Shown here: in pieces, positions 1 to 64,000 of the stretch
How the letters are laid out: every line of letters begins with the position of its first letter
How positions within the stretch are numbered: position 1 is the stretch's first letter
Assembly (NCBI RefSeq): GCF_900100485.1
Contig: NZ_FNDH01000007.1
Location: 1-64,000, forward strand
Direction of reading: 5' to 3'
From: Nitrosomonas sp. Nm132
Lineage (GTDB): Bacteria > Pseudomonadota > Gammaproteobacteria > Burkholderiales > Nitrosomonadaceae
DNA length: 64,000 nucleotides
The notes under the pieces: generated by a model
The model's database searches: none
What the model saw: the letters and a program-made list of their open reading frames with translations, nothing else
Told to the model about the DNA's origin: nothing
Position numbers and translations under genes: made by a program

Positions 1-186
1 CTATCACCAAATGTACTTATGATCTCGTGTGGAGTGGTTCCACTCATGGATTAGCCGGTCATAACGTAAATGGCATGCACGTCATTCTGCCATGAGGGAG
101 GTATTTTCCAGCCGTAATGATCAACAAGCTGGCTGATACCTCAAAGAGTTAGAAAGAGTCAAAAACTCCCGGCTTTGTCTCACTTT

Positions 187-219
187 GATTCGGTATTCGA
201 CTGAATCGAATACCGAATC
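187..219 (-). terminator. Perfect hairpin downstream of wzc
   Basis: Two 13-bp arms (GATTCGGTATTCG at 187-199 and its exact complement at 207-219) enclose a 7-nt loop, starting 12 bp past the wzc stop. No T-run follows on either strand, so it may stabilise the mRNA 3' end rather than be an intrinsic terminator. The remaining bases from 1 to 231 show no gene or other feature I can recognise. Confidence 0.4.
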
Positions 220-231
220 ATCTCCGACATT

Positions 232-2514
232 TCATTTGCCACTTTTGTAGTTATATTGATAAACATATTTACCATAGCCATACCTGGATTGAGAAGACAG
301 TTGCGGTAGATCATTAAACACAATGCCTTTCAAATTGACGCCCGCTTGAACAAGCCTTTTTGCACTTTGTTCCAGTTCCCGCATAGGATGCACACCCGCT
401 TTAACAACCATGAGTGTCGCGCTGGCTAGACGACCAATAATAGCCGCATCGGTCACCGCCAAGATGGGCGGTGAGTCAATAATGACGAGATCGTACTGCT
501 TGCTGATATTCTCCAATAAAATAGCAAAATTTTCATGCAGCAATAATTCTGACGGATTGGGAGGATACGAACCGGTAGAAATAAAATCGAAATTAGCGGA
601 CGTTATGCCATGAATGGCATCCTCTATTTTTATTGCATTCAGAATAAGCTCCGAGAGCCCATGCGCCTTCTCAATGCCTAGATATTTATTGATATTACCT
701 CTGCGCATATCACCATCAATAAGTAATATTTTTTTGCCGGCACTGGCCATTACAGCAGCCAGATTAGATGAAACAAACGTTTTTCCAATAGCCGGGCTCG
801 GTCCCGTTACCATAATGACATTATTTCGCGCCTCTAAAAAAGCAAAATGTAAAGTAGTGCGTAGACTGCGCATACTTTCTATGGCGAGATCTTCCTTATC
901 TTCCACCGCCAGCAACATAGCAGGTAGGCTATGACCTGAACGAGCGATCTTTTTAATTTTGTTAACCAGTACTTGTTGTTTTCTGCTATGTGGAATAGTC
1001 GCATAAACAGGGATATTCAATTGTTTCTCGATTAAATGAGGGTCTTCGATACCGTGGCTTAATAATCTGCGAATAAATACTGCCACTACACCCAGGATGA
1101 GTCCTAAAATGAGTGCAATACTAATAATGAGGATTTTCATGGGTCTAATGGGCTCGTCAGGCAACATAGCATAATCGACGATTCTTACGTTCCCGACTGT
1201 CCCTGCCTTTGCTACCCGTAGCGTTTGCGCATTATTGAGCAAGGTCGTATAAAGCTCGGTGCTCACTTGCATATCACTGGACAACCTCAAGATAACTTGC
1301 TGGGTTTCCGGTAATACTCCGATTTTCTTATCTTGAGAATTAATCTGTCCCTGCAATCGAGCAATTTGCTTGTCATGAGAGATGATAATAGGATGGGATT
1401 CAGTGTATTTTTGTCGCAGCTCGTCGCGTTTTTGCTGTAATAAAGTAAGCTGTGTTTTCAGCTCGACGGCTCCTTTCAATACATTTTGCGTTTCAAGATT
1501 TAAATCAACAGAACCCTGCCGGATCCTATAATCATTCAAAGCATCTGTGGCGGCTTCCATTTGTTCTTTGAGGATAGGTAGCTGCTTTTCCAGAAATTCC
1601 AGGGTTTTCTGGGATTCAGCAGATTTATGATTAACATTCTGCTGTACATAAATATTGGCGATCTCATTCAATATGCGCACAGCTTTATCCTGGCTGGGTG
1701 CTTCGACTGTTAATTCAAGTATCCCCGTACCTTTACCTTTCTCCATAATGGAAATATTACTTTTTAAGCGATTGATCGCTAGGCCCGTGGACTCACGTAT
1801 CACAGTAAAGTGTGTATCCGGTCGAGCAAACAATAACGGTACAAAGATCTCTATGGATCGCCCATTGTTCCCCAGTTGTTTACTGGCGATTTTGCCCACC
1901 TCACCTTCGAGAAGTGTCTCGTCATTATAAATAAGCTTGAACCGACCCAATTCTCCCGCTTGTAATATGAATTCCTTGTCATTCAAATCAGAAGGTACAT
2001 TAAACGTGTCGACTTGAATCATTTCCCCGCCCCAGGCATAGTGAGACTGTCCCAATAAAGGACTGGACAGCGAATTATCCTGGTTACTTTCCTGAAATCG
2101 TCTGGCAATAGCTCCACCAAAGACAGGAAAATATTTGGGCTTGGCAATGATATCCAGATGAAGATTATGAACGGCTTCTCCCAATATCAATCGCGATTTG
2201 ATCAGTTCAATTTCAGCCAAAACCGATAATTTGGTATCTACTAGACCTGTCAATGCTTCCAGACCGGCCATGGAGCCTGTGTTTTCTTTTACCTGCAATA
2301 AGCCATCAGCTTTATAAACTGGCGCATCAAGAAAAGCTTTGGCGATACCTAGCGATAACGTAATGAAAGTGATGGTGATGATTAACCATTTATTGTCCAC
2401 TAAAATGCTTATTAATTCACTCAAATTGATTTCATTTTCATCCTCTTGATTCAGTGAATAGTCGATTTGAGTTTTAGGGTAGTCAACAGGTAAATTGGAC
2501 ATTGTATTATGCAT
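232..2514 (-). CDS. wzc: Polysaccharide co-polymerase / tyrosine autokinase (Wzc type)
   Basis: Inner-membrane chain-length regulator and bacterial tyrosine kinase controlling polymerisation and export of exopolysaccharide with Wza. The order is a Wzz domain between two membrane segments (about residues 42-60 and 458-480), a long periplasmic coiled-coil stretch, then a cytoplasmic BY-kinase domain: Walker A GPSPAIGKT near 570, Walker A' LLIDGDMRRG near 598, Walker B LVIIDSPP near 675. The C-terminus has six tyrosines in twelve residues (YGYGKYVYQYNY), the usual autophosphorylation cluster. At 760 aa it is full length for the family. It is the last gene of wzb-wza-wzc (read right to left), 45 bp after wza. 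Wzb, encoded upstream, would be its phosphatase. Function is secure by motif; the polymer made is unknown. Confidence 0.95.
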   Translation of the reverse strand: MHNTMSNLPVDYPKTQIDYSLNQEDENEINLSELISILVDNKWLIITITFITLSLGIAKAFLDAPVYKADGLLQVKENTGSMAGLEALTGLVDTKLSVLAEIELIKSRLILGEAVHNLHLDIIAKPKYFPVFGGAIARRFQESNQDNSLSSPLLGQSHYAWGGEMIQVDTFNVPSDLNDKEFILQAGELGRFKLIYNDETLLEGEVGKIASKQLGNNGRSIEIFVPLLFARPDTHFTVIRESTGLAINRLKSNISIMEKGKGTGILELTVEAPSQDKAVRILNEIANIYVQQNVNHKSAESQKTLEFLEKQLPILKEQMEAATDALNDYRIRQGSVDLNLETQNVLKGAVELKTQLTLLQQKRDELRQKYTESHPIIISHDKQIARLQGQINSQDKKIGVLPETQQVILRLSSDMQVSTELYTTLLNNAQTLRVAKAGTVGNVRIVDYAMLPDEPIRPMKILIISIALILGLILGVVAVFIRRLLSHGIEDPHLIEKQLNIPVYATIPHSRKQQVLVNKIKKIARSGHSLPAMLLAVEDKEDLAIESMRSLRTTLHFAFLEARNNVIMVTGPSPAIGKTFVSSNLAAVMASAGKKILLIDGDMRRGNINKYLGIEKAHGLSELILNAIKIEDAIHGITSANFDFISTGSYPPNPSELLLHENFAILLENISKQYDLVIIDSPPILAVTDAAIIGRLASATLMVVKAGVHPMRELEQSAKRLVQAGVNLKGIVFNDLPQLSSQSRYGYGKYVYQYNYKSGK

Positions 2515-2559
2515 AAATAGTGATTAATCAAGTTTCCAGATGTTTATATTCGGGTCCAT

Positions 2560-3774
2560 TTATCTAGCTGGCCGTTCGAGTAATGGTTGCACCCTTAACA
2601 CACCATCCAATGAATTTAGCAGGTTAATGGTCGGTTGGATTTGCGCAATAATTTGATTCCAGCGGATACCCATAGCGCGATCGATATAAATCACGTCACG
2701 TGGTTGCAACGGGAAACGCTCCGCCAAGAGTAGCGCATCAGGTGATTTTGCATCCAGATGAAAGATTTCTGATTTGCCTAACCCACTTCTAAACACAAAA
2801 ATTCTGGCAGGATCGGAGGTATCTTGATCAAAGCCGCCTGTGTCACTGATCGCTTCAACCAATGTCATTCGTGCTTTATTCATAACAAGGCTACGTGCTC
2901 GACCGGCAGGGCCACCGGCACCGAATAGTTTTACTTCTCCGAGTATAAATACTTTGTTAAACAAATTATCTGGCACATTCAGTACATCGCCATGTTTCAA
3001 CAGTACATTTTGGGTGATATCACCTCCTTCATAAAGACTGAGCAAATTAATACTGTAAGTTTTGCTTTCTCTGGTTAAGGTAATATTGCGCAGATCTGCG
3101 CCAGGTTTTACACCCTCTGCATTGTTGATGGCTTCTAACACAGTCAGTGGAATATCTCTGACTAACTGAATCCCTGGTTTAGCTACCTCACCCACGACAT
3201 AAACCCGCTGACTACGATAAGAGGCCACACGAACATCCAGTTGCACGTTTTCAATATACTTCGATAGTTTTTGCGTTATATCGCCCCTGATCTCTTCGAC
3301 GGTTCTACCTTCCGCCTGAACGACTCCTACATAGGGATAGAAGATTGTTCCATCTTCTCCGACGACATTACCCGCTGTTTCTGCGGAGCGGAATTGACCC
3401 GCCGGGATGGTTAATTCTGGATGGTCCCAAACAGTGATATTGAGAATATCCCTCGGCCCGACACGATATTGAGTGTAAAGTTCTTTGGTTGGGACACCTT
3501 TTATGGTTGTTGAGCCAATGCGATAATCAAAATAATGATTGGCGACGTTGTCAGGGCCCAGGCTGCGATTATTAAAATCCTTCTCTAACTCAACGATCAA
3601 CTGAGCATTGATGGTTTGAATGTTGAGTTTTTTTAAAATGGTTTCTTCATTTTCCGTCACTGGCAATTCCACACTTGATTGCTTTCTAAAATGGCTCATA
3701 TGTTGACCCGGTATGATGCTACAGGCAGCAAGTTGGGATAGCGCAATAAGAATTAAGAAAGTTTTAGCACGCAT
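2560..3774 (-). CDS. wza: Outer-membrane polysaccharide export lipoprotein (Wza type)
   Basis: Forms the octameric outer-membrane channel through which the polymer leaves the cell. A short signal peptide ends in a lipobox (QLAAC, Cys about residue 18), so it is lipid anchored. The polysaccharide-export domain begins at YRVGPRDILNITVWDHPEL; two SLBB-type segments follow (RVYVVGEVAKPG and KVFILGEVKLFG). The C-terminus ends in a helical stretch expected to cross the outer membrane. I chose the ATG at 3774; a TTG at 3783 would add three residues and neither has a good Shine-Dalgarno. The gene sits between wzb and wzc, the classical order, and works with Wzc as a trans-envelope complex. I see no sigma-54 site upstream. 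Confidence 0.94.
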   Translation of the reverse strand: MRAKTFLILIALSQLAACSIIPGQHMSHFRKQSSVELPVTENEETILKKLNIQTINAQLIVELEKDFNNRSLGPDNVANHYFDYRIGSTTIKGVPTKELYTQYRVGPRDILNITVWDHPELTIPAGQFRSAETAGNVVGEDGTIFYPYVGVVQAEGRTVEEIRGDITQKLSKYIENVQLDVRVASYRSQRVYVVGEVAKPGIQLVRDIPLTVLEAINNAEGVKPGADLRNITLTRESKTYSINLLSLYEGGDITQNVLLKHGDVLNVPDNLFNKVFILGEVKLFGAGGPAGRARSLVMNKARMTLVEAISDTGGFDQDTSDPARIFVFRSGLGKSEIFHLDAKSPDALLLAERFPLQPRDVIYIDRAMGIRWNQIIAQIQPTINLLNSLDGVLRVQPLLERPAR

Positions 3775-3912
3775 AGAATTCAAATGTAAATAAAATATAG
3801 ATTGTAAATATCTTACGATAACTTATTGAAGTGTAATGTTTAAATCAACAAAATTTTTACCGGTTTGATAAATTAATAGAGCACTCATCCATAAATTTTT
3901 ATGTTGTTCGCC

Positions 3913-4353
3913 TTATAATTTGCTTATCCACTGGAATACACCACGTTCAATTAATGTAAGTGATTGCTCAAAAACCAATAATTCCTTCTGGTAAGGATCG
4001 GCAATATCAAATCTTCCCCATTCTCCGAGACGAAAAACTTTTCCTTTGGAGCTGGGTTCCTTTTCTTCAATAATCTTTTTTTGGAACGATTCCATCACCA
4101 GAATGAGATCCGCTTTGCGGATCATCTCATTATTCAATTGACAGGCACGGTGACCTGAAATGTCTATACCTTTTTTTATCATCAGTTGGCAAGCTTTGGG
4201 ATCTGCGCTATGACCTACCAGTGCATGTAGTCCAGCAGAACATACAAAACAATCAGCTTTGCCTAATTCGGCAATTGCCTGCTTTAATAATCCTTCGGCC
4301 ATTGGACTTCTGCATATGTTGCCGATGCAAACAATTAATATATTCTTAAACAA
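3913..4353 (-). CDS. wzb: Low-molecular-weight protein-tyrosine phosphatase (Wzb type)
   Basis: Cytoplasmic phosphatase that removes phosphate from the tyrosine cluster of Wzc, allowing cycles of polymerisation. The signature C-X5-R-S is present at residues 9-16 (CIGNICRS), and the general-acid Asp lies in the ADPY motif near residue 119. Length (146 aa) is typical. The only usable start is TTG at 4353, because an in-frame stop lies five codons upstream and no ATG precedes the catalytic loop; expression may therefore be low. About 140 bp separates it from wza. The tandem order wzb-wza-wzc supports the role. Confidence 0.93.
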   Translation of the reverse strand: MFKNILIVCIGNICRSPMAEGLLKQAIAELGKADCFVCSAGLHALVGHSADPKACQLMIKKGIDISGHRACQLNNEMIRKADLILVMESFQKKIIEEKEPSSKGKVFRLGEWGRFDIADPYQKELLVFEQSLTLIERGVFQWISKL

Positions 4354-4874
4354 GGAGTGATTCTTTTATCTCAAAAAAAGACGTACTTTTATAGTTTTTA
4401 TCCAGAAAAATTATGACCGTTTGTAGTAACTTGGTGAATACCGTAAGCTATTCCGCGCCGTTACGCCTTACCTTGTACCCCTAAAACCAGCCACTCTATC
4501 CGACTGAAAAATCTAGCTTGAGTGCAGGCATTCGCTAAGCTCAGATCAAGCGGTGAAGCGATATATCAATAATTATTTCAATGAAGCTGCTGACTTTACT
4601 TTTGATTAGGATTAGGGGTTGCCTCGCAAATAACGCATCATTATATCGCTCTTCTCCGTTGTGCAACGACTTCGATTTTCATTGTACCTTCAAAGTTTAG
4701 ATAGCTAGCCAACTTGCACATCAAATTCACTATTTTAATTTCTCTCAATCTCAGTACGTGTTTTCTTAACCTATTTATATCTTTTTTTAAGATAGGGATA
4801 ATCCACGAGAAAGGATAGATATACCCTGCTTTTTTGCTGATCCCTCTCTTAAATTGACGAGGTTGATGATCTTT
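4354..4874. other. Intergenic region without a supported gene
   Basis: About 520 bp between wzb and the first MITE. An 86-codon open frame on the minus strand (4641-4901) begins inside the MITE end, has no Shine-Dalgarno and resembles nothing I know, so I do not call it. Bases 4420-4490 resemble 17696-17763 (conserved blocks such as TCCGC, GCCTT and AAAACC), perhaps remains of a shared IS end. Confidence 0.4.
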
Positions 4875-5042
4875 TAACCCGAATATTTCATAAATTGGCA
4901 CGTGCCCTCACTTGTCTTTTGATTAATAAGAAAGATTTTGCTCAGTCGGGTGTATGAATCACTACACCCTCTTTCTCAAAACTTCCCTATTAATCAAAAT
5001 CCTGCGTGATCATCACGCGAATTTATGAAATATTCGGGTTAA
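4875..5042 (+). mobile_element. Palindromic MITE, full-length copy 1
   Basis: 168-bp non-coding element with 22-bp perfect terminal inverted repeats starting TAACCCGAATATTTC and reading to GGGTTA. Inner arms also pair (TTGATTAATA with TATTAATCAA), and the centre holds GGGTGTA-N8-TACACCC, so the whole element folds as one long hairpin. It is flanked by a TA duplication, as expected of IS630/Tc1-type transposition. No transposase is encoded, so it must be mobilised in trans. Forward orientation is defined here as CACGTGCCCTCAC near the left end. It lies between wzb and the PEP-CTERM promoter. Confidence 0.9.
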
Positions 5043-5100
5043 AGAAAAGGCTGGCTGCCAGGCGCTCATTTGTCACTAGCGCATCAGGGATGTGTAAGGG

Positions 5101-5119
5101 TTGTCGGTTTTTTTTACAC
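5101..5119 (+). promoter_or_regulatory. Upstream activator site TTGTCG-N6-TTTACAC
   Basis: A 19-nt site with the same spacing recurs at 14927-14945 and 29395-29413 (both minus strand), in each case upstream of a sigma-54-type promoter. Likely the binding site of an enhancer-binding protein; PrsR of the PrsK/PrsR pair is the known regulator in PEP-CTERM loci, but the assignment is inference. Confidence 0.6.
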
Positions 5120-5146
5120 GCCGATACTTTATTACCCAGTTAAGGC

Positions 5147-5162
5147 TGGCGATAATTATGCA
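5147..5162 (+). promoter_or_regulatory. Sigma-54 promoter of the PEP-CTERM gene
   Basis: TGGCGATAATTATGCA has the invariant GG and GC separated by exactly 10 nt (GG 5148-5149, GC 5160-5161). The -24 box departs from consensus at two positions. The upstream activator site ends 28 nt before it, and the start codon is about 185 nt downstream. Confidence 0.55.
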
Positions 5163-5348
5163 ATTATTTGATTATTATAATTATAATTAAATATGATTTG
5201 CATGTTTAGCATAGATTTTGCTTATTAATTAGAGAAGGTGTTTGAACGAACAATTTGTATTACGGGAAAGATGGCTCAAAACCGTAAGTATGACCATACA
5301 TTCAACACCCATCCATTTCCCATTTAACGATATAGGAGTTACGTTGAA

Positions 5349-6248
5349 ATGAATTTAGAATCAAAGGGTATATTTCAATCAACCGACATGAGGGCATCAA
5401 AAATGCTTGCCCATGGAGCACACTTGGCGCCTGTAAAAAAGATGAAACATAAAATCCTGTATGGTCTGGCAAGCATGATGATGATGATAGGAGCAACGAT
5501 GAGCGCCCAAGCGTTTGTTTTCTCGGCGCAAGGCTATCTCAATGGCGCCCCCTTTGAATCGACCTCTCTGGGAGGCGCGTCAGGATTTAATCAAAAACTT
5601 GGCTTGGGTACCGGAGACAGTGTTTCCTTTAGTGGTCCTGCTTCAACCCCAGCCTTGGTGGCAAGCGGTTTCATAGCTTATGATCTCAATGGAGTACCAG
5701 GTATTCAGATGGGTGATGTGACGGGATTTCTGAATCAAACCGTATTTACGGGCAGTGCGCTCCGCACCCTCGATAGCGGAAGCATTCCTGCAATGATTAC
5801 GAACACATCCACTGGTCTTGCGGGTAGTTTTCATGTCGATTATAACGGTGTCTTTGCAAGTGCCCCAGGCCCACTTGGCGTGATTCTCAACCCATTGCTC
5901 AATTCAGGCAACCCTGTTTCCGGCCGTCTTGATATCGGTTTCACCGTTAATGGTGGCGTATTGGATGCGACCTGGACAGACTCAAATTTGAGTGGTTGGG
6001 GCGGATTCGAAGCCCTTTTTGCGGTATTTGATAACCCATTACTGGGTGGTAACAATGATGGCAACATCAATGGCTTGCTTTATCTGGCCGACAGTGGCAC
6101 GGTCATTCCAAACGCCGCGCCCCAGCTCGGAAGCGGTAATTTTCAAATTACCGCCACCCCCACCGCTGTTCCCGAGCCCGCATCCTTGGCATTGCTTGGC
6201 ATTGGTTTGGCAGGTCTGAGCCTGATGCGTCGTCGCAAGTGTGCATAG
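5349..6248 (+). CDS. PEP-CTERM sorting domain protein
   Basis: Secreted surface or matrix protein processed by an exosortase (XrtA-type); such proteins accompany exopolysaccharide in floc and biofilm matrix. The C-terminus has the complete tripartite signal: VPEPASLALLGIGLAGLSL, then RRRK. A signal peptide runs from about residue 32 (MKHKILYG...SAQA). The ATG at 5349 has a good AGGAG 10 nt upstream, so the 31-residue extension before the signal peptide is probably translated; the ATG at 5442 is the alternative. The mature part is rich in Gly, Asn and Ser, with no catalytic motif recognised. The first half is closely related to the broken copy at 14522-14785. It is on the opposite strand to the surrounding biosynthesis genes and has its own sigma-54 promoter. 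No exosortase gene is in the window. Confidence 0.9.
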   Translation: MNLESKGIFQSTDMRASKMLAHGAHLAPVKKMKHKILYGLASMMMMIGATMSAQAFVFSAQGYLNGAPFESTSLGGASGFNQKLGLGTGDSVSFSGPASTPALVASGFIAYDLNGVPGIQMGDVTGFLNQTVFTGSALRTLDSGSIPAMITNTSTGLAGSFHVDYNGVFASAPGPLGVILNPLLNSGNPVSGRLDIGFTVNGGVLDATWTDSNLSGWGGFEALFAVFDNPLLGGNNDGNINGLLYLADSGTVIPNAAPQLGSGNFQITATPTAVPEPASLALLGIGLAGLSLMRRRKCA

Positions 6249-6299
6249 GCTGAAAGTAGCATAGCCAATACGATAGCTAATACGGCTGGATCATCTTTG

Positions 6300-6343
6300 T
6301 GGGTAACTCAATAAAAATTTTCAGTAAATCTGCAGGTTACCCA
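6300..6343 (+). terminator. Inverted repeat after the PEP-CTERM gene
   Basis: TGGGTAAC (6300-6307) pairs with GTTACCCA (6336-6343) across a 28-nt loop, about 50 bp past the stop. There is no T-run, so a terminator role is only possible. Confidence 0.25.
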
Positions 6344-6443
6344 TCCAATTTTCTTTCCTGGGCTATTTCCAGTAGCTGCACAAAATTAGTAATCAATTTT
6401 GTGATATTGAGGTATGCAGTACAATAAGGATGGTCAACTGCAA

Positions 6444-6490
6444 GGCTGTGAAAAAAGAATATTTTTTAGCGAAACTTCGTTTTCACAGCC
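6444..6490. repeat. 11-bp inverted repeat GGCTGTGAAAA / TTTTCACAGCC
   Basis: The arms at 6444-6454 and 6480-6490 are perfect and enclose an AT-rich core. It ends 10 bp before MITE copy 2. Outward ends of this type occur at IS termini, so it may be a tiny IS derivative; it could also act as a bidirectional terminator between the PEP-CTERM gene and galE. Confidence 0.4.
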
Positions 6491-6500
6491 TCTGAAGAGC

Positions 6501-6668
6501 TAACCCGAATATTTCATAAATTGGCACGTGTCCTCACTAGTCTTTTGATTAATAAGAAAGATTTTGCTCAGTCGGGTGTATGAATCACTACACCCCTCCT
6601 TCTCGAAACTTCTCTATTAATCAAAATTCTGCGTGATCATCACGCGAATTTATGAAATATTCGGGCTA
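6501..6668 (+). mobile_element. Palindromic MITE, full-length copy 2
   Basis: 168 bp, forward orientation, left end TAACCC and right end GGGCTA. A few substitutions relative to copy 1, including GTGTCCTCACTAG instead of GTGCCCTCACTTG. Lies between the PEP-CTERM gene and the 3' end of galE. Confidence 0.9.
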
Positions 6669-6751
6669 AGCTGTCAAAGCAGCAAGCACTACTTCTACCC
6701 GTCTTGACCCCTTCTTAGACGGGTGGGGTACGCGTAGGCGTAACAAAGCGA

Positions 6752-7744
6752 TCATGAATCATGTTTGCTGCCATGGAGAATCCAGCGCCAGGCATGCTCA
6801 ATAATTTTCTCTATTTCCGGATACTTTGACTGCCAACCTAGTTGGATTCTGGCAAGACCGCTATCAGCAACCAAGCGCGCCGGATCTCCTTCACGCCGCG
6901 CGCCATATTGGACAGGAATCTCCCGTCCCGTCACTTCCCTTGCTGCATCTATCACTTCACGAACTGAGAAACCCTCGCCATTGCCCAAGTTATATACACC
7001 GCGTGGCGCGCCATCCCATAATTTTTCTATGGCAAGCAAATGCGCCTGGCAAAGATCCTCGACATGAATATAATCGCGAATACAGGTGCCATCGGGAGTA
7101 TCGTAATCTTGACCGAAAACGGTGATATAGGGGCGCATCCCTGCAGCGGCTTGCAAAACCAGCGGAATTAAATGCGTTTCCGGGTCATGCCGTTCACCCA
7201 GTTGCCCTTCTGCATCTGCGCCCGCCGCGTTAAAATAACGCAGGCAAATGGATTTGAGACCATAAGCGCGATCAAAATCAGCCAGTATTTCTTCTACCAT
7301 CAATTTGCTTCGACCATAAGGATTGATGGGGTTCTTCGGGTGAATTTCATTAATGGGTGTGTATAGTGGTTCACCAAAAATGGCCGCTGTTGAGGAAAAG
7401 AGAAAAGTCAAAACCTTATGATTAACCATCGTCTCCAGCAGATTGAGCGTATTTGTGACATTATTCCGATAATAGCTGCCGGGATTGAGCATTGACTCAC
7501 CAACCTGGATGAAGGAAGCAAAGTGCATGACGCCATCAAAATGATGCTCGGCAAAGAGCCCGTTTAGTAAGGCCGTATCCGCCAGACTGCCTAAAATAAA
7601 ATCGCCGCCCAGAACTGCATCGCGGTGTCCGGAAGATAGATCATCCAGTATGACAACATGATGCTGTTTTTGGAGTAACATCTTTACCATATGGGAGCCG
7701 ATATAGCCGGCGCCACCTACTACGAGTATTTTCTTCATTGGCAT
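6752..7744 (-). CDS. galE: UDP-glucose 4-epimerase
   Basis: Interconverts UDP-glucose and UDP-galactose, supplying galactosyl donor for the polymer. An extended SDR with the Rossmann motif GGAGYIGSH at the N-terminus, catalytic SSTAA and YGRSK (Tyr-x3-Lys), and the family segments LRYFNAAGAD and RDYIHVEDL. Length (330 aa) is normal. The ATG at 7744 has GAGGGT just upstream. It stands alone between two MITEs, facing the PEP-CTERM gene, and is followed on the right by galU, which makes its substrate. Both genes are minus strand, but the MITE between them makes a single transcript uncertain. Confidence 0.95.
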   Translation of the reverse strand: MPMKKILVVGGAGYIGSHMVKMLLQKQHHVVILDDLSSGHRDAVLGGDFILGSLADTALLNGLFAEHHFDGVMHFASFIQVGESMLNPGSYYRNNVTNTLNLLETMVNHKVLTFLFSSTAAIFGEPLYTPINEIHPKNPINPYGRSKLMVEEILADFDRAYGLKSICLRYFNAAGADAEGQLGERHDPETHLIPLVLQAAAGMRPYITVFGQDYDTPDGTCIRDYIHVEDLCQAHLLAIEKLWDGAPRGVYNLGNGEGFSVREVIDAAREVTGREIPVQYGARREGDPARLVADSGLARIQLGWQSKYPEIEKIIEHAWRWILHGSKHDS

Positions 7745-7792
7745 GTACCCTCGATTGTATATTCAAACCTAAAACTGCTTTTCGGCTAAAGC

Positions 7793-7960
7793 TAGCCCGA
7801 ATATTTCATAAATTGGCACGTGCCCTCACTTGTCTTTTGATTAATAAGAAAGATTTTGCTCAGTCGGGTGTATGAGTCACTACACCCCTCTTTCTCAAAA
7901 CTTCCCTATTAATCAAAATCCTGCGTGATCATCACGCGAATTTATGAAATATTCGGGCTA
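7793..7960 (+). mobile_element. Palindromic MITE, full-length copy 3
   Basis: 168 bp, forward, with matching TAGCCC and GGGCTA ends: the third terminal base is A or G in different copies. Inserted between galU and galE, where its hairpin could form in a galU-galE transcript. Confidence 0.9.
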
Positions 7961-8068
7961 GGTTAGCTCTGAGCTCTGAGGGCGAGCGACACAAACCCAA
8001 ATCCCCCAGCCACTCGAAGATGCCTCAACCTACACGGCTTCAATCCGATCAAATCTGCTGTCTGAGAA

Positions 8069-8965
8069 TCAATGATCAGAAGGCTCATGATAGCCACGCG
8101 CATTTAAATAATCGACAAAATCCTTACCGACTTCTGGATGTTTGCATCCCAGTGCAATGGTGGCCATTAGGTAGCCGAGCTTGGTCCCACAATCATAGCG
8201 AGTACCAGTAAATTCATAGGCCAGCACCTGCTCTTCCTGCAGGAGCGAAGCAATGGCATCAGTAAGTTGAATTTCTCCACCCGCACCTGATTTTGTCTGT
8301 TCTAAATGCTCGAAAATCTTTGAAGTAAGAATATAGCGGCCAACCACGCCCAGTGTTGATGGCGCATTCTCGGGCCGAGGTTTCTCGACTATACGTGTAA
8401 CCGAGTGTAATTTTTTTTCTTTTGCTTCACATTTCACAATGCCGTAATGAATGGTTTCTTCCGGTTTTATATTTTGCACGCCAAGTATTGAGCAACCCTG
8501 CTGTTCATAAAGCCGGGTCATCTGCTGCATCACCGGATTAATGCCTTCGATCAGATCATCTGCTAACAACACAGCAAACGGTTGATCGCCCACAACAGGG
8601 CGTGCGCATAATACCGCATGCCCCAACCCTAATGCCTCTGGTTGCCGAATATAAATACAGGAAATATTTTTTGGCACGATACTGCGCAATACTTCAAGCG
8701 TCTCGCTCTTGCCGCGCGCCTCCAGCTCTGCTTCCATTTCATAGGCTTTATCGAAATGATCTTCTATAGCACGCTTATTTCGCCCTGTAATAAAAATCAT
8801 CTCCTGGATACCGGCTGCGATAGCTTCTTCTACTGCATACTGAATTAAAGGCTTATCCACAATAGAGATCATCTCCTTGGGACTAGCTTTTGTGGCGGGT
8901 AAGAAACGGGTTCCCAATCCTGCGACAGGGAAAACAGCTTTGGTTATTTTTTGCATATTTTGCAT
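8069..8965 (-). CDS. galU: UTP-glucose-1-phosphate uridylyltransferase
   Basis: Makes UDP-glucose from glucose-1-phosphate and UTP, the precursor for GalE and for the UDP-glucose dehydrogenase at 27551. The nucleotidyl-transfer signature [17 protein letters not shown] is near the N-terminus, followed by [14 protein letters not shown] and the FAVLLADD metal-binding segment. Length 298 aa is typical. ATG at 8965 with AGGG upstream. The pgm gene at 36491 would supply its substrate. Confidence 0.96.
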
Positions 8966-9212
8966 AGATAGATTACCCTGAGATGTAGTCCTAAATGATG
9001 TGGGGGTACGTCAACTTATACTTACTTGCGTGGCTGATGGTTAAGAATTCTATCACGCCTCATAGCGTTTCTAAACCACCCGGAAACGGTGAGAATGAGA
9101 CGGGATAGTGCAGTTTGGTATAGAGATTTTTGTTCGCAAAGAACGCGCGAAAAGACACTCATGTCGCTCGTGCTACCCTGGGACATGGCGGAACGAGCGC
9201 GATGAGCTTTAG

Positions 9213-9245
9213 AAAAACCGAGCTATTGCCCGATGACGATAGCCC
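9213..9245 (-). terminator. Rho-independent terminator of the pectate-lyase-like gene
   Basis: On the minus strand GGGCTAT pairs with ATAGCTC (seven pairs, one G-T) and is followed by GGTTTTT. It lies directly after the stop codon at 9253. The 8966-9252 interval otherwise holds nothing I recognise. Confidence 0.55.
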
Positions 9246-9252
9246 TTCTGTA

Positions 9253-11742
9253 TTATGGTGCCAAGTGGATTCCGTTGACCTTTGCATCGGGTGAAAGTCC
9301 GTTGCCGATACTATCCCATATGAACTCATAGGTGCAGGAAGTATTGATACCCGTCGAACCTAGCGTGCACTTGAGAATATCGCCGATATCCACAGTGATG
9401 CCTGCGACAGAGAATGGATCTTTAGCGGTAAAATAAATGTGACCATTACCGTTAATCCAAACGCCATTGACATCGACGCCGCTTAAGCCGACTCTCGATC
9501 CATCAAAATACAACTCCCACGAGCCGCTCGTTTGCTCACCCAAGGAGATGGCGTTGAAAGCGATCAGATCCTGGTCCTTGCCGGAAACACCGGAAACATT
9601 GAAGTTGCCGCTCGTACTGATGACCAGCCGTCCATCTGGAAGAACGCCGATAGCATCGATATTCTCATCCTTCGTATCGAGCCCTACAGACGCGCCTTTC
9701 AAGTACAACTCAAAGCTGCCTGCCGTATCCTTGCCCAAGGAAGTTGGGATAAATCGTACGATATCCGTATTAGCGACTTCACCTACATCTGGCAAGGAAG
9801 CGCTCGCGTACAGACTGAATAAGATGCTCCCATCTGGCATGATGTGGAAGGCGTCGATTTCTTTGTCATTAACCCCCACGTTAGAGCCCTTGAAGTAGAT
9901 GGACCAGCATTTCGACACGGTGTTATAAGCAAGAATATCTTCGTCCCCGTAGGAAACGTAGAGGTCATTACACTGCGAGCCATTGGTTAGATCACCGCTA
10001 TTGGAAGTGGTAACAAAAATCGTGCCAGAAGATGGTAGGGGCGGCTGCTGAATTTGGTCATCTACGACGACCAAAACCAGACTTGATTCCTTCTCATTCC
10101 CTGCTTTATCCCGAGCCACAGCCGAAAGGGAATAAGTTCCTGGTGTCGCTGAGCTGGCCTCCCAAGGCACTGAGAATGGCGCTGTAACATCCTCTGCTCC
10201 GAGGACATTTCCATCTAGCTTGAACTGAACCCCTGCGATACCACTTTCCATATCTGTTGCAGTCGCTGAGACCGTCACCCTGCTAGAAACCGTGGATCCG
10301 TCTTTCGGGTTGCTCACTGAAACGGTCGGCGGCGTTGTATCCTTATCCGGGGAGGTCTCTGGGGTTGGTGGCGCGAGTGGTGTGGTTGAATTACTCGGCG
10401 CAAGCGAATTCAAATACTCTTCGATGTTGGTGTAGCCATCACCGTTTCTGTCTTGATTTGCGTCTGCCGGATTATTCGGATTCAAGCCTTGCTGCTTCTC
10501 CCACTCATCCGGCATCCCATCGCCATCCGTATCGACCGGCGGGGTTCCGGAGGCTATCACCAACAAGCCACCCACATCCGACGGATCGTTAATAATCCGC
10601 CCGGTTCCATTGCGTACGTCATTAATGATGCGTTGATCATGGGCATCCCGCATTGGCAAAGTGGCTCCCACATTGCCTAACACCAAGCTTAACGCTTCGG
10701 ATGCGGAAACCGTGGTGATCGGCGGTGCCGTAAACCGGCTATCCACGAGCATAAAACGGCTGCTTTCTTCCACGATCAATTCTTCTGGCAGGTCGTTGGT
10801 TGACCGATGAAAGCCGATGTTGCCCCGTACAAAGATCTTCGGTTTGAGATGCAGGCTGCTAGAGCTTTCATAGAAAACTATTTCATAGCCTTTTTTTCCA
10901 TCTGCGCTCCAACTGCTCGGTCCACGCTTATAGTAGTTGTTGATTGCATTGACGTGCGGCTCGCCAAATACATCCTTGACCATGGTCCAGAATTTACCGC
11001 CGTTATAAAAGACATTGTTGACCATGTCGAATATCCCCGTCGTATTGATGTTGGGGCTGCGGTCCATATGATGCGCCAGTAGGTTGTGGTGCATCGAGAT
11101 ATTGCCCGAATTTTCGCCGCGGAAATGCAGGCCCTTACTATGCTCACCTTCCGGATGCGTGGAGTTGCTAAGCCCCTCAGCGATGATGCTCCACTGGATC
11201 GTGAAATCACGTACGCCATCCGTCTGGAACACCTCATCCGTTCCCCAAGAAAAAGAGCAGTGGTCGATGACGGTGTTATAAGATCCTGGATACATGGTCA
11301 CCGCATCCACCCCTCCGCTGCCCCCCGAGGGTGGTAAATTGCGAAGTCTGAGATAACGCATCACCACATTATGAGTCCGGATCGCCATTAATCCCTTTTC
11401 TTCCATCGTCGGGTGTCTGGTAATGGTGATTCCGCCCCCCGGCGCTGTCTGCCCGGCCACTGTCAAATAGGGTTCGGTCAACTCTAAGCGCGACTTTAGC
11501 TCAATAGTCCCGGCCACCCGAAACACCACGATGCGGGGCCCTGAAGCAGCCAGCGCCGAACGCAAGCTTCCAGACCCGCTATCGTTCAGATTCGTTACGG
11601 CGATGACTCTACCATCTCGTCCTCCCGGTGTTGCCGAGCCGAATCCTTCTGCTCCTGGGAATGCCGGTAAGCCAAATGCTTGTTGCGCAAATATGGTTAA
11701 AATTAAAATCGAATAAGTTAAATATTTCAAAAAACTAAACAT
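9253..11742 (-). CDS. Secreted pectate-lyase-like beta-helix protein with Ca-binding and Ig-like domains
   Basis: Large exported multi-domain protein, possibly a lyase acting on the cell's own or another acidic polysaccharide. A signal peptide (ends near AQQAFG) is followed by a pectate-lyase-like right-handed helix starting PAFPGAEGFGSATPGG and covering about 350 residues; then thrombospondin-type-3 calcium repeats (DTDGDGMPDEWE, DQNRDGDGY-like); an Ig-like domain (DTTPPTVSVSNPKDGSTV); and a C-terminal half of about 260 residues with repeated ILAYN/LIAFN and WSIYFKG/WELYFDG units resembling a beta-propeller. I prefer the ATG at 11742, which has AGAGAGG ten bases upstream; an ATG at 11793 would put 17 extra residues before the signal peptide. 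There is no PEP-CTERM tail. A sigma-54 promoter lies 280 bp upstream. Catalytic residues were not verified, so activity is uncertain. Confidence 0.85.
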   Translation of the reverse strand: MFSFLKYLTYSILILTIFAQQAFGLPAFPGAEGFGSATPGGRDGRVIAVTNLNDSGSGSLRSALAASGPRIVVFRVAGTIELKSRLELTEPYLTVAGQTAPGGGITITRHPTMEEKGLMAIRTHNVVMRYLRLRNLPPSGGSGGVDAVTMYPGSYNTVIDHCSFSWGTDEVFQTDGVRDFTIQWSIIAEGLSNSTHPEGEHSKGLHFRGENSGNISMHHNLLAHHMDRSPNINTTGIFDMVNNVFYNGGKFWTMVKDVFGEPHVNAINNYYKRGPSSWSADGKKGYEIVFYESSSSLHLKPKIFVRGNIGFHRSTNDLPEELIVEESSRFMLVDSRFTAPPITTVSASEALSLVLGNVGATLPMRDAHDQRIINDVRNGTGRIINDPSDVGGLLVIASGTPPVDTDGDGMPDEWEKQQGLNPNNPADANQDRNGDGYTNIEEYLNSLAPSNSTTPLAPPTPETSPDKDTTPPTVSVSNPKDGSTVSSRVTVSATATDMESGIAGVQFKLDGNVLGAEDVTAPFSVPWEASSATPGTYSLSAVARDKAGNEKESSLVLVVVDDQIQQPPLPSSGTIFVTTSNSGDLTNGSQCNDLYVSYGDEDILAYNTVSKCWSIYFKGSNVGVNDKEIDAFHIMPDGSILFSLYASASLPDVGEVANTDIVRFIPTSLGKDTAGSFELYLKGASVGLDTKDENIDAIGVLPDGRLVISTSGNFNVSGVSGKDQDLIAFNAISLGEQTSGSWELYFDGSRVGLSGVDVNGVWINGNGHIYFTAKDPFSVAGITVDIGDILKCTLGSTGINTSCTYEFIWDSIGNGLSPDAKVNGIHLAP

Positions 11743-12678
11743 AAATATACATACCTCTCTGTATATGAAAATAAACAACCCAAAGACCATCATCCGCTAT
11801 CGATAAGCAAGGGTTTGTCAGACCAAAGGCAACCATTTGCTTCCCTGGCTCCAGGAGGTTATCCAAGAAAAGAATTTTTAAATTTCAAAGCACAATATGT
11901 TGTATTCAGAAATCATGAACTAACAATATATTGCGATGAATTCTAAGCTTGCATTTTTAGATAATCTCTGTGACGCTAAAATCAGCTTAGCATCCAAGCA
12001 GATTCTGTGATTTGTAAAACAGCAGCATAAGTGCCATTCAAATCAAGCGAATAAATGGGTTATGAAGGTCATATTGACAGGTGTTGATACATGATATGAC
12101 ATGACGAGCTGTAGAATGCAATACGCCCTTATCAACGACCTTCATTCTAATTTTGTGTATTTGAAATTCAGCACTAAAGCAATATGCTGCGCACCTTATA
12201 GATCAAGTCCGCAAATAAATAGAACCCACCAGTGTTTTGTAGATTGGGTGTACATAGAAAAGATGATGGAAAAAGGCCCGGTAGAGCAGAATGCATCAAT
12301 GTCCATTTCTAGGACGCCTCGTCAAATAGGCCGCTTGGAACTATTTGGAAACCTGATCTAATAAGCTGCGCTTGTGAGCTAGCACAGAACCATCAAGGTC
12401 GCAATTATTCTCAAGCGAGATATCTTGTTAAAGGAAAGATATTTAAGTACATTCTTTTTTTTGCTCCTTACAAAATTCAGCGGAATTGCTGTATAAATAG
12501 ATAAGCAATAATCATGCCAATAATATTTATGTTTATAAACAAATTGTTATCTGCTTTATGTTCTATAAAGCAGATATTCATGAAATATTTTGTTGCAATT
12601 GAGCAACAAAAATGTTTCTTAAGAAAGTGCAACTGGCTGATGTATAAAAATAATTAAACGTTTCCAATTAACGACAAT
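11743..12678. other. AT-rich intergenic region with two hairpins
   Basis: It holds the leader and promoter of the pectate-lyase-like gene and then about 640 bp with no supported gene. Two perfect palindromes stand 12 bp apart: ATCTGCTTTAT-N5-ATAAAGCAGAT (12549-12575) and TTTTGTTGC-N6-GCAACAAAA (12588-12611). They could be bidirectional terminators or a structured small RNA. An 86-codon frame at 12101-12361 lacks a ribosome site and looks spurious. Confidence 0.4.
12021..12036 (-). promoter_or_regulatory. Sigma-54 promoter of the pectate-lyase-like gene
   Basis: Minus-strand TGGCACTTATGCTGCT matches TGGCAC-N5-TTGCW at all but one base, with the GG-N10-GC spacing exact. The clear TTGTCG-N6-TTTACAC activator site of the other three promoters is not seen upstream. 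Confidence 0.55.
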
Positions 12679-12708
12679 TAACCCGAATATTGCATAAATT
12701 CGCGTTAA
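12679..12708 (-). mobile_element. 30-bp solo end of the MITE
   Basis: TAACCCGAATATTGCATAAA continues to CGCGTTAA. This equals the right end of the full element, read inward, broken right after CGCGT. An element with the same breakpoint and one base difference lies at 41735-41764. Confidence 0.7.
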
Positions 12709-12865
12709 AGGTTTATACAAGTGGGGCTATCGAAGAATGGAGAGATGAGCCGTTTGATGGGCGGGTGATAGTGTGCCACGAGCGCGAGCATAAGGTGTTT
12801 GTGTAAACAACGCTTGTGGTGCGTGCTGCGCAAAGGATGAGGGTAGACCCCTCGGAGCCGTTTTA

Positions 12866-13228
12866 CAGGAGGACTGATGGATGGAAAGACAATTTCCGGA
12901 GCAACCATTCTGCCGCTACGAAGCAACCATCAAGGGTGCATATATCGAGGCAAATTGGGTATATGCGGATAGACGCTCGGCAAGTAACACCAATTGGCAG
13001 TTTCTGAAAAAGCACAAAATCAAGCGTGCGATCATGCACCGGACGTATAAGAACAAACCGCTCTCGGCACGGCAGAATTCAGAATGGGGTGCGCCAGCTA
13101 CTTGAGGAGGGTAAAAGCCAATGCTCAAGTCATGATGGAAGGCCTCTGTATCAGTCTGAAGAGAGCTGCCAACAAAATTTTCGTAGATGCGTCATCAAGG
13201 GAAGCGGTCCGTATGAATAAGGCATAAG
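12866..13228 (+). pseudogene. IS5-family transposase, C-terminal relic
   Basis: The frame at 12881 carries NWVYADRRSASNTNWQFLK, KHKIKRAIMHRTYKNKPLSA; this matches the usual IS5-type stretch around the last catalytic acid (YADKGY...GIMH.A.RN.PLS). After a frameshift near 13090 the text resumes as AQVMMEGLCISLKRAANKI, the family C-terminus. The N-terminal two thirds are missing. Sequence from 12709 to 12865 is unassigned. Confidence 0.65.
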
Positions 13229-13358
13229 GTGGGAAAATCCCCTAAAAAGGAGTAAATCTTCATTTTTCTGCCAGAAAAAACGGTAAAACTGTCATCTGGA
13301 AATTCCCTCCCTACCACAGCAAAATTTTCAAGGTTGTGCAGAGGTTTTATATGCTGAC

Positions 13359-14525
13359 TTACCTTGCCCTAATATTTGTAAGTTGATAAACCGGGTCGCT
13401 ATACAACAACTCATCATAAACTGCCAAAGTCCGCTCAATCACAATGCGCTCATCGAACTCCCGCAGAGCCTTGGTTTTTGCCGCTTGCCCCATTTTTACT
13501 GCTAATTCAGGGTCATCATGGAAGCGGGCGATGGCTGCCGCGAGTGCTTCAGCATTGCGTAGCGGCACCAGAAGACCATCCACCTCATTCGCAACCACCT
13601 CCCGGCAACCCGGTGCATCCGTGGTCACCAGTGCCAAACCACAGGCTGCCGCTTCGATCAAAGACCTAGGTACCCCTTCACCATAAGCGGTCGGCAAGGC
13701 CATGGCATGAATCGAGGCAAGCAAGGTAGGCATATCATCCACATGGCCCAGCCATTCGATAAGCCCTTCTTCCGCCCATGCCCTGACCGTAGCTTCTGGA
13801 ACGGAATTCGGATTGCCTGGATCAGGACTTCCGGCAAGCAAAAAGCGAACAGATCGGCCACTCGCCTTCAATATCCGCGATGCCGCTACATATTCCGCCA
13901 GGCCTTTGTCCCACAGCAAGCGTGCCGCCAACAACACCCGCAACGGCTCGCCTGGCGCACGCACAGCGCATTGCGAAAATCGCGAGCAATCAACGCCAGA
14001 ACCCCGGACCAAGCTTATATGTGACGGATGGACAATCCCTGCTTCTTTGAACATGGCAACGTCGTCCGGATTCTGTAAGATTAAACGCGCGCTCTTGCCT
14101 CCCATGGCAAAACGCATCGCTGATCGTACTAAAGGGCGAAGCAGCTTGGCACGACGATCACGGCTCGTAAACACATATCCCAAGCCGGCGACAGCACTCA
14201 CCACAGCGCGATCGCCAGAAAACCGCGCGGCTAATGCACCATAAACCGCACTCTTGATGGTAAAGCCATGCACCAGATCAACATCTTCAGTGCGGATCAA
14301 CTTGCGTAGCCAGTTGATAACCGCAACCTCGCACAGCAGATTCAGGCTGCGTCGTTCCATGGGTGCGGCAATCCAGCGAAAGCCCAGGGTTTCCAGCTTT
14401 GCCCCGTAAGGGCCATGAGGAGAAACCAATATGACTTCATGGCCGGCATTGCGTACTGCCGACGCCAATGCTCGCCGAAAGTTATAGAGATACCAGTCGG
14501 TGTTAGCAAAAAACATAATTTTCAT
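13359..14525 (-). CDS. Glycosyltransferase family 4
   Basis: Cytoplasmic GT-B transferase adding a sugar to the growing repeat unit, similar to EpsD-type enzymes. The N-terminus MKIMFFANTDWYLYNFR matches the acceptor-side fold. The donor-binding half has LLAARLLWDKGLAEYV and the E-x7-E block ALPTAYGEGVPRSLIEAAA. The 388-residue length is normal. The start at 14525 has GGAGG seven bases upstream and overlaps (ATGA) the stop of the broken PEP-CTERM frame, so translation may be coupled to that relic. The sigma-54 promoter at 14851 is the obvious upstream promoter. Sugar specificity cannot be told. Confidence 0.9.
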   Translation of the reverse strand: MKIMFFANTDWYLYNFRRALASAVRNAGHEVILVSPHGPYGAKLETLGFRWIAAPMERRSLNLLCEVAVINWLRKLIRTEDVDLVHGFTIKSAVYGALAARFSGDRAVVSAVAGLGYVFTSRDRRAKLLRPLVRSAMRFAMGGKSARLILQNPDDVAMFKEAGIVHPSHISLVRGSGVDCSRFSQCAVRAPGEPLRVLLAARLLWDKGLAEYVAASRILKASGRSVRFLLAGSPDPGNPNSVPEATVRAWAEEGLIEWLGHVDDMPTLLASIHAMALPTAYGEGVPRSLIEAAACGLALVTTDAPGCREVVANEVDGLLVPLRNAEALAAAIARFHDDPELAVKMGQAAKTKALREFDERIVIERTLAVYDELLYSDPVYQLTNIRAR

Positions 14526-14785
14526 AGGTTGCCTCCTGTATGAGGTGGATGAGATAACGGCCATTGGTTAAGAATCGCGCTGACCGTAAATACTGTTTGA
14601 TTTAAAAATCCCGGCAAATCATCCATCTGAATACCTGGCATTCCATAGAAGTCATACGCGAGGAAACCACCTCTCACTAAAGTGAATGCAGAAGCATCAC
14701 TCCTAAAGGAAATACTATCTCCGGTATCCAGACAGAATTTTTGATTCAATCCTAAAGTGCCACCCAGATTGGTAAGCTTGCACAA
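14522..14785 (-). pseudogene. Broken PEP-CTERM protein copy serving as glycosyltransferase leader
   Basis: The frame aligns with the middle of the PEP-CTERM protein at 5349: LGLNQKFCLDTGDSISF against FNQKLGLGTGDSVSF, and GMPGIQMDDLPGFLNQTVFT against GVPGIQMGDVTGFLNQTVFT. The signal peptide and the C-terminal sorting signal are both gone. The open frame ends exactly at the start codon of the glycosyltransferase (TATGA). It is therefore a truncated duplicate whose promoter region was kept. Confidence 0.8.
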
Positions 14786-14850
14786 TTGCGGTCATGCATC
14801 GAAACATTTGTGTCATGGTTTGTAATAAAAACGTCATTTATTAATAAACA

Positions 14851-14866
14851 AGCAAGAAGTGTGCCT
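14851..14866 (-). promoter_or_regulatory. Sigma-54 promoter (copy P)
   Basis: Minus-strand AGGCACACTTCTTGCT fits the consensus almost perfectly (GGCAC-N5-TTGCT; GG and GC 10 nt apart). It reads into the PEP-CTERM relic and the GT4 gene. Confidence 0.75.
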
Positions 14867-14926
14867 TTTTAATTAAATATTGAAAATCAATTAGTTATTC
14901 TTAATAGAGAAAATAAAAATGAACAT

Positions 14927-14945
14927 GTGTAAATTTTTTCGACAA
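14927..14945 (-). promoter_or_regulatory. Upstream activator site (copy P)
   Basis: Minus-strand TTGTCGAAAAAATTTACAC, 61 bp upstream of the -24 box. Same 6-6-7 structure as the sites at 5101 and 29395. Confidence 0.65.
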
Positions 14946-15017
14946 ATATATTAACGTGAGCTCGGCGTCAGGATAAATTTGTTCATTAATTAATCACAAT
15001 CAAATTCAGGAAGTTAT

Positions 15018-16714
15018 TTAAGTGTTCGTCCAGTGAACAAATTAGAGGAGCCTCGCTACCGGGAGTTGATGCAGCAATATCACTATCTTGGCAATCTAGC
15101 CAAGATCGGTCACATACTCTGGTATGTTGCCAATCATGGCGAGGAATGGGTGGCATTAGTGGGTTTTTCTGCCTCTGCCTGGAAGTGTGGGGTGCGTGAC
15201 CGCTGGATCGGATGGGACTTTCGTCACCAATATGATTGTTTGAACTTAATCGCCAACAACAGCCGTTTTCTGATCTTGCCTGAGTGGTGCTACCCCAATC
15301 TGGGTTCCAAAGTGTTGTCCTTGTGCCGTCAACGAATAGCTGGTGATTGGCAAGCGTATTTTGGTCAACCGCTGCGCTTGCTGGAAACTTTCGTTGATCC
15401 GTCACGTTTTCACGGCATGGTCTATCGCGCAGCAAATTGGACTTACCTTGGACTGAGCCGGGGATATCGTCGTACTCGTGATGGCTACAGCAGTGAGGCC
15501 ACTTCACCCAAGCGGGTCTTTATCTTACTGTGCAGCGTAACGCACGAGCACAACTTTCCCGTTCTACCCTCAGCCCTATCTATCGTACTGGAGCTCCCAA
15601 GATCATGCTAACTGCTCAACAAATGCGCACACTCCCTGATTTTTTATGACATCCCCGACCCGCGTCGAGCCGAGGGCAAACGCCATCAGCTATCCGTGGT
15701 GCTGGGTATTGCTACGGGAGCAACCTTGTGCGACATGCGTGGCTACAAAGCCATCGCGGCGTGGGCAAAAGACTTGAAATCCAGAGCCCGCGAATGCTTC
15801 GGATGTCGACGCGAGAATAAAAAATATGTTGTTCCCAGTGAGTCCATCATCCGGGATGTGTTGGTTCGGGTTGATCCGGTTAAGCTCAATCTCGCCCTGC
15901 AGCAGTGGAACGCGACCTTTGCTACAGAAGACCAAAGCCTTGCAATTGATGGGAAGACGATGCGCAACGCCGTAGACGAAGCGGGGCGGCAAACGCACAT
16001 CATGAGCGTCGTAGGCCACGAGACGACTTTGTGTATCACCCGAAAAAAGTCGGCACGCTACCCGTAGAGGGCGGCGATGAGACCAAGCAAACCAATGAGA
16101 TCGGCACGTTCATTCCGTTGCTGGAAAATGTTGACATCCAAGGCAAGGACATTACCGTCGATGCGCTTCTCACGCAGCGTAAACTCGCATCCTTTGTGGT
16201 AGATCGAAAGGCGCATTACCACTTCACGGTCAAAGATAATCAAGCCACGCTCAAGAACGACATCACGTTACTTTTCGAGAATCGGAAGAAACCAGATTTC
16301 GTCGAGATCACACCGCCTGACCACGGCAGGATTGAAACCCGCGGCATCTGGTGCAGCACAGCGCTGAATGAATACCTCGATTTCCCGCATGTCGGGCAAG
16401 TGTTCTTCATCGAGCGGGAAACCCTTTACAAAAAAACTGGAAAAGTTACTCACGAAGTCGTTTTGGGAGTAACCAGCCGTACGCCAGAACAAGCAAGCCC
16501 GGAGCGTATTCTCAAAGTGAATCGCGGGCACTGGACAATCGAAAATCGCTGTCACTATGTGATCGATTGGAATTTTGATGAGGATCGCTGTCGCATCCGA
16601 ACAGGTCACGGCCCCGAGAATGTCACTCGCCTGCGACGTTTCGCGTGCGGTGCCATTCAGTTCATCTCCAAGGGAATCCAGCATCTCTCAGAAAATGCAG
16701 CAGTTGAACCGTAA
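15018..16714 (+). pseudogene. ISAs1-family transposase with DUF4338 (DruA-like) domain, frameshifted
   Basis: The first part (15033 to about 15515) reads as a DUF4338 domain, the family of DruA in Druantia defence: QYHYLGNLAKIGHILWYVA, GVRDRWIGWDFRHQ, NSRFLILPEWCYPNLGSK and LETFVDPSRFHGMVYRAANW. After a frameshift it continues QLSRSTLSPIYRTGAPKIM into an ISAs1 DDE transposase: LPDFFYDIPDPRRAEGKRHQ, SLAIDGKTMRNA, HPKKVGTLPVEGGDETKQTN and GHWTIENRCHYVIDWNFDED. Three frameshifts (near 15515, 15645 and 16040) break it, and the 5' end of the DUF4338 part is missing. The domains run in one direction with no gap, suggesting a single ancestral fused frame. Terminal repeats were not found. Confidence 0.8.
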
Positions 16715-16849
16715 TACCCGTTTGGTCTTCGACTATCTTCGTATGACTTCTAACTCAACTCGCACTCGGTCGCTTTGATTTCAAGGCGAGAACAAATTTA
16801 CCATGACCGAAAGGCCGTGCATATTGATTTTACAGACTCATATTCCAGA

Positions 16850-17550
16850 GGCGACGCTGATGTTTGATTATCATCAAGTTGTTCAATGAGAAACTGACAA
16901 AATTACGTCGCGAACTGCATCGGAAGGCAAAAGATGAGCTGGGTAAACCCGTTTTGAAAGGTATTCGTTGGTTATTGCTCAAGAATCCTGAAAATATGGA
17001 TGACACGCGCAATGAACGTCAACGTTTGGATGAAGCATTAAAACTCAATGAACCCTTGGCGGTGGTCTATTACACGAAAGAAGAATTACGCGCTATTTGG
17101 CATCAACCGAATAAAAACTCAGCTCAAAAAGCGCTTGACGAGTGGGTAAAAAAACGGCCGCATCCGATGTGAACATGCTCAAACAATTCTCTAGAACCAT
17201 TGCTGCTCATCGCTCTGGTATCCTTGCTTATTTCGACTTTGATGGCTAATCAACTGGATCGTTGGAAGACATCATTAACAAGATTAGAACGTTACACAAA
17301 ATGGCTTATGGCTTTAGCCCGAATATTTCATAAATTGGCACGTGCCCTCACTTGCCTTTTGATTAATAAGAAAGATTTTGCTCAGTCGGGTGTATGAATC
17401 ACTATACTCCTCTTTCTAAAAACTTCCCTATTAATCAAAATCCTGCGTGATCATCACGCGAATTTATGAGATATTCGGGTTAGTGATGTCGAGTTCTTTA
17501 AGCTAAAAATTATGGCGCTGCATGAAACCCATTATGCTCTGGTCGGTTAA
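16850..17550 (+). pseudogene. ISL3-family transposase relic interrupted by a MITE
   Basis: From 16864: KLFNEKLTKLRRELHRKAKD, GIRWLLLKNPENMDDTRNER, LAVVYYTKEELRAIWHQPNK, the ISL3 C-terminal half. A frameshift near 17165 leads to MLKQFSRTIAAHRSGILAYF in another frame. A MITE (17315-17482) then interrupts YGF; deleting it with one TA gives YGFSDVEFFKLKIMALHETH and the stop at 17550. The N-terminal half is lost. Confidence 0.85.
17315..17482 (+). mobile_element. Palindromic MITE, full-length copy 4, inside the ISL3 relic
   Basis: 168 bp, forward, ends TAGCCC and GGGTTA. The host reading frame shows the exact insertion point and the TA duplication: GGCTT-TA-element-TA-GTGATG restores to GGC TTT AGT GAT. 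Confidence 0.95.
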
Positions 17551-17814
17551 TTCCAAAGTACGCATTTTCCAGATGAGCCGATGCTGCTACAATCGACATG
17601 AAAACCAGCCGCAAGCCTTTACAATAATTTCTACTCTCAATTTATGGATGTTATTGCTCTAGAGCGGATTGCACAATTTTGCGGACACATGACTGTGTTG
17701 TAACTCATTGTAATAGAATGATTACTCCGCTTCGTTGTGCCTTGCCCTGCACCCACAAAACCGTACGCTCCGCCCCCGCCCAACTGAGGAATACGGGTTA
17801 AAGGAATACATTCA
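17551..17814. other. Intergenic region, possible IS remnants
   Basis: No gene seen. Bases 17696-17763 resemble 4420-4490. ATACGGGTTAA near 17790 resembles a single MITE end, too short to call. Confidence 0.35.
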
Positions 17815-18558
17815 CTATTGAGGGAGAGCCAATTTCAAGTCGTCGATTGAATTGCTGTCGCTATTATCAAAATGGGTGATAATTAGGGTAGATTCTTGTT
17901 CAGCCAGTAATGCAAAAATGGCAAAGGATTGTTCGGTTGCAGCTTTGGCACGCATAAATTCATTCATATCACGATCCAGTGGGCTGCTGCCGTTCTCTCT
18001 CGAGCCTATCCTTTTTTTGATTAAAGAATCATCTGCACTGACATAGATAATGGATAAAGGAGCGATATAAAGATCTTTGAGTAGACGCAGCATTAACCTT
18101 GCAACAACATGATTATTTGGCTTGTTTCGTCCATAATATTTAGTAGACCATAGCGCCTGTGAGAGTCCTTGATCCAGCAGCACCATATCGGAATCGCGTG
18201 ATTCAATACGAATCAGTGCATTGACAAATAGCCAGTTGATCAGAAGCTTGCTATAAAGCTTGATATTGGGCGGTCGATGTAACCGTGTCAATTTCCATAT
18301 TGTTGCGATTGTGCGGCGATTTTCCCATAGCGTTGCGACGATTAGCCAAATTTTAGTTGTAATGCGTTTAGCGGAAGGCATTTTGCTAATTGCTATAATG
18401 CCGTCCCCAACTTGCAGCCCATCAGCTTCGAGCATCTTGCCAAGCTTGGTGGATAGGTATGACTTTCCAACCCCAGGCATACCAAAACACTCAATCACTA
18501 TACGGGAAATAGCGTTTAGTTGTTCTTTCTCACTCAATGGCTTACTACCTCTTTCCAC
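17815..18558 (-). CDS. P-loop kinase-like protein of the exopolysaccharide locus (copy A)
   Basis: Function unknown. A nucleotide-binding loop GMPGVGKS lies near residue 28 and a second block MVLLDQGLSQALWS near residue 120; the DQGL-x-Q block is shared with the protein at 22802, which has GPPGSGKT and WVIDQGLQQHILS. The later segment IIYVSADDSLIKKRI resembles the strand and helix after the Walker B in small-molecule kinases. The GTG start at 18558 lies inside the end of the upstream gene (25-bp overlap), so translation is likely coupled. The partner upstream is an NTase-kinase fusion, the same pairing as at 22802/23376. It is the last gene of the operon. Confidence 0.7.
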   Translation of the reverse strand: MERGSKPLSEKEQLNAISRIVIECFGMPGVGKSYLSTKLGKMLEADGLQVGDGIIAISKMPSAKRITTKIWLIVATLWENRRTIATIWKLTRLHRPPNIKLYSKLLINWLFVNALIRIESRDSDMVLLDQGLSQALWSTKYYGRNKPNNHVVARLMLRLLKDLYIAPLSIIYVSADDSLIKKRIGSRENGSSPLDRDMNEFMRAKAATEQSFAIFALLAEQESTLIITHFDNSDSNSIDDLKLALPQ

Positions 18559-20030
18559 ATCAATGCTAACAATTCTTTAAGCTTAACAGAGAATTCACCG
18601 CCATTATCAAAAGTCACAATTTTGCATGCAAGCGGTGAATGTTGTTCATTTTGATTGAAACGAGCCATGATCTCTTCATTCGTTTCTTTTCCTTCTTTTA
18701 TTCTCAATCGATTACGTTCCAGTGCGATCTCAAGTGGAAGCCGCAAGAAAAAGCAGACATCCGCCATGGGCATGCGAGAATAGGCCCAGTGCTCAATAGA
18801 AGCGAAGAATCGTTGCAGTTTTCCACTGTTTGGGCCGGTCACAATTCTAGGGCCATCCATTTTATTTAGCTCGTTTGTTGGCCAACGATCGACAAGAACC
18901 AAATAGCCACGCCTCGCATCGCTGATAGCCTTGCGAGCCATACGAAGGCGCAACAGAGCTAATACTGTCACCGAGATAGCTTTTCTCAGTGAAGTAATGG
19001 TATGCTTTTGTGGTCTAGAATTATGCGCGCTTATCTGTTGATTGCGATTAAAGCCTTTACGCGCCGCTTCCAGCATTCTGCCTTGTGGCCGGCCAAGGGA
19101 ATATCGCTTTACAGTTAAAAAACCCGAAAAAAATTTGTGCGCTTCCTTGAGCATGGTTGATTTTCCAGCACCGTCCACACCTGAAATCGCAATGACCAAA
19201 CCGCCGGTAGGCATTATTTTCTTTCTCCGGAACAAGTACCGGTTAAATATTCGCTGAAGTAGGCTACCCAGACGTTTTGCAGGGAGGCCCCATGCTGACA
19301 TCCTCAGGAGCGGCATGACCGAAAGACGGAACCGTAACGCCGTGAAAAAGTCTGGTATAGCGATTCCTGTAGAAGTTAATCCAGATCCCCCTATATAAGC
19401 ATTGAGCCTGATGGGTCCATAATCATGAATTGAATTGAGGTGAATATTGCAGCTTAGCCATTCGTCGCGGTAGGACATAATCTCTTTGCGATACAGCAAT
19501 CTGCTCGTGATAGACCCTCCTTTGAGCAAGTGGCGAAGAGCAAACAAGTAAGCCTGTGTTTGCGAGTTTAATACCCAGACACCGTTCCTCTCTGAGCGCG
19601 TACGATTATCAATCAATAGCCGCTCAAGCGGAAGCTGATACTCTTTCAGCCAACTTTCCCCGGTTATCACCTTGAAATACACATGGATATGAAACCATTT
19701 CAGGGTGTCATCGTAGCTATATAAGTGAGTTATCCAGGGATATCTTGCAACTGGATTTTCAACGCAAAGCCAATCTTCTTGAATAGCCAGATTCAGGAAT
19801 GTTGATCGGTACTCATGGGGGATGTATAGATCGATATCACTTTCGCCACTTATAGAATACTGAAGCTCATGATTATTTTTCCAGCTAACATAAGGAATGC
19901 GCTCTACATCTAGAGTGTTAAGAAATTCAATCAGTTTTCCTTGCTTAAGCACGTTAAACCTCGGTTTGATTAGCGAAAATAGACTTCTCGATATTTTCGA
20001 GAGATTATGAGTAAATACTAGGAACGGCAA
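18534..20030 (-). CDS. Nucleotidyltransferase-fold / thymidylate-kinase-like fusion (copy A)
   Basis: Two-domain protein of unknown role. The N-terminal half has an NTase-type acid pair in SGESDIDLYIP and a conserved FHIHVYFKVITG block. The C-terminal half (from about residue 265) is thymidylate-kinase-like, with Walker A SGVDGAGKST and a DR motif LVLVDRWPTNELN. The protein at 23376 has the same order (GKTDLDMSIP; YLQLHTRLLTG; VGSDGAGKST; VLADRYPQAEV). True thymidylate kinases are about 210 aa and lack the first half, so housekeeping dTMP kinase is unlikely. The longest frame starts at TTG 20030; GTG at 19952 has GAGG six bases upstream and may be the real start. A phosphoryl- or nucleotidyl-transfer step on the polysaccharide or its precursor is my inference. 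Confidence 0.75.
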   Translation of the reverse strand: MPFLVFTHNLSKISRSLFSLIKPRFNVLKQGKLIEFLNTLDVERIPYVSWKNNHELQYSISGESDIDLYIPHEYRSTFLNLAIQEDWLCVENPVARYPWITHLYSYDDTLKWFHIHVYFKVITGESWLKEYQLPLERLLIDNRTRSERNGVWVLNSQTQAYLFALRHLLKGGSITSRLLYRKEIMSYRDEWLSCNIHLNSIHDYGPIRLNAYIGGSGLTSTGIAIPDFFTALRFRLSVMPLLRMSAWGLPAKRLGSLLQRIFNRYLFRRKKIMPTGGLVIAISGVDGAGKSTMLKEAHKFFSGFLTVKRYSLGRPQGRMLEAARKGFNRNQQISAHNSRPQKHTITSLRKAISVTVLALLRLRMARKAISDARRGYLVLVDRWPTNELNKMDGPRIVTGPNSGKLQRFFASIEHWAYSRMPMADVCFFLRLPLEIALERNRLRIKEGKETNEEIMARFNQNEQHSPLACKIVTFDNGGEFSVKLKELLALMWKEVVSH

Positions 20031-20092
20031 TCATGCTATCCCCACTTCCACTAGCGTATCGGTCCAAAAACATGAAGGAGGGTGAGTGTAAT

Positions 20093-20131
20093 AAGTGAGG
20101 GCACGTGTCAATTTATGAAATGTTCGGGTTA
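20093..20131 (-). mobile_element. MITE partial copy (one end)
   Basis: The last 39 bp of a reverse-oriented element (AAGTGAGGGCACGTGTCAAT through GTTCGGGTTA). The rest is missing. It sits in the 200-bp gap between the GT4 gene and the copy-A NTase-kinase gene. Confidence 0.75.
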
Positions 20132-20232
20132 ATTCTTTGCTGCGTCATAATTTAGGTAATTAGATGGATATACCTGTTAAGTTAACTGCCCTGCGTTTCT
20201 CCAGTGGAAATATGCTGTTAGTATCTCAAGGC

Positions 20233-21387
20233 TCAAGCCATTGGATCCTGGTACGTATTTCGATAAGTTTGTACATATTTCTCAACTGTGGCGTTTAGAT
20301 CGAATTCTTTGCGTGCTAATTTCTTAATTCGGTCACGCATTTCGCGCTGTACGCTATCCGAATGGTTCAGGAAACTCTCAATACCTCGAACCCAAGCAGC
20401 TAGATCAGTCAAGGGAAAAAGAGGAATATGAAGCACATCAGCAATTTCTTGGCGCTGAATGATATCTGACATAATGGGCCAGCATCCTAATGCAACCGCC
20501 TCAAGATCTGCAACACTTAACCCCTCCCATTTAGATGCAGCAATGTAAAAGGTATTTTCAGCTAGTGACTTGAATACCTCATCTCGCGGCCTTCTTCCGC
20601 GAAGTTCTATACGGTCAGCTATTCTTAATCGATCAATTTCCCTTTCGATCTCTTCCCGTTCCGGGCCATCACCAAACCAAATCAGGCGATCAATGACTTG
20701 TGTTTCTTTCAACAAACGAAGGATGAAAAAGCAATTTTTTTGAGGTACCATGCGAGCAACGACGACCGCGGTCACGGTTGTAGCGTGTTTGCAACCATTA
20801 ATATTTTCAGATAGGGGAATTGGGTCCAGATCGTATAGCGACAACTTATATGGCCTTATTCCATTAGGGATAGATCCCATTCGACCATTTCTTACTAGAT
20901 ATTGATGCACACCTGCCGGAATAGTCTGCGCAATGGAACGACCACAAGCGATATAGTACGCCGATAATCGCGCAAGAATCCTTAAGCCAATCTTTTGATG
21001 GAACCGGAAATAGCGCCAGTCATTATGCTGAGTGGTAATCACGCGAAGTTTTGGGCAAAATAACTTAGCAATCAGCGCAATGGGGGCCAGAGTCGGATTG
21101 TGCACATGTAAGTTAAGTACCATGTTACGGCGTCTGAGCGAGTAATAGATGCGTAAAACCAACCCTAAACCACTCACAGGATTTGCATTGACAAAGCGCC
21201 GCACTGAATCTGCACAGGTCGCTTTTTGAAAATTTGCGAAAGGTTTTTTGAAATTAATTTCAACAACAGGATACATCAACCCCGGCGAGATTTTTCTGCC
21301 CGTATCATACAGATCATTCCATGGCATTGAAGTGGGGCCTACCGCTCTGACTAAATGAAGAACGCGTACTCGCGAACAATATTCCAT
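20233..21387 (-). CDS. Glycosyltransferase family 4
   Basis: A second GT-B transferase of the locus. VRVLHLVRAVGPTSMPWNDL opens the N-terminal domain; the donor-binding half has VVARMVPQKNCFFILRLL, LIWFGDGPEREEIE and AASKWEGLSVADLEAVALG, containing the acidic motif of GT4. I chose the ATG at 21387 with AAAGGG upstream; a TTG at 21411 would add eight residues. It follows the polymerase gene after 117 bp. Sugar specificity is unknown. Confidence 0.88.
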   Translation of the reverse strand: MEYCSRVRVLHLVRAVGPTSMPWNDLYDTGRKISPGLMYPVVEINFKKPFANFQKATCADSVRRFVNANPVSGLGLVLRIYYSLRRRNMVLNLHVHNPTLAPIALIAKLFCPKLRVITTQHNDWRYFRFHQKIGLRILARLSAYYIACGRSIAQTIPAGVHQYLVRNGRMGSIPNGIRPYKLSLYDLDPIPLSENINGCKHATTVTAVVVARMVPQKNCFFILRLLKETQVIDRLIWFGDGPEREEIEREIDRLRIADRIELRGRRPRDEVFKSLAENTFYIAASKWEGLSVADLEAVALGCWPIMSDIIQRQEIADVLHIPLFPLTDLAAWVRGIESFLNHSDSVQREMRDRIKKLARKEFDLNATVEKYVQTYRNTYQDPMA

Positions 21388-21503
21388 GCTATTAAACCCT
21401 TTATGCCTCAACTAACAGTGAGATTCTGCAATAAATTTTACAGCTCCGTCTACTCGGCTGCTAACAACGCCATGTCATAAAAAAACAAAAGACTATCCTT
21501 CTA

Positions 21504-22802
21504 TCATTTCTGATTAGCCATGTAAAATCGTTCTAAGTATTGACGATTATTCATTTTTGATATCTGCTGCTTTTGCCATGCTTGCCTCTCATGAAAAATC
21601 ATCCCGATCAATAGATAAATAGGCAAAGTCAGCCATAACTGGTAGGAATGCGCCCGCATGCTTATCGCCAAGGCGAGAGTACAGGCCGTAACTAATATGA
21701 ACATCCTCTGTTTTCCACTTACCGACAAACTTGCAAACAAGATCGCGAATAGCCAGCCTAGGAGCCCCACAATTGCGATAATTCCACCTTCTGCCCACAG
21801 CAGAACATAGACATTGTGAGGCTGAGAAGAGAGGCCAGTTGACACCTCGGTGGTAAAAACGCCGTCAGCCCCAGCCGCTCCTGCACCTACCCCAATAATT
21901 GGATTATTCATTACGTATAGCCATACAACCCGTATTGCTTCACTCCGTTCATGATAGGTGCCCGCTTCTTCCACGCTCCCTGAATTAATCCAATCAAACC
22001 TCTTTAAGACAGGAATATCGTATGTTTCGCTAATATGAGTTATATTTAATAAAAATAAATAGCCACAAGCAGCCATCATAACTAATATCAGTTTAAGCTT
22101 TAATCCTCTGATAAAAGCTAACAGCCCAAAAACGGCAACAATATATAAAATGACTCCTGAGTTAGAGCCAGTGAGGGTTATTACATAAAATGGAATCACT
22201 AGCAGCAGATAATATAAACCACTCAATTGCTTGACGGAGATTCTGTATATGAGCAATATGGACAGCAAGACCATGTGCGGTGCGAGCCCATTCGCCCCAC
22301 TAAACATTTGTAATCGTCCATTTCTCCATATCAATAAATTTTGAATTCCAAAATCGTAGGCATACAAATAAATAATAATAGATAAAAATGCGAGAACAAA
22401 GCCACCAACAATATACGACGTCAATAGCAGATCTAATTCTCTCTTATTTAAAGAAGCTATAAATAGGTAGGCAATATAAAACGAAAAAAAGTATTGTATG
22501 GCTATTGGAAAAATCCTTATGGCCCACTCGCTTGAGGAAATGATCGTAGAGATCATCAACCCCATGATCATCAACACAACTGATATAAGCAATATATTTG
22601 AAAACAGACGATTCCTAAGTCTTAATGTAATCTTCCTTTGCGATATACAAACGATGACGAAATAAACAGTCATAAAAAATGCCGCCATGCCGACTGCTCC
22701 AATCCCCATGTAACTCTGAAATAATCCAGTAGTAAATCCTGTCAGGAATATTAATACCGAGAGAATGGTTGAGCGCTTGTCTTGCGTATTAGCAAAATCC
22801 AT
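21504..22802 (-). CDS. O-antigen ligase/polymerase family protein (Wzy-like)
   Basis: Polytopic inner-membrane protein with about ten to twelve hydrophobic segments. The large periplasmic loop contains the family motif NPIIGVGAGAAG and SSQPHNVYVLLWAEGG, as in the Wzy_C/O-antigen ligase family. In this context it most likely polymerises repeat units flipped by the protein at 24923. The ATG at 22802 shares bases with the TGA of the preceding gene; a TTG one codon earlier is also possible. Position between the P-loop gene and GT4 supports a role in the same operon. Confidence 0.88.
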   Translation of the reverse strand: MDFANTQDKRSTILSVLIFLTGFTTGLFQSYMGIGAVGMAAFFMTVYFVIVCISQRKITLRLRNRLFSNILLISVVLMIMGLMISTIISSSEWAIRIFPIAIQYFFSFYIAYLFIASLNKRELDLLLTSYIVGGFVLAFLSIIIYLYAYDFGIQNLLIWRNGRLQMFSGANGLAPHMVLLSILLIYRISVKQLSGLYYLLLVIPFYVITLTGSNSGVILYIVAVFGLLAFIRGLKLKLILVMMAACGYLFLLNITHISETYDIPVLKRFDWINSGSVEEAGTYHERSEAIRVVWLYVMNNPIIGVGAGAAGADGVFTTEVSTGLSSQPHNVYVLLWAEGGIIAIVGLLGWLFAILFASLSVSGKQRMFILVTACTLALAISMRAHSYQLWLTLPIYLLIGMIFHERQAWQKQQISKMNNRQYLERFYMANQK

Positions 22803-23389
22803 CAAAGCGTTCCTCTTTCTTGAAAAAGAATTTCAAACGCCAGGTAATTCTTTTCTACATACTTTTCCGGTAAATTACCCGCGCATTGCTGCATGTGTTT
22901 TGCCGAGTTTTTTACTCGTTGGATTAGCTCGTCAGAACCAACAGAAAGTGTGACCAGTCTTTCTGGCCGCCACGGCGCGCCTAAGCAGAGCCGTTTCCAT
23001 TTCAGGGCGCGCTCTTGCGATAGGCACTGATCGGCGAGCGCACTGAGTATATGTTGCTGCAATCCTTGATCGATTACCCATCGCTGTGAGCTTGCTGCCA
23101 ATGCGCGTGCTTTTATCAATAACGCCAACATGATGCATGACCGCCGTAACTGGCCTGTTTCACGAAAGAAAAGAGCAGCCATTGCCAAATCATGGGGGAG
23201 CCCTATAGTCAGCCGTAACCACATGAATAAACCTTCTGTAGGCAAGCCAAACCTATTCAACCGCACAGAAACATTCTTGCCAGTAATGCTGCGGCGACCA
23301 GGGGCAAGTGTGTGATCGCTGGCAAGTAACTCAAGCGCAGCAGTCGTCTTGCCACTGCCAGGTGGTCCTACAAATTCAAGGTATGACAC
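22802..23389 (-). CDS. P-loop kinase-like protein of the exopolysaccharide locus (copy B)
   Basis: Short P-loop protein (195 aa) paralogous to the one at 17815. It begins SYLEFVGPPGSGKTTAALEL (Walker A) and carries the DQGL-x-Q block in WVIDQGLQQHILSAL. The GTG at 23389 has GGAGGG seven bases upstream and overlaps the upstream gene by 14 bp; a GTG at 23410 is less good. It always follows an NTase-kinase gene in this window, so the two products probably act together. No family with known function comes to mind. Confidence 0.7.
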   Translation of the reverse strand: MSYLEFVGPPGSGKTTAALELLASDHTLAPGRRSITGKNVSVRLNRFGLPTEGLFMWLRLTIGLPHDLAMAALFFRETGQLRRSCIMLALLIKARALAASSQRWVIDQGLQQHILSALADQCLSQERALKWKRLCLGAPWRPERLVTLSVGSDELIQRVKNSAKHMQQCAGNLPEKYVEKNYLAFEILFQERGTL

Positions 23390-24926
23390 GTTTTCCCTCC
23401 GCCGTTGCACGGATCACTGACCAGACATGGCGCCGCACTTCAAGCAAAACCTCATTGAGCGGTTTTGCGGCGTCAATCTCGACTATCGGCGCGCCACCAA
23501 ACTTGATATTTCGTGTTAGCTCAACCTTTGCTGCAATTGCGTCTGGATCATGATCGGGTTTGCGCTCAAGCGCTACTTCCACTGGGGCGATCAGCTTGAT
23601 CACCAAATCGGGTTGGGTGCTCATTAGTTTTTTGTACACGCTGTGTTCGTAGCTCTGCAATAAGCGACCCAATACCCCCAGATCTTCGATATCGAGCCGC
23701 GAGGGTCCATCGTATGTGCCTGTTACTTCTGCTTGCGGGTAACGGTCTGCCAGTACGATGGTACCGTTTTGTGACAGACGTAGTGCCTTACGTTGAAAGT
23801 GCAAACGCAAGCGCGCCATGATCGCCCATTTGACCGCCTGAAGCCAGAGAGGAAATGACGATCGTGAACGAGGTGTTGATGATGATCTATTCGGGCGATT
23901 CACTGGTTTGTCTGTCTTTCGGTTGGGTTTCAAACGCAAAACTGCATTGCGTAGGTGCCGAAACCACATGTGATTGGTGCCGAAATACACTGTTGTGGCA
24001 TCGGCTTTCCATGACAGAAATTTCAGGAGATCGGCTGTGACGGTGCTTTTTCCTGCCCCATCGCTGCCCACCAACGCAATAATGGGTGCATGATGGCCAA
24101 TAACATGCTTTCCTGAAATAGTCGTGCCATCCAGCCACGCTCGCAAGGTATGCAGGTATTTAGTAAGCCGCATCGTGATGAATTTCACACTCTGGCCGAG
24201 TCCACTCCCACGCCGGTAGGGAGCCAAAGAAGCTGAAATTTCTGCTGTCAATCGACGAAATGGCCCATCTGACCAGAGAATCTCATCTTTAAAATCTGGT
24301 TTCATTATCTTCCAGTGTTCCCTGCCCCAGAGCCTGATACCCCATTGCTCAATTTCTTCCTCACTGCATTGATTGAGTAACCAAGTCATCTCCATGCGCG
24401 ATTCTTGTGTTACAGGAACACTTCCCTGTAGATTGAGAATCCTGCCGCGAAGATTTTGTGATTTGATCGCTTCGCGCGTTAACAGCAAATGCGCTTCAAA
24501 TGCTTTGGGCGGAATATTGATTCCTGTCTCAGGATCGGGTGTAATTTCGGCATTCATCAATTCCAGCCAAGGAAGATCTTGCTCCTTGATGGCTTTTGCG
24601 CCTGTCAAAAGACGCGTATGCAACTGTAGATAGAGCATTATGCCGGTAACAGGGTCTACGGCTAGCCAATCAGTCACACCTGCATAGCGTTGCCAGGGAC
24701 GAGAGCGAAATTCAACAAAACCAAGATCCTTCAGCAAGACCCGTAGCCTGGATTCCTGCTCGGGAGGAATGGACATATCAAGGTCAGTCTTTCCCTGAAC
24801 AGACAGGTCAAGCCGCTGGTTACTTTTCCAATGACATAGAAGCAAGCCGGCGTTCTGGGCCTCCTTGGCCAATCGGCTGGCCAGCCCTTCAATACCCGGA
24901 GTTTGGGCTGGCGTTAAAACTGTCAA
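23376..24926 (-). CDS. Nucleotidyltransferase-fold / thymidylate-kinase-like fusion (copy B)
   Basis: A 516-residue paralogue of the protein at 18534. The N-terminal domain has CHWKSNQRLDLSVQGKTDLD (NTase acid pair) and LYLQLHTRLLTGAKAIKEQD; the C-terminal domain from about residue 285 has LVGSDGAGKSTVTADLL (Walker A) and TIVLADRYPQAEVTGTYDGP (DR motif). The linker region is rich in Arg, Pro and Ser. TTG start with GAAGGGG upstream; TTGA overlaps the stop of the flippase gene. The sequence is well diverged from copy A, so the duplication is old or the two were acquired separately. Role unknown; coupling to flippase and polymerase points to modification of the exported polymer. Confidence 0.75.
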   Translation of the reverse strand: MTVLTPAQTPGIEGLASRLAKEAQNAGLLLCHWKSNQRLDLSVQGKTDLDMSIPPEQESRLRVLLKDLGFVEFRSRPWQRYAGVTDWLAVDPVTGIMLYLQLHTRLLTGAKAIKEQDLPWLELMNAEITPDPETGINIPPKAFEAHLLLTREAIKSQNLRGRILNLQGSVPVTQESRMEMTWLLNQCSEEEIEQWGIRLWGREHWKIMKPDFKDEILWSDGPFRRLTAEISASLAPYRRGSGLGQSVKFITMRLTKYLHTLRAWLDGTTISGKHVIGHHAPIIALVGSDGAGKSTVTADLLKFLSWKADATTVYFGTNHMWFRHLRNAVLRLKPNRKTDKPVNRPNRSSSTPRSRSSFPLWLQAVKWAIMARLRLHFQRKALRLSQNGTIVLADRYPQAEVTGTYDGPSRLDIEDLGVLGRLLQSYEHSVYKKLMSTQPDLVIKLIAPVEVALERKPDHDPDAIAAKVELTRNIKFGGAPIVEIDAAKPLNEVLLEVRRHVWSVIRATAEGKRVIP

Positions 24927-26413
24927 TTTAGATTCCCCTTCTGTTTTGATGAAAATCGTTTTCCAAGGAGTGATCTCAAAAGCTCTCCTTCTTCAGCAAA
25001 AATAGCGGGGCGCACTAACCAGATCATTCCATAAAGTAGCAATACACTACCTGATACAACGACCAATCTAACGATTTCATTTAGTGCTGCTGCACGCAGC
25101 AATACGAGCCCAATGGCGGCTACACCCACCACAACCAAAGCAATAACCAGATGGCGCAGCAAGACCTCTCCGAGTGCTCTTAATGATAAGCCGCTGAGTG
25201 AGGAAACCAGCATGAATACCACCATGAAATTGAGGGTTACCGCAACAGCAACCCCTGCGGCGACACCTTCAAGCCCCAAAAAATGCCCTAAATAGGCACC
25301 AAGAGAGACCATTCCCATATACAGCCATTGGGTCCAGGCAAGGCGGTAAACCGCCCCGCGGGCACGCACTAATGCTTCACAAAGCTTATGGCCAACTCGA
25401 AAAACGATGCAAGCTGCAAGTATCTGAAACGGTATAATTACGGCAATCCATTGTGAACCAAGTAAAACATGGACAATTTCAGGCGCCAGCAAGGCGAGCA
25501 GCATGCTAAACGGCAGACCCAGCATTGCAACCATTCCCATCGAACGTAGAAAAGCCCGTGCCAGACGATCCGCTTCCGATTGCATACGAGACATAATCGG
25601 GAACATCACCTTTAACAACCCTACCCCCAACAATTTGGTCGGCATGGTCACAACCTGGAAGGCACGACCATATAGCCCTAATGCTTCGGCACCCAGAAAT
25701 CGGCCTACGATCAGGTTATCAACCTGATAAGCGCCAGTGCGTCCGATTTCAGCGAGTGCATGCCCGCCGCCAAACCTCAGCAAGTCGCGATAAGCCGTTC
25801 GGTTTGCCCTGATGCCAAGGATAGGGGGGCGTATTGCCATCATGATCATGGCTCTTATCACGCCTTGCCCCAGAATACCGCCGACCAAGGCCCATACGCC
25901 GTAACCCATCAAGGCGAGCATAATAGCAACACCCCCATAGCCAATTCCGTAGCTAGCCACCTGTTCCATAGCCAGAATGCGAAATTTAAGATCGCGCTGA
26001 ATGCGGGCCTCCGACACCTGCTGCAATCCTGTGAGCGGCAACAAAAGAGCCATGATGGCTATCGGCTCGGCAAGTTGCTCGATCTGGAAAAGTGTTTCTA
26101 CCAGGCTAGCTCCCAGATAGACTGCCAACCCGGCAAAAAGACCGAGCCCTAGCGACAGATGAAAACCGGCTACCAGGTGATCCCTCGTTAACTCCGGAAT
26201 TTGTACTAATGCCTGTGCGACGCCGAGTTTTCCAAATATACCCAAAAAGGTAATGGCTACAACTGCTGCACCAACAACACCGAATTCTGCGGGGGTCAGC
26301 AGTCGAGCAAGAATCATCAGCACACCTAGCTTCAGGATGGTTTGCCCACCTGTGCCGGCAAGGGTCCACACGATTCCAGCAGTCGCCCGTTCTGTTAAGG
26401 ATGATTTCTTCAT
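24923..26413 (-). CDS. Polysaccharide flippase (Wzx/PST type, MOP superfamily)
   Basis: Inner-membrane exporter that flips lipid-linked repeat units to the periplasm. The 496 residues are mostly hydrophobic, with about fourteen predicted helices. The N-terminus TERATAGIVWTLAGTGGQTI and LARLLTPAEFGVVGAAVV are characteristic of the polysaccharide-synthesis (MVIN-like, WzxC/AmsL) family. ATG at 26413 is preceded by only a weak ribosome site. It opens the tightly overlapped part of the operon; 128 bp separate it from the epimerase gene upstream. Confidence 0.9.
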   Translation of the reverse strand: MKKSSLTERATAGIVWTLAGTGGQTILKLGVLMILARLLTPAEFGVVGAAVVAITFLGIFGKLGVAQALVQIPELTRDHLVAGFHLSLGLGLFAGLAVYLGASLVETLFQIEQLAEPIAIMALLLPLTGLQQVSEARIQRDLKFRILAMEQVASYGIGYGGVAIMLALMGYGVWALVGGILGQGVIRAMIMMAIRPPILGIRANRTAYRDLLRFGGGHALAEIGRTGAYQVDNLIVGRFLGAEALGLYGRAFQVVTMPTKLLGVGLLKVMFPIMSRMQSEADRLARAFLRSMGMVAMLGLPFSMLLALLAPEIVHVLLGSQWIAVIIPFQILAACIVFRVGHKLCEALVRARGAVYRLAWTQWLYMGMVSLGAYLGHFLGLEGVAAGVAVAVTLNFMVVFMLVSSLSGLSLRALGEVLLRHLVIALVVVGVAAIGLVLLRAAALNEIVRLVVVSGSVLLLYGMIWLVRPAIFAEEGELLRSLLGKRFSSKQKGNLN

Positions 26414-26541
26414 CTTGGCAGGACGGCTAAAATTTTCTTTTCATTTTATTATTATGCCTCTATTCATTTCTCAGTAATAACATTAAATAAGGCACAATCT
26501 ATCGAAAGAGGTAACTACGCGATCGCAAAGTTACTACGCCA

Positions 26542-27546
26542 TCATGACATGTATTTCTTGTACCATTCAATCCAGCGTTCGATTCCATATTCCAGTGATG
26601 TTTTGGGTTCATAGCCCACATCGCGCTTCAAATCCTCTACATCGGCACAGGTTGCCACGACGTCACCCTTTTGCATGGGCAGGTAATTCTTCCGCGCTTC
26701 TTGGCCAAGGGCCTTTTCTATGGTCTGGATGAAAGTCATCAGCTCCACTGGCTGGTGGTTGCCAATGTTATAAATGCGGTAGGGAGCGTAGCTGGTACCA
26801 GGGTCGGGGGCGCCGGTAAAGAAGTCCGGGTTGGAAGTGGCGGTACGATCAAGCACGCGTACCGTGCCTTGGGCAATGTCATCAATGTAGGTGAAGTCAC
26901 GCTGCATCCTGCCGTGGTTGAATACGTCAATGGAGCGGCCTTCGAGGATTGCGCTGGTGAACAGCCAGGGAGACATATCCGGTCGGCCCCACGGACCATA
27001 GACGGTAAAATAACGCAGACCGGTAGTCGGCAGACCGTAGAGATGACTGTAGGTATGTGCCATCAGTTCATTGGCTTTCTTGCTGGCAGCGTAGAGGCTG
27101 ACAGGGTGGTCGACGTTGTCATGCACCGAAAACGGCCTGTGAGTATTGGCGCCATAGACGCTGGAACTGCTGGCGTAGACGAGATGCTCGACGTCATTGT
27201 GACGACAGCCTTCCAGCAGATTGCCAAAGCCGACCAGATTAGTCTGAATATAGGCGTGTGGGTTCTTTAAGGAGTAGCGCACACCAGCTTGAGCAGCAAG
27301 ATTAATAACGCGGGAGGGCTTTTCTTTGGCGAACAGATCTTCAATGGTTTGCCTGTCGGCTATATCGCCTTGGATGAATTTAAAGTTAGGGTAGGGTGTT
27401 AGCTGGGCTAGTCGTGCGTGCTTGAGGCATGGGTCGTAGTAGTCGTTAAGGTTGTCGATGCCGACAACTTTTTCACCCCGTTTAAGGAGGATCTGAGCAA
27501 TATGCATACCAATGAAACCAGCAGCGCCAGTTACCAATACTTTCAT
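26542..27546 (-). CDS. UDP-glucuronate 4-epimerase-like NAD-dependent epimerase
   Basis: An extended SDR of 334 aa, normally converting UDP-glucuronate to UDP-galacturonate. MKVLVTGAAGFIGMHIAQIL is the NAD-binding motif; YASSSSVYG and YAASKKANE hold the catalytic Ser/Thr and Tyr-x3-Lys, and GLRYFTVYGPWGRPDM is diagnostic of this subgroup. The start at 27546 has AGGA upstream and lies 4 nt after the ugd stop; the longer open frame to 27627 overlaps ugd and is not likely used. Its neighbour ugd makes the UDP-glucuronate substrate, so the polymer probably contains a uronic acid. Confidence 0.92.
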   Translation of the reverse strand: MKVLVTGAAGFIGMHIAQILLKRGEKVVGIDNLNDYYDPCLKHARLAQLTPYPNFKFIQGDIADRQTIEDLFAKEKPSRVINLAAQAGVRYSLKNPHAYIQTNLVGFGNLLEGCRHNDVEHLVYASSSSVYGANTHRPFSVHDNVDHPVSLYAASKKANELMAHTYSHLYGLPTTGLRYFTVYGPWGRPDMSPWLFTSAILEGRSIDVFNHGRMQRDFTYIDDIAQGTVRVLDRTATSNPDFFTGAPDPGTSYAPYRIYNIGNHQPVELMTFIQTIEKALGQEARKNYLPMQKGDVVATCADVEDLKRDVGYEPKTSLEYGIERWIEWYKKYMS

Positions 27547-27550
27547 GGCT

Positions 27551-28879
27551 TTAGTTCCTGCCAATGGAGTAGTAGGTAAAGCCCTTGCCCCCCATGCGTT
27601 CAGGACTGAACAGGTTGCGACCATCAAAGATGACAGGTTTTTTTAATTCAGCCTTGATCAGATCGAAATCCGGCGCACGAAACTGCTGCCACTCGGTGAC
27701 AATCATTAGCGCATCAGCATTGTGCAATGCAGCCTCTTTGGTGCCCATCAAAGTCAGATCATCGCGTTGCCCATAGATGCGCTGGCACTCGTCCATCGCT
27801 ACAGGGTCAAACGCCTGTATCTTTGCGCCGGACTGCCATAGCGCTTCCATGAGAGTGCGACTAGGAGCTTCTCGCATATCGTCAGTGTTAGGCTTAAAGC
27901 TCAGACCCCAGAGAGCGATGATCTTGCCAGAGAGGTTATTTGCTCCCCCGAAATGTTTAACGAGCTTTTCAAAAAGCTTGATCTTCTGGCGATTGTTGAC
28001 CGCTTCCACCGCTTTGATCAGTTCAGCCGTGTAACCGGCTTGTGCGGCAGTGCGTTCCAGTGCTTGCACGTCTTTGGGGAAACAACTGCCACCATAGCCA
28101 CAGCCAGGGTAGATGAAGTGATAGCCGATACGTGGATCGGCACCTATGCCTTTGCGTACTTCTTCAATGTCGGCTCCGAAGATTTCAGCCATATTGGCTA
28201 ACTCATTCATGAAGCTAATCTTGGTCGCCAACATCGCATTGGCGGCATATTTGGTGAGCTCGGCGCTTTTCACATCCATGAAAATAGTGCGCTCATGGTT
28301 GCGGTTAAAGGGCTCGTAAAGCTCATTCATACGCTTGCGGGCTTCAGCCGATTGCGTGCCAATGATGATGCGATCAGGTTTTAGGAAGTCGCTGACAGCC
28401 GCGCCTTCCTTTAAGAATTCAGGATTGGAGACCACATCGAAGGGGATTTTCTCGTCACGTTCCGTAAGTATCTGAGCCACTCGAGCTTGCACCTTGTTCG
28501 CTGTGCCGACTGGAACGGTTGATTTATTGATGATGACTTTGTAATTCTGCATATTGCGGGCAATGCTTTCGGCTACAGCCAATACATATTGCAAATCAGC
28601 CGAGCCATTCTCATCCGGTGGCGTGCCAACAGCAATAAACTGGATTTCGGCATGGTCAACCCCGGTGGCGACGTTGGTGGTGAACTGCAGGCGACCTTCG
28701 CCTATATTTCGTGCAACGATCGCATCGAGACCGGGCTCCCAGATGGGCAGTATGCCATTATTCAGATTATCGATCTTGGTTTGATCGACATCAATACAGA
28801 CCACATTGTGCCCAGCTTCCGCCAGACAGGCCCCCGTGACCAAGCCAACATATCCAGTGCCGAAAATGCTGAGTTTCAT
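27551..28879 (-). CDS. ugd: UDP-glucose 6-dehydrogenase
   Basis: Oxidises UDP-glucose to UDP-glucuronate with two [23 protein letters not shown] is the Rossmann motif, NKSTVPVGT and [11 protein letters not shown] are conserved, and the catalytic Cys (about residue 262) is in [13 protein letters not shown]. Length 442 aa is usual. ATG at 28879 with AAGGGG upstream. It is the first gene of the operon that runs to 17815; a sigma-54 promoter about 450 bp upstream reads toward it through a long leader with no other gene. Confidence 0.95.
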
Positions 28880-29326
28880 TAATGCTCTAATCCCCTTGTA
28901 TGATAATACGATTAATAAAGCTAAAAAAATCCCAATTCCGTCAACAACGGGTGTGGGAGCGTCGCGCTGCTTATGATCACCAGGATAATCAGAGATGTCG
29001 TGAGCTAGTGCGGCTGAGATAGCTAGACGAATAATCCCCCGCTGCTAATAGCGCATTGAGCATAAAAATTAGCACTTACTTCATGATTTTAATCTCTTTA
29101 GTTAATTCTGCTTTTTCCTCTTAGGGAAAAAAGGTTGCTCCGAAGTTAATCGGTGCTAATTAATGAGAAAACTACCTCAACCGCTTAACCGCTTGGCTTG
29201 TGAACAATGGTTTATTGACAAACTTGTCCAATTACGATCATACATTGAAACATTCATGTTATGCGTTTTAGTATAACTATCATTTATTGTAATATAAATG
29301 TCATTTGCTTCTACAAATAGAAAACA
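28880..29326 (-). other. Long untranslated leader of the ugd operon
   Basis: About 447 bp between the sigma-54 promoter and ugd. Near the promoter a minus-strand frame (MNVSMYDRNWTSLSINH...) of 26 codons shares its first codons with copy P, where the start is mutated; it may be the start of a lost gene. No JUMPstart/ops element or terminator is recognised. Confidence 0.4.
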
Positions 29327-29342
29327 AGCAAAAAGTGTGCCG
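29327..29342 (-). promoter_or_regulatory. Sigma-54 promoter (copy Q), upstream of the ugd operon
   Basis: Minus-strand CGGCACACTTTTTGCT matches GGCAC-N5-TTGCT exactly, with GG and GC 10 nt apart. Confidence 0.7.
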
Positions 29343-29394
29343 TGTTGAATTAAATATTGAAAATCAATTGGTTGTATTTAATAAAAATGAGTAT

Positions 29395-29413
29395 GTGTAA
29401 ACATTTCCGACAA
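29395..29413 (-). promoter_or_regulatory. Upstream activator site (copy Q)
   Basis: Minus-strand TTGTCGGAAATGTTTACAC, about 53 bp upstream of the -24 box; third instance of TTGTCG-N6-TTTACAC. Confidence 0.65.
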
Positions 29414-29559
29414 AAATATTAGCTGTTAACCATATATTTTAGAGTCTAATTCATTATGTTAAATGCGAATTAAGAGCTGAAATAGAAACCAGTTCATTGA
29501 TAACGTTAAACTATTGAGGAAGACATCATCCAACCTCAATAAGTCAAGGTAACGAATGA

Positions 29560-30434
29560 ATTGATTGGCAAGACCGATTAACAACGGCGGATTCTAGTTT
29601 GCGTGATTGGTTTCCGCGACTTCCGAGTTATGTGGCTTATGTTCAGCGCCTGAATCGGGTAGCCGATGTGTTTGCGCCTTTATTAGCACTGATTCAGCAA
29701 GGACAGGAAGACAAAAATCCATGGCAAGCTTGGCTGATCGATTCATTCTCAGTAGCCAAGGCCCAAGCAAGGCTATCGGTTTAACCTGAATATTTCATAA
29801 ATTGGCACGTGCCCTCACTTGTCTTTTGATTAATAAGAAAGATTTTGCTCAGTCGGGTGTATGAATCACTACACCCCTCTTTCTCAAAACTTCCCTATTA
29901 ATCAAAATCTTGCGTGATCATCACGCGAATTTATGAAATATTCGGGTTAACGCGCGTGTAGCGAAAGAATTGGCGGATTCAGGCTACTGATCAACAAAGA
30001 AGTTGTACTACCATGGCGTCCGGGTCCCTATCATGGGACGCCGCCAACCAGGCTCATTGCCGATCCCTGAGTACATCGGTGTGACCGGCGTCAGTGACCA
30101 TGATGGCAAGATATTTGATCAGATTCGACCGCAATTGCACAGCAATGAACTGTATGGCGATAAAGCTTATCAACGGCCCGACGTCATTGACACTATCTGG
30201 AGCCACAGGATCAATGGCTGCTAACCGCCACCGACACGGATTTCGCGCCCTGGCATATCGTGCATTCGGACGACAAGAAGCGCGCGCCTGAATCTGATTG
30301 CGCATCTGCTGAAGCAGATTCCCTACGAGCGCATACCACACAAGAAGATCAAACTGCCCAAGCGCATCACGGAGCGCGCCTATGATGATCAGACGACCAT
30401 GGTCGGCCGGCGCTGGATTCCAGAGATTTATTAA
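29560..30434 (+). pseudogene. DDE transposase relic interrupted by a MITE
   Basis: Pieces in different frames read LRDWFPRLPSYVAYVQRLNR, WLIDSFSVAK, then GYRFNARVAKELADSGY after removal of the MITE, YYHGVRVPIMGRRQPGSLPI, EYIGVTGVSDHDGKIFDQIR and LYGDKAYQRPD. This is an IS4/IS982-like DDE transposase core; the exact family is unsure. Frameshifts and a stop after SGY show that it is dead. The last frame (KIKLPKRITERAYDDQTTMV) ends at 30434 and may come from a second element. Confidence 0.7.
29782..29949 (+). mobile_element. Palindromic MITE, full-length copy 5, inside a transposase relic
   Basis: 168 bp, forward, left end TAACCT, right end GGGTTA. Removing it with one TA rejoins GGC TAT CGG TTT AAC GCG CGT as GYRFNARV. 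Confidence 0.93.
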
Positions 30435-30442
30435 ACCCTGCG

Positions 30443-30494
30443 TCTACGTATTTGCACGTATTTCTTTAACCAGCGTATTTTAATAAGCTATTAG
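30443..30494 (+). promoter_or_regulatory. TACGTG-N4-CACGTA promoter module A, before the efflux operon
   Basis: CTACGTATTTGCACGTATTT followed by CAGCGTATTTTAATAAGCTA. Shared core with modules at 43736, 47191, 53673 (minus) and 54200: an interrupted palindrome, then about 20 bp, then TATTTTAATAATCT as a likely -10 region. The adaptor gene starts about 95 bp downstream. The upstream extension seen in the other copies is only weakly present here. Confidence 0.6.
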
Positions 30495-30587
30495 AGAAAC
30501 AGAGTGTAATCAAAGAGGGCGTTGATTTTTCCTGGACACCATTTTGAATGCCGGTGCGCCATACGGCGACCGCAAGGGAGTTTTTCT

Positions 30588-31775
30588 ATGTGCACACGAG
30601 TCCTCGCTATTATCCTTGCCCTTGTTGCTTTCGCCGCGCTCGCGCTCGCTGGCTGCTCAAAGGAAACGTCTGCACCACAGCCACGCCCGGCGCCCGAGGT
30701 GACCGTGCTGACCGTAACGCCACGGGATATTTCCTATACGCCCAGTTTCGTTGCGCAGACCGAAAGTTCGCGCCAAGTCGATATTGTCGCTCGCGTTTCG
30801 GGTTTCCTCGACCGCATTGCGTACCAGGAAGGTGATCTGGTGAAGGAAGGGCAATTGCTGTTTCAGCTCGACCCCAAGCCGTTCAAGGCTCAACTGGAGG
30901 CTGCCCGCGGTGAGCTGCAGGCGCAGCAGGCAAGGTTTAAAACAGCGAGTGCCAATCTCAAGCGCGTCAAGCCGCTCACCGAGCAGGACGCACTTTCCCA
31001 GGCAGATCTGGATCGGGCGCAGGGCGAATTCGACGCATCGAAAGCGGCCGTGTTTGCGGCCAGCGCGAAAGTGAAAGAAGCTGAGCTGAATCTCAGTTAT
31101 ACGACCATCCATTCTCCGGTAACAGGTCTGGCGAGCCGCTCACTCCAGCGCGAGGGGGCGTATGTGAACGCGATGACGGAGACTGCGAACCTTACCTACG
31201 TTGCCGCGATCGATCCGATCTGGGTTACATTCAGCGTTTCGCAGAATCTGATGGCACGCTGGCGCGAGGAAAGCCAAAAAGAGCTGATTGTTATGCCAAA
31301 GAGCCTAGATTATGAGGTAGAGCTGGTTCTCCCTGACGGCACGCCATTTGCAGAGAGAGGCAAGATCAATTTTGCCGATCCCTCGTTCAGCCAGGATACC
31401 GGCTCGTTCATGGTGCGCGCGGTGCTGCCAAATCCAGAGAGGGAGCTCCGTCCCGGCATGTTCGTGACGGCATACCTGAAAGGTGCGCTGCGGCCCAACG
31501 CGGTCGTGGTGCCGCAGCTCTCGGTGCAGCAGGGCTCGAATGGTCACATTGTATATGTGATCAAGCCGGACGACACTGCGGAGGTGCGGCCAGTGGTGGT
31601 CGGTGACTACGAGGGCGAGAAAGACATCGTGATCGTGACTGGACTCCAGGCCGGAGACCGGATCGTGGTGGACGGCGTGCTCAAGGTGGTTCCCGGTCAG
31701 CCGGTCAAGATCATGGAGCCGGCTGCGGACAAGGATGAAGCAGTGGTGAATCCCGTCGCGGCTGGGCAGAAGTAG
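30588..31775 (+). CDS. RND efflux periplasmic adaptor (membrane fusion protein)
   Basis: Periplasmic adaptor joining the RND pump at 31786 to the outer-membrane channel at 34979. The signal peptide ends in a lipobox (LALAGC), so it is a lipoprotein. The order is a beta-barrel strand, the lipoyl half VDIVARVSGFLDRIAYQEGD, a coiled-coil hairpin (about residues 90-160), the second lipoyl half, and a membrane-proximal domain (GDRIVVDGVLKVVPGQPV). The ATG at 30588 has AGGGAG upstream; the longer frame from 30522 would bury the signal peptide. 395 aa, normal for AcrA/MexA-type proteins. First gene of a three-gene operon with a stress-type promoter module upstream; no local repressor gene is present. 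Confidence 0.93.
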   Translation: MCTRVLAIILALVAFAALALAGCSKETSAPQPRPAPEVTVLTVTPRDISYTPSFVAQTESSRQVDIVARVSGFLDRIAYQEGDLVKEGQLLFQLDPKPFKAQLEAARGELQAQQARFKTASANLKRVKPLTEQDALSQADLDRAQGEFDASKAAVFAASAKVKEAELNLSYTTIHSPVTGLASRSLQREGAYVNAMTETANLTYVAAIDPIWVTFSVSQNLMARWREESQKELIVMPKSLDYEVELVLPDGTPFAERGKINFADPSFSQDTGSFMVRAVLPNPERELRPGMFVTAYLKGALRPNAVVVPQLSVQQGSNGHIVYVIKPDDTAEVRPVVVGDYEGEKDIVIVTGLQAGDRIVVDGVLKVVPGQPVKIMEPAADKDEAVVNPVAAGQK

Positions 31776-31785
31776 GGGCGGCGCC

Positions 31786-34700
31786 ATGTTCACTCACTTT
31801 TTTATCGACCGTCCGATTCTCTCCGCTGTCATCTCGATCTTGATCGTACTCGCGGGCGCGGTGTCGATGTCTGTCTCGCCAATCGAGCAGTATCCCGATA
31901 TGGCGCCACCGCAGGTTACGATTGATGCGCGCTATCCCGGCGCCACCGCTGAGGTGATCGCAAACAATGTGGCGGCGCCCATCGAGGCGCAACTGAACGG
32001 GCTGGACAATCTGCTCTATTTCTATTCAACCAGCTCCTCGAGCGGCAACGTGCAGATCGTCGTCGTGTTCAAGCAAGGCAGCAACCCGGATATTAATCAG
32101 GTCAACGTGCAGAACCGCTTAAGCCAGGCGATGCCTCAGTTGCCGGAGGTGGTGACCCAGCAGGGGATTACGGTAGATAAGAAATCGCCCAGCATCATGA
32201 TGGTGGTGTCGGTCTACTCGCCCGACGAACGCTACGACTCAGCCTATATCGCCAACTATACCAATCTCTACGTGCTCGATGAGTTGAAGCGTGTGCCAGG
32301 GGCGAACCGCTCCTCGGTGTTCGGGCTCCCCGATATTGCGATGCGTGTATGGTTACGTCCTGACCGCATGGCCCAGCTTGGCATCACAGTGAGCGAAGTG
32401 AGTAGCGCGATCCAGAGTCAGAATCAAACTTTCGGCATTGGCCAGCTTGGCGCGCCACCGGTGCCGCCCTCTGTGGAGCAGCAGTTCGTAGTGACGGCGC
32501 AAGGCCTGCTCACCAAGCCGGAGGAGTTTGAGAACATCATCGTCCGCACTGCCAAGGAGGGTGCTGCCATCGTCCGCATCAAGGATATCGGGCGGGTCGA
32601 GCTTTCCCGGCGGGATTACTCCATGCCGAGCCGCATGAACGGCAAGACTGCGACCACGATCGGCGTCTATCAGCAGCCGGGCGCGAATGCAGTGGAAACT
32701 GCCAAGGGCGTACGCAAGAAAATGGAGGAGCTGAAGGCGAAATTTCCTACCGGCCTGGATTACAAGATCGTGCTCGATACTAGCCAGTTTACCCTCTACT
32801 CGATCGATAAGGTGGTGCATACCTTCTTTGAGGCGGTGGTGCTGGTGGTGCTGGTCGTGTTTGTCTTCCTGCAGTCACTGCGGGCGACCGTCATTCCGAT
32901 CCTGGCGGTGCCGGTGTCGATCATTGGCACGTTCGTCGGCATGTATATGCTCGGGTTCTCGGTCAACATGCTGACCATGTTCGGTATGATTCTCGCGATC
33001 GGACTGGTGGTGGACGATGCCATCGTGGTGGTCGAGAACGTCGAAACAAACATCACCAAGAAAGGGTTAAGCCCACTGGCCGCCGCCAAAGAGGCAATGA
33101 CAGAGATTGCGGGTGCGCTGATTTCGATTGTGCTGGTGCTGCTGGCAGTGTTCCTGCCAGTTGCATTTCTTGGCGGGGTGACTGGAACGCTGTACAAACA
33201 GTTCGCGGTTACCATCGCCATTTCGATGGTGATCTCGGGAATCATTGCGTTGACTCTGTCACCGGCGCTGGCCGCAATCATCATCAAGGCTCATCACGGC
33301 AAGAAGAACCGGTTTTTCCAGGCATTCGAAAACACGTTCGAGTCTCTCCAGCGCGGATTCCTGAGTAACGTTGCTCGCGTCATGCAACTGTGGCCGGTTT
33401 CTCTCATTGTGTTCGGCGGGGTGGTGGTCGGCATCCTGCTGATGTTCCGTATTCTGCCGGCAAGCTTTGTGCCGGAAGAGGACCAGGGCTATTTCTTCGT
33501 GCTTGCCCAGGTTACCGACACGGCCAGTCTCAACGTCACGAGCCGTTTCAGCCAAGAACTGGAGCAGATCGTGCTCAAGGATCCCGCCGTACAGGATGTC
33601 GGTACGGTCAACGGTTACAGTTTTGTCGATGGTCAGCAGAACAACAGCGCTGCGCTCATGTTCGGTTTGCTGAAACCTTTTGAGGAACGCAAGGATGCGA
33701 GTCTGCTGTCATTCGATACACTGAAGCGGCTTAACGCGCAGTTCGCAACACACAAGGATGGCAAGGCTTTCGCGGTCAATCCGCCCTCGATCCCCGGCTT
33801 AGGCACCACGGGTGGTTTCGAGTTCTACATCCAGAACCGCGGTTCGGGTGATCCGCGCGCTACTGATGCTGCGCTCAAGGCGTTCCTTGCCAAGGCGCGC
33901 GAGCGCAAGGAATTGCAGGCAGTGAACACGACATTCAGTGCGAACAGCCAACAGCTGTTCGTCGATCTTGATCGTAACAAGGCCGAAGTGCTAGGCGTGC
34001 ACGTGGCCGATGTCTTCAACACGATGCAGGCCTACTTCGGTTCCCAGGTGGCTGGCCAGTTCTCGCAGTTTAGTCGCGTATGGTTCGTCATTATCCAGGC
34101 TGATGCGACCTACCGTGTGAACCCGGAGGATTTCAGCAAGGTCTATGTTCGCTCGTCAAATGGCGCTAATGTGTCACTTTCATCGTTGATCACGACTCGC
34201 TATATTGCCTCACCGAAGCTGATGACGCGCTTTAATGGCTTTCCGGCGGTGAAGATTACTGGCAGCCAGGCTCCCGGTTACAGCTCGGGAGACGCAATCC
34301 GGGCGATGGAGGAATTGGCGCGCGATACACTGCCTGGCGACTTTGCCTACGCTTGGGCGGGACAGGCGCTGCAGGAAAAGGGTGCCGGCGGGACTTCTTC
34401 ATCAGCTTTTATTTTCGGCCTGATCGTGGTGTTTCTGCTGCTCGCTGCGCAGTTCGAGAAGTGGACGCTTCCCATTGCAGTGGTGCTCACCGTTCCCTTC
34501 GCCGTCCTGGGTGCGCTGCTGCTGACCTGGCTGCTCGGGCTCGAGAACGATGTTTATTTCCAGGTCGGCTTGGTGACACTGGTCGGGCTGTCTGCAAAAA
34601 ACGCGATTCTGATTTGCGAGTTTGCGATTGAGCGCGTCCGTCACGGCATGCCGCCGCGGGAGGCGGCTATTGAGGCGGCGGGACTGCGGCTGCGCGCCAT

Positions 34701-34977
34701 CATGATGACCTCATTCGCCTTCATCCTTGGTTGCGTGCCGCTCGCGATCGCGACCGGGCCCGGCGCGAACAGTCTGCGCGCGATTGGCACCGGCGTGATT
34801 GGCGGGATGCTCGCGTCCACGCTGATCGCAATCTTTTTTGTGCCGCTGTTTTTCTGGTTGTTGGAATCGATGAGCGCGAAGTTCGCTGGCAAGAAAGCGC
34901 CTGAGGGGGGTCAGGATGAGGGTGCACCCGCATCCGCGCCCACAGAAGTATCGCCTGCAAAAGTGGAGGGCGATTGA
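31786..34977 (+). CDS. RND multidrug efflux permease (HAE1 family)
   Basis: Inner-membrane proton-driven pump of 1063 aa with twelve helices and two large periplasmic loops. MFTHFFIDRPILSAVISILI opens TM1; the proton-relay pair Asp410-Asp411 is in GLVVDDAIVVVENVE, and the relay Lys lies in VGLSAKNAILICEFA. QFSQFSRVWFVIIQADATYR is typical of hydrophobe/amphiphile exporters. It begins 11 bp after the adaptor. The C-terminal 30 residues are rich in Gly, Ala and Pro and extend beyond the last helix. Substrates cannot be predicted. Confidence 0.96.
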   Translation: MFTHFFIDRPILSAVISILIVLAGAVSMSVSPIEQYPDMAPPQVTIDARYPGATAEVIANNVAAPIEAQLNGLDNLLYFYSTSSSSGNVQIVVVFKQGSNPDINQVNVQNRLSQAMPQLPEVVTQQGITVDKKSPSIMMVVSVYSPDERYDSAYIANYTNLYVLDELKRVPGANRSSVFGLPDIAMRVWLRPDRMAQLGITVSEVSSAIQSQNQTFGIGQLGAPPVPPSVEQQFVVTAQGLLTKPEEFENIIVRTAKEGAAIVRIKDIGRVELSRRDYSMPSRMNGKTATTIGVYQQPGANAVETAKGVRKKMEELKAKFPTGLDYKIVLDTSQFTLYSIDKVVHTFFEAVVLVVLVVFVFLQSLRATVIPILAVPVSIIGTFVGMYMLGFSVNMLTMFGMILAIGLVVDDAIVVVENVETNITKKGLSPLAAAKEAMTEIAGALISIVLVLLAVFLPVAFLGGVTGTLYKQFAVTIAISMVISGIIALTLSPALAAIIIKAHHGKKNRFFQAFENTFESLQRGFLSNVARVMQLWPVSLIVFGGVVVGILLMFRILPASFVPEEDQGYFFVLAQVTDTASLNVTSRFSQELEQIVLKDPAVQDVGTVNGYSFVDGQQNNSAALMFGLLKPFEERKDASLLSFDTLKRLNAQFATHKDGKAFAVNPPSIPGLGTTGGFEFYIQNRGSGDPRATDAALKAFLAKARERKELQAVNTTFSANSQQLFVDLDRNKAEVLGVHVADVFNTMQAYFGSQVAGQFSQFSRVWFVIIQADATYRVNPEDFSKVYVRSSNGANVSLSSLITTRYIASPKLMTRFNGFPAVKITGSQAPGYSSGDAIRAMEELARDTLPGDFAYAWAGQALQEKGAGGTSSSAFIFGLIVVFLLLAAQFEKWTLPIAVVLTVPFAVLGALLLTWLLGLENDVYFQVGLVTLVGLSAKNAILICEFAIERVRHGMPPREAAIEAAGLRLRAIMMTSFAFILGCVPLAIATGPGANSLRAIGTGVIGGMLASTLIAIFFVPLFFWLLESMSAKFAGKKAPEGGQDEGAPASAPTEVSPAKVEGD

Positions 34978-34978
34978 C

Positions 34979-36445
34979 ATGCGCCGTATCGTTCTTCCCA
35001 TGCTCGCAGCTGGTTTACTCACCGCATGTGCGGTGGGTCCCGATTATCTGCGTCCGGTGATCGAGACGCCCGAGAAATGGCGGGTCGACTATCCGCAGGC
35101 GGCAGCGGTCGCGAACGTCGGCTGGTGGGCTGAGTTCGGCGATCCGGCGCTCAACGCGCTCATTGAGACGGCGTTGCATGAAAATCGGGATATCCAGGCC
35201 GCTGCCGCCCGGGTGGATCAGTTCATCGGCGCGTTGCAAACCACTCGCGCGCAGTTCTACCCGCAGATCGGCTACAACGCGGACGCAAGCCGTAACCGCG
35301 CCACGGAACGTGGGCTGACCCCTCTTCCGCCGGGCACTGACCCCTATTACGCGCTCTATCGCGGCGCACTCAACGCGTCTTGGCAAATCGACCTGTTCGG
35401 GCGCATCCGCCGCCAGAGCGAAGCTGCCCAGGCGCTGGTATTTGCCAGCGAGCAGGGCCGCAGGGGGGTCATCCTCTCGGTTGTGACGAGTGTTGCGGCA
35501 AGTTACATTGGATTGCGCGCGCTCGACCGCCAGCTCGAGATCGTGCGTGCCAGTGCGGCGAACTACGCGGATACGCTGCGGATTTTCGAGCTGCGCTACC
35601 AAGGCGGCGTGGTATCGCAGGTGGAACTCTCCCAGGCACTGTCGCAATACCAGCTGGCACTCGCCGCGATTCCATCCATCGAGCAGCAGATCGTCGCGCA
35701 GGAGAATCTCATTTCGATCCTGCTCGGACGTAATCCCACCTCGATCCCGCGCGGCAGCACCATCGACGAACTCATCGCTCCAGCGGTTCCCCCGGACTTG
35801 CCTTCGGCGCTGCTGGAGCGCCGGCCCGACATCGTGCAGGCCGAGCAGAACCTCGTGGCCGCCAATGCCAATGTTGGCGTGGCAAAGTCATTTTATTACC
35901 CGACCATCACGCTCACCGGTCTGCTCGGCTCGGCGAGCACCGCATTCGGCAACTTCCTGACAGGGCCGGCCAGCACATGGTCGGTGGCTGCCGGACTTGC
36001 GGGGCCGATCTTTACTTTCGGCGCGATCGAAGGACAGGTGAAAACCGCGGAAGCAGCCCAGCAGGAAGCGCTTGCCTTCTACCAGGCGATAATCCTCAAC
36101 GCTTTTCGCGAAACGAACGATGCACTCATTGGCGCAGTGAAGCGGCGCGAAGAAGCCGAGGCTCAGGCAAAGCGCGCCATGGCGCTTAAGGAGTACGCGC
36201 GTCTTTCCCGGCTCAAGTTCGACAACGGCTATGCGGACTATATCGAGGTGCTCTACTCGGAGAACGAGCTCTTTAACGCAGAGCTTACCGCAGTGCGCTC
36301 GAAGGCCGCGCGTTATACTGAACTGGTGAACGTCTATAAGGCAACGGGCGGCGGTTGGGTTGACGAAGCCGAGAAGCTCGCGCCGAAGCCACGGTTCATG
36401 ACGGTGAAACCGGTGAGAGAGGATAGCTTGCCGGAAGATAAATGA
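34979..36445 (+). CDS. Outer-membrane efflux lipoprotein (NodT/OprM family)
   Basis: Trimeric outer-membrane channel of the same pump. The signal peptide ends LLTAC, giving a lipidated Cys, followed by AVGPDYLRPVIETPEKW as in the NodT family. Two repeats of long helices cover the rest, with SWQIDLFGRIRRQSEAAQAL and LERRPDIVQAEQNLVAANAN conserved. Start at 34979 is one base past the permease stop, with GGAGGGCG upstream; the longer frame from 34916 overlaps the permease. 488 aa, typical. Confidence 0.95.
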   Translation: MRRIVLPMLAAGLLTACAVGPDYLRPVIETPEKWRVDYPQAAAVANVGWWAEFGDPALNALIETALHENRDIQAAAARVDQFIGALQTTRAQFYPQIGYNADASRNRATERGLTPLPPGTDPYYALYRGALNASWQIDLFGRIRRQSEAAQALVFASEQGRRGVILSVVTSVAASYIGLRALDRQLEIVRASAANYADTLRIFELRYQGGVVSQVELSQALSQYQLALAAIPSIEQQIVAQENLISILLGRNPTSIPRGSTIDELIAPAVPPDLPSALLERRPDIVQAEQNLVAANANVGVAKSFYYPTITLTGLLGSASTAFGNFLTGPASTWSVAAGLAGPIFTFGAIEGQVKTAEAAQQEALAFYQAIILNAFRETNDALIGAVKRREEAEAQAKRAMALKEYARLSRLKFDNGYADYIEVLYSENELFNAELTAVRSKAARYTELVNVYKATGGGWVDEAEKLAPKPRFMTVKPVREDSLPEDK

Positions 36446-36490
36446 TTGTTTTAATTATGTTATGCTACTTATCATCAAAGGATACGAATT

Positions 36491-38137
36491 ATGGCGATTT
36501 CCCCTGATGCAGGCAAACCGGCTCCCAAAGAGATACTCGTTGATTTGGCAAGACTTGAACGGGAGTATTACGCGCGCCGTCCCGACTTGACAGATACTGC
36601 CCAGTTAGTGAGTTTCGGCACCAGTGGGCATCGAGGTTCGCCGCTGCACGGATCATTCACCGAGGCGCACATTCTGGCGATCACCCAGGCCATTTGTGAC
36701 TACCGGCAGGGCCGGGGTATTGACGGGCCGCTCTACCTGGGCAAAGACACGCACGCTTTGTCGGGGCCAGCTCAGCGGACTGCGCTGGAGGTGCTGGCAG
36801 CCAATGGTGTCACAACGATCATCCAGAAGAATGACGGCGTCACGCCGACGCCGGCCATCTCGCGGGCGATCCTCGTTTACAACCGGGATCGTAACGAACA
36901 TCTCGCTGACGGTATCGTCATCACGCCCTCGCACAACCCGCCGGAGGATGGCGGTTTCAAGTACAACCCACCCCACGGCGGGCCCGCTGATGTCGATGTC
37001 ACCAAGTGGGTCGAGCAGCGGGCCAACGAGCTATTGCGCCAAGAGAACCTCAGCGTCAAGCGGATACCCTTTGCATCTGCTCTCCAGGCAGACACGACGC
37101 ATCAGGATGACTTTGTGATGCCTTATGTCGAAGATCTGCGTAACGTGGTCGATATGGACGTCATCCGGGCAGCCGGTTTGAAGCTGGCCGCCGACCCGCT
37201 CGGCGGCGCGGCAGCACCTTACTGGGAGCCTATCAACGCCGTCTATCACCTGGATATTGCGGTCGTGAACCCGACGATCGATCCCACCTTCTCATTCATG
37301 ACGGTCGACCATGACGGCAAAATCCGCATGGATCCTTCCAGTTCCTACGCCATGGCCCGGCTCCTGGGTCTCAAGGATCAATACCGTGTCGCTTTTGCAA
37401 ACGATGCGGATGCTGATCGGCATGGCGTGGTTGTGCCGTCCGTAGGGTTGATGAATGCCAACCACTACCTGGCGGTCGCTATTCACTACTTGCTAACTCA
37501 CCGGAAATGGCCTGCCCACGTGGCTGTCGGCAAGACGCTGGTCAGCAGCAGCATGATCGACCGCGTGGTCAACAAGCTGGGCCATCCGTTGCGTGAGATG
37601 CCGGTGGGCTTCAAGTGGTTCGTGCCGGGATTGCTTGACGGCTCGCTTTGTTTCGGTGGTGAAGAAAGCGCCGGAGCCAGCTTCCTGCGGCATGACAGCA
37701 CCGTGTGGACCACGGACAAGGACGGTCTGATCATGGACTTGCTGGCGGCCGAGATCACGGCTAACACAGGAAAGGACCCCGGCGAGCATTACCAGGAACT
37801 GGAGGCCGAGTTTGGTACACTGTATTACACGCGGATCGATGCCCCTGCGACCCCTGCGCAGAAGGCGAAACTGGCAAAATTGTCAGCGGAAGCGGTTGCA
37901 GCGCCCAAACTCGCGGGCGAGCCCATCCGCATGAAGCTGACCAGTGCCCTGGGTAATAACGCGCCGATTGGCGGCCTCAAGGTGGTGACTGACAGCGGTT
38001 GGTTTGCAGCCCGTCCCTCCGGCACCGAGAACATTTACAAAATCTATGCGGAGAGTTTTAAGGATCAGACTCACCTGGAGGCGATCGTGAGCGAAGCGCA
38101 GGAAATCGTGAGCGCTGCAGTGAGCGGCGCATGGTAA
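36491..38137 (+). CDS. pgm: Phosphoglucomutase
   Basis: Interconverts glucose-1-phosphate and glucose-6-phosphate (548 aa, alpha-D-glucose-specific type). The phosphoserine (about Ser147) is in [20 protein letters not shown], the Mg site in [10 protein letters not shown], sugar binding in [11 protein letters not shown], and the phosphate site in [16 protein letters not shown]. All motifs are intact. It lies 45 bp after the efflux operon but is functionally linked to pgi (52 bp downstream) and, metabolically, to galU. Confidence 0.96.
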
Positions 38138-38189
38138 TGCTTCAAAGTGGCGCGGCCATGCAGACGGCAAATTAGAGGAGACTTTCATC

Positions 38190-39842
38190 ATGACAACTGT
38201 AGTAGAACAAACCCTGCCTCTCGCCGAGCGTAATGCATGGAAAGCTTTGGCAGCGCATTACGAACATGTTCGCCACTTCCATCTCCGGGCGCTCTTTGCC
38301 GATGATCCCCGGCGCGGCGAGCATATGACGGCCGAGGCGGCGGGTCTCTACCTTGATTACTCGAAAAACCTCATTACCGACGAAACGCTCAAGCTGTTAA
38401 TGCAGCTCGCCGAAGAATGCGGACTTCGCCAGCGGATCGACGCCATGTTCTGCGGTGAGAAAATCAATATCACGGAGAACCGCGCTGTGCTGCACGTGGC
38501 GCTGCGCGCACCGAAAGGGGCTTCCATCATCGTGGACGGCGAAAATGTCGTTCCCCAGGTGCATGCCGTCCTCGACAAGATGGCTGATTTTTCCGACCGT
38601 GCTCGGAACGGCACGTGGCAGGGGTATACCGGCAAACGCATTCGCAACGTCGTCAACATCGGCATCGGCGGCTCCGATCTCGGTCCGGTGATGGCCTTTG
38701 AGGCACTGAAACATTACAGCGAGCGGACCATGACATTCCGCTTCGTATCGAATGTCGACGGCAGCGACTTCGCGGAAGTAGTCCACGATCTGGATCCGGC
38801 AGAGACCCTTTTTATCGTTTCTTCCAAGACTTTTACCACGCTCGAGACGATGACGAACGCCTACACGGCCCGCGATTGGTCGCTCGCTGCTTTCGGGGGA
38901 GACCGCAAGGCGATCGCCAGGCACTTCGTAGCGGTATCGACGAATGCGGCGGAAGTGGCGAAGTTCGGTATCGATCCTGCTCAGATGTTCGGATTTTGGG
39001 ACTGGGTGGGCGGGCGTTACTCCATGGCCTCGGCCATCGGTCTTTCGACCATGCTGGCGATCGGGCCAGTCCATTTCCGTGCCATGCTCAATGGTTTTCA
39101 CCAGATGGACGAACACTTCCGGACGGCTTCATTCGAGAACAATCTGCCGGTGCTGATGGGCTTGCTCACGTTGTGGTACACCGACTTCTTCGGCACTCAG
39201 GCCGTGGCCGTGTTGCCCTATGAGCAGTACCTGAAACGATTCCCTGCCTATTTGCAGCAACTGACGATGGAGAGCAACGGCAAACAAGTTACGCTTGATG
39301 GATCCAGGGTCAGCTATAACACCAGCCCAATCTATTGGGGCGAACCGGGGACCAACGGCCAGCATTCCTTTTACCAGTTGATTCATCAAGGCACCCGGTT
39401 GATTCCTTGCGACTTTATCGCCTTCATCGAGACACTTAACCCGCTCGGGCGGCACCACGATATTCTGATGTCGAACGTCTTTGCCCAATCTGAAGCCCTG
39501 GCCTTTGGCAAAACCAGCGAACAAGTCAAGGCCGAGGGTACGCCAGATTGGCTGGTACCGCATCGCGTCTTTGAGGGTAACCGCCCGTCCAACACCCTCC
39601 TCGCCGAGCAGCTTACGCCCGAGACGCTCGGTAAGCTGGTCGCCCTCTATGAACACTCGGTCTTTACTCAGGGCGCGATTTGGGGAATCAATCCTTTCGA
39701 CCAGTGGGGCGTGGAACTGGGCAAGGTGCTGGCTCAGCGTATCATCCCGGAGCTGGAAAGCCAGGCAGAGCCCGTACTCGAACATGACAGTTCCACCAAT
39801 CAGCTGATCCGTCGCTATCGACGCTTCAAGGGGATTTCCTGA
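38190..39842 (+). CDS. pgi: Glucose-6-phosphate isomerase
   Basis: Interconverts glucose-6-phosphate and fructose-6-phosphate (550 aa). [45 protein letters not shown] and [20 protein letters not shown] are conserved active-site segments; the catalytic Glu, His and Lys are in these and in the C-terminal ELGKVLAQ region. AGAGGAG precedes the ATG. With pgm it connects central metabolism to UDP-sugar supply. Confidence 0.97.
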
Positions 39843-39889
39843 TGAACCCGGCTGCCGTGGACTTGAGTACCGGGAGAAAGGAGTAGGCT

Positions 39890-40072
39890 ATGCGACGCCT
39901 CCCTGCAACGGCACGGCATCTCCTGCCGCCTACCGGAGATCGAAAGCGGCCCGCTTGCGGAGAAAAGATTCAAGAAATAGCCTGCCGGCTGCTTCCCTAT
40001 CGATATCGCCGAAGTGTAGATGGAAGCAGGCAAACGCTATCTGTTCGTGACCATCGAACGCATATGTTTTAA
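39890..40072 (+). pseudogene. IS481-like transposase (integrase-core) relic
   Basis: Read through two stops and a frameshift, the region gives RLPEIESGPLAEKRFKK, then FPIDIAEV and MEAGKRYLFVTIERI; this matches the integrase core of IS481-type transposases (G-F-HIDIAEV...EGKLYLFVAIDRT). Only about 60 codons remain, between pgi and the cyclooxygenase-like gene. Confidence 0.6.
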
Positions 40073-40132
40073 GGACTAAGAAGAATGTAAGCCATCAATG
40101 ATTTGCCACATAAATAAAAAAGGGGTGAGACT

Positions 40133-41737
40133 ATGGACGAGTTTCTTTTTCAGATTGCTTTTCGGCTGGTAAATAGGTTTCCATGGATTGGCAGGATGGC
40201 CTCGCGCATAACCTGGCTGCGGCGGTTTATCAGTGACAATTTTATCAATTGGCAGGCCTATGCCACGAACCCTCGTCCTAGACCGTTTTCCATGGCTGCA
40301 CCCTATACCACATGGCAATCATTGACGGATAGAACATTCACTGGGCGGCATTTGCCAGAAGCGGAAGGAGAACAGAATCTTCCGAGTATGGGGAGAGTCG
40401 CTAATCTATGGAGAAGAAAAGAAAATAAAGAAATCCCGTCGGTCGATACCAGCATATTGTTTTCTTTCTTCGCCCAATGGTTTACTGACAGTTTTCTGAG
40501 GACGGATTTTCTCGATCGCCGGAAAAATACCTCAAATCACGAAATCGATCTTTGCCAGATCTATGGTTTGCGTGAAGAAATTACCCATTATTTGCGGCTA
40601 AAAAAAGATGGAAAGCTGAAGCATCAAATGATCGATGGAGAAATTTTTCCTCCTTACCTTTTTAACGTTGAAGAAACGACCACGGGTAATTGGGTGTTCG
40701 CTAATAAAGAATTTGAGAAATTGCACCCTCGCTATGCTTTGGATTTTGTTTTTCACAATGTTCCTGAGGAGCGGTTAAAACGCATGTTTGCCGTTGGATT
40801 GGAGCACGGCAATTCGTCGATTGGCTATACCCTAATGAATACCATCATGCTGCGAGAACACAATCGGATTTGTGACTTGCTAAAAGAAACCTATCCAGAG
40901 TGGGATGATGAGCGCTTATTTCAGACAGCTAGAAACATCATGATTGTCCTGCTGATTAAAGTCGTCTTGCGGGATTACGTTTCGCACTTTACACGGTTTG
41001 ATTTTACCCTTGATCCCACACCGGGTATGGCGGAAAGGCAGCGCTGGTACCGCACCAACTGGATCTCCTTGGAATTTAATCTCCTCTATCGATGGCACTC
41101 AATGGTGCCGGAATACTACATGGTCGGTAATAAGCGATTCAAGCTAGATGAATTTCGTAACAATACGCCTTTAGTAACGCAATATGGTGTTGGGCCATTG
41201 ATAACGGCTGCTTCGATGCAAAGAGCCGGCCGTGTCGGGCTATACAACACCCCGGGTTTCTTTTTTGATCCGCTACCCATTGGTGATGATAATCGAAGTG
41301 TCATGGAGCGCACCATTGAGATGGGACGGCAGGCCAAGTTGCGTTCATTCAATGATTATCGCGAGGCATTCGGCATGCCTCGCTTGAGGAGTTTTGAGGA
41401 ACTCACGGACGATCCCGAACTACAGCGGGAACTGAAGGAACTCTATCATGACCGGATCGAGGATCTGGAATGGCAAGTCGGTATATTTGCCGAAGATCAT
41501 GATGAAGGTTTTAGTCTTGGTCGCCTTATGGTACGTATGGTGGGGTACGATGCATTTACCCATGCGCTGACCAACCCCCTTGTATCGACCTATGTACATA
41601 ACGAAAGGACATTTTCGAAAGTTGGACAATTCGTTATCGAAGAAACAAACTCGCTTGCGGATATTGTTAAACGTAATGTAAAGGACAGCGACATCGTGGC
41701 AAGCTTCAGAACATCTACGCTGTCATCAGACAGCTAA
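40133..41737 (+). CDS. Cyclooxygenase-like haem peroxidase family protein
   Basis: Homologous over most of its 534 aa to prostaglandin H synthase: DGKLKHQMIDGEIFPP, IMLREHNRICDLLKETYPEW, DERLFQTARNIMIVLLIKVV, EFNLLYRWHSMVPEYY and FNDYREAFGMPRLRSFEELT. By eye alignment Tyr319 matches the radical tyrosine Tyr385 of COX-1 and His322 the proximal haem ligand His388. Unusually, FAQWFTDSF stands where COX has FAQHFTHQF: the distal Gln is kept (Gln115) but the distal His207 becomes Asp119. The Ser530 position appears to be Ala. It lacks the EGF-like domain and signal peptide. ATG with AAGGGG upstream. The stop codon TAA is the first three bases of a short MITE end. The lipoxygenase gene follows after 113 bp. 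A fatty-acid dioxygenase role is likely; the product is unknown. Confidence 0.9.
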   Translation: MDEFLFQIAFRLVNRFPWIGRMASRITWLRRFISDNFINWQAYATNPRPRPFSMAAPYTTWQSLTDRTFTGRHLPEAEGEQNLPSMGRVANLWRRKENKEIPSVDTSILFSFFAQWFTDSFLRTDFLDRRKNTSNHEIDLCQIYGLREEITHYLRLKKDGKLKHQMIDGEIFPPYLFNVEETTTGNWVFANKEFEKLHPRYALDFVFHNVPEERLKRMFAVGLEHGNSSIGYTLMNTIMLREHNRICDLLKETYPEWDDERLFQTARNIMIVLLIKVVLRDYVSHFTRFDFTLDPTPGMAERQRWYRTNWISLEFNLLYRWHSMVPEYYMVGNKRFKLDEFRNNTPLVTQYGVGPLITAASMQRAGRVGLYNTPGFFFDPLPIGDDNRSVMERTIEMGRQAKLRSFNDYREAFGMPRLRSFEELTDDPELQRELKELYHDRIEDLEWQVGIFAEDHDEGFSLGRLMVRMVGYDAFTHALTNPLVSTYVHNERTFSKVGQFVIEETNSLADIVKRNVKDSDIVASFRTSTLSSDS

Positions 41738-41764
41738 CCCGAATATTTCATAAATTCGCGTTAA
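41735..41764 (-). mobile_element. 30-bp solo end of the MITE, supplying a stop codon
   Basis: TAACCCGAATATTTCATAAA through CGCGTTAA; same breakpoint as 12679-12708. Its first three bases are the stop codon of the cyclooxygenase-like gene. Confidence 0.7.
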
Positions 41765-41850
41765 GAGGTTGTTTAGCTTAAATGTGGAAGTGATAGCGAA
41801 ATAATCCTAGAAACCGGACGAATTCCTCTTTTGTAAAGGAGCATCGCACG

Positions 41851-43515
41851 ATGAATAAGCTACCACAAAATGAAGAAAATATACGCAAGATAGAAAATCG
41901 GAAAAATTATCTTCTTGATATGCAGGCTAAATATCAATACGCATATGAGTATGCCAATACTATCGCTGTCGTACGTAAGTTACCGTGCCGGGAGATACCC
42001 GGCATTGGGTATTGGCTGCGTGGAGGGTTAAATCTGTTACAGTTGATTCCAAGCTTGTCTAGCCTATTGGCTACTTATTTGCGCTATTTGCTCGGCAAGC
42101 CAATGGAAAGTTATCAAGACTATGTTTTTTATCCGTTTAGTCCGCCAAACCCAGATCTGGTCGATAGCTTCCAGCAAGATCTGATATTTGGTTTGCAACG
42201 TGTTATTGGGGTAAATCCAGTCGTATTGCGCGCCGTAACCCATCAGCATCCTCTACCAGAAAAATTGTCAGAATTTCAAATGCGACGCATTTTTGAGGAT
42301 CAAATTGATGAGATTGATTATGCGGCGGCCATTGGACAAAAACGCGTGTATGTTCTGGACTATGCGGCCCTGGATATATTGCAGCTAAACCCCGGGCATA
42401 TCGATGGTGGCCGCAAGCAATATGTCACAACGCCGATTGTAGTGCTATTTCTGCAATCAGATGGCATGTTGCGACCGATCGCAATACAGCTATATCAAGA
42501 TCCCGGGCCCGACAATCCAATCTATACTTCAAAAGACGGCAATCTTTGGTTGGCGGCAAAAATATTCGCTCAAATCGCTGACGGCAACCACCACATACTT
42601 TATACCCATGCGACCCGTATTCATTATGTCATGGAAGCCATCATTATGGCCTCACGTAGGCAGCTTTATAAATCTCATCCACTCTATGTTTTATTAAATC
42701 CACATCTTCAATATACACTCAATGTTAATCACCAGCACACTTTCCTGAAAGATCGAAAAGGGCGTCCTGGCCGGTTTGGGGAGTTATTTGCTGGAGATTA
42801 TGACGCGACGATTCAGTGCATGGCCAATGGCATGACGAGCTTTAACTTTAGAGCATCCGCTTTTCCTAATGATATTGCGAACCGGGAAGTCGATAATCCT
42901 GATCTTTTTTATCCTTATCGCGATGATGGAATTTTGTTATGGAACGCAATTCAAAGCTTTGTCAAAGAATATGTCGATTTATATTACAAATCTGAAGCAG
43001 ATATTGCCGAGGACTATGAAATTCAGGCATGGGCAAATGATATCAGAGCACAAGATCGCGGTAGAATCCCTGGGTTTCCTGCCAAATTCGAGTCTAAGCA
43101 AGAACTCACCGAGACGCTTGGTCATATCATTTTTCTATGTACTGCTTTTCATTCGTGCATTCATTTCAACCAATACAAATATCCGGGGTTTGTTCCCAAT
43201 ATGCCGTATTCGGCTTATGCGCCCCCTCCGATGGGAAAAAACACTGGAATCGATGCGGCTGAACTATTGAAGTTCCAACCAGCATTCCGGGCTGCTTATT
43301 CGCAAACGTGGACCTATTTCCTGACAAATTTCCGTGTCAACCGGATTGGGCAGTACCCACTGCAGCAATTCGATCCTGAAGCACGCGATGCGATAACGCG
43401 GTTCAGAAACCAGTTAGAGGAAATAGAGGAACAAATTGATCGAAGAAATAACAACCGTTCTGTCACTTATGATCGCATGAATCCAAGGTTAATCCCAAAC
43501 GGTGTAACTGTTTAA
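41851..43515 (+). CDS. Lipoxygenase family protein
   Basis: Non-haem iron dioxygenase of polyunsaturated fatty acids, without the N-terminal PLAT domain (554 aa). Predicted iron ligands: His253 and His258 in THATRIHYVMEAI (H-x4-H), His434 and His438 in FHSCIHFNQYKYPGFVPNMP (His instead of the more common Asn at the fourth position, as in some animal enzymes), and the C-terminal carboxylate. RRQLYKSHPLYVLLNPHLQY is also characteristic. The last residue is Val rather than the usual Ile. Shine-Dalgarno AAAGGAG is 11 nt before the ATG. It follows the cyclooxygenase-like gene on the same strand; a shared transcript is likely, though a short MITE lies between. A desaturase at 51706 could make suitable substrate, but this link is speculative. 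Confidence 0.92.
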   Translation: MNKLPQNEENIRKIENRKNYLLDMQAKYQYAYEYANTIAVVRKLPCREIPGIGYWLRGGLNLLQLIPSLSSLLATYLRYLLGKPMESYQDYVFYPFSPPNPDLVDSFQQDLIFGLQRVIGVNPVVLRAVTHQHPLPEKLSEFQMRRIFEDQIDEIDYAAAIGQKRVYVLDYAALDILQLNPGHIDGGRKQYVTTPIVVLFLQSDGMLRPIAIQLYQDPGPDNPIYTSKDGNLWLAAKIFAQIADGNHHILYTHATRIHYVMEAIIMASRRQLYKSHPLYVLLNPHLQYTLNVNHQHTFLKDRKGRPGRFGELFAGDYDATIQCMANGMTSFNFRASAFPNDIANREVDNPDLFYPYRDDGILLWNAIQSFVKEYVDLYYKSEADIAEDYEIQAWANDIRAQDRGRIPGFPAKFESKQELTETLGHIIFLCTAFHSCIHFNQYKYPGFVPNMPYSAYAPPPMGKNTGIDAAELLKFQPAFRAAYSQTWTYFLTNFRVNRIGQYPLQQFDPEARDAITRFRNQLEEIEEQIDRRNNNRSVTYDRMNPRLIPNGVTV

Positions 43516-43525
43516 TGAAGTGGAT

Positions 43526-43753
43526 TCAAGATTGCATTGCAGAACTTATGATGGCTTGACCGTCACTGAGCGATACGCCGAAGCGTGCCTCAATGTGAGC
43601 TAGTACATTCCTATAACAGTCATTGACTACATTCTTATCTGGATTATAAAAGTCCGATCCAATTTGAAGCTGAAATGGCAGCAACTTAAAAAAGTTATTT
43701 AACTGGATGATTACAAAATACTTGACCAGGTCAATTTCTTGATCATTTGTCAA
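43526..43753 (-). CDS. Small hypothetical protein (doubtful)
   Basis: A 75-codon frame, convergent with the lipoxygenase gene. The sequence looks protein-like (KNVVNDCYRNVLAHIEARFG) but matches nothing I know. Its start lies inside promoter module B, reading the opposite way, and no good ribosome site is seen, so it may be a relic of a longer gene. Confidence 0.3.
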   Translation of the reverse strand: MTNDQEIDLVKYFVIIQLNNFFKLLPFQLQIGSDFYNPDKNVVNDCYRNVLAHIEARFGVSLSDGQAIISSAMQS

Positions 43754-43838
43754 TAAAGCTTGTCCCTACGTGTTTATACGTATTCTTTTAATCAGCCTAT
43801 TCTAATAATCTATTGAAGTATCAGGGGTTAATAACAAA
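43736..43838 (+). promoter_or_regulatory. TACGTG-N4-CACGTA promoter module B
   Basis: Extended copy: TTGATCATTTGTCAATAAAG, then CCCTACGTGTTTATACGTAT, then TATTCTAATAATCTATTGAA, and GGTTAATAACAAAGACT downstream. The coiled-coil gene starts 70 bp after the putative -10 region. Confidence 0.65.
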
Positions 43839-43888
43839 GACTGCTTATTTTCCTATAAACGATCCTCAACCTTATAACGAGGTAGCGT

Positions 43889-44911
43889 ATGTTGCGTTTT
43901 CTGAGTTCGCTGTTCACAACGCCAGCGGAGCGGACGGAAGGTCTGGATGCGGCCTTGATCGAGACAGCCATCGAGCGAGCAGTGGACGGCACAGATCGGC
44001 GTATCCGTGCCATTGGGCAGTATCGAAAACGGCTTCATCAGCCTGCGGAACGCGCCGTCACTCACGTGATCTCCCTTGTCGACGCCTTGCCTGCGCCGAT
44101 AGAAATAAGTCCGCGGGCATTTGGCGCGAATCCATTTTTACGTACATTCTTTGTTTCGACCGACCACTTGCGCGAAGTTTTCGGGGGCTTCAAAACCCTA
44201 CGCGATTACCTGACGAACTTGACCGGGCCGGTTCCCGAGCAGATTTTCGGTCTGCTGAGTATGGACATGGAGGAGCGCAAGGTGTTCGGAGTAGAACTCG
44301 TTGGTGACACTCTGCGCCGCGATGTCATGCAAGTCACTGTGAATTTTTTCAATTATCGTTACCTTGGGCCCACCAGCAATGAGCGGGATACTCGCCGCGA
44401 ACTGAAGAAACGCGCCTTTGATTTTTTGATCGAAAAGGCGCTGGAGCGCATTGCAGGCGAGCAGGGCAAACGCAGGGAGCTGGATCGCCAACGGCATCTC
44501 CTGAAACAAAAGCTCGCAGCCATGAAGACAGGAAGTTGGGGGCTTGATGCAATGCTGATCGATCTCGAACGGCAGCGCCCTGACCTTGCCGCTCTGGAAG
44601 CGGAGATCGAAGCCATTGATGGGGAACTTGGACAATTTCATACCGATAATCTTGATCTGGAAGAGAGTCTTGCCTGTGTTGTTGATACCTTGAGCCATCC
44701 TGCAGCCTGGCTTGCCTCTCGTGAGATTCGCCTGCGCCTTGATTCCATGGGAATCAAGATTGAAGATTCATCAGCAGCATCAAAAGAAATTGTGTTGACC
44801 GAGATTTCTTCAGGTACGGGGGAGCGAAGAATCATACTGTTGGGGCATATTGCACGAGCTGACATACCGGAGCCGCGGGATCTCTGGCGGGAGGCGCAAC
44901 GTTACCTGTAA
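43889..44911 (+). CDS. Conserved coiled-coil protein of unknown function
   Basis: 340 aa, soluble, no signal peptide or membrane segment. Residues about 165-290 are strongly charged and predicted coiled coil (KKRAFDFLIEKALERIAGEQ, RRELDRQRHLLKQKLAAMKT). The C-terminus ends with a short beta-rich piece (GERRIILLGHIARADIPEP). No catalytic motif recognised. It is the first gene after promoter module B, and the following small gene at 45020 probably belongs with it (108 bp apart). Higher GC than the neighbouring lipoxygenase. Confidence 0.75.
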   Translation: MLRFLSSLFTTPAERTEGLDAALIETAIERAVDGTDRRIRAIGQYRKRLHQPAERAVTHVISLVDALPAPIEISPRAFGANPFLRTFFVSTDHLREVFGGFKTLRDYLTNLTGPVPEQIFGLLSMDMEERKVFGVELVGDTLRRDVMQVTVNFFNYRYLGPTSNERDTRRELKKRAFDFLIEKALERIAGEQGKRRELDRQRHLLKQKLAAMKTGSWGLDAMLIDLERQRPDLAALEAEIEAIDGELGQFHTDNLDLEESLACVVDTLSHPAAWLASREIRLRLDSMGIKIEDSSAASKEIVLTEISSGTGERRIILLGHIARADIPEPRDLWREAQRYL

Positions 44912-45019
44912 GCGCAGTGCTGGCGGGAGCAAAGCGTTGCATGATTTTTGTTACTACGACGGCTGTTGCAGCGAGGGCTGCCAGCGTGATCTTTTTAAAT
45001 CCATTATGAGGAGGAAAAC

Positions 45020-45310
45020 ATGATCAACAATGAGAAAGATCTTGGGGTGGGGATAGCGCTTTTGGAGCGACTTACCACGCAGACGCTGCCAAGAGCCTTT
45101 GAAATCAAAAAAAAGGTTGACCGTGGCGAGCAATTGATCGAGTGGGATATCGATTTTCTCCAGAAGCTGCTCGAGCGAGCCGAAGAGATTAAGCCCCTCG
45201 TTGACCGGAATCCGGAATACCAGGGGGTGTATGCACAGGCGGTGCATCTTTATAAAGAGATTACTGAGCGGGCGCTCCTCAACGAGAAAGAATCCGCGCC
45301 GCCCGGATAA
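45020..45310 (+). CDS. Small helical hypothetical protein
   Basis: 96 aa, all-helical by composition, charged, without signal peptide (LGVGIALLERLTTQTLPRAF, EWDIDFLQKLLERAEEIKPL). GGAGG sits six bases before the ATG. No known family recognised. Location suggests co-expression with the coiled-coil protein upstream. Confidence 0.7.
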   Translation: MINNEKDLGVGIALLERLTTQTLPRAFEIKKKVDRGEQLIEWDIDFLQKLLERAEEIKPLVDRNPEYQGVYAQAVHLYKEITERALLNEKESAPPG

Positions 45311-45397
45311 ATTCGATCGACTCGAGATCGGCGCGTAACAGTGGAGTATCCGCTAAGCTACCAGCAATTTTTGATGAACAAACCAGGAGTTAACTCA

Positions 45398-46183
45398 ATG
45401 AAAACCAATATAGGGTCTTCTCTGTTTGTATTTATGATCCTTGCGTTGCAGGGTGGTCTTGCTCAATCCGCAGGAGATGGTTCAGTAATTCCTTTGCCGG
45501 AAAAGGATCGCCTGGCGATCGAGAAGTATTTGGGAAAGGGGGTTGTTGGGGAAGCTATTCCTGCGCCAGCGCTTGCCGATACTACCCGGTATCTTGCTAT
45601 TAATGTTAGCGCTAGAAACTATCGTCTCGTGAGCGGGCCGGATAAAGGCAAAGTCGAGCATCATCAAACTACTCTGCTGAAACAAGACGGCGGCGGAACG
45701 ACCTGGCGATATGACACCGGAGCCAGGTTCATTTTTTTCATCAACGCGAAGGCTAATGGCGATTATATCGTGACGGGTGCTACCGATAACGAGGAAGGCG
45801 TCATGACTCAGTATTTGCCTGGCGAGCCTTTGATGCTGCAAGGATTGGCGCCTGGTAAGGAACGTAACATAACGGTCGGTATGAAAGTCTTCGATTTGAG
45901 CAACCCGGACGAACAAACTCACACGGGCTCGTTGAACATCGATTACCGTTACATGGGCGCCTATAAAGTCACGGTACCGGCAGGCAGCTTCGATGCGGTT
46001 CTGGTCAAATGGACCTTCAAGGGAAAGATAGGTCCTGCCTCGCTCAATGATACCCAGTACCGGTTTTTTGTAGCTGATGTCGGCATGGTTGCGGCTGTCG
46101 AGCAAATGGATGTTTCAGCCATGCTCATCTATAACAAACAGAGGAAAATTGCGAGGGTGCTGGTCGACAAGCCGAAATCCTGA
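45398..46183 (+). CDS. Secreted protein of unknown function
   Basis: 261 aa with a Sec signal peptide (KTNIGSSLFVFMILALQGGL, cleavage near AQSA). The mature part is beta-rich with Tyr and Gly (YRYMGAYKVTVPAGSFDAVL), resembling periplasmic lipocalin-like or DUF3108-type folds, but I cannot assign it. The ATG at 45398 has AGGAG upstream; the frame from 45341 would place 19 residues before the signal peptide. Confidence 0.72.
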   Translation: MKTNIGSSLFVFMILALQGGLAQSAGDGSVIPLPEKDRLAIEKYLGKGVVGEAIPAPALADTTRYLAINVSARNYRLVSGPDKGKVEHHQTTLLKQDGGGTTWRYDTGARFIFFINAKANGDYIVTGATDNEEGVMTQYLPGEPLMLQGLAPGKERNITVGMKVFDLSNPDEQTHTGSLNIDYRYMGAYKVTVPAGSFDAVLVKWTFKGKIGPASLNDTQYRFFVADVGMVAAVEQMDVSAMLIYNKQRKIARVLVDKPKS

Positions 46184-46220
46184 CAAAGTATAAAACCAGA
46201 TAGGCAGGGTAAATTAACAG

Positions 46221-47021
46221 ATGCATTACACTGAATACACTCAAATTGTAAGTATTTTGGGCTTCTCTTCACTAGGATTATTCATCGGCCTGCTGCTTGC
46301 CTTTGGGATTGGCCGGCATATAGGCATTCGATGGCTGCCAGAATCGGAAAGCGAGCACACTTCCTCGGGGCTGCTCGACGGTGCCATCTTCGGGCTGTTG
46401 GGGTTGCTGATTGCCTTCACTTTCTCCGGAGCCGTTTCACGATTTGATGATCGGAAAGATTTGGTGATCAAAGAGGCGAATGCCATCGGAACGGCTTACC
46501 TCCGGCTGGATTTGCTGTCGGCCGGAGCGCAGCCGGCACTGCGCGCTTTGTTTCGGCAATACCTGGATGCGCGTCTGGAGGTTTATCAGAAGCTACCTGA
46601 TCTGGCGGCTTCGGAAGCTGCCTTGGTTCGCGCGAATGCGCTGCAAGGTGAAATTTGGTCAGCATCGGTAAAAGCCTGTCAGGCGACGGGATCAGTGCCG
46701 ACTACTACCTTGCTGTTGGCGGCATTAAATGAAATGTTCGACATCGCTACGCAGCGCACTATTGTTGCGCTGGAGATGCATCCACCGACCATCATCTTCG
46801 TGATGCTGTTCGGCCTGGCGTTGATAAGTTCGGTATTGGCCGGCTATACGACGGCAGGCGCCCGGGGATATAGTTTGACTCATGCGGTGATCTTCGCCGC
46901 TATCATTGCGGGCACGGTCTATGTGATACTCGATATCGAATACCCTCGTTTAGGTCTGATTCAGCTCGATTCCGTGGATCGAGTGTTGGTAGCCCTCAGA
47001 AAAAGTATGGAATCACCTTGA
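46221..47021 (+). CDS. DUF4239 (bestrophin-like) membrane protein
   Basis: 266 aa. Two N-terminal helices (ILGFSSLGLFIGLLLAFGIG; GAIFGLLGLLIAFTFSGAVS) are followed by the family motif RFDDRKDLVIKEANAIGTAY, a soluble helical middle, and two C-terminal helices. The arrangement matches DUF4239 proteins, thought to be distant bestrophin relatives; channel activity is unproven. The ribosome site is weak. It follows the secreted protein by 37 bp. Confidence 0.8.
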   Translation: MHYTEYTQIVSILGFSSLGLFIGLLLAFGIGRHIGIRWLPESESEHTSSGLLDGAIFGLLGLLIAFTFSGAVSRFDDRKDLVIKEANAIGTAYLRLDLLSAGAQPALRALFRQYLDARLEVYQKLPDLAASEAALVRANALQGEIWSASVKACQATGSVPTTTLLLAALNEMFDIATQRTIVALEMHPPTIIFVMLFGLALISSVLAGYTTAGARGYSLTHAVIFAAIIAGTVYVILDIEYPRLGLIQLDSVDRVLVALRKSMESP

Positions 47022-47190
47022 AAGTCAAAAACTAGCAAAAGGAGCGAGGAGGCGTGGAGAATTTGAGGTGACAGGTGCTGCCAATACCTATTGGGTATGG
47101 GTTACCACTTCTAGTGATTGGGCAGATCCGCCTGAAAGGCAGGAAGGCATCAAGCTTTTGACGTATTGCATAGCTTGAGTCCAAAAAAGA

Positions 47191-47310
47191 TTTTTGATCG
47201 CTGGTTGTCAATGAAAACTGCTTCTACGTGTTTGCACGTATTTTTTTAGTGAGCATATTTCGATAATCTAGTAAAGCATCAAAGCTTAATAAAAAAAGAC
47301 GTTTATTTTT
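47191..47310 (+). promoter_or_regulatory. TACGTG-N4-CACGTA promoter module C, before the DUF2934 operon
   Basis: TTTTTGATCGCTGGTTGTCA, TTCTACGTGTTTGCACGTAT, GCATATTTCGATAATCTAGT and AAAGCTTAATAAAAAAAGAC in order, the longest match among the copies. The first gene begins 145 bp further on, after a structured leader. Confidence 0.65.
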
Positions 47311-47343
47311 TCTATATACCAAAGGCCCTGGTCGGTGTGGTTA

Positions 47344-47369
47344 GGGCTGTCAAGCTAACTTGACAGCCC
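47344..47369 (+). promoter_or_regulatory. Perfect tetraloop hairpin in the DUF2934 leader
   Basis: GGGCTGTCAAG-CTAA-CTTGACAGCCC, 11 perfect pairs. No T-run, so it is not a simple terminator; a second GC-rich imperfect hairpin follows (about 47391-47430). They may stabilise or regulate the mRNA. Confidence 0.5.
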
Positions 47370-47454
47370 CGAAGGGTGCTAAGGGGTGCTTAGCAGGCGG
47401 GCGTAGCCTGTCCGCGCTTCGTGCCCCTCATCTTCAACGATGGAGGACACAAAT

Positions 47455-47760
47455 ATGACTAAACAGACACGCATCGCGATTAACCAGCAAAGCAATCCCA
47501 AGATGATGTGGCGAGAGACTGTAAACGTTGAGCAGCACGAAGCGATGATTCGCGCAGCCGCCTACTATCACTACGCAAAGCGCGGCTACACTCCCGACCA
47601 TGATCCCGACGACTGGCTTGCGGCTAAAGCCGAGCTTAAGCGTTGGATGCCCAAGTCCCAGGAATTGCCGCTTGCGTTATTTCTTCGTGCCGCCATTGAG
47701 ATATTTCCCCACGCTTCACTGTTCGGCGACATAACCAGATCAAAAGAGGAATCAGTATGA
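47455..47760 (+). CDS. DUF2934 domain protein
   Basis: Small soluble protein of 101 aa. Residues 25-60 match DUF2934: EQHEAMIRAAAYYHYAKRGY followed by DHDPDDWLAAKAELKR. This domain is common in beta- and deltaproteobacterial stress gene clusters; biochemical role unknown. ATG at 47455 has GGAGG nine bases upstream; an ATG 15 bp earlier lacks one. Its stop overlaps the start of a 12-codon frame leading into the YSC84 gene. Confidence 0.8.
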   Translation: MTKQTRIAINQQSNPKMMWRETVNVEQHEAMIRAAAYYHYAKRGYTPDHDPDDWLAAKAELKRWMPKSQELPLALFLRAAIEIFPHASLFGDITRSKEESV

Positions 47761-47795
47761 AAACCAGTTTAACATCAAAAGGAGAAGCAGTATGA
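47757..47795 (+). CDS. 12-codon coupled micro-ORF
   Basis: MKTSLTSKGEAV. Its ATG overlaps the DUF2934 stop (ATGA) and its TGA overlaps the YSC84 start (ATGA), while its own sequence contains the AGGAG of the YSC84 gene. The start region ATGAAAACCA is repeated at the YSC84 start, so it arose by a short tandem duplication. It may only serve to couple translation. Confidence 0.35.
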   Translation: MKTSLTSKGEAV

Positions 47796-48352
47796 AAACC
47801 AACTTAATGATTTGCTCAATTTTGATTATTGCTTCGATGCTAGTTGGCTGCGCCACCGGCAGCGGGCAAGGAGATCTAAAGGCTGCCGCTGAGATTGACC
47901 GTGAAGTCGATATTGCTTTAGCACAGCTTTATCAGAATCAGCCCGAGGCAAGGGACTTGGCGGCGCGCGCGAAAGGGATCCTGGTGTTTCCGCATATTCT
48001 CAAGGCAGGATTTATCGCGGGGGCTCAGTACGGGAAAGGCGCGATGCGTCAAGGGAGCAGAACAACCGGTTACTATAACATTGTTGCGGGCTCATACGGT
48101 TTGCAAGCCGGCGTACAGTCGTTTAGTTATGCGATGTTCTTCATGAACGACGAAGTGCTTGCTGCTCTCGATAGCAGTAAGGGATTTGAAGTCGGCGTTG
48201 GTCCGAGTGTCGTGATTGTGGATGCTGGCGTGGCCAAGACGTTAACCACTACGACAGTCAAGGACGATGTCTATGCCTACATTTTTGGGCAGCAAGGTTT
48301 AATGGCTGGCCTGGGTTTGCAGGGGTCGAAGATCTCCCGGATTACACCCTGA
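47792..48352 (+). CDS. YSC84/SYLF-domain lipoprotein
   Basis: 186 aa lipoprotein (lipobox LVGC near residue 18-21). The SYLF lipid-binding domain covers the mature protein: ARAKGILVFPHILKAGFIAG, YYNIVAGSYGLQAGVQSFSY, MFFMNDEVLAALDSSKGFEV and VYAYIFGQQGLMAGLGLQGS. In eukaryotes the domain binds phosphoinositides; bacterial members are envelope proteins of unclear role. AGGAG precedes the ATG. Follows DUF2934 within one operon. Confidence 0.9.
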   Translation: MKTNLMICSILIIASMLVGCATGSGQGDLKAAAEIDREVDIALAQLYQNQPEARDLAARAKGILVFPHILKAGFIAGAQYGKGAMRQGSRTTGYYNIVAGSYGLQAGVQSFSYAMFFMNDEVLAALDSSKGFEVGVGPSVVIVDAGVAKTLTTTTVKDDVYAYIFGQQGLMAGLGLQGSKISRITP

Positions 48353-48386
48353 CCGGATCGATACTATCAGTTAAAGGAGATGACCC

Positions 48387-49241
48387 ATGAAGACCCAAAG
48401 ACAAACGTGCATACGTACTTTACTGTACGTATCGGTCCTGATGGCCACCCTAGGTTGTGCCCAGCAACATGCGCTGACACGACCCGAGCCTTTGGTAGCC
48501 CCGCAAGCGGGTACGGAAGTGGTCACAGAGCTGACAGCGAAGGATATCCTCATGGGCATGGCCGAATTCCTGGCCAAGACGCCACGGTTCAGTGTTAACC
48601 TCGAATCGAGCTATGAAGTGCTGCAGGAATCCGGTCAGAAGATTGAATTCGGCGAGAGCCGGAAAGTCATCGTGAGCCGGCCTAACGGACTGCGCGTCGA
48701 AGTAGAGCATAGTGATGGCGAGCAACATCTGGTTCAGTACGATGGCAAGGAAATCACCGTATTCAGTCCGTCAAAGAATGTTTATGCGCAGACACCGAAA
48801 CCTGGAGGAATCGATGAGGCGGTCAGGTATTTTCTCAGGGATCTCGGTATGAGGTTGCCGCTCGCTATGCTCCTGACAAGCCAGTTCCCAACAGAACTCG
48901 ATCGCCGTACCCAGGAGCTTGATTATGTGGAGAGTACCGTTATTGATGGGGTACTCACCCATCATTTGGCAGGACGCACTGAAACGGTCGATTATCAGGT
49001 CTGGATTGCTGATGACGTTCAACCATTGCCGCTTCGGATCGTGTTGACTTATAAAAATGCAGAAGGTCAGCCGGCTTACCGGGCACAGTTTTCCAACTGG
49101 AACCTGACGCCTGAGGTTAAGGATTCCCTGTTTGCATTTACCCCGCCTAAGGGGGTGCAGAGGATTTCCTTTGCCGCAGAGTTGCCCAAAATTGCAGCGG
49201 AGAGATTAACCAATCCAGCGAAAACCGGGGGGCGGAAATGA
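48387..49241 (+). CDS. DUF2092 family lipoprotein
   Basis: 284 aa; signal peptide with a Cys at LATLGCAQ-like lipobox (MATLGC). The mature protein is a beta-rich LolA/LolB-like sheet (RKVIVSRPNGLRVEVEHSDG, QYDGKEITVFSPSKNVYAQT, YQVWIADDVQPLPLRIVLTY), matching DUF2092. Such proteins may carry lipid or lipoprotein. AAAGGAG precedes the ATG. The stop overlaps the next start (ATGA), so the two products are made together. Confidence 0.85.
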   Translation: MKTQRQTCIRTLLYVSVLMATLGCAQQHALTRPEPLVAPQAGTEVVTELTAKDILMGMAEFLAKTPRFSVNLESSYEVLQESGQKIEFGESRKVIVSRPNGLRVEVEHSDGEQHLVQYDGKEITVFSPSKNVYAQTPKPGGIDEAVRYFLRDLGMRLPLAMLLTSQFPTELDRRTQELDYVESTVIDGVLTHHLAGRTETVDYQVWIADDVQPLPLRIVLTYKNAEGQPAYRAQFSNWNLTPEVKDSLFAFTPPKGVQRISFAAELPKIAAERLTNPAKTGGRK

Positions 49242-50113
49242 AGACCAAATCTTACTTGATCATGACCGTGATCGCGATCACACTCATTTTTTTGATAGGT
49301 ACCGTGGCTGAGGCCGAGGCCCGTACGCGTGGCGGCGGTGGAGGGGGGGGAAGGGCATCCGCTGGCGGGGCGAAGAAGGCTAGTGGCAGTTTTTCTCGTA
49401 GTGGCGCTGCCGCGAGCGGCAGCTTCTCGTCCGGTTCTAGGCAAGCACAAGCCGGCGCAAGGAGCACCGGAGCTCCAGCCGCCTCCGCATCGCGAACGGC
49501 CAGCCGATCGCAGGCTGCGCAGACCGCATCGAGAACTACCAGCCGATCTCAGACCGCGCAGACGGCCAGCCGCTCTCAGGCCGCGCAAACCGCGTCCACA
49601 AGCCGAGGGGAGACTCGGCAAGGCCGGCAGCAGGCTTCGACTGAGAAGGCTGGCGTACACGAGGAGGGACGTACAGAACGCACCCAGTCCCGGCAGGAGG
49701 GCAGTACTGAGCGCACTCAAGCCCGGCAGGAAGGCAGTACGGAACGCGCTCAAGCCCGGGCGGATACCCGGCAGACCTATGGGGAGCACCACGGCGATTA
49801 TTACGGCGATCATGGGCACTACGATGATGGCGATGACTGGGATGACGGTGAAGTGGCAGCGCTCGCGATTGGTGCTGCAGTGGTAGGTGGGGTAGTCGGG
49901 TATGCAGCGGGTCAGTCATCTGCCGAGCAGACTGCGGCACCTTCTTCAACAGTCGTTTATACCGCGCCTCCTTCCGGTTCCGCAGGCTTGCCCTGCACCC
50001 CCAACACGACCGTTGTCAGCGGAGTGACCTACTATCAATGTGGGACTGCCTGGTATACTCAGGCTTACGGGAGCAGTGGCGTCATGTATATGCCTGTACC
50101 CGCACCCTTTTAG
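49238..50113 (+). CDS. Secreted low-complexity repeat protein
   Basis: 291 aa. A signal peptide (YLIMTVIAITLIFLIGTVAE) is followed by a Gly/Ser/Ala-rich region, several SRSQ(A/T)AQTAS units (residues about 85-125), an 11-residue tandem repeat RQEGSTERTQA (about 150-170), a His/Asp/Tyr-rich patch (GEHHGDYYGDHGHYDDGDDW) that could bind metal, a glycine-zipper-like helix (ALAIGAAVVGGVVGYAAG), and a C-terminal domain with two Cys (LPCTPNT, YYQCGTAWY). No family identified; an envelope-associated protein paired with DUF2092 by overlap. Confidence 0.8.
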   Translation: MKTKSYLIMTVIAITLIFLIGTVAEAEARTRGGGGGGGRASAGGAKKASGSFSRSGAAASGSFSSGSRQAQAGARSTGAPAASASRTASRSQAAQTASRTTSRSQTAQTASRSQAAQTASTSRGETRQGRQQASTEKAGVHEEGRTERTQSRQEGSTERTQARQEGSTERAQARADTRQTYGEHHGDYYGDHGHYDDGDDWDDGEVAALAIGAAVVGGVVGYAAGQSSAEQTAAPSSTVVYTAPPSGSAGLPCTPNTTVVSGVTYYQCGTAWYTQAYGSSGVMYMPVPAPF

Positions 50114-50170
50114 GCAATGAGTCGAGGGGCCGCTTACTTCGACTAGGCATATTGAAAGATCAAATCTTTT

Positions 50171-50199
50171 GGGCCGGGGGTAATACCCCGGCCCTTTTT
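50171..50199 (+). terminator. Strong rho-independent terminator of the DUF2934 operon
   Basis: GGGCCGGGG-TAATA-like loop-CCCCGGCCC followed by TTTTT. Nine G-C-rich pairs, 58 bp after the stop of the repeat protein. Confidence 0.9.
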
Positions 50200-50247
50200 G
50201 CAATCAACTAAAAAGGTTTGCCATCGATAGGTTATCCTGAAGCCTTT

Positions 50248-50301
50248 TAGCCCGAATATTTCATAAGTTCGCACGTGCCAATTTATGAAATATTCGGGCT
50301 A
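50248..50301 (+). mobile_element. 54-bp internally deleted MITE
   Basis: Both ends (TAGCCCGAATATTTCATAA and GAAATATTCGGGCTA) with a reduced CGCACGTGCC centre; nearly perfect palindrome. Between the terminator and the beta-barrel gene. Confidence 0.8.
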
Positions 50302-50342
50302 GAGCAGTACCACCGCATCTTATTTATTGACTACGGGGTCGA

Positions 50343-51275
50343 ATGAGTAGGCTTTATCGGCATGAAGGCTTAAGGTTAATTCGGTTTGCTGCAGCGATGC
50401 TTGCTCTGGCTGCGTTGGCTGCCAAAGGGCAGGAAATCGAACCGCGCGCCTATACCAATGCCCCGGTAGGGCTTAATTTTCTGATTGCAGGCTACAACTA
50501 TACAACCGGCGGCGTGGCTACCGATCCTGCTCTGCCGATTGAGAATACCCAGGTTGAGGTTCATACCACGCTTTTTGCTTACGCGCGTTCGCTGGATTTC
50601 TTTGGTAAGTCCGCCAAGTTTGATGTGGTGCAGCCCTATGCCTGGGCCTCGGGCAGTGCCACAGTTAAGGACCAATTTGGCGAGCGTGAAGTATCCGGAC
50701 CTGCTGATACAAGATTTCGCTTTGCAGTCAATCTTTATGGCGCGCCCGCACTTTCCATGAAAGATTTTGCAAACTACAGACAGGATACGATAGTCGGCGC
50801 GAGTGTAGAGGTGACCGCACCCAGCGGCCAGTATGACGAAGACCATCTGCTCAATATCGGCACCAACCGCTGGTCGATCAAGCCGGAGATCGGGGTTTCC
50901 AAGAGCCTGGGGCGCTTGACATTAGAGTTAGCCGGAGGCATCCGGTTTTACACAGAAAACGACGATTTTTTTGGTGGCAGAGCCCGCGAACAGGATCCGC
51001 TCTATTCTCTGCAGGGGCACCTCACTTACAGCTTCGGCTACGGTATCTGGGCAGCGGTGGATGGCACCTTTTATACGGGCGGACGAACCACGCTCGATGG
51101 TGTGGAAAATAACGACAAGCTGGAAAATTCACGCATAGGTGCTACGCTTGCGCTGCCTGTGAACCGCTATAACTCGGTCAAGATTTTCTTCCATACCGGT
51201 GTCTCAGTTCGTACTGGTAGTGATTTCAGCGCAATGGGAATTAACTGGCAATACCGCTTCGGTGGAGAACATTAA
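50343..51275 (+). CDS. Outer-membrane beta-barrel protein (MetA-pathway/phenol-degradation type)
   Basis: 310 aa. Signal peptide (AAMLALAALAAKGQ). The mature part alternates strands ending in aromatic residues and resembles the Phenol_MetA_deg family: APVGLNFLIAGYNYTTGGVA, AKFDVVQPYAWASGSATVKD, SVEVTAPSGQYDEDHLLNIG and GINWQYRFGG with C-terminal aromatic strand. These are putative outer-membrane transporters for hydrophobic compounds; substrate unknown. ATG with CGGGG upstream. Confidence 0.82.
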   Translation: MSRLYRHEGLRLIRFAAAMLALAALAAKGQEIEPRAYTNAPVGLNFLIAGYNYTTGGVATDPALPIENTQVEVHTTLFAYARSLDFFGKSAKFDVVQPYAWASGSATVKDQFGEREVSGPADTRFRFAVNLYGAPALSMKDFANYRQDTIVGASVEVTAPSGQYDEDHLLNIGTNRWSIKPEIGVSKSLGRLTLELAGGIRFYTENDDFFGGRAREQDPLYSLQGHLTYSFGYGIWAAVDGTFYTGGRTTLDGVENNDKLENSRIGATLALPVNRYNSVKIFFHTGVSVRTGSDFSAMGINWQYRFGGEH

Positions 51276-51339
51276 TTCATGTTGCCGGTTCAGCAAAGAT
51301 CAAAGCCCATTGTTGGATCGAATGCGAGAGATCATTGAC

Positions 51340-51690
51340 ATTAATTCCGCTATTTACAAGTCGATCGTGTTGCCGCACTTATCAATGGCTTTGTATAGAT
51401 GCGTCCACTTTCCTTTGACCTTCACATAAGTCTCATCCACCCGCCAGCTATAGCCCATGGTCGGTTTCCACAGCCACCGCAGGCGTTTTTCCATCGCTGG
51501 AGCATAATACTGAACCCAATGATTCTACTCTTCTTATTTTCTGCAACAGAGCCCAAAATAGGCAAAAGGAAGATCCTTACGCAAGCGTAGCTGATGGCGC
51601 AGGAAGAATTCGTGGTAGCAACCGCAGTTATGATGTCATCGTAAAGCCACGGTCTGCCCTTGTTTGGCGCTGTAGGAATCACCTTTCTTC
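51340..51690 (-). pseudogene. IS6-like transposase relic with other IS debris
   Basis: Minus-strand pieces read WVQYYAPAMEKRLRWLWKPT, MGYSWRVDETYVKVKGKWTH and LYKAIDKCGNTID, the conserved first DDE region of IS6/IS26 transposases. Further right, PNKGRPWLYDDIITAV looks like an IS5-type N-terminus. Both are truncated. The rest of 51276-51700 has no gene. Confidence 0.65.
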
Positions 51691-51705
51691 AGGCAGGCGA
51701 GGACG

Positions 51706-52638
51706 TCAAAATGAGTTTACAACTACACGAGCAGCGTTGAGCTTTTTATTTTGTTCTAGACTTTCCGGTCCTCTTATCATGGCATTCAAAAAGACAGAAA
51801 AATAACTTTTATCAATAATTGCGTTTTGACGTTCGATTTCAGGCAACATCAAAGCATGTAATTTCTGGAGGTTATACCAAGGTACAGCAGGATATACATG
51901 ATGCCCAATATGGTAATTAATATTATTCCAAAACCAAGAATTTATCGGATTACTGATAATGGTTCGAGTGCCGGCAAGTTGTCCAGAGCTCCAGGGTGTT
52001 CCGTAATGCTCTGCTACAAAGCGAATGCTATTAAAAAATCCAAAAAATATGAGTGGCCAAAACCAAATTGCAAAAACTTCAGATGCGATGCTTTGATTAG
52101 ATGCCCAGTAAAAAACGGCGACCATTAAAGTTATATGCAGTGCAATTTCAGTCCAATGAATCAGAGCCTTGACACCTCTAAATTTTTGTACTGGAAAAAT
52201 AAACGTAAACTGAATCGCAGTAAGAAATACTCCCACCAAGGCGTACGCATAGAAAAGGATATAATCACCAATCTCACGTTTGCCCATTGTAAATGCATCT
52301 GGGTCTTTTTGAGTGCGGTTATGGCGATGATGAATGAGATGATCTTCTTTGAATGAAGTGAATGAAATAAACATGGGTATGATGGCGAAAGTACCAAATG
52401 CCCAATTCTTCCACTTTGCTTTGAATAGAACATTATGAGTGCATTCATGCATAAAAGTCATGATACCCATTTGCATGTACCCCATTGCAAGATAACACAG
52501 CCACGTAATAATCCAGTGGGGAGAATTCCAACAAACTACTCCCAATCCGATCCAGATTAAGTAAAATAAAGGTATCTTTAGGTTGGGTTGCCAGCGTTGT
52601 TGATAAAGTTTTCTCAGTTCAACATTATTAATTTTCAA
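51706..52638 (-). CDS. Membrane fatty acid desaturase
   Basis: Di-iron acyl desaturase of the inner membrane, 310 aa with four likely helices. The three His boxes are HECTHN (near residue 85), HLIHHRHN (near 120) and HIGHH (in NYHIGHHVYPAVPW, near 245), giving the eight-His ligand pattern. The start is TTG at 52638 with TAAGG upstream; no better ATG in frame. Isolated between relics. It might provide unsaturated acyl chains for the dioxygenases at 40-43 kb, but nothing in the sequence proves this. Confidence 0.92.
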   Translation of the reverse strand: MKINNVELRKLYQQRWQPNLKIPLFYLIWIGLGVVCWNSPHWIITWLCYLAMGYMQMGIMTFMHECTHNVLFKAKWKNWAFGTFAIIPMFISFTSFKEDHLIHHRHNRTQKDPDAFTMGKREIGDYILFYAYALVGVFLTAIQFTFIFPVQKFRGVKALIHWTEIALHITLMVAVFYWASNQSIASEVFAIWFWPLIFFGFFNSIRFVAEHYGTPWSSGQLAGTRTIISNPINSWFWNNINYHIGHHVYPAVPWYNLQKLHALMLPEIERQNAIIDKSYFSVFLNAMIRGPESLEQNKKLNAARVVVNSF

Positions 52639-52846
52639 TCTGCCTTAAAGTAAGAAATACTCCAAAAACCATTATCATGGTAGGTAATTTTATTGTAATT
52701 ACCTTAATAAGTATGAAGCTGACTCAGTTTTAGATCGAAAGAATCCGTTCTTTCTGTTTGCTCCCTTAACTAGATTGTAAATTACACAACCGGTTTACTA
52801 TACGCCTACTAAGAACTGCTTAATATCATTGTCGCATGATTTATTT

Positions 52847-52890
52847 TGACTCCCAGACCAGAACTCGAACCTGGGACTTGGGAATTCAGT
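52847..52890 (-). other. Possible tRNA 3' fragment
   Basis: On the minus strand CCAGG-TTCGAGT-TCTGG forms a canonical T-arm (52857-52873), followed by seven bases that could be an acceptor strand, but no CCA and no rest of the tRNA. It may be an old attachment-site remnant. Apart from this and the MITE, 52639-53264 shows no gene. Confidence 0.3.
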
Positions 52891-53023
52891 TTGAAGCGTC
52901 AAATATCTTACTCAAATCGTCAAGCAAGATCATTCTGCAATAAAGTTCAGGTAATCTGGATAATCAAGGCAGTATCCCGAAGGGCAAGCAGGGCAAAATT
53001 GAAGAGACCCAACATGCTCCACT

Positions 53024-53191
53024 TAACCCGAATATTTCATAAATTCGCGTGATGATCACGCAGGATTTTGATTAATAGGGAAGTTTTGAGAAAGAGGGGT
53101 GTAGTGACTCATACACCCGACTGAGCAAAATCTTTCTTATTAATCAAAAGGCAAGTGAGGGCACGTGCCAATTTATGAAATATTCGGGTTA
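53024..53191 (-). mobile_element. Palindromic MITE, full-length copy 6
   Basis: 168 bp in reverse orientation (CGCGTGATGATCACGC at the left), ends TAACCC and GGGTTA. Downstream of the small charged protein gene. Confidence 0.9.
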
Positions 53192-53264
53192 ACTATTCTA
53201 TGCGCGGCTTCTCACGAATATAGTTAAATAGGGCTTCCTCGGTCAGATCAGGTATTTTCCACTG

Positions 53265-53531
53265 CTAATATTTGATGTCCTGTCCTTCCTTGCGGGCATC
53301 CTGCTTGGCCTCTCGCTTGTCCTGCCGGCATTCCGCCCGAGATTTTTCATCCCCCGCTTTGCATTCAGCCTTGGTCTCTCTTGCCTTCTGGCGGGCATCC
53401 TGCTTTATGTCTCGGGCTTCGCGGCGTTGCTCACCTTGTTCGGTTGCGTAGCTCGTCAACGGTGGTATCAACAATGCAGTTGCAATGGCTAAGTTCGATG
53501 CGACAGCTTGAAAACCTGCTTTTCTATTCAT
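53265..53531 (-). CDS. Small secreted highly charged protein
   Basis: 88 aa. Signal peptide (NRKAGFQAVASNLAIATALL, cleavage near SYA), then a helix made almost wholly of Arg, Lys, Glu, Asp, Ala and Gln (EQGEQRREARDIKQDARQKA; AECRQDKREAKQDARKEGQD) with two Cys. The ATG at 53531 has AAGGAG upstream; the longer frame to 53663 adds an unlikely 44 residues. Its promoter is module E, about 140 bp upstream. Function unknown; looks like an osmotic or envelope stress peptide. Confidence 0.7.
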   Translation of the reverse strand: MNRKAGFQAVASNLAIATALLIPPLTSYATEQGEQRREARDIKQDARQKARETKAECKAGDEKSRAECRQDKREAKQDARKEGQDIKY

Positions 53532-53672
53532 TCTATTGCTCCTTGATATGAGATCAATTTCACATTTACTGTCCAGACAAGCCAGCAACAACAATGCCAA
53601 CTCCGCTCTAAAATCTTCAGTAAAACAACGTATAGGAAAAATAAATACCGCTTTCTTTGACATATCGTATCA

Positions 53673-53755
53673 CTTCAATAAATTATCAAAATACGCTGAC
53701 TAAATAAATACGTGTGAACACGTAGGTATAATCCTTATTAACAAGTGATAAAAAT
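53673..53755 (-). promoter_or_regulatory. TACGTG-N4-CACGTA promoter module E
   Basis: Minus strand: ATCACTTGTTAATAAGGATT, CCTACGTGTTCACACGTATT and AGCGTATTTTGATAATTTAT. The only copy on the minus strand; it reads into the small charged protein gene. Confidence 0.65.
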
Positions 53756-53789
53756 CTATTCTTTTTGACTAGGGTCTATTGACATTTCA

Positions 53790-54098
53790 CATAGGTAGCC
53801 ACTTGAACAGCAGTTCACGGTTGTTCGTCTTCCTTGATCCATACCTGATGCCTTCTGGCACCTTTTCCATAACGCTCACGACCCAGGCTTTTGACCAGGG
53901 CCGCTTATGGTGGTTTGCAACCTGCTCCTGCAAGCCGATTGCGAGGGGCCATGCCCTCATCTCTTACGCCGCTTGCTGTGGCACACTGATATCTCCACCC
54001 TGGAAATTCACTTCAACAGTGCGCTTCTTTACATCTGGAAAATTAAATGATTCCTGGATACACTTTGTTACTGGCAATTCCTTTTCTTTATTCGGCAT
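53790..54098 (-). pseudogene. IS1380-like transposase N-terminal relic
   Basis: From 54098 the minus strand reads MPNKEKELPVTKCIQESFNF then PDVKKRTVEVNFQGGDISV, matching the start of IS1380 transposases (F-P-V-R-VEA-F-GG-ITSD). A stop follows, and later pieces are unassigned. Confidence 0.6.
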
Positions 54099-54199
54099 AG
54101 GTAACTGAATTATAAAGAATTATAAGAGAGCTGACATTTCCCTTCGTGCAATATTGAGGTTAGCTGCGTCAGCTATTAGGAATTCCCTAAACCATAAAA

Positions 54200-54293
54200 T
54201 TTTTTGATGGCTTGTCTATAAAAATTATCCCTACGTATTCGCACGTATATCTTTAATCAGTATATTTTAATAATCTGTTAAAGCACGAACGCT
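54200..54293 (+). promoter_or_regulatory. TACGTG-N4-CACGTA promoter module D, before the sulfotransferase
   Basis: TTTTTGATGGCTTGTCTATA, CCCTACGTATTCGCACGTAT, AGTATATTTTAATAATCTGT and AAAGCACGAACGCTTA. The MITE at 54294 splits its TTAATAA end; without the MITE the module would end about 20 bp before the start codon. Confidence 0.65.
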
Positions 54294-54462
54294 TAACCCG
54301 AATAGTTCATAAATTCGCGTGATGATCACGCAGGATTTTGATTAATAGGGGAAGTTTTGAGAAGGAGGGGTGTAGTGATTCATACACCCGACTGAGCAAA
54401 ATCTTTCTTATTAATCAAAAGACAAGTGAGGGCACGTGTCAATTTGTGAACTATTCGGGTTA
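54294..54462 (-). mobile_element. Palindromic MITE, copy 7, inside promoter module D
   Basis: 169 bp (one extra G), reverse orientation, with two changes in the arms (GAATAGTTC, GAACTATTC) that compensate each other. Removing it with one TA restores GCTTAATAAAAA, as in module C. Confidence 0.92.
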
Positions 54463-54480
54463 ATAAAAAGGGCATATATT

Positions 54481-55545
54481 ATGCAAGCTAATCAGCAGAT
54501 GATTCAATTTCCTGGTTTTCCTGATTTCTTCGTGGTGGGTGCGCCGCGCTGCGGCACCACATCGTTTTGCCGTTACCTTGCGCGCAACCCGCAGATAGGC
54601 TTCTCGCAGCCGAAAGAAACACACTACTTCGCTCGGCTCGATAATGAGCCTTCCGAGACTGAGCTGCGGCGGGACTATCTTGATCGCTATTTCGGTCATT
54701 GCGCTGCTGATTGCCGCGTCGTGGGCGAAGGGTCGGTAACATACCTCTACCTGCCCGAAGCGATTGAACAAATTCTGCGCTTTAATCCTAGCGCACGGTT
54801 CATCGTCCTGGTTCGCGATCCGCTGACGATGCTACCTTCCTATCACCAGCGGCTGCGGTACCTGCTGCAAGAGGACGAACCAGATTTCTGGAAAGCATGG
54901 GCGCTCCAGCAGGCGCGCGCCCGAGGGGAGAACATCCCGAAGCAATGTCTCGATGCCCGGCTGCTGATATATAGTGAGATCGCAAAGTTTGGTGCGCAAG
55001 TACAGCGACTCTATTCCATCGCCGGGCGTGAACGAACGCACGTCATCGTTTTCGATGATCTCGTAACCGACCCGCTCGACGTCTACCGGCGTGCCCTCGA
55101 GTTCCTTCAAGTCGACTATGACGGCCAGACGCGTTTCGAGCGGAAATGCCCGAGTCGTATGTATCGGTATCGCTGGCTGCAGCAGCTGCTTTACCTGCCA
55201 GTGATGCGCCGTGGAAAAGTAATCGATACGTTGCGGCGCCACAAAGCCAATTACCATCAGGATGGTTCAAAGCGCCGGAGTCTGATCAGCCGGGTGGCTG
55301 GTTGGAATACGATCGCCGAATCGCCTGCGCCGTTGACCCCTCAGGTGGCCGGCGTCGTGCGCGAGACGCTGCGACCCGACGTCCAGCTTCTGTCCCGATT
55401 GCTAGACCGCGATTTGAGTTCCTGGCTCGCCGGAAAAATAGATCGTGTTACGTATCGCTTACTGCCATATTGGGGCAGTACAGCATCTGATCCAGGAGGG
55501 GGCAGGCCACCCGCATTGCAAAAGTTTTTACCGAAGTCGATGTAA
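54481..55545 (+). CDS. Sulfotransferase family protein
   Basis: 354 aa, PAPS-dependent. The 5'-phosphosulfate loop is FFVVGAPRCGTTSFCRYLAR and the 3'-phosphate site is ARFIVLVRDPLTMLPSYHQR; KETHYFARL after the first motif is usual in polysaccharide and lipid sulfotransferases. No signal peptide. I chose ATG 54481; the frame extends 15 codons into the MITE, which is probably irrelevant. A target in cell-surface polysaccharide is plausible. GC-rich compared with the flanking repeats. Confidence 0.88.
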   Translation: MQANQQMIQFPGFPDFFVVGAPRCGTTSFCRYLARNPQIGFSQPKETHYFARLDNEPSETELRRDYLDRYFGHCAADCRVVGEGSVTYLYLPEAIEQILRFNPSARFIVLVRDPLTMLPSYHQRLRYLLQEDEPDFWKAWALQQARARGENIPKQCLDARLLIYSEIAKFGAQVQRLYSIAGRERTHVIVFDDLVTDPLDVYRRALEFLQVDYDGQTRFERKCPSRMYRYRWLQQLLYLPVMRRGKVIDTLRRHKANYHQDGSKRRSLISRVAGWNTIAESPAPLTPQVAGVVRETLRPDVQLLSRLLDRDLSSWLAGKIDRVTYRLLPYWGSTASDPGGGRPPALQKFLPKSM

Positions 55546-55619
55546 CGGCAACCGGCAGCACCCATTGCTCGAGTAACTAAGCTAATTTATCTGAATGTAT
55601 TAATAAAACGGAGGATCAA

Positions 55620-58387
<2,768 letters not shown>

Positions 58388-58391
<4 letters not shown>

Positions 58392-59866
58392 ATACCTGGC
58401 CGAAGTACCCGCTGATCTATGAGATCAATACCTGGGTGTGGTTGAGTGAGTTGAGCAGGATACACGGGAAGCCCGTGACCCTGGCCACGGTTCCCGATCA
58501 AGAATGGGATGCGCTTGCCGCGTTCCACTTTGATGCGGTCTGGTTCATGGGCGTATGGGAGCGGAGTCCTGCCGGCATCGCCATTTCGATGCGAAACGAA
58601 GGGCTGCTTGCGGATTTCCGCCGGGCTCTTCCCGATTTTGCGCCAGAGGACAATGTCGGTTCACCTTATTGCGTGCGGCGCTACGTCGTGGATGCCCATC
58701 TGGGAGGCCCGGAGGGGCTTGCCGCTGCCAGAGAGAAGCTGGCCAAGAGGGGGGTGCGACTGATCCTGGATTTCGTCCCGAATCACGTGGCGCCGGATCA
58801 TCCCTGGGTCATGGAGCATCCGGGTTATTTCATCCAGGGCAACAGTGATGATCTGGCACAGAAGCCGGGAGAATTTTTCGAGGCCGGCGGCAAGGTCCTG
58901 GCGCTGGGGAGAGATCCGTTCTTTGCGCCCTGGCCTGATGTGGTGCAGTTCAACGGCTTTCATCCGGGATTGCGCCAGGCGATCATCGAGACTGTGGGAT
59001 CGATTGCCGGGCAATGCGACGGCATGCGCTGCGATATGGCGATGCTGCTTATGACGCCCATCTTCGAGCGCACCTGGGGCTCCCGCGCCGGGCCGCGTCC
59101 TGAGAAAGAATACTGGTCGGAGGTGATCCAAGGGGTGCGACAGCGTTACCCCGATGTCCTCTTCATGGCTGAAGCTTACTGGGACAAGGAATGGGAGCTT
59201 CAGCAACAAGGCTTCGACTATTGCTACGACAAACGTCTTTATGACCGCCTTGAGCATGGTTCGGCCGAGAGCGTGCGCCTGCATCTCTGTGCTGATCTGC
59301 CCTACCAGGAGAAGCTCGTTCGCTTCATCGAGAACCACGATGAACCGCGCGCCGCTGCGACGTTTACTGAACAGAAGGCGCAGGCGGCTGCGGTGACGTT
59401 TGCAACGCTACCCGGTGCCAGACTGTTTCACGAAGGGCAATTCGAGGGACGCCGCGTGAGACTCCCGGTGTTCCTGCGCCGCCGTCCCGATGAAACTCCG
59501 GACCAGAATCTTCAGCAGTTCTACCACTCTCTTCTTGAAACCCTTCGCAGCAAAGGCTTCAGGGACGGGGAGTGGAGACTGTGTGAGCGGATCGGTTGGC
59601 CGGACAATGACAGTTTTTCGAACGTGGTCGCCTGGTGCTGGCAGAAAGAGGCTGATCGCCACCTGATCGTCATCAATCTTTCAGCGAGCCGTTCCCAGGC
59701 GCAAGTTAGGCTGCCATGGGGTGATCTTGCGGGCTGTTTCTGGCGGTTGACTGATCTGCTACAGAAAACGGTGTTTGATCGGGCGGGTGATGAACTTCAA
59801 ACATCGGGTCTGCACGTGGATCTGGAGCCGTGGGGTTGTCACGTTCTTCACTGCGAGAGCCGTTGA
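58388..59866 (+). CDS. GH13 alpha-amylase-family enzyme
   Basis: 492 aa with all four GH13 regions: LILDFVPNHVAPDHPW, GMRCDMAML (nucleophile Asp216), LFMAEAYWDKEW (acid/base Glu262) and RFIENHDEPRAA (Asp318). The triad is intact, so the enzyme should be active on alpha-glucans or small alpha-glucosides. No signal peptide, so cytoplasmic. Translationally coupled to the GH63-like gene and followed by a SemiSWEET-like transporter. Confidence 0.9.
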
Positions 59867-59956
59867 TCAAACAGGATTCAGGTAACGGTGATAACGATAG
59901 GAGGTTTTGAGGGAATGGTATGAGCTGATTGGCAGTCACCTAAAACGGAGGTAAAC

Positions 59957-60355
59957 ATGGTTTCTCTTAAGAGTATTCGGTTGTTTTGTATCTTTTTCAG
60001 CACGTTCATGCTTGCGGGCTGTGGGGAATTAGCCATTCACGATGTGAATAGTCTATTATTCCCCGGTTTTTATAGGTCTGAAGTCGTCGGTTTTGTGGCG
60101 GGATTAGGCACGACCTTTGCCGCCCTGCCGGATTTGATCGGGATGCTCAGGCGGAGATCAAGCAAAGGCATAAATCCGAGGATGGCTGCCATTATGGGCA
60201 CTTTCCAAATCCTGTGGGTTTACTACGGCTTGCTGATTCTTTCAAGGCCCGTGATTCTTTGGAATACCATCGCGGTGATAACCAATTTCTTCGTGGTGGG
60301 CGCCTATTTTTACTTTGCCCGCAGAGAAAATATGGGCCAAAGTGAATCAAGTTAG
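59957..60355 (+). CDS. SemiSWEET-like sugar transporter with N-terminal lipobox
   Basis: 132 aa. Residues about 45-125 match a SemiSWEET/MtN3 three-helix unit: GFVAGLGTTFAALPDLIGML, RRRSSKGINPRMAAIMGTFQ and ILWVYYGLLILSRPVILWNT, with the PQ-loop Pro in ALPDL. Typical SemiSWEETs have 85-100 aa; here an extra 40 residues form a signal-like helix ending in MLAGC, a lipobox. Either it is lipid-anchored or the Cys is fortuitous. GGAGG precedes the ATG. Placed after two glycosidases, it could move their sugar substrate or product. Confidence 0.75.
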   Translation: MVSLKSIRLFCIFFSTFMLAGCGELAIHDVNSLLFPGFYRSEVVGFVAGLGTTFAALPDLIGMLRRRSSKGINPRMAAIMGTFQILWVYYGLLILSRPVILWNTIAVITNFFVVGAYFYFARRENMGQSESS

Positions 60356-60586
60356 CGAATAAGATTGGATTGCGCGAGCGAAGCGGTGCCACAATTTGAA
60401 CCGGTTGTTGGGCCAGCCCGGTTCCGTGGAGCCTTATTTTCAACTAACGGTAGAAATGGGGAGCCTGAAAGACGCAAAAGAATCAATCTGCTTGTGGTTC
60501 TGGTCTATTGAAAGCTAACAAACGGATAAAGTCCATTCATGGAATTACAACAATCTGCATTCATCCGTGCAGGAGGCATTGGTAAT

Positions 60587-61339
60587 ATGACTCACCCCTT
60601 TTTTTTGCGGACAGAGATCAGGGTAGCAGGACTTGTCCTTCTCATCCTTTTCATAACAGGGTGTGAAAGTCTTCAGCCCAGGTGGACGGTGCGCACCACG
60701 TCGACACTGTTTTCTTCTCCATCGGATCTGGCAAGCCTGGAACAGGAAGCGGTGGCACTGTTCACGCCCTTGGCACCGGCGCCCCTCCTTCGGGGGGATG
60801 AAGCAGGATTGGGCCTTTACCTTGCTGAATCCATCAAGAAAGTCGCCCCAGCTTGGAAGATTATAGACGAACAGCAAACGATCGGTCTGATCAACCGTCA
60901 CGGCCTGAGAGAAGAATATACGCGCTTGCGCCAGGGTGCTGATCAGAGCCATATACTGGATCGAGAGCTGCTTCAAAAAATCGGAAAGAGTATCGGAGCA
61001 CGGTACGTGCTTCAGCCCCGGGTGGCATATATTTCACAAACCATGACGAACCGTTTGGAAGCGCCGGTCGCGCCATTCCTGATCTTGCAGACTCGTTCTG
61101 CCGTCATGAGACTTTCCCTGCAACTGTGGGACACCGTGAGCGGCGAACCCATTTGGTCCTCTGCGGCTGAATCTGCCGTGCTAAACGAAACAGCGAGCCT
61201 GGATCCCATGTTTATTAAAGATGCTGCACGAGCCGCGTTCGGTAGTATGTTAACCGACTTGTTGACCAGAAAAACATCGTCGAAATATACTCGTCTGGAT
61301 CAATTTCTGGACAATTTGACCCACGAGAAGAACGAATGA
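60587..61339 (+). CDS. Lipoprotein of unknown function
   Basis: 250 aa. The signal peptide ends in ILFITGCES, so it is lipid anchored. The mature part resembles outer-membrane lipoproteins with a TolB-N-like or LPP20-like fold (GKSIGARYVLQPRVAYISQT; SLQLWDTVSGEPIWSSAAES), but no family is certain. The ATG at 60587 has AGGAGG about 10 bases upstream, better than the one at 60539. Confidence 0.72.
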   Translation: MTHPFFLRTEIRVAGLVLLILFITGCESLQPRWTVRTTSTLFSSPSDLASLEQEAVALFTPLAPAPLLRGDEAGLGLYLAESIKKVAPAWKIIDEQQTIGLINRHGLREEYTRLRQGADQSHILDRELLQKIGKSIGARYVLQPRVAYISQTMTNRLEAPVAPFLILQTRSAVMRLSLQLWDTVSGEPIWSSAAESAVLNETASLDPMFIKDAARAAFGSMLTDLLTRKTSSKYTRLDQFLDNLTHEKNE

Positions 61340-61466
61340 GATATGTAGGACGGGAGTGTATGGGGATCGGCTAGCATGGGGCGCGCATTGCGTGGTTTCT
61401 GCTGACGCATAACACGACCGCCACTCGATAGATGCGGAAGTCTCAAGCAACGGTTGAGGAGACGCC

Positions 61467-61988
61467 ATGACACACGCTGGAAAGAAAATTCTTCTTGCCA
61501 TGGTCTGGGTCACGGCGCTTTCGGTCCCTTCTCATGGGAAGGCGTTCTGCGATCTTGAATCGATGACATTCCAATCGAAGGTGTTTCAGGCTGGCCCCGT
61601 GACACTTGCGCAGGGTGAGTATCGCGCATCCGCCGCGCCAGAGTCTGCGTCCGAAGTGGTGGTGAAGCTTACCGATAAACGAGCCTTCGGAATGCTGAAC
61701 GGCAAATCAGTGGGTGCAATCATGGTGGTAACGACCCTGGACGGAACGGGTACGTTCTATGAGCTGGCATTGTTAATTGAAAGCGCTCAAGGCTGGACGA
61801 ATACTGACACAGTTCTTCTGGGTGACCGAGTCAAGGTGCATTCGGTGGCAATCGAACGTGACCGCGTTGCAGTTGCGATGACGACGCACGGCCCGCAAGA
61901 TCCGATGTGCTGCCCGACGCTGGAGATAATAAAACACTTTGCCGTTCAGAATGACCGGCTAGTCGCACCTAGCCCGAATATTTCATAA
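61467..61988 (+). CDS. Secreted protein of unknown function, ending in a MITE
   Basis: 173 aa, signal peptide (KKILLAMVWVTALSVPSHGK). The mature part is beta-rich (SEVVVKLTDKRAFGMLNGKS; LGDRVKVHSVAIERDRVAVA) with CCPT near the end. The last residues (SPNIS) and the stop are encoded by the 44-bp MITE, so the native C-terminus is lost or changed. GAGGAG precedes the ATG. Confidence 0.7.
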   Translation: MTHAGKKILLAMVWVTALSVPSHGKAFCDLESMTFQSKVFQAGPVTLAQGEYRASAAPESASEVVVKLTDKRAFGMLNGKSVGAIMVVTTLDGTGTFYELALLIESAQGWTNTDTVLLGDRVKVHSVAIERDRVAVAMTTHGPQDPMCCPTLEIIKHFAVQNDRLVAPSPNIS

Positions 61989-62013
61989 ATTGGCTTATAA
62001 AATATTCGGGCTA
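61970..62013 (+). mobile_element. 44-bp internally deleted MITE, supplying a C-terminus and stop
   Basis: TAGCCCGAATATTTCATAAA-TTGGCT-TATAAAATATTCGGGCTA. Only the ends are left. It forms the last five codons and the stop of the preceding gene. Confidence 0.8.
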
Positions 62014-62145
62014 GACAGGGGGCAGGTTATGCAGACCTTGGTCCCATGCAGCTTTGCAAGCTTTTTAAAAAGAAACCTAAATTTACTCGTATCTAGTATA
62101 GTCTCGTAAATGCCGCTACATTAGCTCGTGCCTGTTTTTGCTATG

Positions 62146-62313
62146 TAGCCTGAATATTTCATAAATTGGCACGTGCCCTCACTTGTCTTTTGATTAATAA
62201 GAAAGATTTTGCTCAGTCGGATGTATGAATCACTACACCCCTCTTTCTCAAAACTTCCCTATTAATCAAAATCCTGCGTGATCATCACGCGAATTTATGA
62301 AATATTCGGGGTA
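62146..62313 (+). mobile_element. Palindromic MITE, full-length copy 8
   Basis: 168 bp, forward, with worn ends (TAGCCT, GGGGTA). Between it and the next gene (62314-62504), and in the stretch 62014-62145, I see no gene. Confidence 0.9.
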
Positions 62314-62504
62314 GCGTGGCGTCCTTTTATCATATATGCAATGTGGATGCGGATTCATGTTCCGTTTGATGGAGGGAGGTATCGATTTCATTGAGTCAAG
62401 GCATTTGTGTGACGCTCCACTGGCATGATCGTATAGTGAGATCAAGATCATAGTGTGAGTGTACTTCCAATTAATTCGGATGCGCTATCTGGAGTTCAAG
62501 ATAT

Positions 62505-63344
62505 ATGATTGTTCATATTTATTCGCTCTGCTGGAATGAGGAAAGAATGCTTCCTTATTACTTTCGGCACTATGACGCCATTGCCGATCGCTTTTTCATT
62601 TTTGACGACGCTTCTACGGATGCGTCCCTTGATATTTTAGGCAAGCAACCAAAGGTTGAAATCGACCGCTTTCACAAGCAATCTAATTCATTAGTGGCAA
62701 GCGCTACTGTCTTTAATGACAATATTTGGAAACGAAGCCGCAACAAAGCAGACTGGGTAATCCTTTGTAGTATGGATGAGCACCTTTATCATGCTAATTT
62801 ACTCCGCTATCTCAAACAGTGCCAGGATGCTGGAATCACCGCTATTCCAGCAGAGGGTTATCAGATGGTTTCAGATTCCTTCCCGGACGCTGCCGGACGA
62901 TTATGCGATCTGATTACTCGCGGCATGCGCTATAAGAAGATGGATAAACTTTGCATATTTAATCCTGATGCCATCGAAGAGACTAATTTTATTCCAGGTC
63001 GACATAGAGCCAGTCCAACCGGCCGGGTGGTGCTTCCTGAAAAAAGAGATCTCAAGTTACTCCACTACAAATATCTTGGACTTGATTATCTTGTTACACG
63101 CTATGCGGAACTCCGCACAGGATTGAGTCAGGTAGACATCGAAAAAAAGTGGGGGCATCAGTACCTTTTAGATAAGGAAAAAATTGAAAAAGAATTCCTG
63201 GCTGTTCAGGAGGCTTCTTCTGAAATACCGCTTTCAACAGTATCGTCCCAAGTAAAAGCGATGGGAAGAATTGAATTTCAACTCCGCAAATTCCTGGAAA
63301 GATATACAGAGCTTCGGCGTATTCTTAAAAAATCGAGCAAATAG
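62505..63344 (+). CDS. Glycosyltransferase family 2-like protein
   Basis: 279 aa GT-A fold transferase. IYSLCWNEERMLPYYFRHYD and DRFFIFDDASTDASLDIL give the NDP-sugar site (DDASTD); SMDEHLYH holds the second acidic pair. It matches the Glyco_tranf_2_4 type. No membrane segment. GGAG is 9 bases upstream. The next gene begins 2 bp after its stop, so the two share a transcript; role probably in surface glycan. Confidence 0.85.
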   Translation: MIVHIYSLCWNEERMLPYYFRHYDAIADRFFIFDDASTDASLDILGKQPKVEIDRFHKQSNSLVASATVFNDNIWKRSRNKADWVILCSMDEHLYHANLLRYLKQCQDAGITAIPAEGYQMVSDSFPDAAGRLCDLITRGMRYKKMDKLCIFNPDAIEETNFIPGRHRASPTGRVVLPEKRDLKLLHYKYLGLDYLVTRYAELRTGLSQVDIEKKWGHQYLLDKEKIEKEFLAVQEASSEIPLSTVSSQVKAMGRIEFQLRKFLERYTELRRILKKSSK

Positions 63345-63346
63345 AA

Positions 63347-64000
63347 ATGAGCAAGCTTTTACTTATGTACAGTAATCTACGGCCTTCTCAGGAGCATATC
63401 GAGCGGTTAAAAGCGCTGCGCGAAGATATGGAAGTGGTTGTTGCTGATTCAGAAGAGATTGCCGTTCGCCATGCTGCCGATACTGAGATCATCCTGGGGC
63501 ACCGTTATTTGCGCCAAACACTTCCTCATGTGCGATGCCTGAAATGGATTCAAAGTACTGCGGCCGGACCGCATCATTTGCTATCTTCTGACTTACGCAG
63601 GGTTAATCCCATACTAACCCGTTGTACTGCTTTCTCGGATATCGTTGCATGGCATGCCTTTACACTGGCGCTAACCATGGTGCGACGTATCCCCGAGGCG
63701 ATTAAGGCCCAGCAACAAGGCATATGGGCGCATTCGCCTTTCAATATGCTGCCAATTCCTCAAACCGCTATGGTTTTCGGTGTGGGTTGTATCGGAAGAG
63801 AATTGGCCAGGATTCTCCGTAGAAATGGATTAACAGTCCTTGGTGTGACGAGAAAGTATTCTCCTGAAGCAAAGGCTGTCTGCGATGAATTATTTTGCGC
63901 CAATAACAACTGGCGTGAACATTTACGTCGTGCGGATCTCTGCTTTATTACGCTGCCATTGACCAAAGATACCCACCATCTTTTTGATGAAACTATTTTG
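63347..64000 (+). CDS. D-isomer 2-hydroxyacid dehydrogenase family protein (3' truncated by the window)
   Basis: The first 218 codons of an NAD(P)-dependent dehydrogenase. The substrate-binding half is followed by the Rossmann motif MVFGVGCIGRELARILRR and the segment LRRADLCFITLPLTKDTHHL, both typical; the catalytic Arg-Glu-His part lies mostly beyond the window. It starts 2 bp after the glycosyltransferase stop. The substrate is unknown. Confidence 0.85.
   Translation, partial: MSKLLLMYSNLRPSQEHIERLKALREDMEVVVADSEEIAVRHAADTEIILGHRYLRQTLPHVRCLKWIQSTAAGPHHLLSSDLRRVNPILTRCTAFSDIVAWHAFTLALTMVRRIPEAIKAQQQGIWAHSPFNMLPIPQTAMVFGVGCIGRELARILRRNGLTVLGVTRKYSPEAKAVCDELFCANNNWREHLRRADLCFITLPLTKDTHHLFDETIL

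Follow-up and report, generated by a model that had tools for sequence, protein, structure and literature searches.

A dioxygenase–lipoxygenase gene pair beside pgi

The window (the whole 64,000-nucleotide stretch analysed, from Nitrosomonas sp. Nm132) carries a haem dioxygenase gene and a lipoxygenase (LOX) gene (Table 1). Both ORFs lie where the preliminary description had placed them, side by side on the plus strand with 113 bp between. A sequence scan found no promoter-like or terminator-like site in this gap; across 39800–43950 it returned nine promoter and four terminator sites, versus 9.0 and 3.2 in shuffles. The regional counts thus neither support nor oppose co-transcription, apart from the site-free gap.

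Table 1 Features of the pair and its surroundings in the window
Feature	Position	Strand	Basis
~3.9-kb segment without counterpart at the pgi–g43889 junction of relative G069 (empty site)	39847..43766	.	
Remnant resembling an IS481-family transposase gene	39899..40060	+	Plasmid sequence matches
COX-fold haem fatty-acid dioxygenase gene, putative 10S-dioxygenase type, 534 aa	40133..41737	+	PF03098, predicted fold, residues
F117-T-D-S-F121 codons; Asp119 at the COX distal haem His207 position	40481..40495	+	COX-2 alignment
E314-FNLLY319-RW-H322 codons; Tyr = COX Tyr385, proximal haem His = COX His388	41072..41098	+	
113-bp gap; GGAG ahead of the LOX start (read by eye)	41738..41850	+	
LOX gene, 554 aa	41851..43515	+	PF00305; residues 15–553 aligned to LOX 5med
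LOX metal ligands H253 and H258 (HATRIH)	42607..42624	+	5-LOX alignment
LOX His296, aligned with 5-LOX Ala410	42736..42738	+	5-LOX alignment
LOX metal ligands H434 and H438 (HSCIH)	43150..43164	+	5-LOX alignment, nitrifier LOX alignment
LOX C-terminal Val554, carboxylate ligand position	43510..43512	+	Nitrifier LOX alignment
Desaturase-family ORF	51706–52638	-	ORF list, Pfam

The pair is a ~3.9-kb insertion after pgi in the window genome: similarity to G069 ends at 39846 and restarts at 43767, and pgi and g43889 are adjacent in that relative. The IS481-like remnant has 69–72% identity to plasmid sequences (eight matches listed of 43 records), one of the eight listed being annotated as an IS481 family transposase. 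A plasmid origin of the pair was considered and rejected; nine plasmid records match the LOX and 29 the dioxygenase, none at 60% identity or above.

The dioxygenase has a cyclooxygenase-like predicted fold and 10S-dioxygenase residues

PF03098 (animal haem peroxidase) is the sole Pfam match of the 534-aa ORF (1.7e-43), and prostaglandin G/H synthase 2 is the closest solved structure (4.6e-65). The AlphaFold model (pLDDT 90.8) matches COX-2 with a Foldseek TM of 0.85, at 29–32% identity to COX in that comparison. Three N-terminal helices are predicted (3–15, 17–25 and 27–42), resembling those of the COX membrane-binding domain, as expected for the bacterial 10S-dioxygenase type. Both COX motifs quoted in the preliminary description are present, LREHNRICDLLKE and EFNLLYRWH (residues 314–322); the Y, R, W and H of the latter are kept in 80/80 aligned dioxygenases. 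Tyr348 and Tyr385 of COX are retained as Y282 and Y319.

Three other positions depart from COX. The distal haem His is replaced by Asp in 79 of the 80 aligned dioxygenases, including that of the window (the remaining row is a gap), Ala474 aligns with the aspirin serine, Ser530, and Gln41 with the substrate-channel residue Arg120. V470 occupies the COX Gly526 position, where the 10S-dioxygenase (10S-DOX) type has Ile. PMC13049297 contrasts FtdsF in 10S-DOX with FthqF in COX, and also sets out the roles of the catalytic Tyr and proximal haem His at the COX Tyr385 and His388 sites. Judged by its residues, the protein is of the bacterial linoleate 10S-dioxygenase type, and 'cyclooxygenase' is too specific a name. 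A true cyclooxygenase was ruled out because Asp119, Ala474 and Gln41 stand where COX has the distal His, Ser530 and Arg120.

The lipoxygenase retains its metal ligands

The 554-aa ORF matches only PF00305 (lipoxygenase) in Pfam (1.6e-61); its closest solved structure is the arachidonate 15-LOX entry 5med (5.8e-77). The ligand pattern ascribed to it earlier is there: H253, H258, H434, H438 and the C-terminal V554. The first two positions are His in all 16 nitrifier LOX, the window's included, and the C-terminal residue is Val in ten and Ile in six.

His296 aligns with 5-LOX Ala410, the Coffa site. The residue is His in 16/16 nitrifier LOX and Ala in both 5med and 5-LOX, a difference that counts against an oxylipin system. 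Five other bacterial LOX have Asp, Ala, Ala, Ala and His there; because His recurs in one of the five, His296 does not point to an unusual reaction. Classical LOX enzymes require polyunsaturated fatty acids, and we know of no Nitrosomonas that makes them, which likewise counts against an oxylipin system. The desaturase gene of the window had been proposed as a possible substrate source, but its distribution is not clearly associated with the pair: 3 of 9 pair-bearing and 12 of 76 pair-less Nitrosomonas have an ortholog at 70% identity or above.

The pair is conserved across genomic contexts

A close dioxygenase occurs in 17 of 125 genomes of the family, and the same 17 have an intact LOX. A lack of conserved adjacency in relatives, which the preliminary description had named as a refuting result, did not occur, the genes adjoining in 17/17 genomes in one order and on one strand, with 63–205 nt between matched ends. 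The neighbourhood of dioxygenase and LOX exceeds chance. The surroundings of the pair fall into five genomic contexts, and no further gene family is always next to it in the 17 genomes. Among the matches listed, one host strain is recorded as N. europaea ATCC 25978. Both genes are under purifying selection, with dN/dS of 0.06–0.12 in seven of eight comparisons (four partners per gene; the eighth lacks a usable dS). Where branches are strongly supported, the dioxygenase and LOX trees do not contradict each other; one of the 16 rows of the dioxygenase tree, L072, is the translated matched span, which runs a few residues beyond its own stop codon. Linked genes can stay together by joint inheritance even if they share no pathway, and this counts against an oxylipin system.

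The best 80 of 547 confirmed dioxygenase matches fall in 79 loci, of which 14 count as close and 65 as distant. None of these 65 showed a full LOX, but contig ends cut some of them, so not seeing one there is no proof of absence. One distant locus (L131) has a weak LOX fragment, 31% identical over query residues 196–295 and short of the limit set for a LOX match. The nearest dioxygenase relatives outside nitrifiers in the tree, among the matches listed, are cytochrome P450 fusions (L070 and L073).

A catalase-related gene and three others accompany the pair

Four gene families, F5 (catalase-related), F6 (DyP-related), F7 and F3, go with the pair, making the unit larger than two genes; c-type cytochrome genes accompany it as well. 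An F5 ortholog at 88% identity or more is present in 18 of the 125 genomes, namely G018 and all 17 pair genomes, and in each of the latter F6, F7 and F3 adjoin F5. In 14 pair genomes F5 lies less than 17 kb from the pair; in the other three, G000, G039 and G024, it is on a different contig. Distant F5 homologs only (28–40%) occur in 29 further, pair-less genomes of the family, so it is the close ortholog alone that tracks the pair. Two arrangements count against an oxylipin system: G018 keeps F5, F6, F7 and F3 without the pair, and in the window genome the pair is unlinked from these genes, all four being on a different contig.

Searched alone, F5 matched no Pfam family at 0.001 and nothing meaningful in the PDB. 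When F5 was aligned with 14 distant homologs, 14 of the 15 members matched PF00199 at E ≤ 1 (best 3.2e-13), the one exception being the nitrifier F5 itself. The profile of these homologs has 3e4w as its top PDB match (5.7e-9), titled only 'putative uncharacterized protein', followed by catalases (from 3.8e-7) and coral allene oxide synthase (8.5e-6). F6 scores 73 bits against the NCBIfam DyP model, under the cut-off of 100.5; this sub-cut-off match also counts against an oxylipin system. A predicted structure of F7 was discarded (mean pLDDT 34.8, from seven sequences at least 85% alike).

F5 homologs extend to the more distant dioxygenases, occurring in 25 of the 65 distant loci (best 80 of 547 matches): 23 are directly downstream of the dioxygenase, one is directly upstream and one ~5.6 kb away. 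Nostoc punctiforme NIES-2108 has its homolog directly downstream.

A probable oxylipin system and its alternatives

The conserved pair and its accompanying peroxide-handling genes suggest a bacterial pathway to oxidised fatty acids. The preliminary description had read the locus as a possible two-gene oxylipin unit of a cyclooxygenase-like gene and LOX. A conserved unit of COX-fold dioxygenase and LOX stands, and is consistent with oxylipin making; by FTDSF and the Ala at Ser530 the first enzyme is not a cyclooxygenase, and the two-gene scope omits F5, F6, F7 and F3. We consider it probable that the pair is the fatty-acid-oxygenating part of a small oxylipin system in ammonia-oxidising bacteria.

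The dioxygenase, probably membrane-associated and of the 10S-dioxygenase type, would have its haem oxidised by peroxide, generating a Tyr319 radical. This radical would attack a mono- or di-unsaturated fatty acid at an allylic position and remove a hydrogen, after which addition of O2 would give a fatty-acid hydroperoxide. The LOX, as a non-haem metal lipoxygenase, may form a second hydroperoxide or act on the dioxygenase product, and the catalase-related haem protein and DyP-related protein would then cleave or rearrange the hydroperoxides. Pathway activity, substrates, step order, product and physiological role are all matters that we infer. A tentative, more specific version, to which we give somewhat less than even weight, is a dedicated pathway in which dioxygenase and LOX act sequentially on one lipid, the catalase-related enzyme and DyP-related peroxidase then yielding a doubly oxygenated signal or defence compound, with an alpha-dioxygenase-like protein as third oxygenase in some Nitrosomonas.

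The LOX could instead work after the dioxygenase, taking its product rather than a free polyunsaturated acid and either isomerising that hydroperoxide or oxygenating it again, so that one doubly oxidised product results. The P450 fusions among the nearest listed non-nitrifier relatives, and the catalase-related gene directly beside the dioxygenase in 24 of the 65 distant loci from the best 80 of 547 matches, suggest that the partner slot of the dioxygenase is often filled by a hydroperoxide-processing enzyme; the invariant nitrifier His at the Coffa position fits such a role. However, that His also appears in one of five other bacterial LOX, the metal ligands are those of an ordinary LOX, and a catalase-related gene is already there for a second step. 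We regard this order of events as unlikely.

Detoxification or scavenging of lipid or other peroxides and radicals under nitrosative or oxidative stress, with no signal made, appears more doubtful still. Ammonia oxidisers meet NO and hydroxylamine, and the catalase-related, DyP-related and c-type cytochrome genes would suit this role, but LOX and COX-fold dioxygenases produce hydroperoxides and do not remove them. The distal His is important for COX peroxidase activity, and the near-universal Asp at its position among the aligned dioxygenases also argues against scavenging. That the two genes are neighbours merely through joint acquisition and travel, with independent functions, is similarly improbable: the insertion beside an IS481-like remnant and the lack of strongly supported conflict between the trees favour it, yet adjacency persists across five contexts and the catalase-related gene is kept even when unlinked.

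The conserved neighbours in these nitrifying bacteria belong to the two enzyme families of animal eicosanoid synthesis. To our knowledge, ammonia oxidisers have no established lipid signalling; if the pathway makes oxylipins, it would bring such signalling to this group, and the role of bacterial COX-fold enzymes and lipoxygenases would become testable in a cultured laboratory strain.

Comparison with known systems

Bacterial relatives of COX have reportedly been treated by Gupta and Selinsky in 2015. Bacterial cyclooxygenases are known solely as putative sequences according to PMC4420034, and N. europaea lipoxygenases are said in PMC11941309 to have been characterised. Among open-licence papers, no title or abstract was found to describe a dioxygenase–LOX pair. 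The window LOX shares PF00305 and the metal ligands with bacterial lipoxygenases such as 5med and Pseudomonas LoxA, at 22–33% identity to most other bacterial LOX met and 41% to the nearest found outside nitrifiers. Unlike these, the nitrifier LOX has a fixed partnership with a haem dioxygenase.

Vertebrate cyclooxygenase and the window dioxygenase have the fold, catalytic Tyr and proximal His in common, whereas the distal His, aspirin Ser and Arg120 of the former are all missing from the latter (Gln replaces Arg120). The COX-2 alignment begins only at chain residue 60–64, so the dioxygenase has no counterpart of the EGF-like part. In fungal and bacterial dioxygenase–P450 fusions of the linoleate diol synthase type, L070 and L073 among them, the same haem dioxygenase domain is likewise teamed with an enzyme that processes hydroperoxides; their P450 is fused, whereas the window dioxygenase has PF03098 only and a LOX neighbour instead.

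The linoleate 10S-dioxygenase and catalase-related hydroperoxide lyase of Nostoc punctiforme (Brash et al. 2014, as given in PMC13049297) share with the nitrifier system FTDSF, Ala at Ser530 and the haem-site Tyr and His. In the Nostoc system, PMC13049297 reports, the dioxygenase product is transformed by the lyase from a separate gene; a homologous catalase-related gene accompanies the nitrifier dioxygenase too. The NIES-2108 dioxygenase is 38–40% identical to that of the window. Unlike in Nostoc, the nitrifier dioxygenase is followed by a LOX gene, DyP-related, F7 and F3 genes also accompany it, and the window genome has its catalase-related gene on another contig. The nitrifier genes are best read as a putative oxylipin module of the 10S-dioxygenase/lyase kind, with a lipoxygenase as its extension.

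The dioxygenase and lipoxygenase of the window

The two open reading frames of the preliminary description, with their coordinates, shared strand and 113-bp gap, are borne out on the window sequence (bases 1–64000 of contig C128; the genome comprises 3.2 Mb over 135 contigs). Each protein matches a single Pfam family, PF03098 for the dioxygenase (1.7e-43) and PF00305 for the lipoxygenase (LOX; 1.6e-61), and neither has an NCBIfam match at 0.001. Among solved structures, the best match is COX-2 for the dioxygenase (4.6e-65) and 5med, a LOX, for the second protein (5.8e-77). G+C content is lower in the two genes (0.46 and 0.44) than in flanking pgi (0.57). dN/dS is 0.06–0.10 for the dioxygenase gene (three of four partners; L067 gave no usable dS) and 0.07–0.12 for the LOX gene (four of four partners, one dS above 2).

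Coordinates of the pair and associated features
Feature	Location	Strand	Remark
COX-fold haem dioxygenase gene	window, 40133–41737	+	534 aa
LOX gene	window, 41851–43515	+	554 aa
Remnant, IS481 family transposase-like	window, 39899–40060		~70% identity to plasmid sequences; one of eight rows shown so annotated
Fatty-acid desaturase family gene	window, 51706–52638	-
Accessory gene group	window's genome (G000), contig C84, 525–13033		F15, F12, F11, F5, F6, F7, F3
Alpha-dioxygenase-like haem peroxidase gene (L175)	G000, contig C84, 525–3572
C-terminal LOX remnant	G058, contig C1, 2666315–2666392		26 residues
Haem dioxygenase–cytochrome P450 fusion	L070, 10001–12853		bacterial
Haem dioxygenase–cytochrome P450 fusion	L104, 10001–12889		bacterial
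Haem dioxygenase–cytochrome P450 fusion	L073, 1–2544		bacterial

The predicted model of the window dioxygenase (pLDDT 90.8) has a COX fold (TM 0.85) with three N-terminal helices. A Tyr, Arg, Trp and His block is present in all 80 aligned dioxygenase proteins, and Asp occupies the distal position in 79, the remaining row being a gap. For the Nostoc linoleate 10S-dioxygenase, PMC13049297 gives FtdsF at 143–147 (FthqF at 205–209 in COX) and residues Tyr342, Ile306, Thr310, Ile483, Asp486 and Ala487. A protein from Nostoc punctiforme NIES-2108 (L121) has these residues under the same numbers and so is this enzyme from a different strain. In the window protein the corresponding residues are F117-TDS-F121, Y319, V470, D473 and A474. 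Nitrifier dioxygenases form one clade in a quick tree (SH-aLRT 99), nearest to L073 and L070, fusions to a P450 by Pfam, whose placement is less sure, both branches being long and the L073 sequence incomplete.

The four His ligands are found in 16/16 nitrifier LOX sequences, of which ten terminate in Val and six in Ile. All 16 have His at the site aligned to Ala410 of 5-LOX; five more distant LOX have Asp, Ala, Ala, Ala and His, making His uncommon here, yet not unique.

Conservation of the pair

The adjacency, proposed as a possible oxylipin unit, holds in relatives: all 17 family genomes (of 125) with a close dioxygenase (at least 76%) also have an adjoining, intact LOX, and these are the same 17 genomes in which intact LOX occurs. 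The LOX is always downstream on the same strand, matched ends lying 63–205 nt apart. Chance coincidence of two random 17/125 sets is 2.5e-21, a figure that is no true test since the genomes are kin. In seven other family genomes the matches are limited to dioxygenase paralogs at a greater distance or to other haem peroxidases, and no LOX match was found in any of the seven. Within the genus, intact LOX of the window type is present in 9 of 85 genomes. One more, G058, retains a short remnant, perhaps through gene loss.

When the dioxygenase alignment was used to scan more widely (best 79 loci of 547 confirmed matches), LOX proved to lie directly downstream in 14/14 loci at or above 77%, from records named Nitrosomonas, Nitrosospira and Nitrosovibrio. 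The flanking sequence examined for the remaining 65 holds no full LOX, though a weak fragment is present in L131. Few genomes have a LOX gene: PF00305 is found in 6/369 genomes of a class draw and a match to the window LOX in 6/398 of a phylum draw, each counting the window's own. Nine genomes of the Nitrosospira and Nitrosovibrio group have a more distant dioxygenase (40–43%; L144–L150 and two further rows). Eight also have the pair, whose LOX is their only one, and the ninth (G157) has the distant gene alone and no LOX; the distant dioxygenase is thus without a LOX partner. A LOX (30%) and, ~82 kb from it, a dioxygenase (40%) are present on plasmid NZ_CP071721.1 of Acaryochloris sp. 'Moss Beach'.

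Accessory genes

Downstream of the pair in four Nitrosomonas (G011, G038, G068 and G072) are families F15, F12 and F11, then F3, F7, F6 and F5, with other ORFs intervening before F15 in G068 and G072. F15 is an alpha-dioxygenase-like haem protein (best PDB match alpha-dioxygenase, 1.9e-54), F12 a GMC oxidoreductase and F11 a c-type cytochrome with a weak, sub-threshold match to a di-haem cytochrome c peroxidase model. In Nitrosospira and Nitrosovibrio, F5, F6, F7 and F3 come after the pair, on the opposite strand. In the window's genome, where they are grouped, and in G039 and G024, the accessory genes of the four Nitrosomonas lie on a different contig from the pair. Across these arrangements, F5, F6, F7 and F3 therefore occur together in 17/17 pair genomes, Nitrosomonas F3 being matched at only 42–45% by the query from Nitrosospira.

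F5 orthologs (at least 88%) are found in 18/125 genomes. Besides the 17 pair genomes these include G018, where the pair is absent, F6, F7, F3, F5, F11 and F12 are kept (contig C58, L189) and F15 is in pieces. Distant F5 homologs alone (28–40%) occur in 29 further family genomes. Apart from that broken copy, F15 at 70% or more is confined to seven Nitrosomonas with the pair; N. marina has a distant version, and the Nitrosospira and Nitrosovibrio set (g3) gave no match. G011, G068 and N. marina have, close to the pair, a patatin-like phospholipase gene (F16; one member scanned). A lipoprotein-like stretch, LLLLSGC, was seen by eye in the L175 protein and in the orthologous protein of the N. communis record; the L175 protein may, because of this stretch, act outside the cytoplasm.

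F5 is predicted to be catalase-related. Searched alone, the nitrifier protein gave no match, and it is the one family member of 15 without a PF00199 match at E up to 1 (best of the other 14, 3.2e-13). Against the PDB, the 15-member profile matched 3e4w at 5.7e-9, an entry titled 'putative uncharacterized protein', as well as catalases (3.8e-7 at best) and, at 8.5e-6, the allene oxide synthase of a coral (1u5u). F5 homologs (24–37%) occur in 25 of the 65 distant dioxygenase loci (among the best 79 of 547 matches), 23 directly downstream within ~0.6 kb, including L121 of N. punctiforme, where the neighbour matches PF00199 (4.6e-8); the others are directly upstream in L116 and ~5.6 kb off in L106. 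F6 is DyP-related: its match to the DyP model of NCBIfam (2.4e-20) falls below cut-off, and that to Pfam Dyp_perox_C is just above cut-off.

Genomic settings and insertion

Neighbour clustering of 16 pair loci, with G159 added separately, gave five settings for the 17 pair genomes: Nitrosospira with Nitrosovibrio (eight genomes); N. europaea, N. communis, N. mobilis and G068; N. marina (two genomes); G039 and G024; and the window. None of 14 genes neighbouring the pair in the window had a match in the 16 other stretches (17 searched, including the window's own). Strongly supported branches of the dioxygenase and LOX trees (16 loci) do not conflict.

In G069, a genome without the pair, pgi directly adjoins g43889. 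Similarity of the window to G069 ends at 39846 and restarts at 43767, placing the pair within a ~3.9-kb segment absent from G069. We infer that the pair was re-located, perhaps with the help of an insertion sequence. Its separation from the accessory genes is not a contig-end effect, since the pair lies ~40 and ~66 kb from the two ends of a 109,581-base contig.

Proposed roles and known systems

Most likely, the dioxygenase would oxygenate a fatty acid and the LOX would add, or alter, a hydroperoxide, with the F5 and F6 proteins acting on hydroperoxides. The LOX substrate is the main puzzle, because polyunsaturated fatty acids are not known from these nitrifiers. The desaturase, suggested as a substrate source, showed no clear link to the pair; orthologs (at least 70%) occur in 15/85 Nitrosomonas, its own included.

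The open-licence literature yielded no paper on a fixed dioxygenase–LOX pair; an N. europaea lipoxygenase is mentioned in PMC11941309. The bacterial dioxygenase–P450 fusions resemble fungal linoleate diol synthases. Cyanobacteria already provide a known case of a haem dioxygenase partnered by a catalase-related protein, and PMC13049297 reports a division of work between the Nostoc dioxygenase and its lyase; the nitrifier proteins, we infer, may divide their work in a similar manner.
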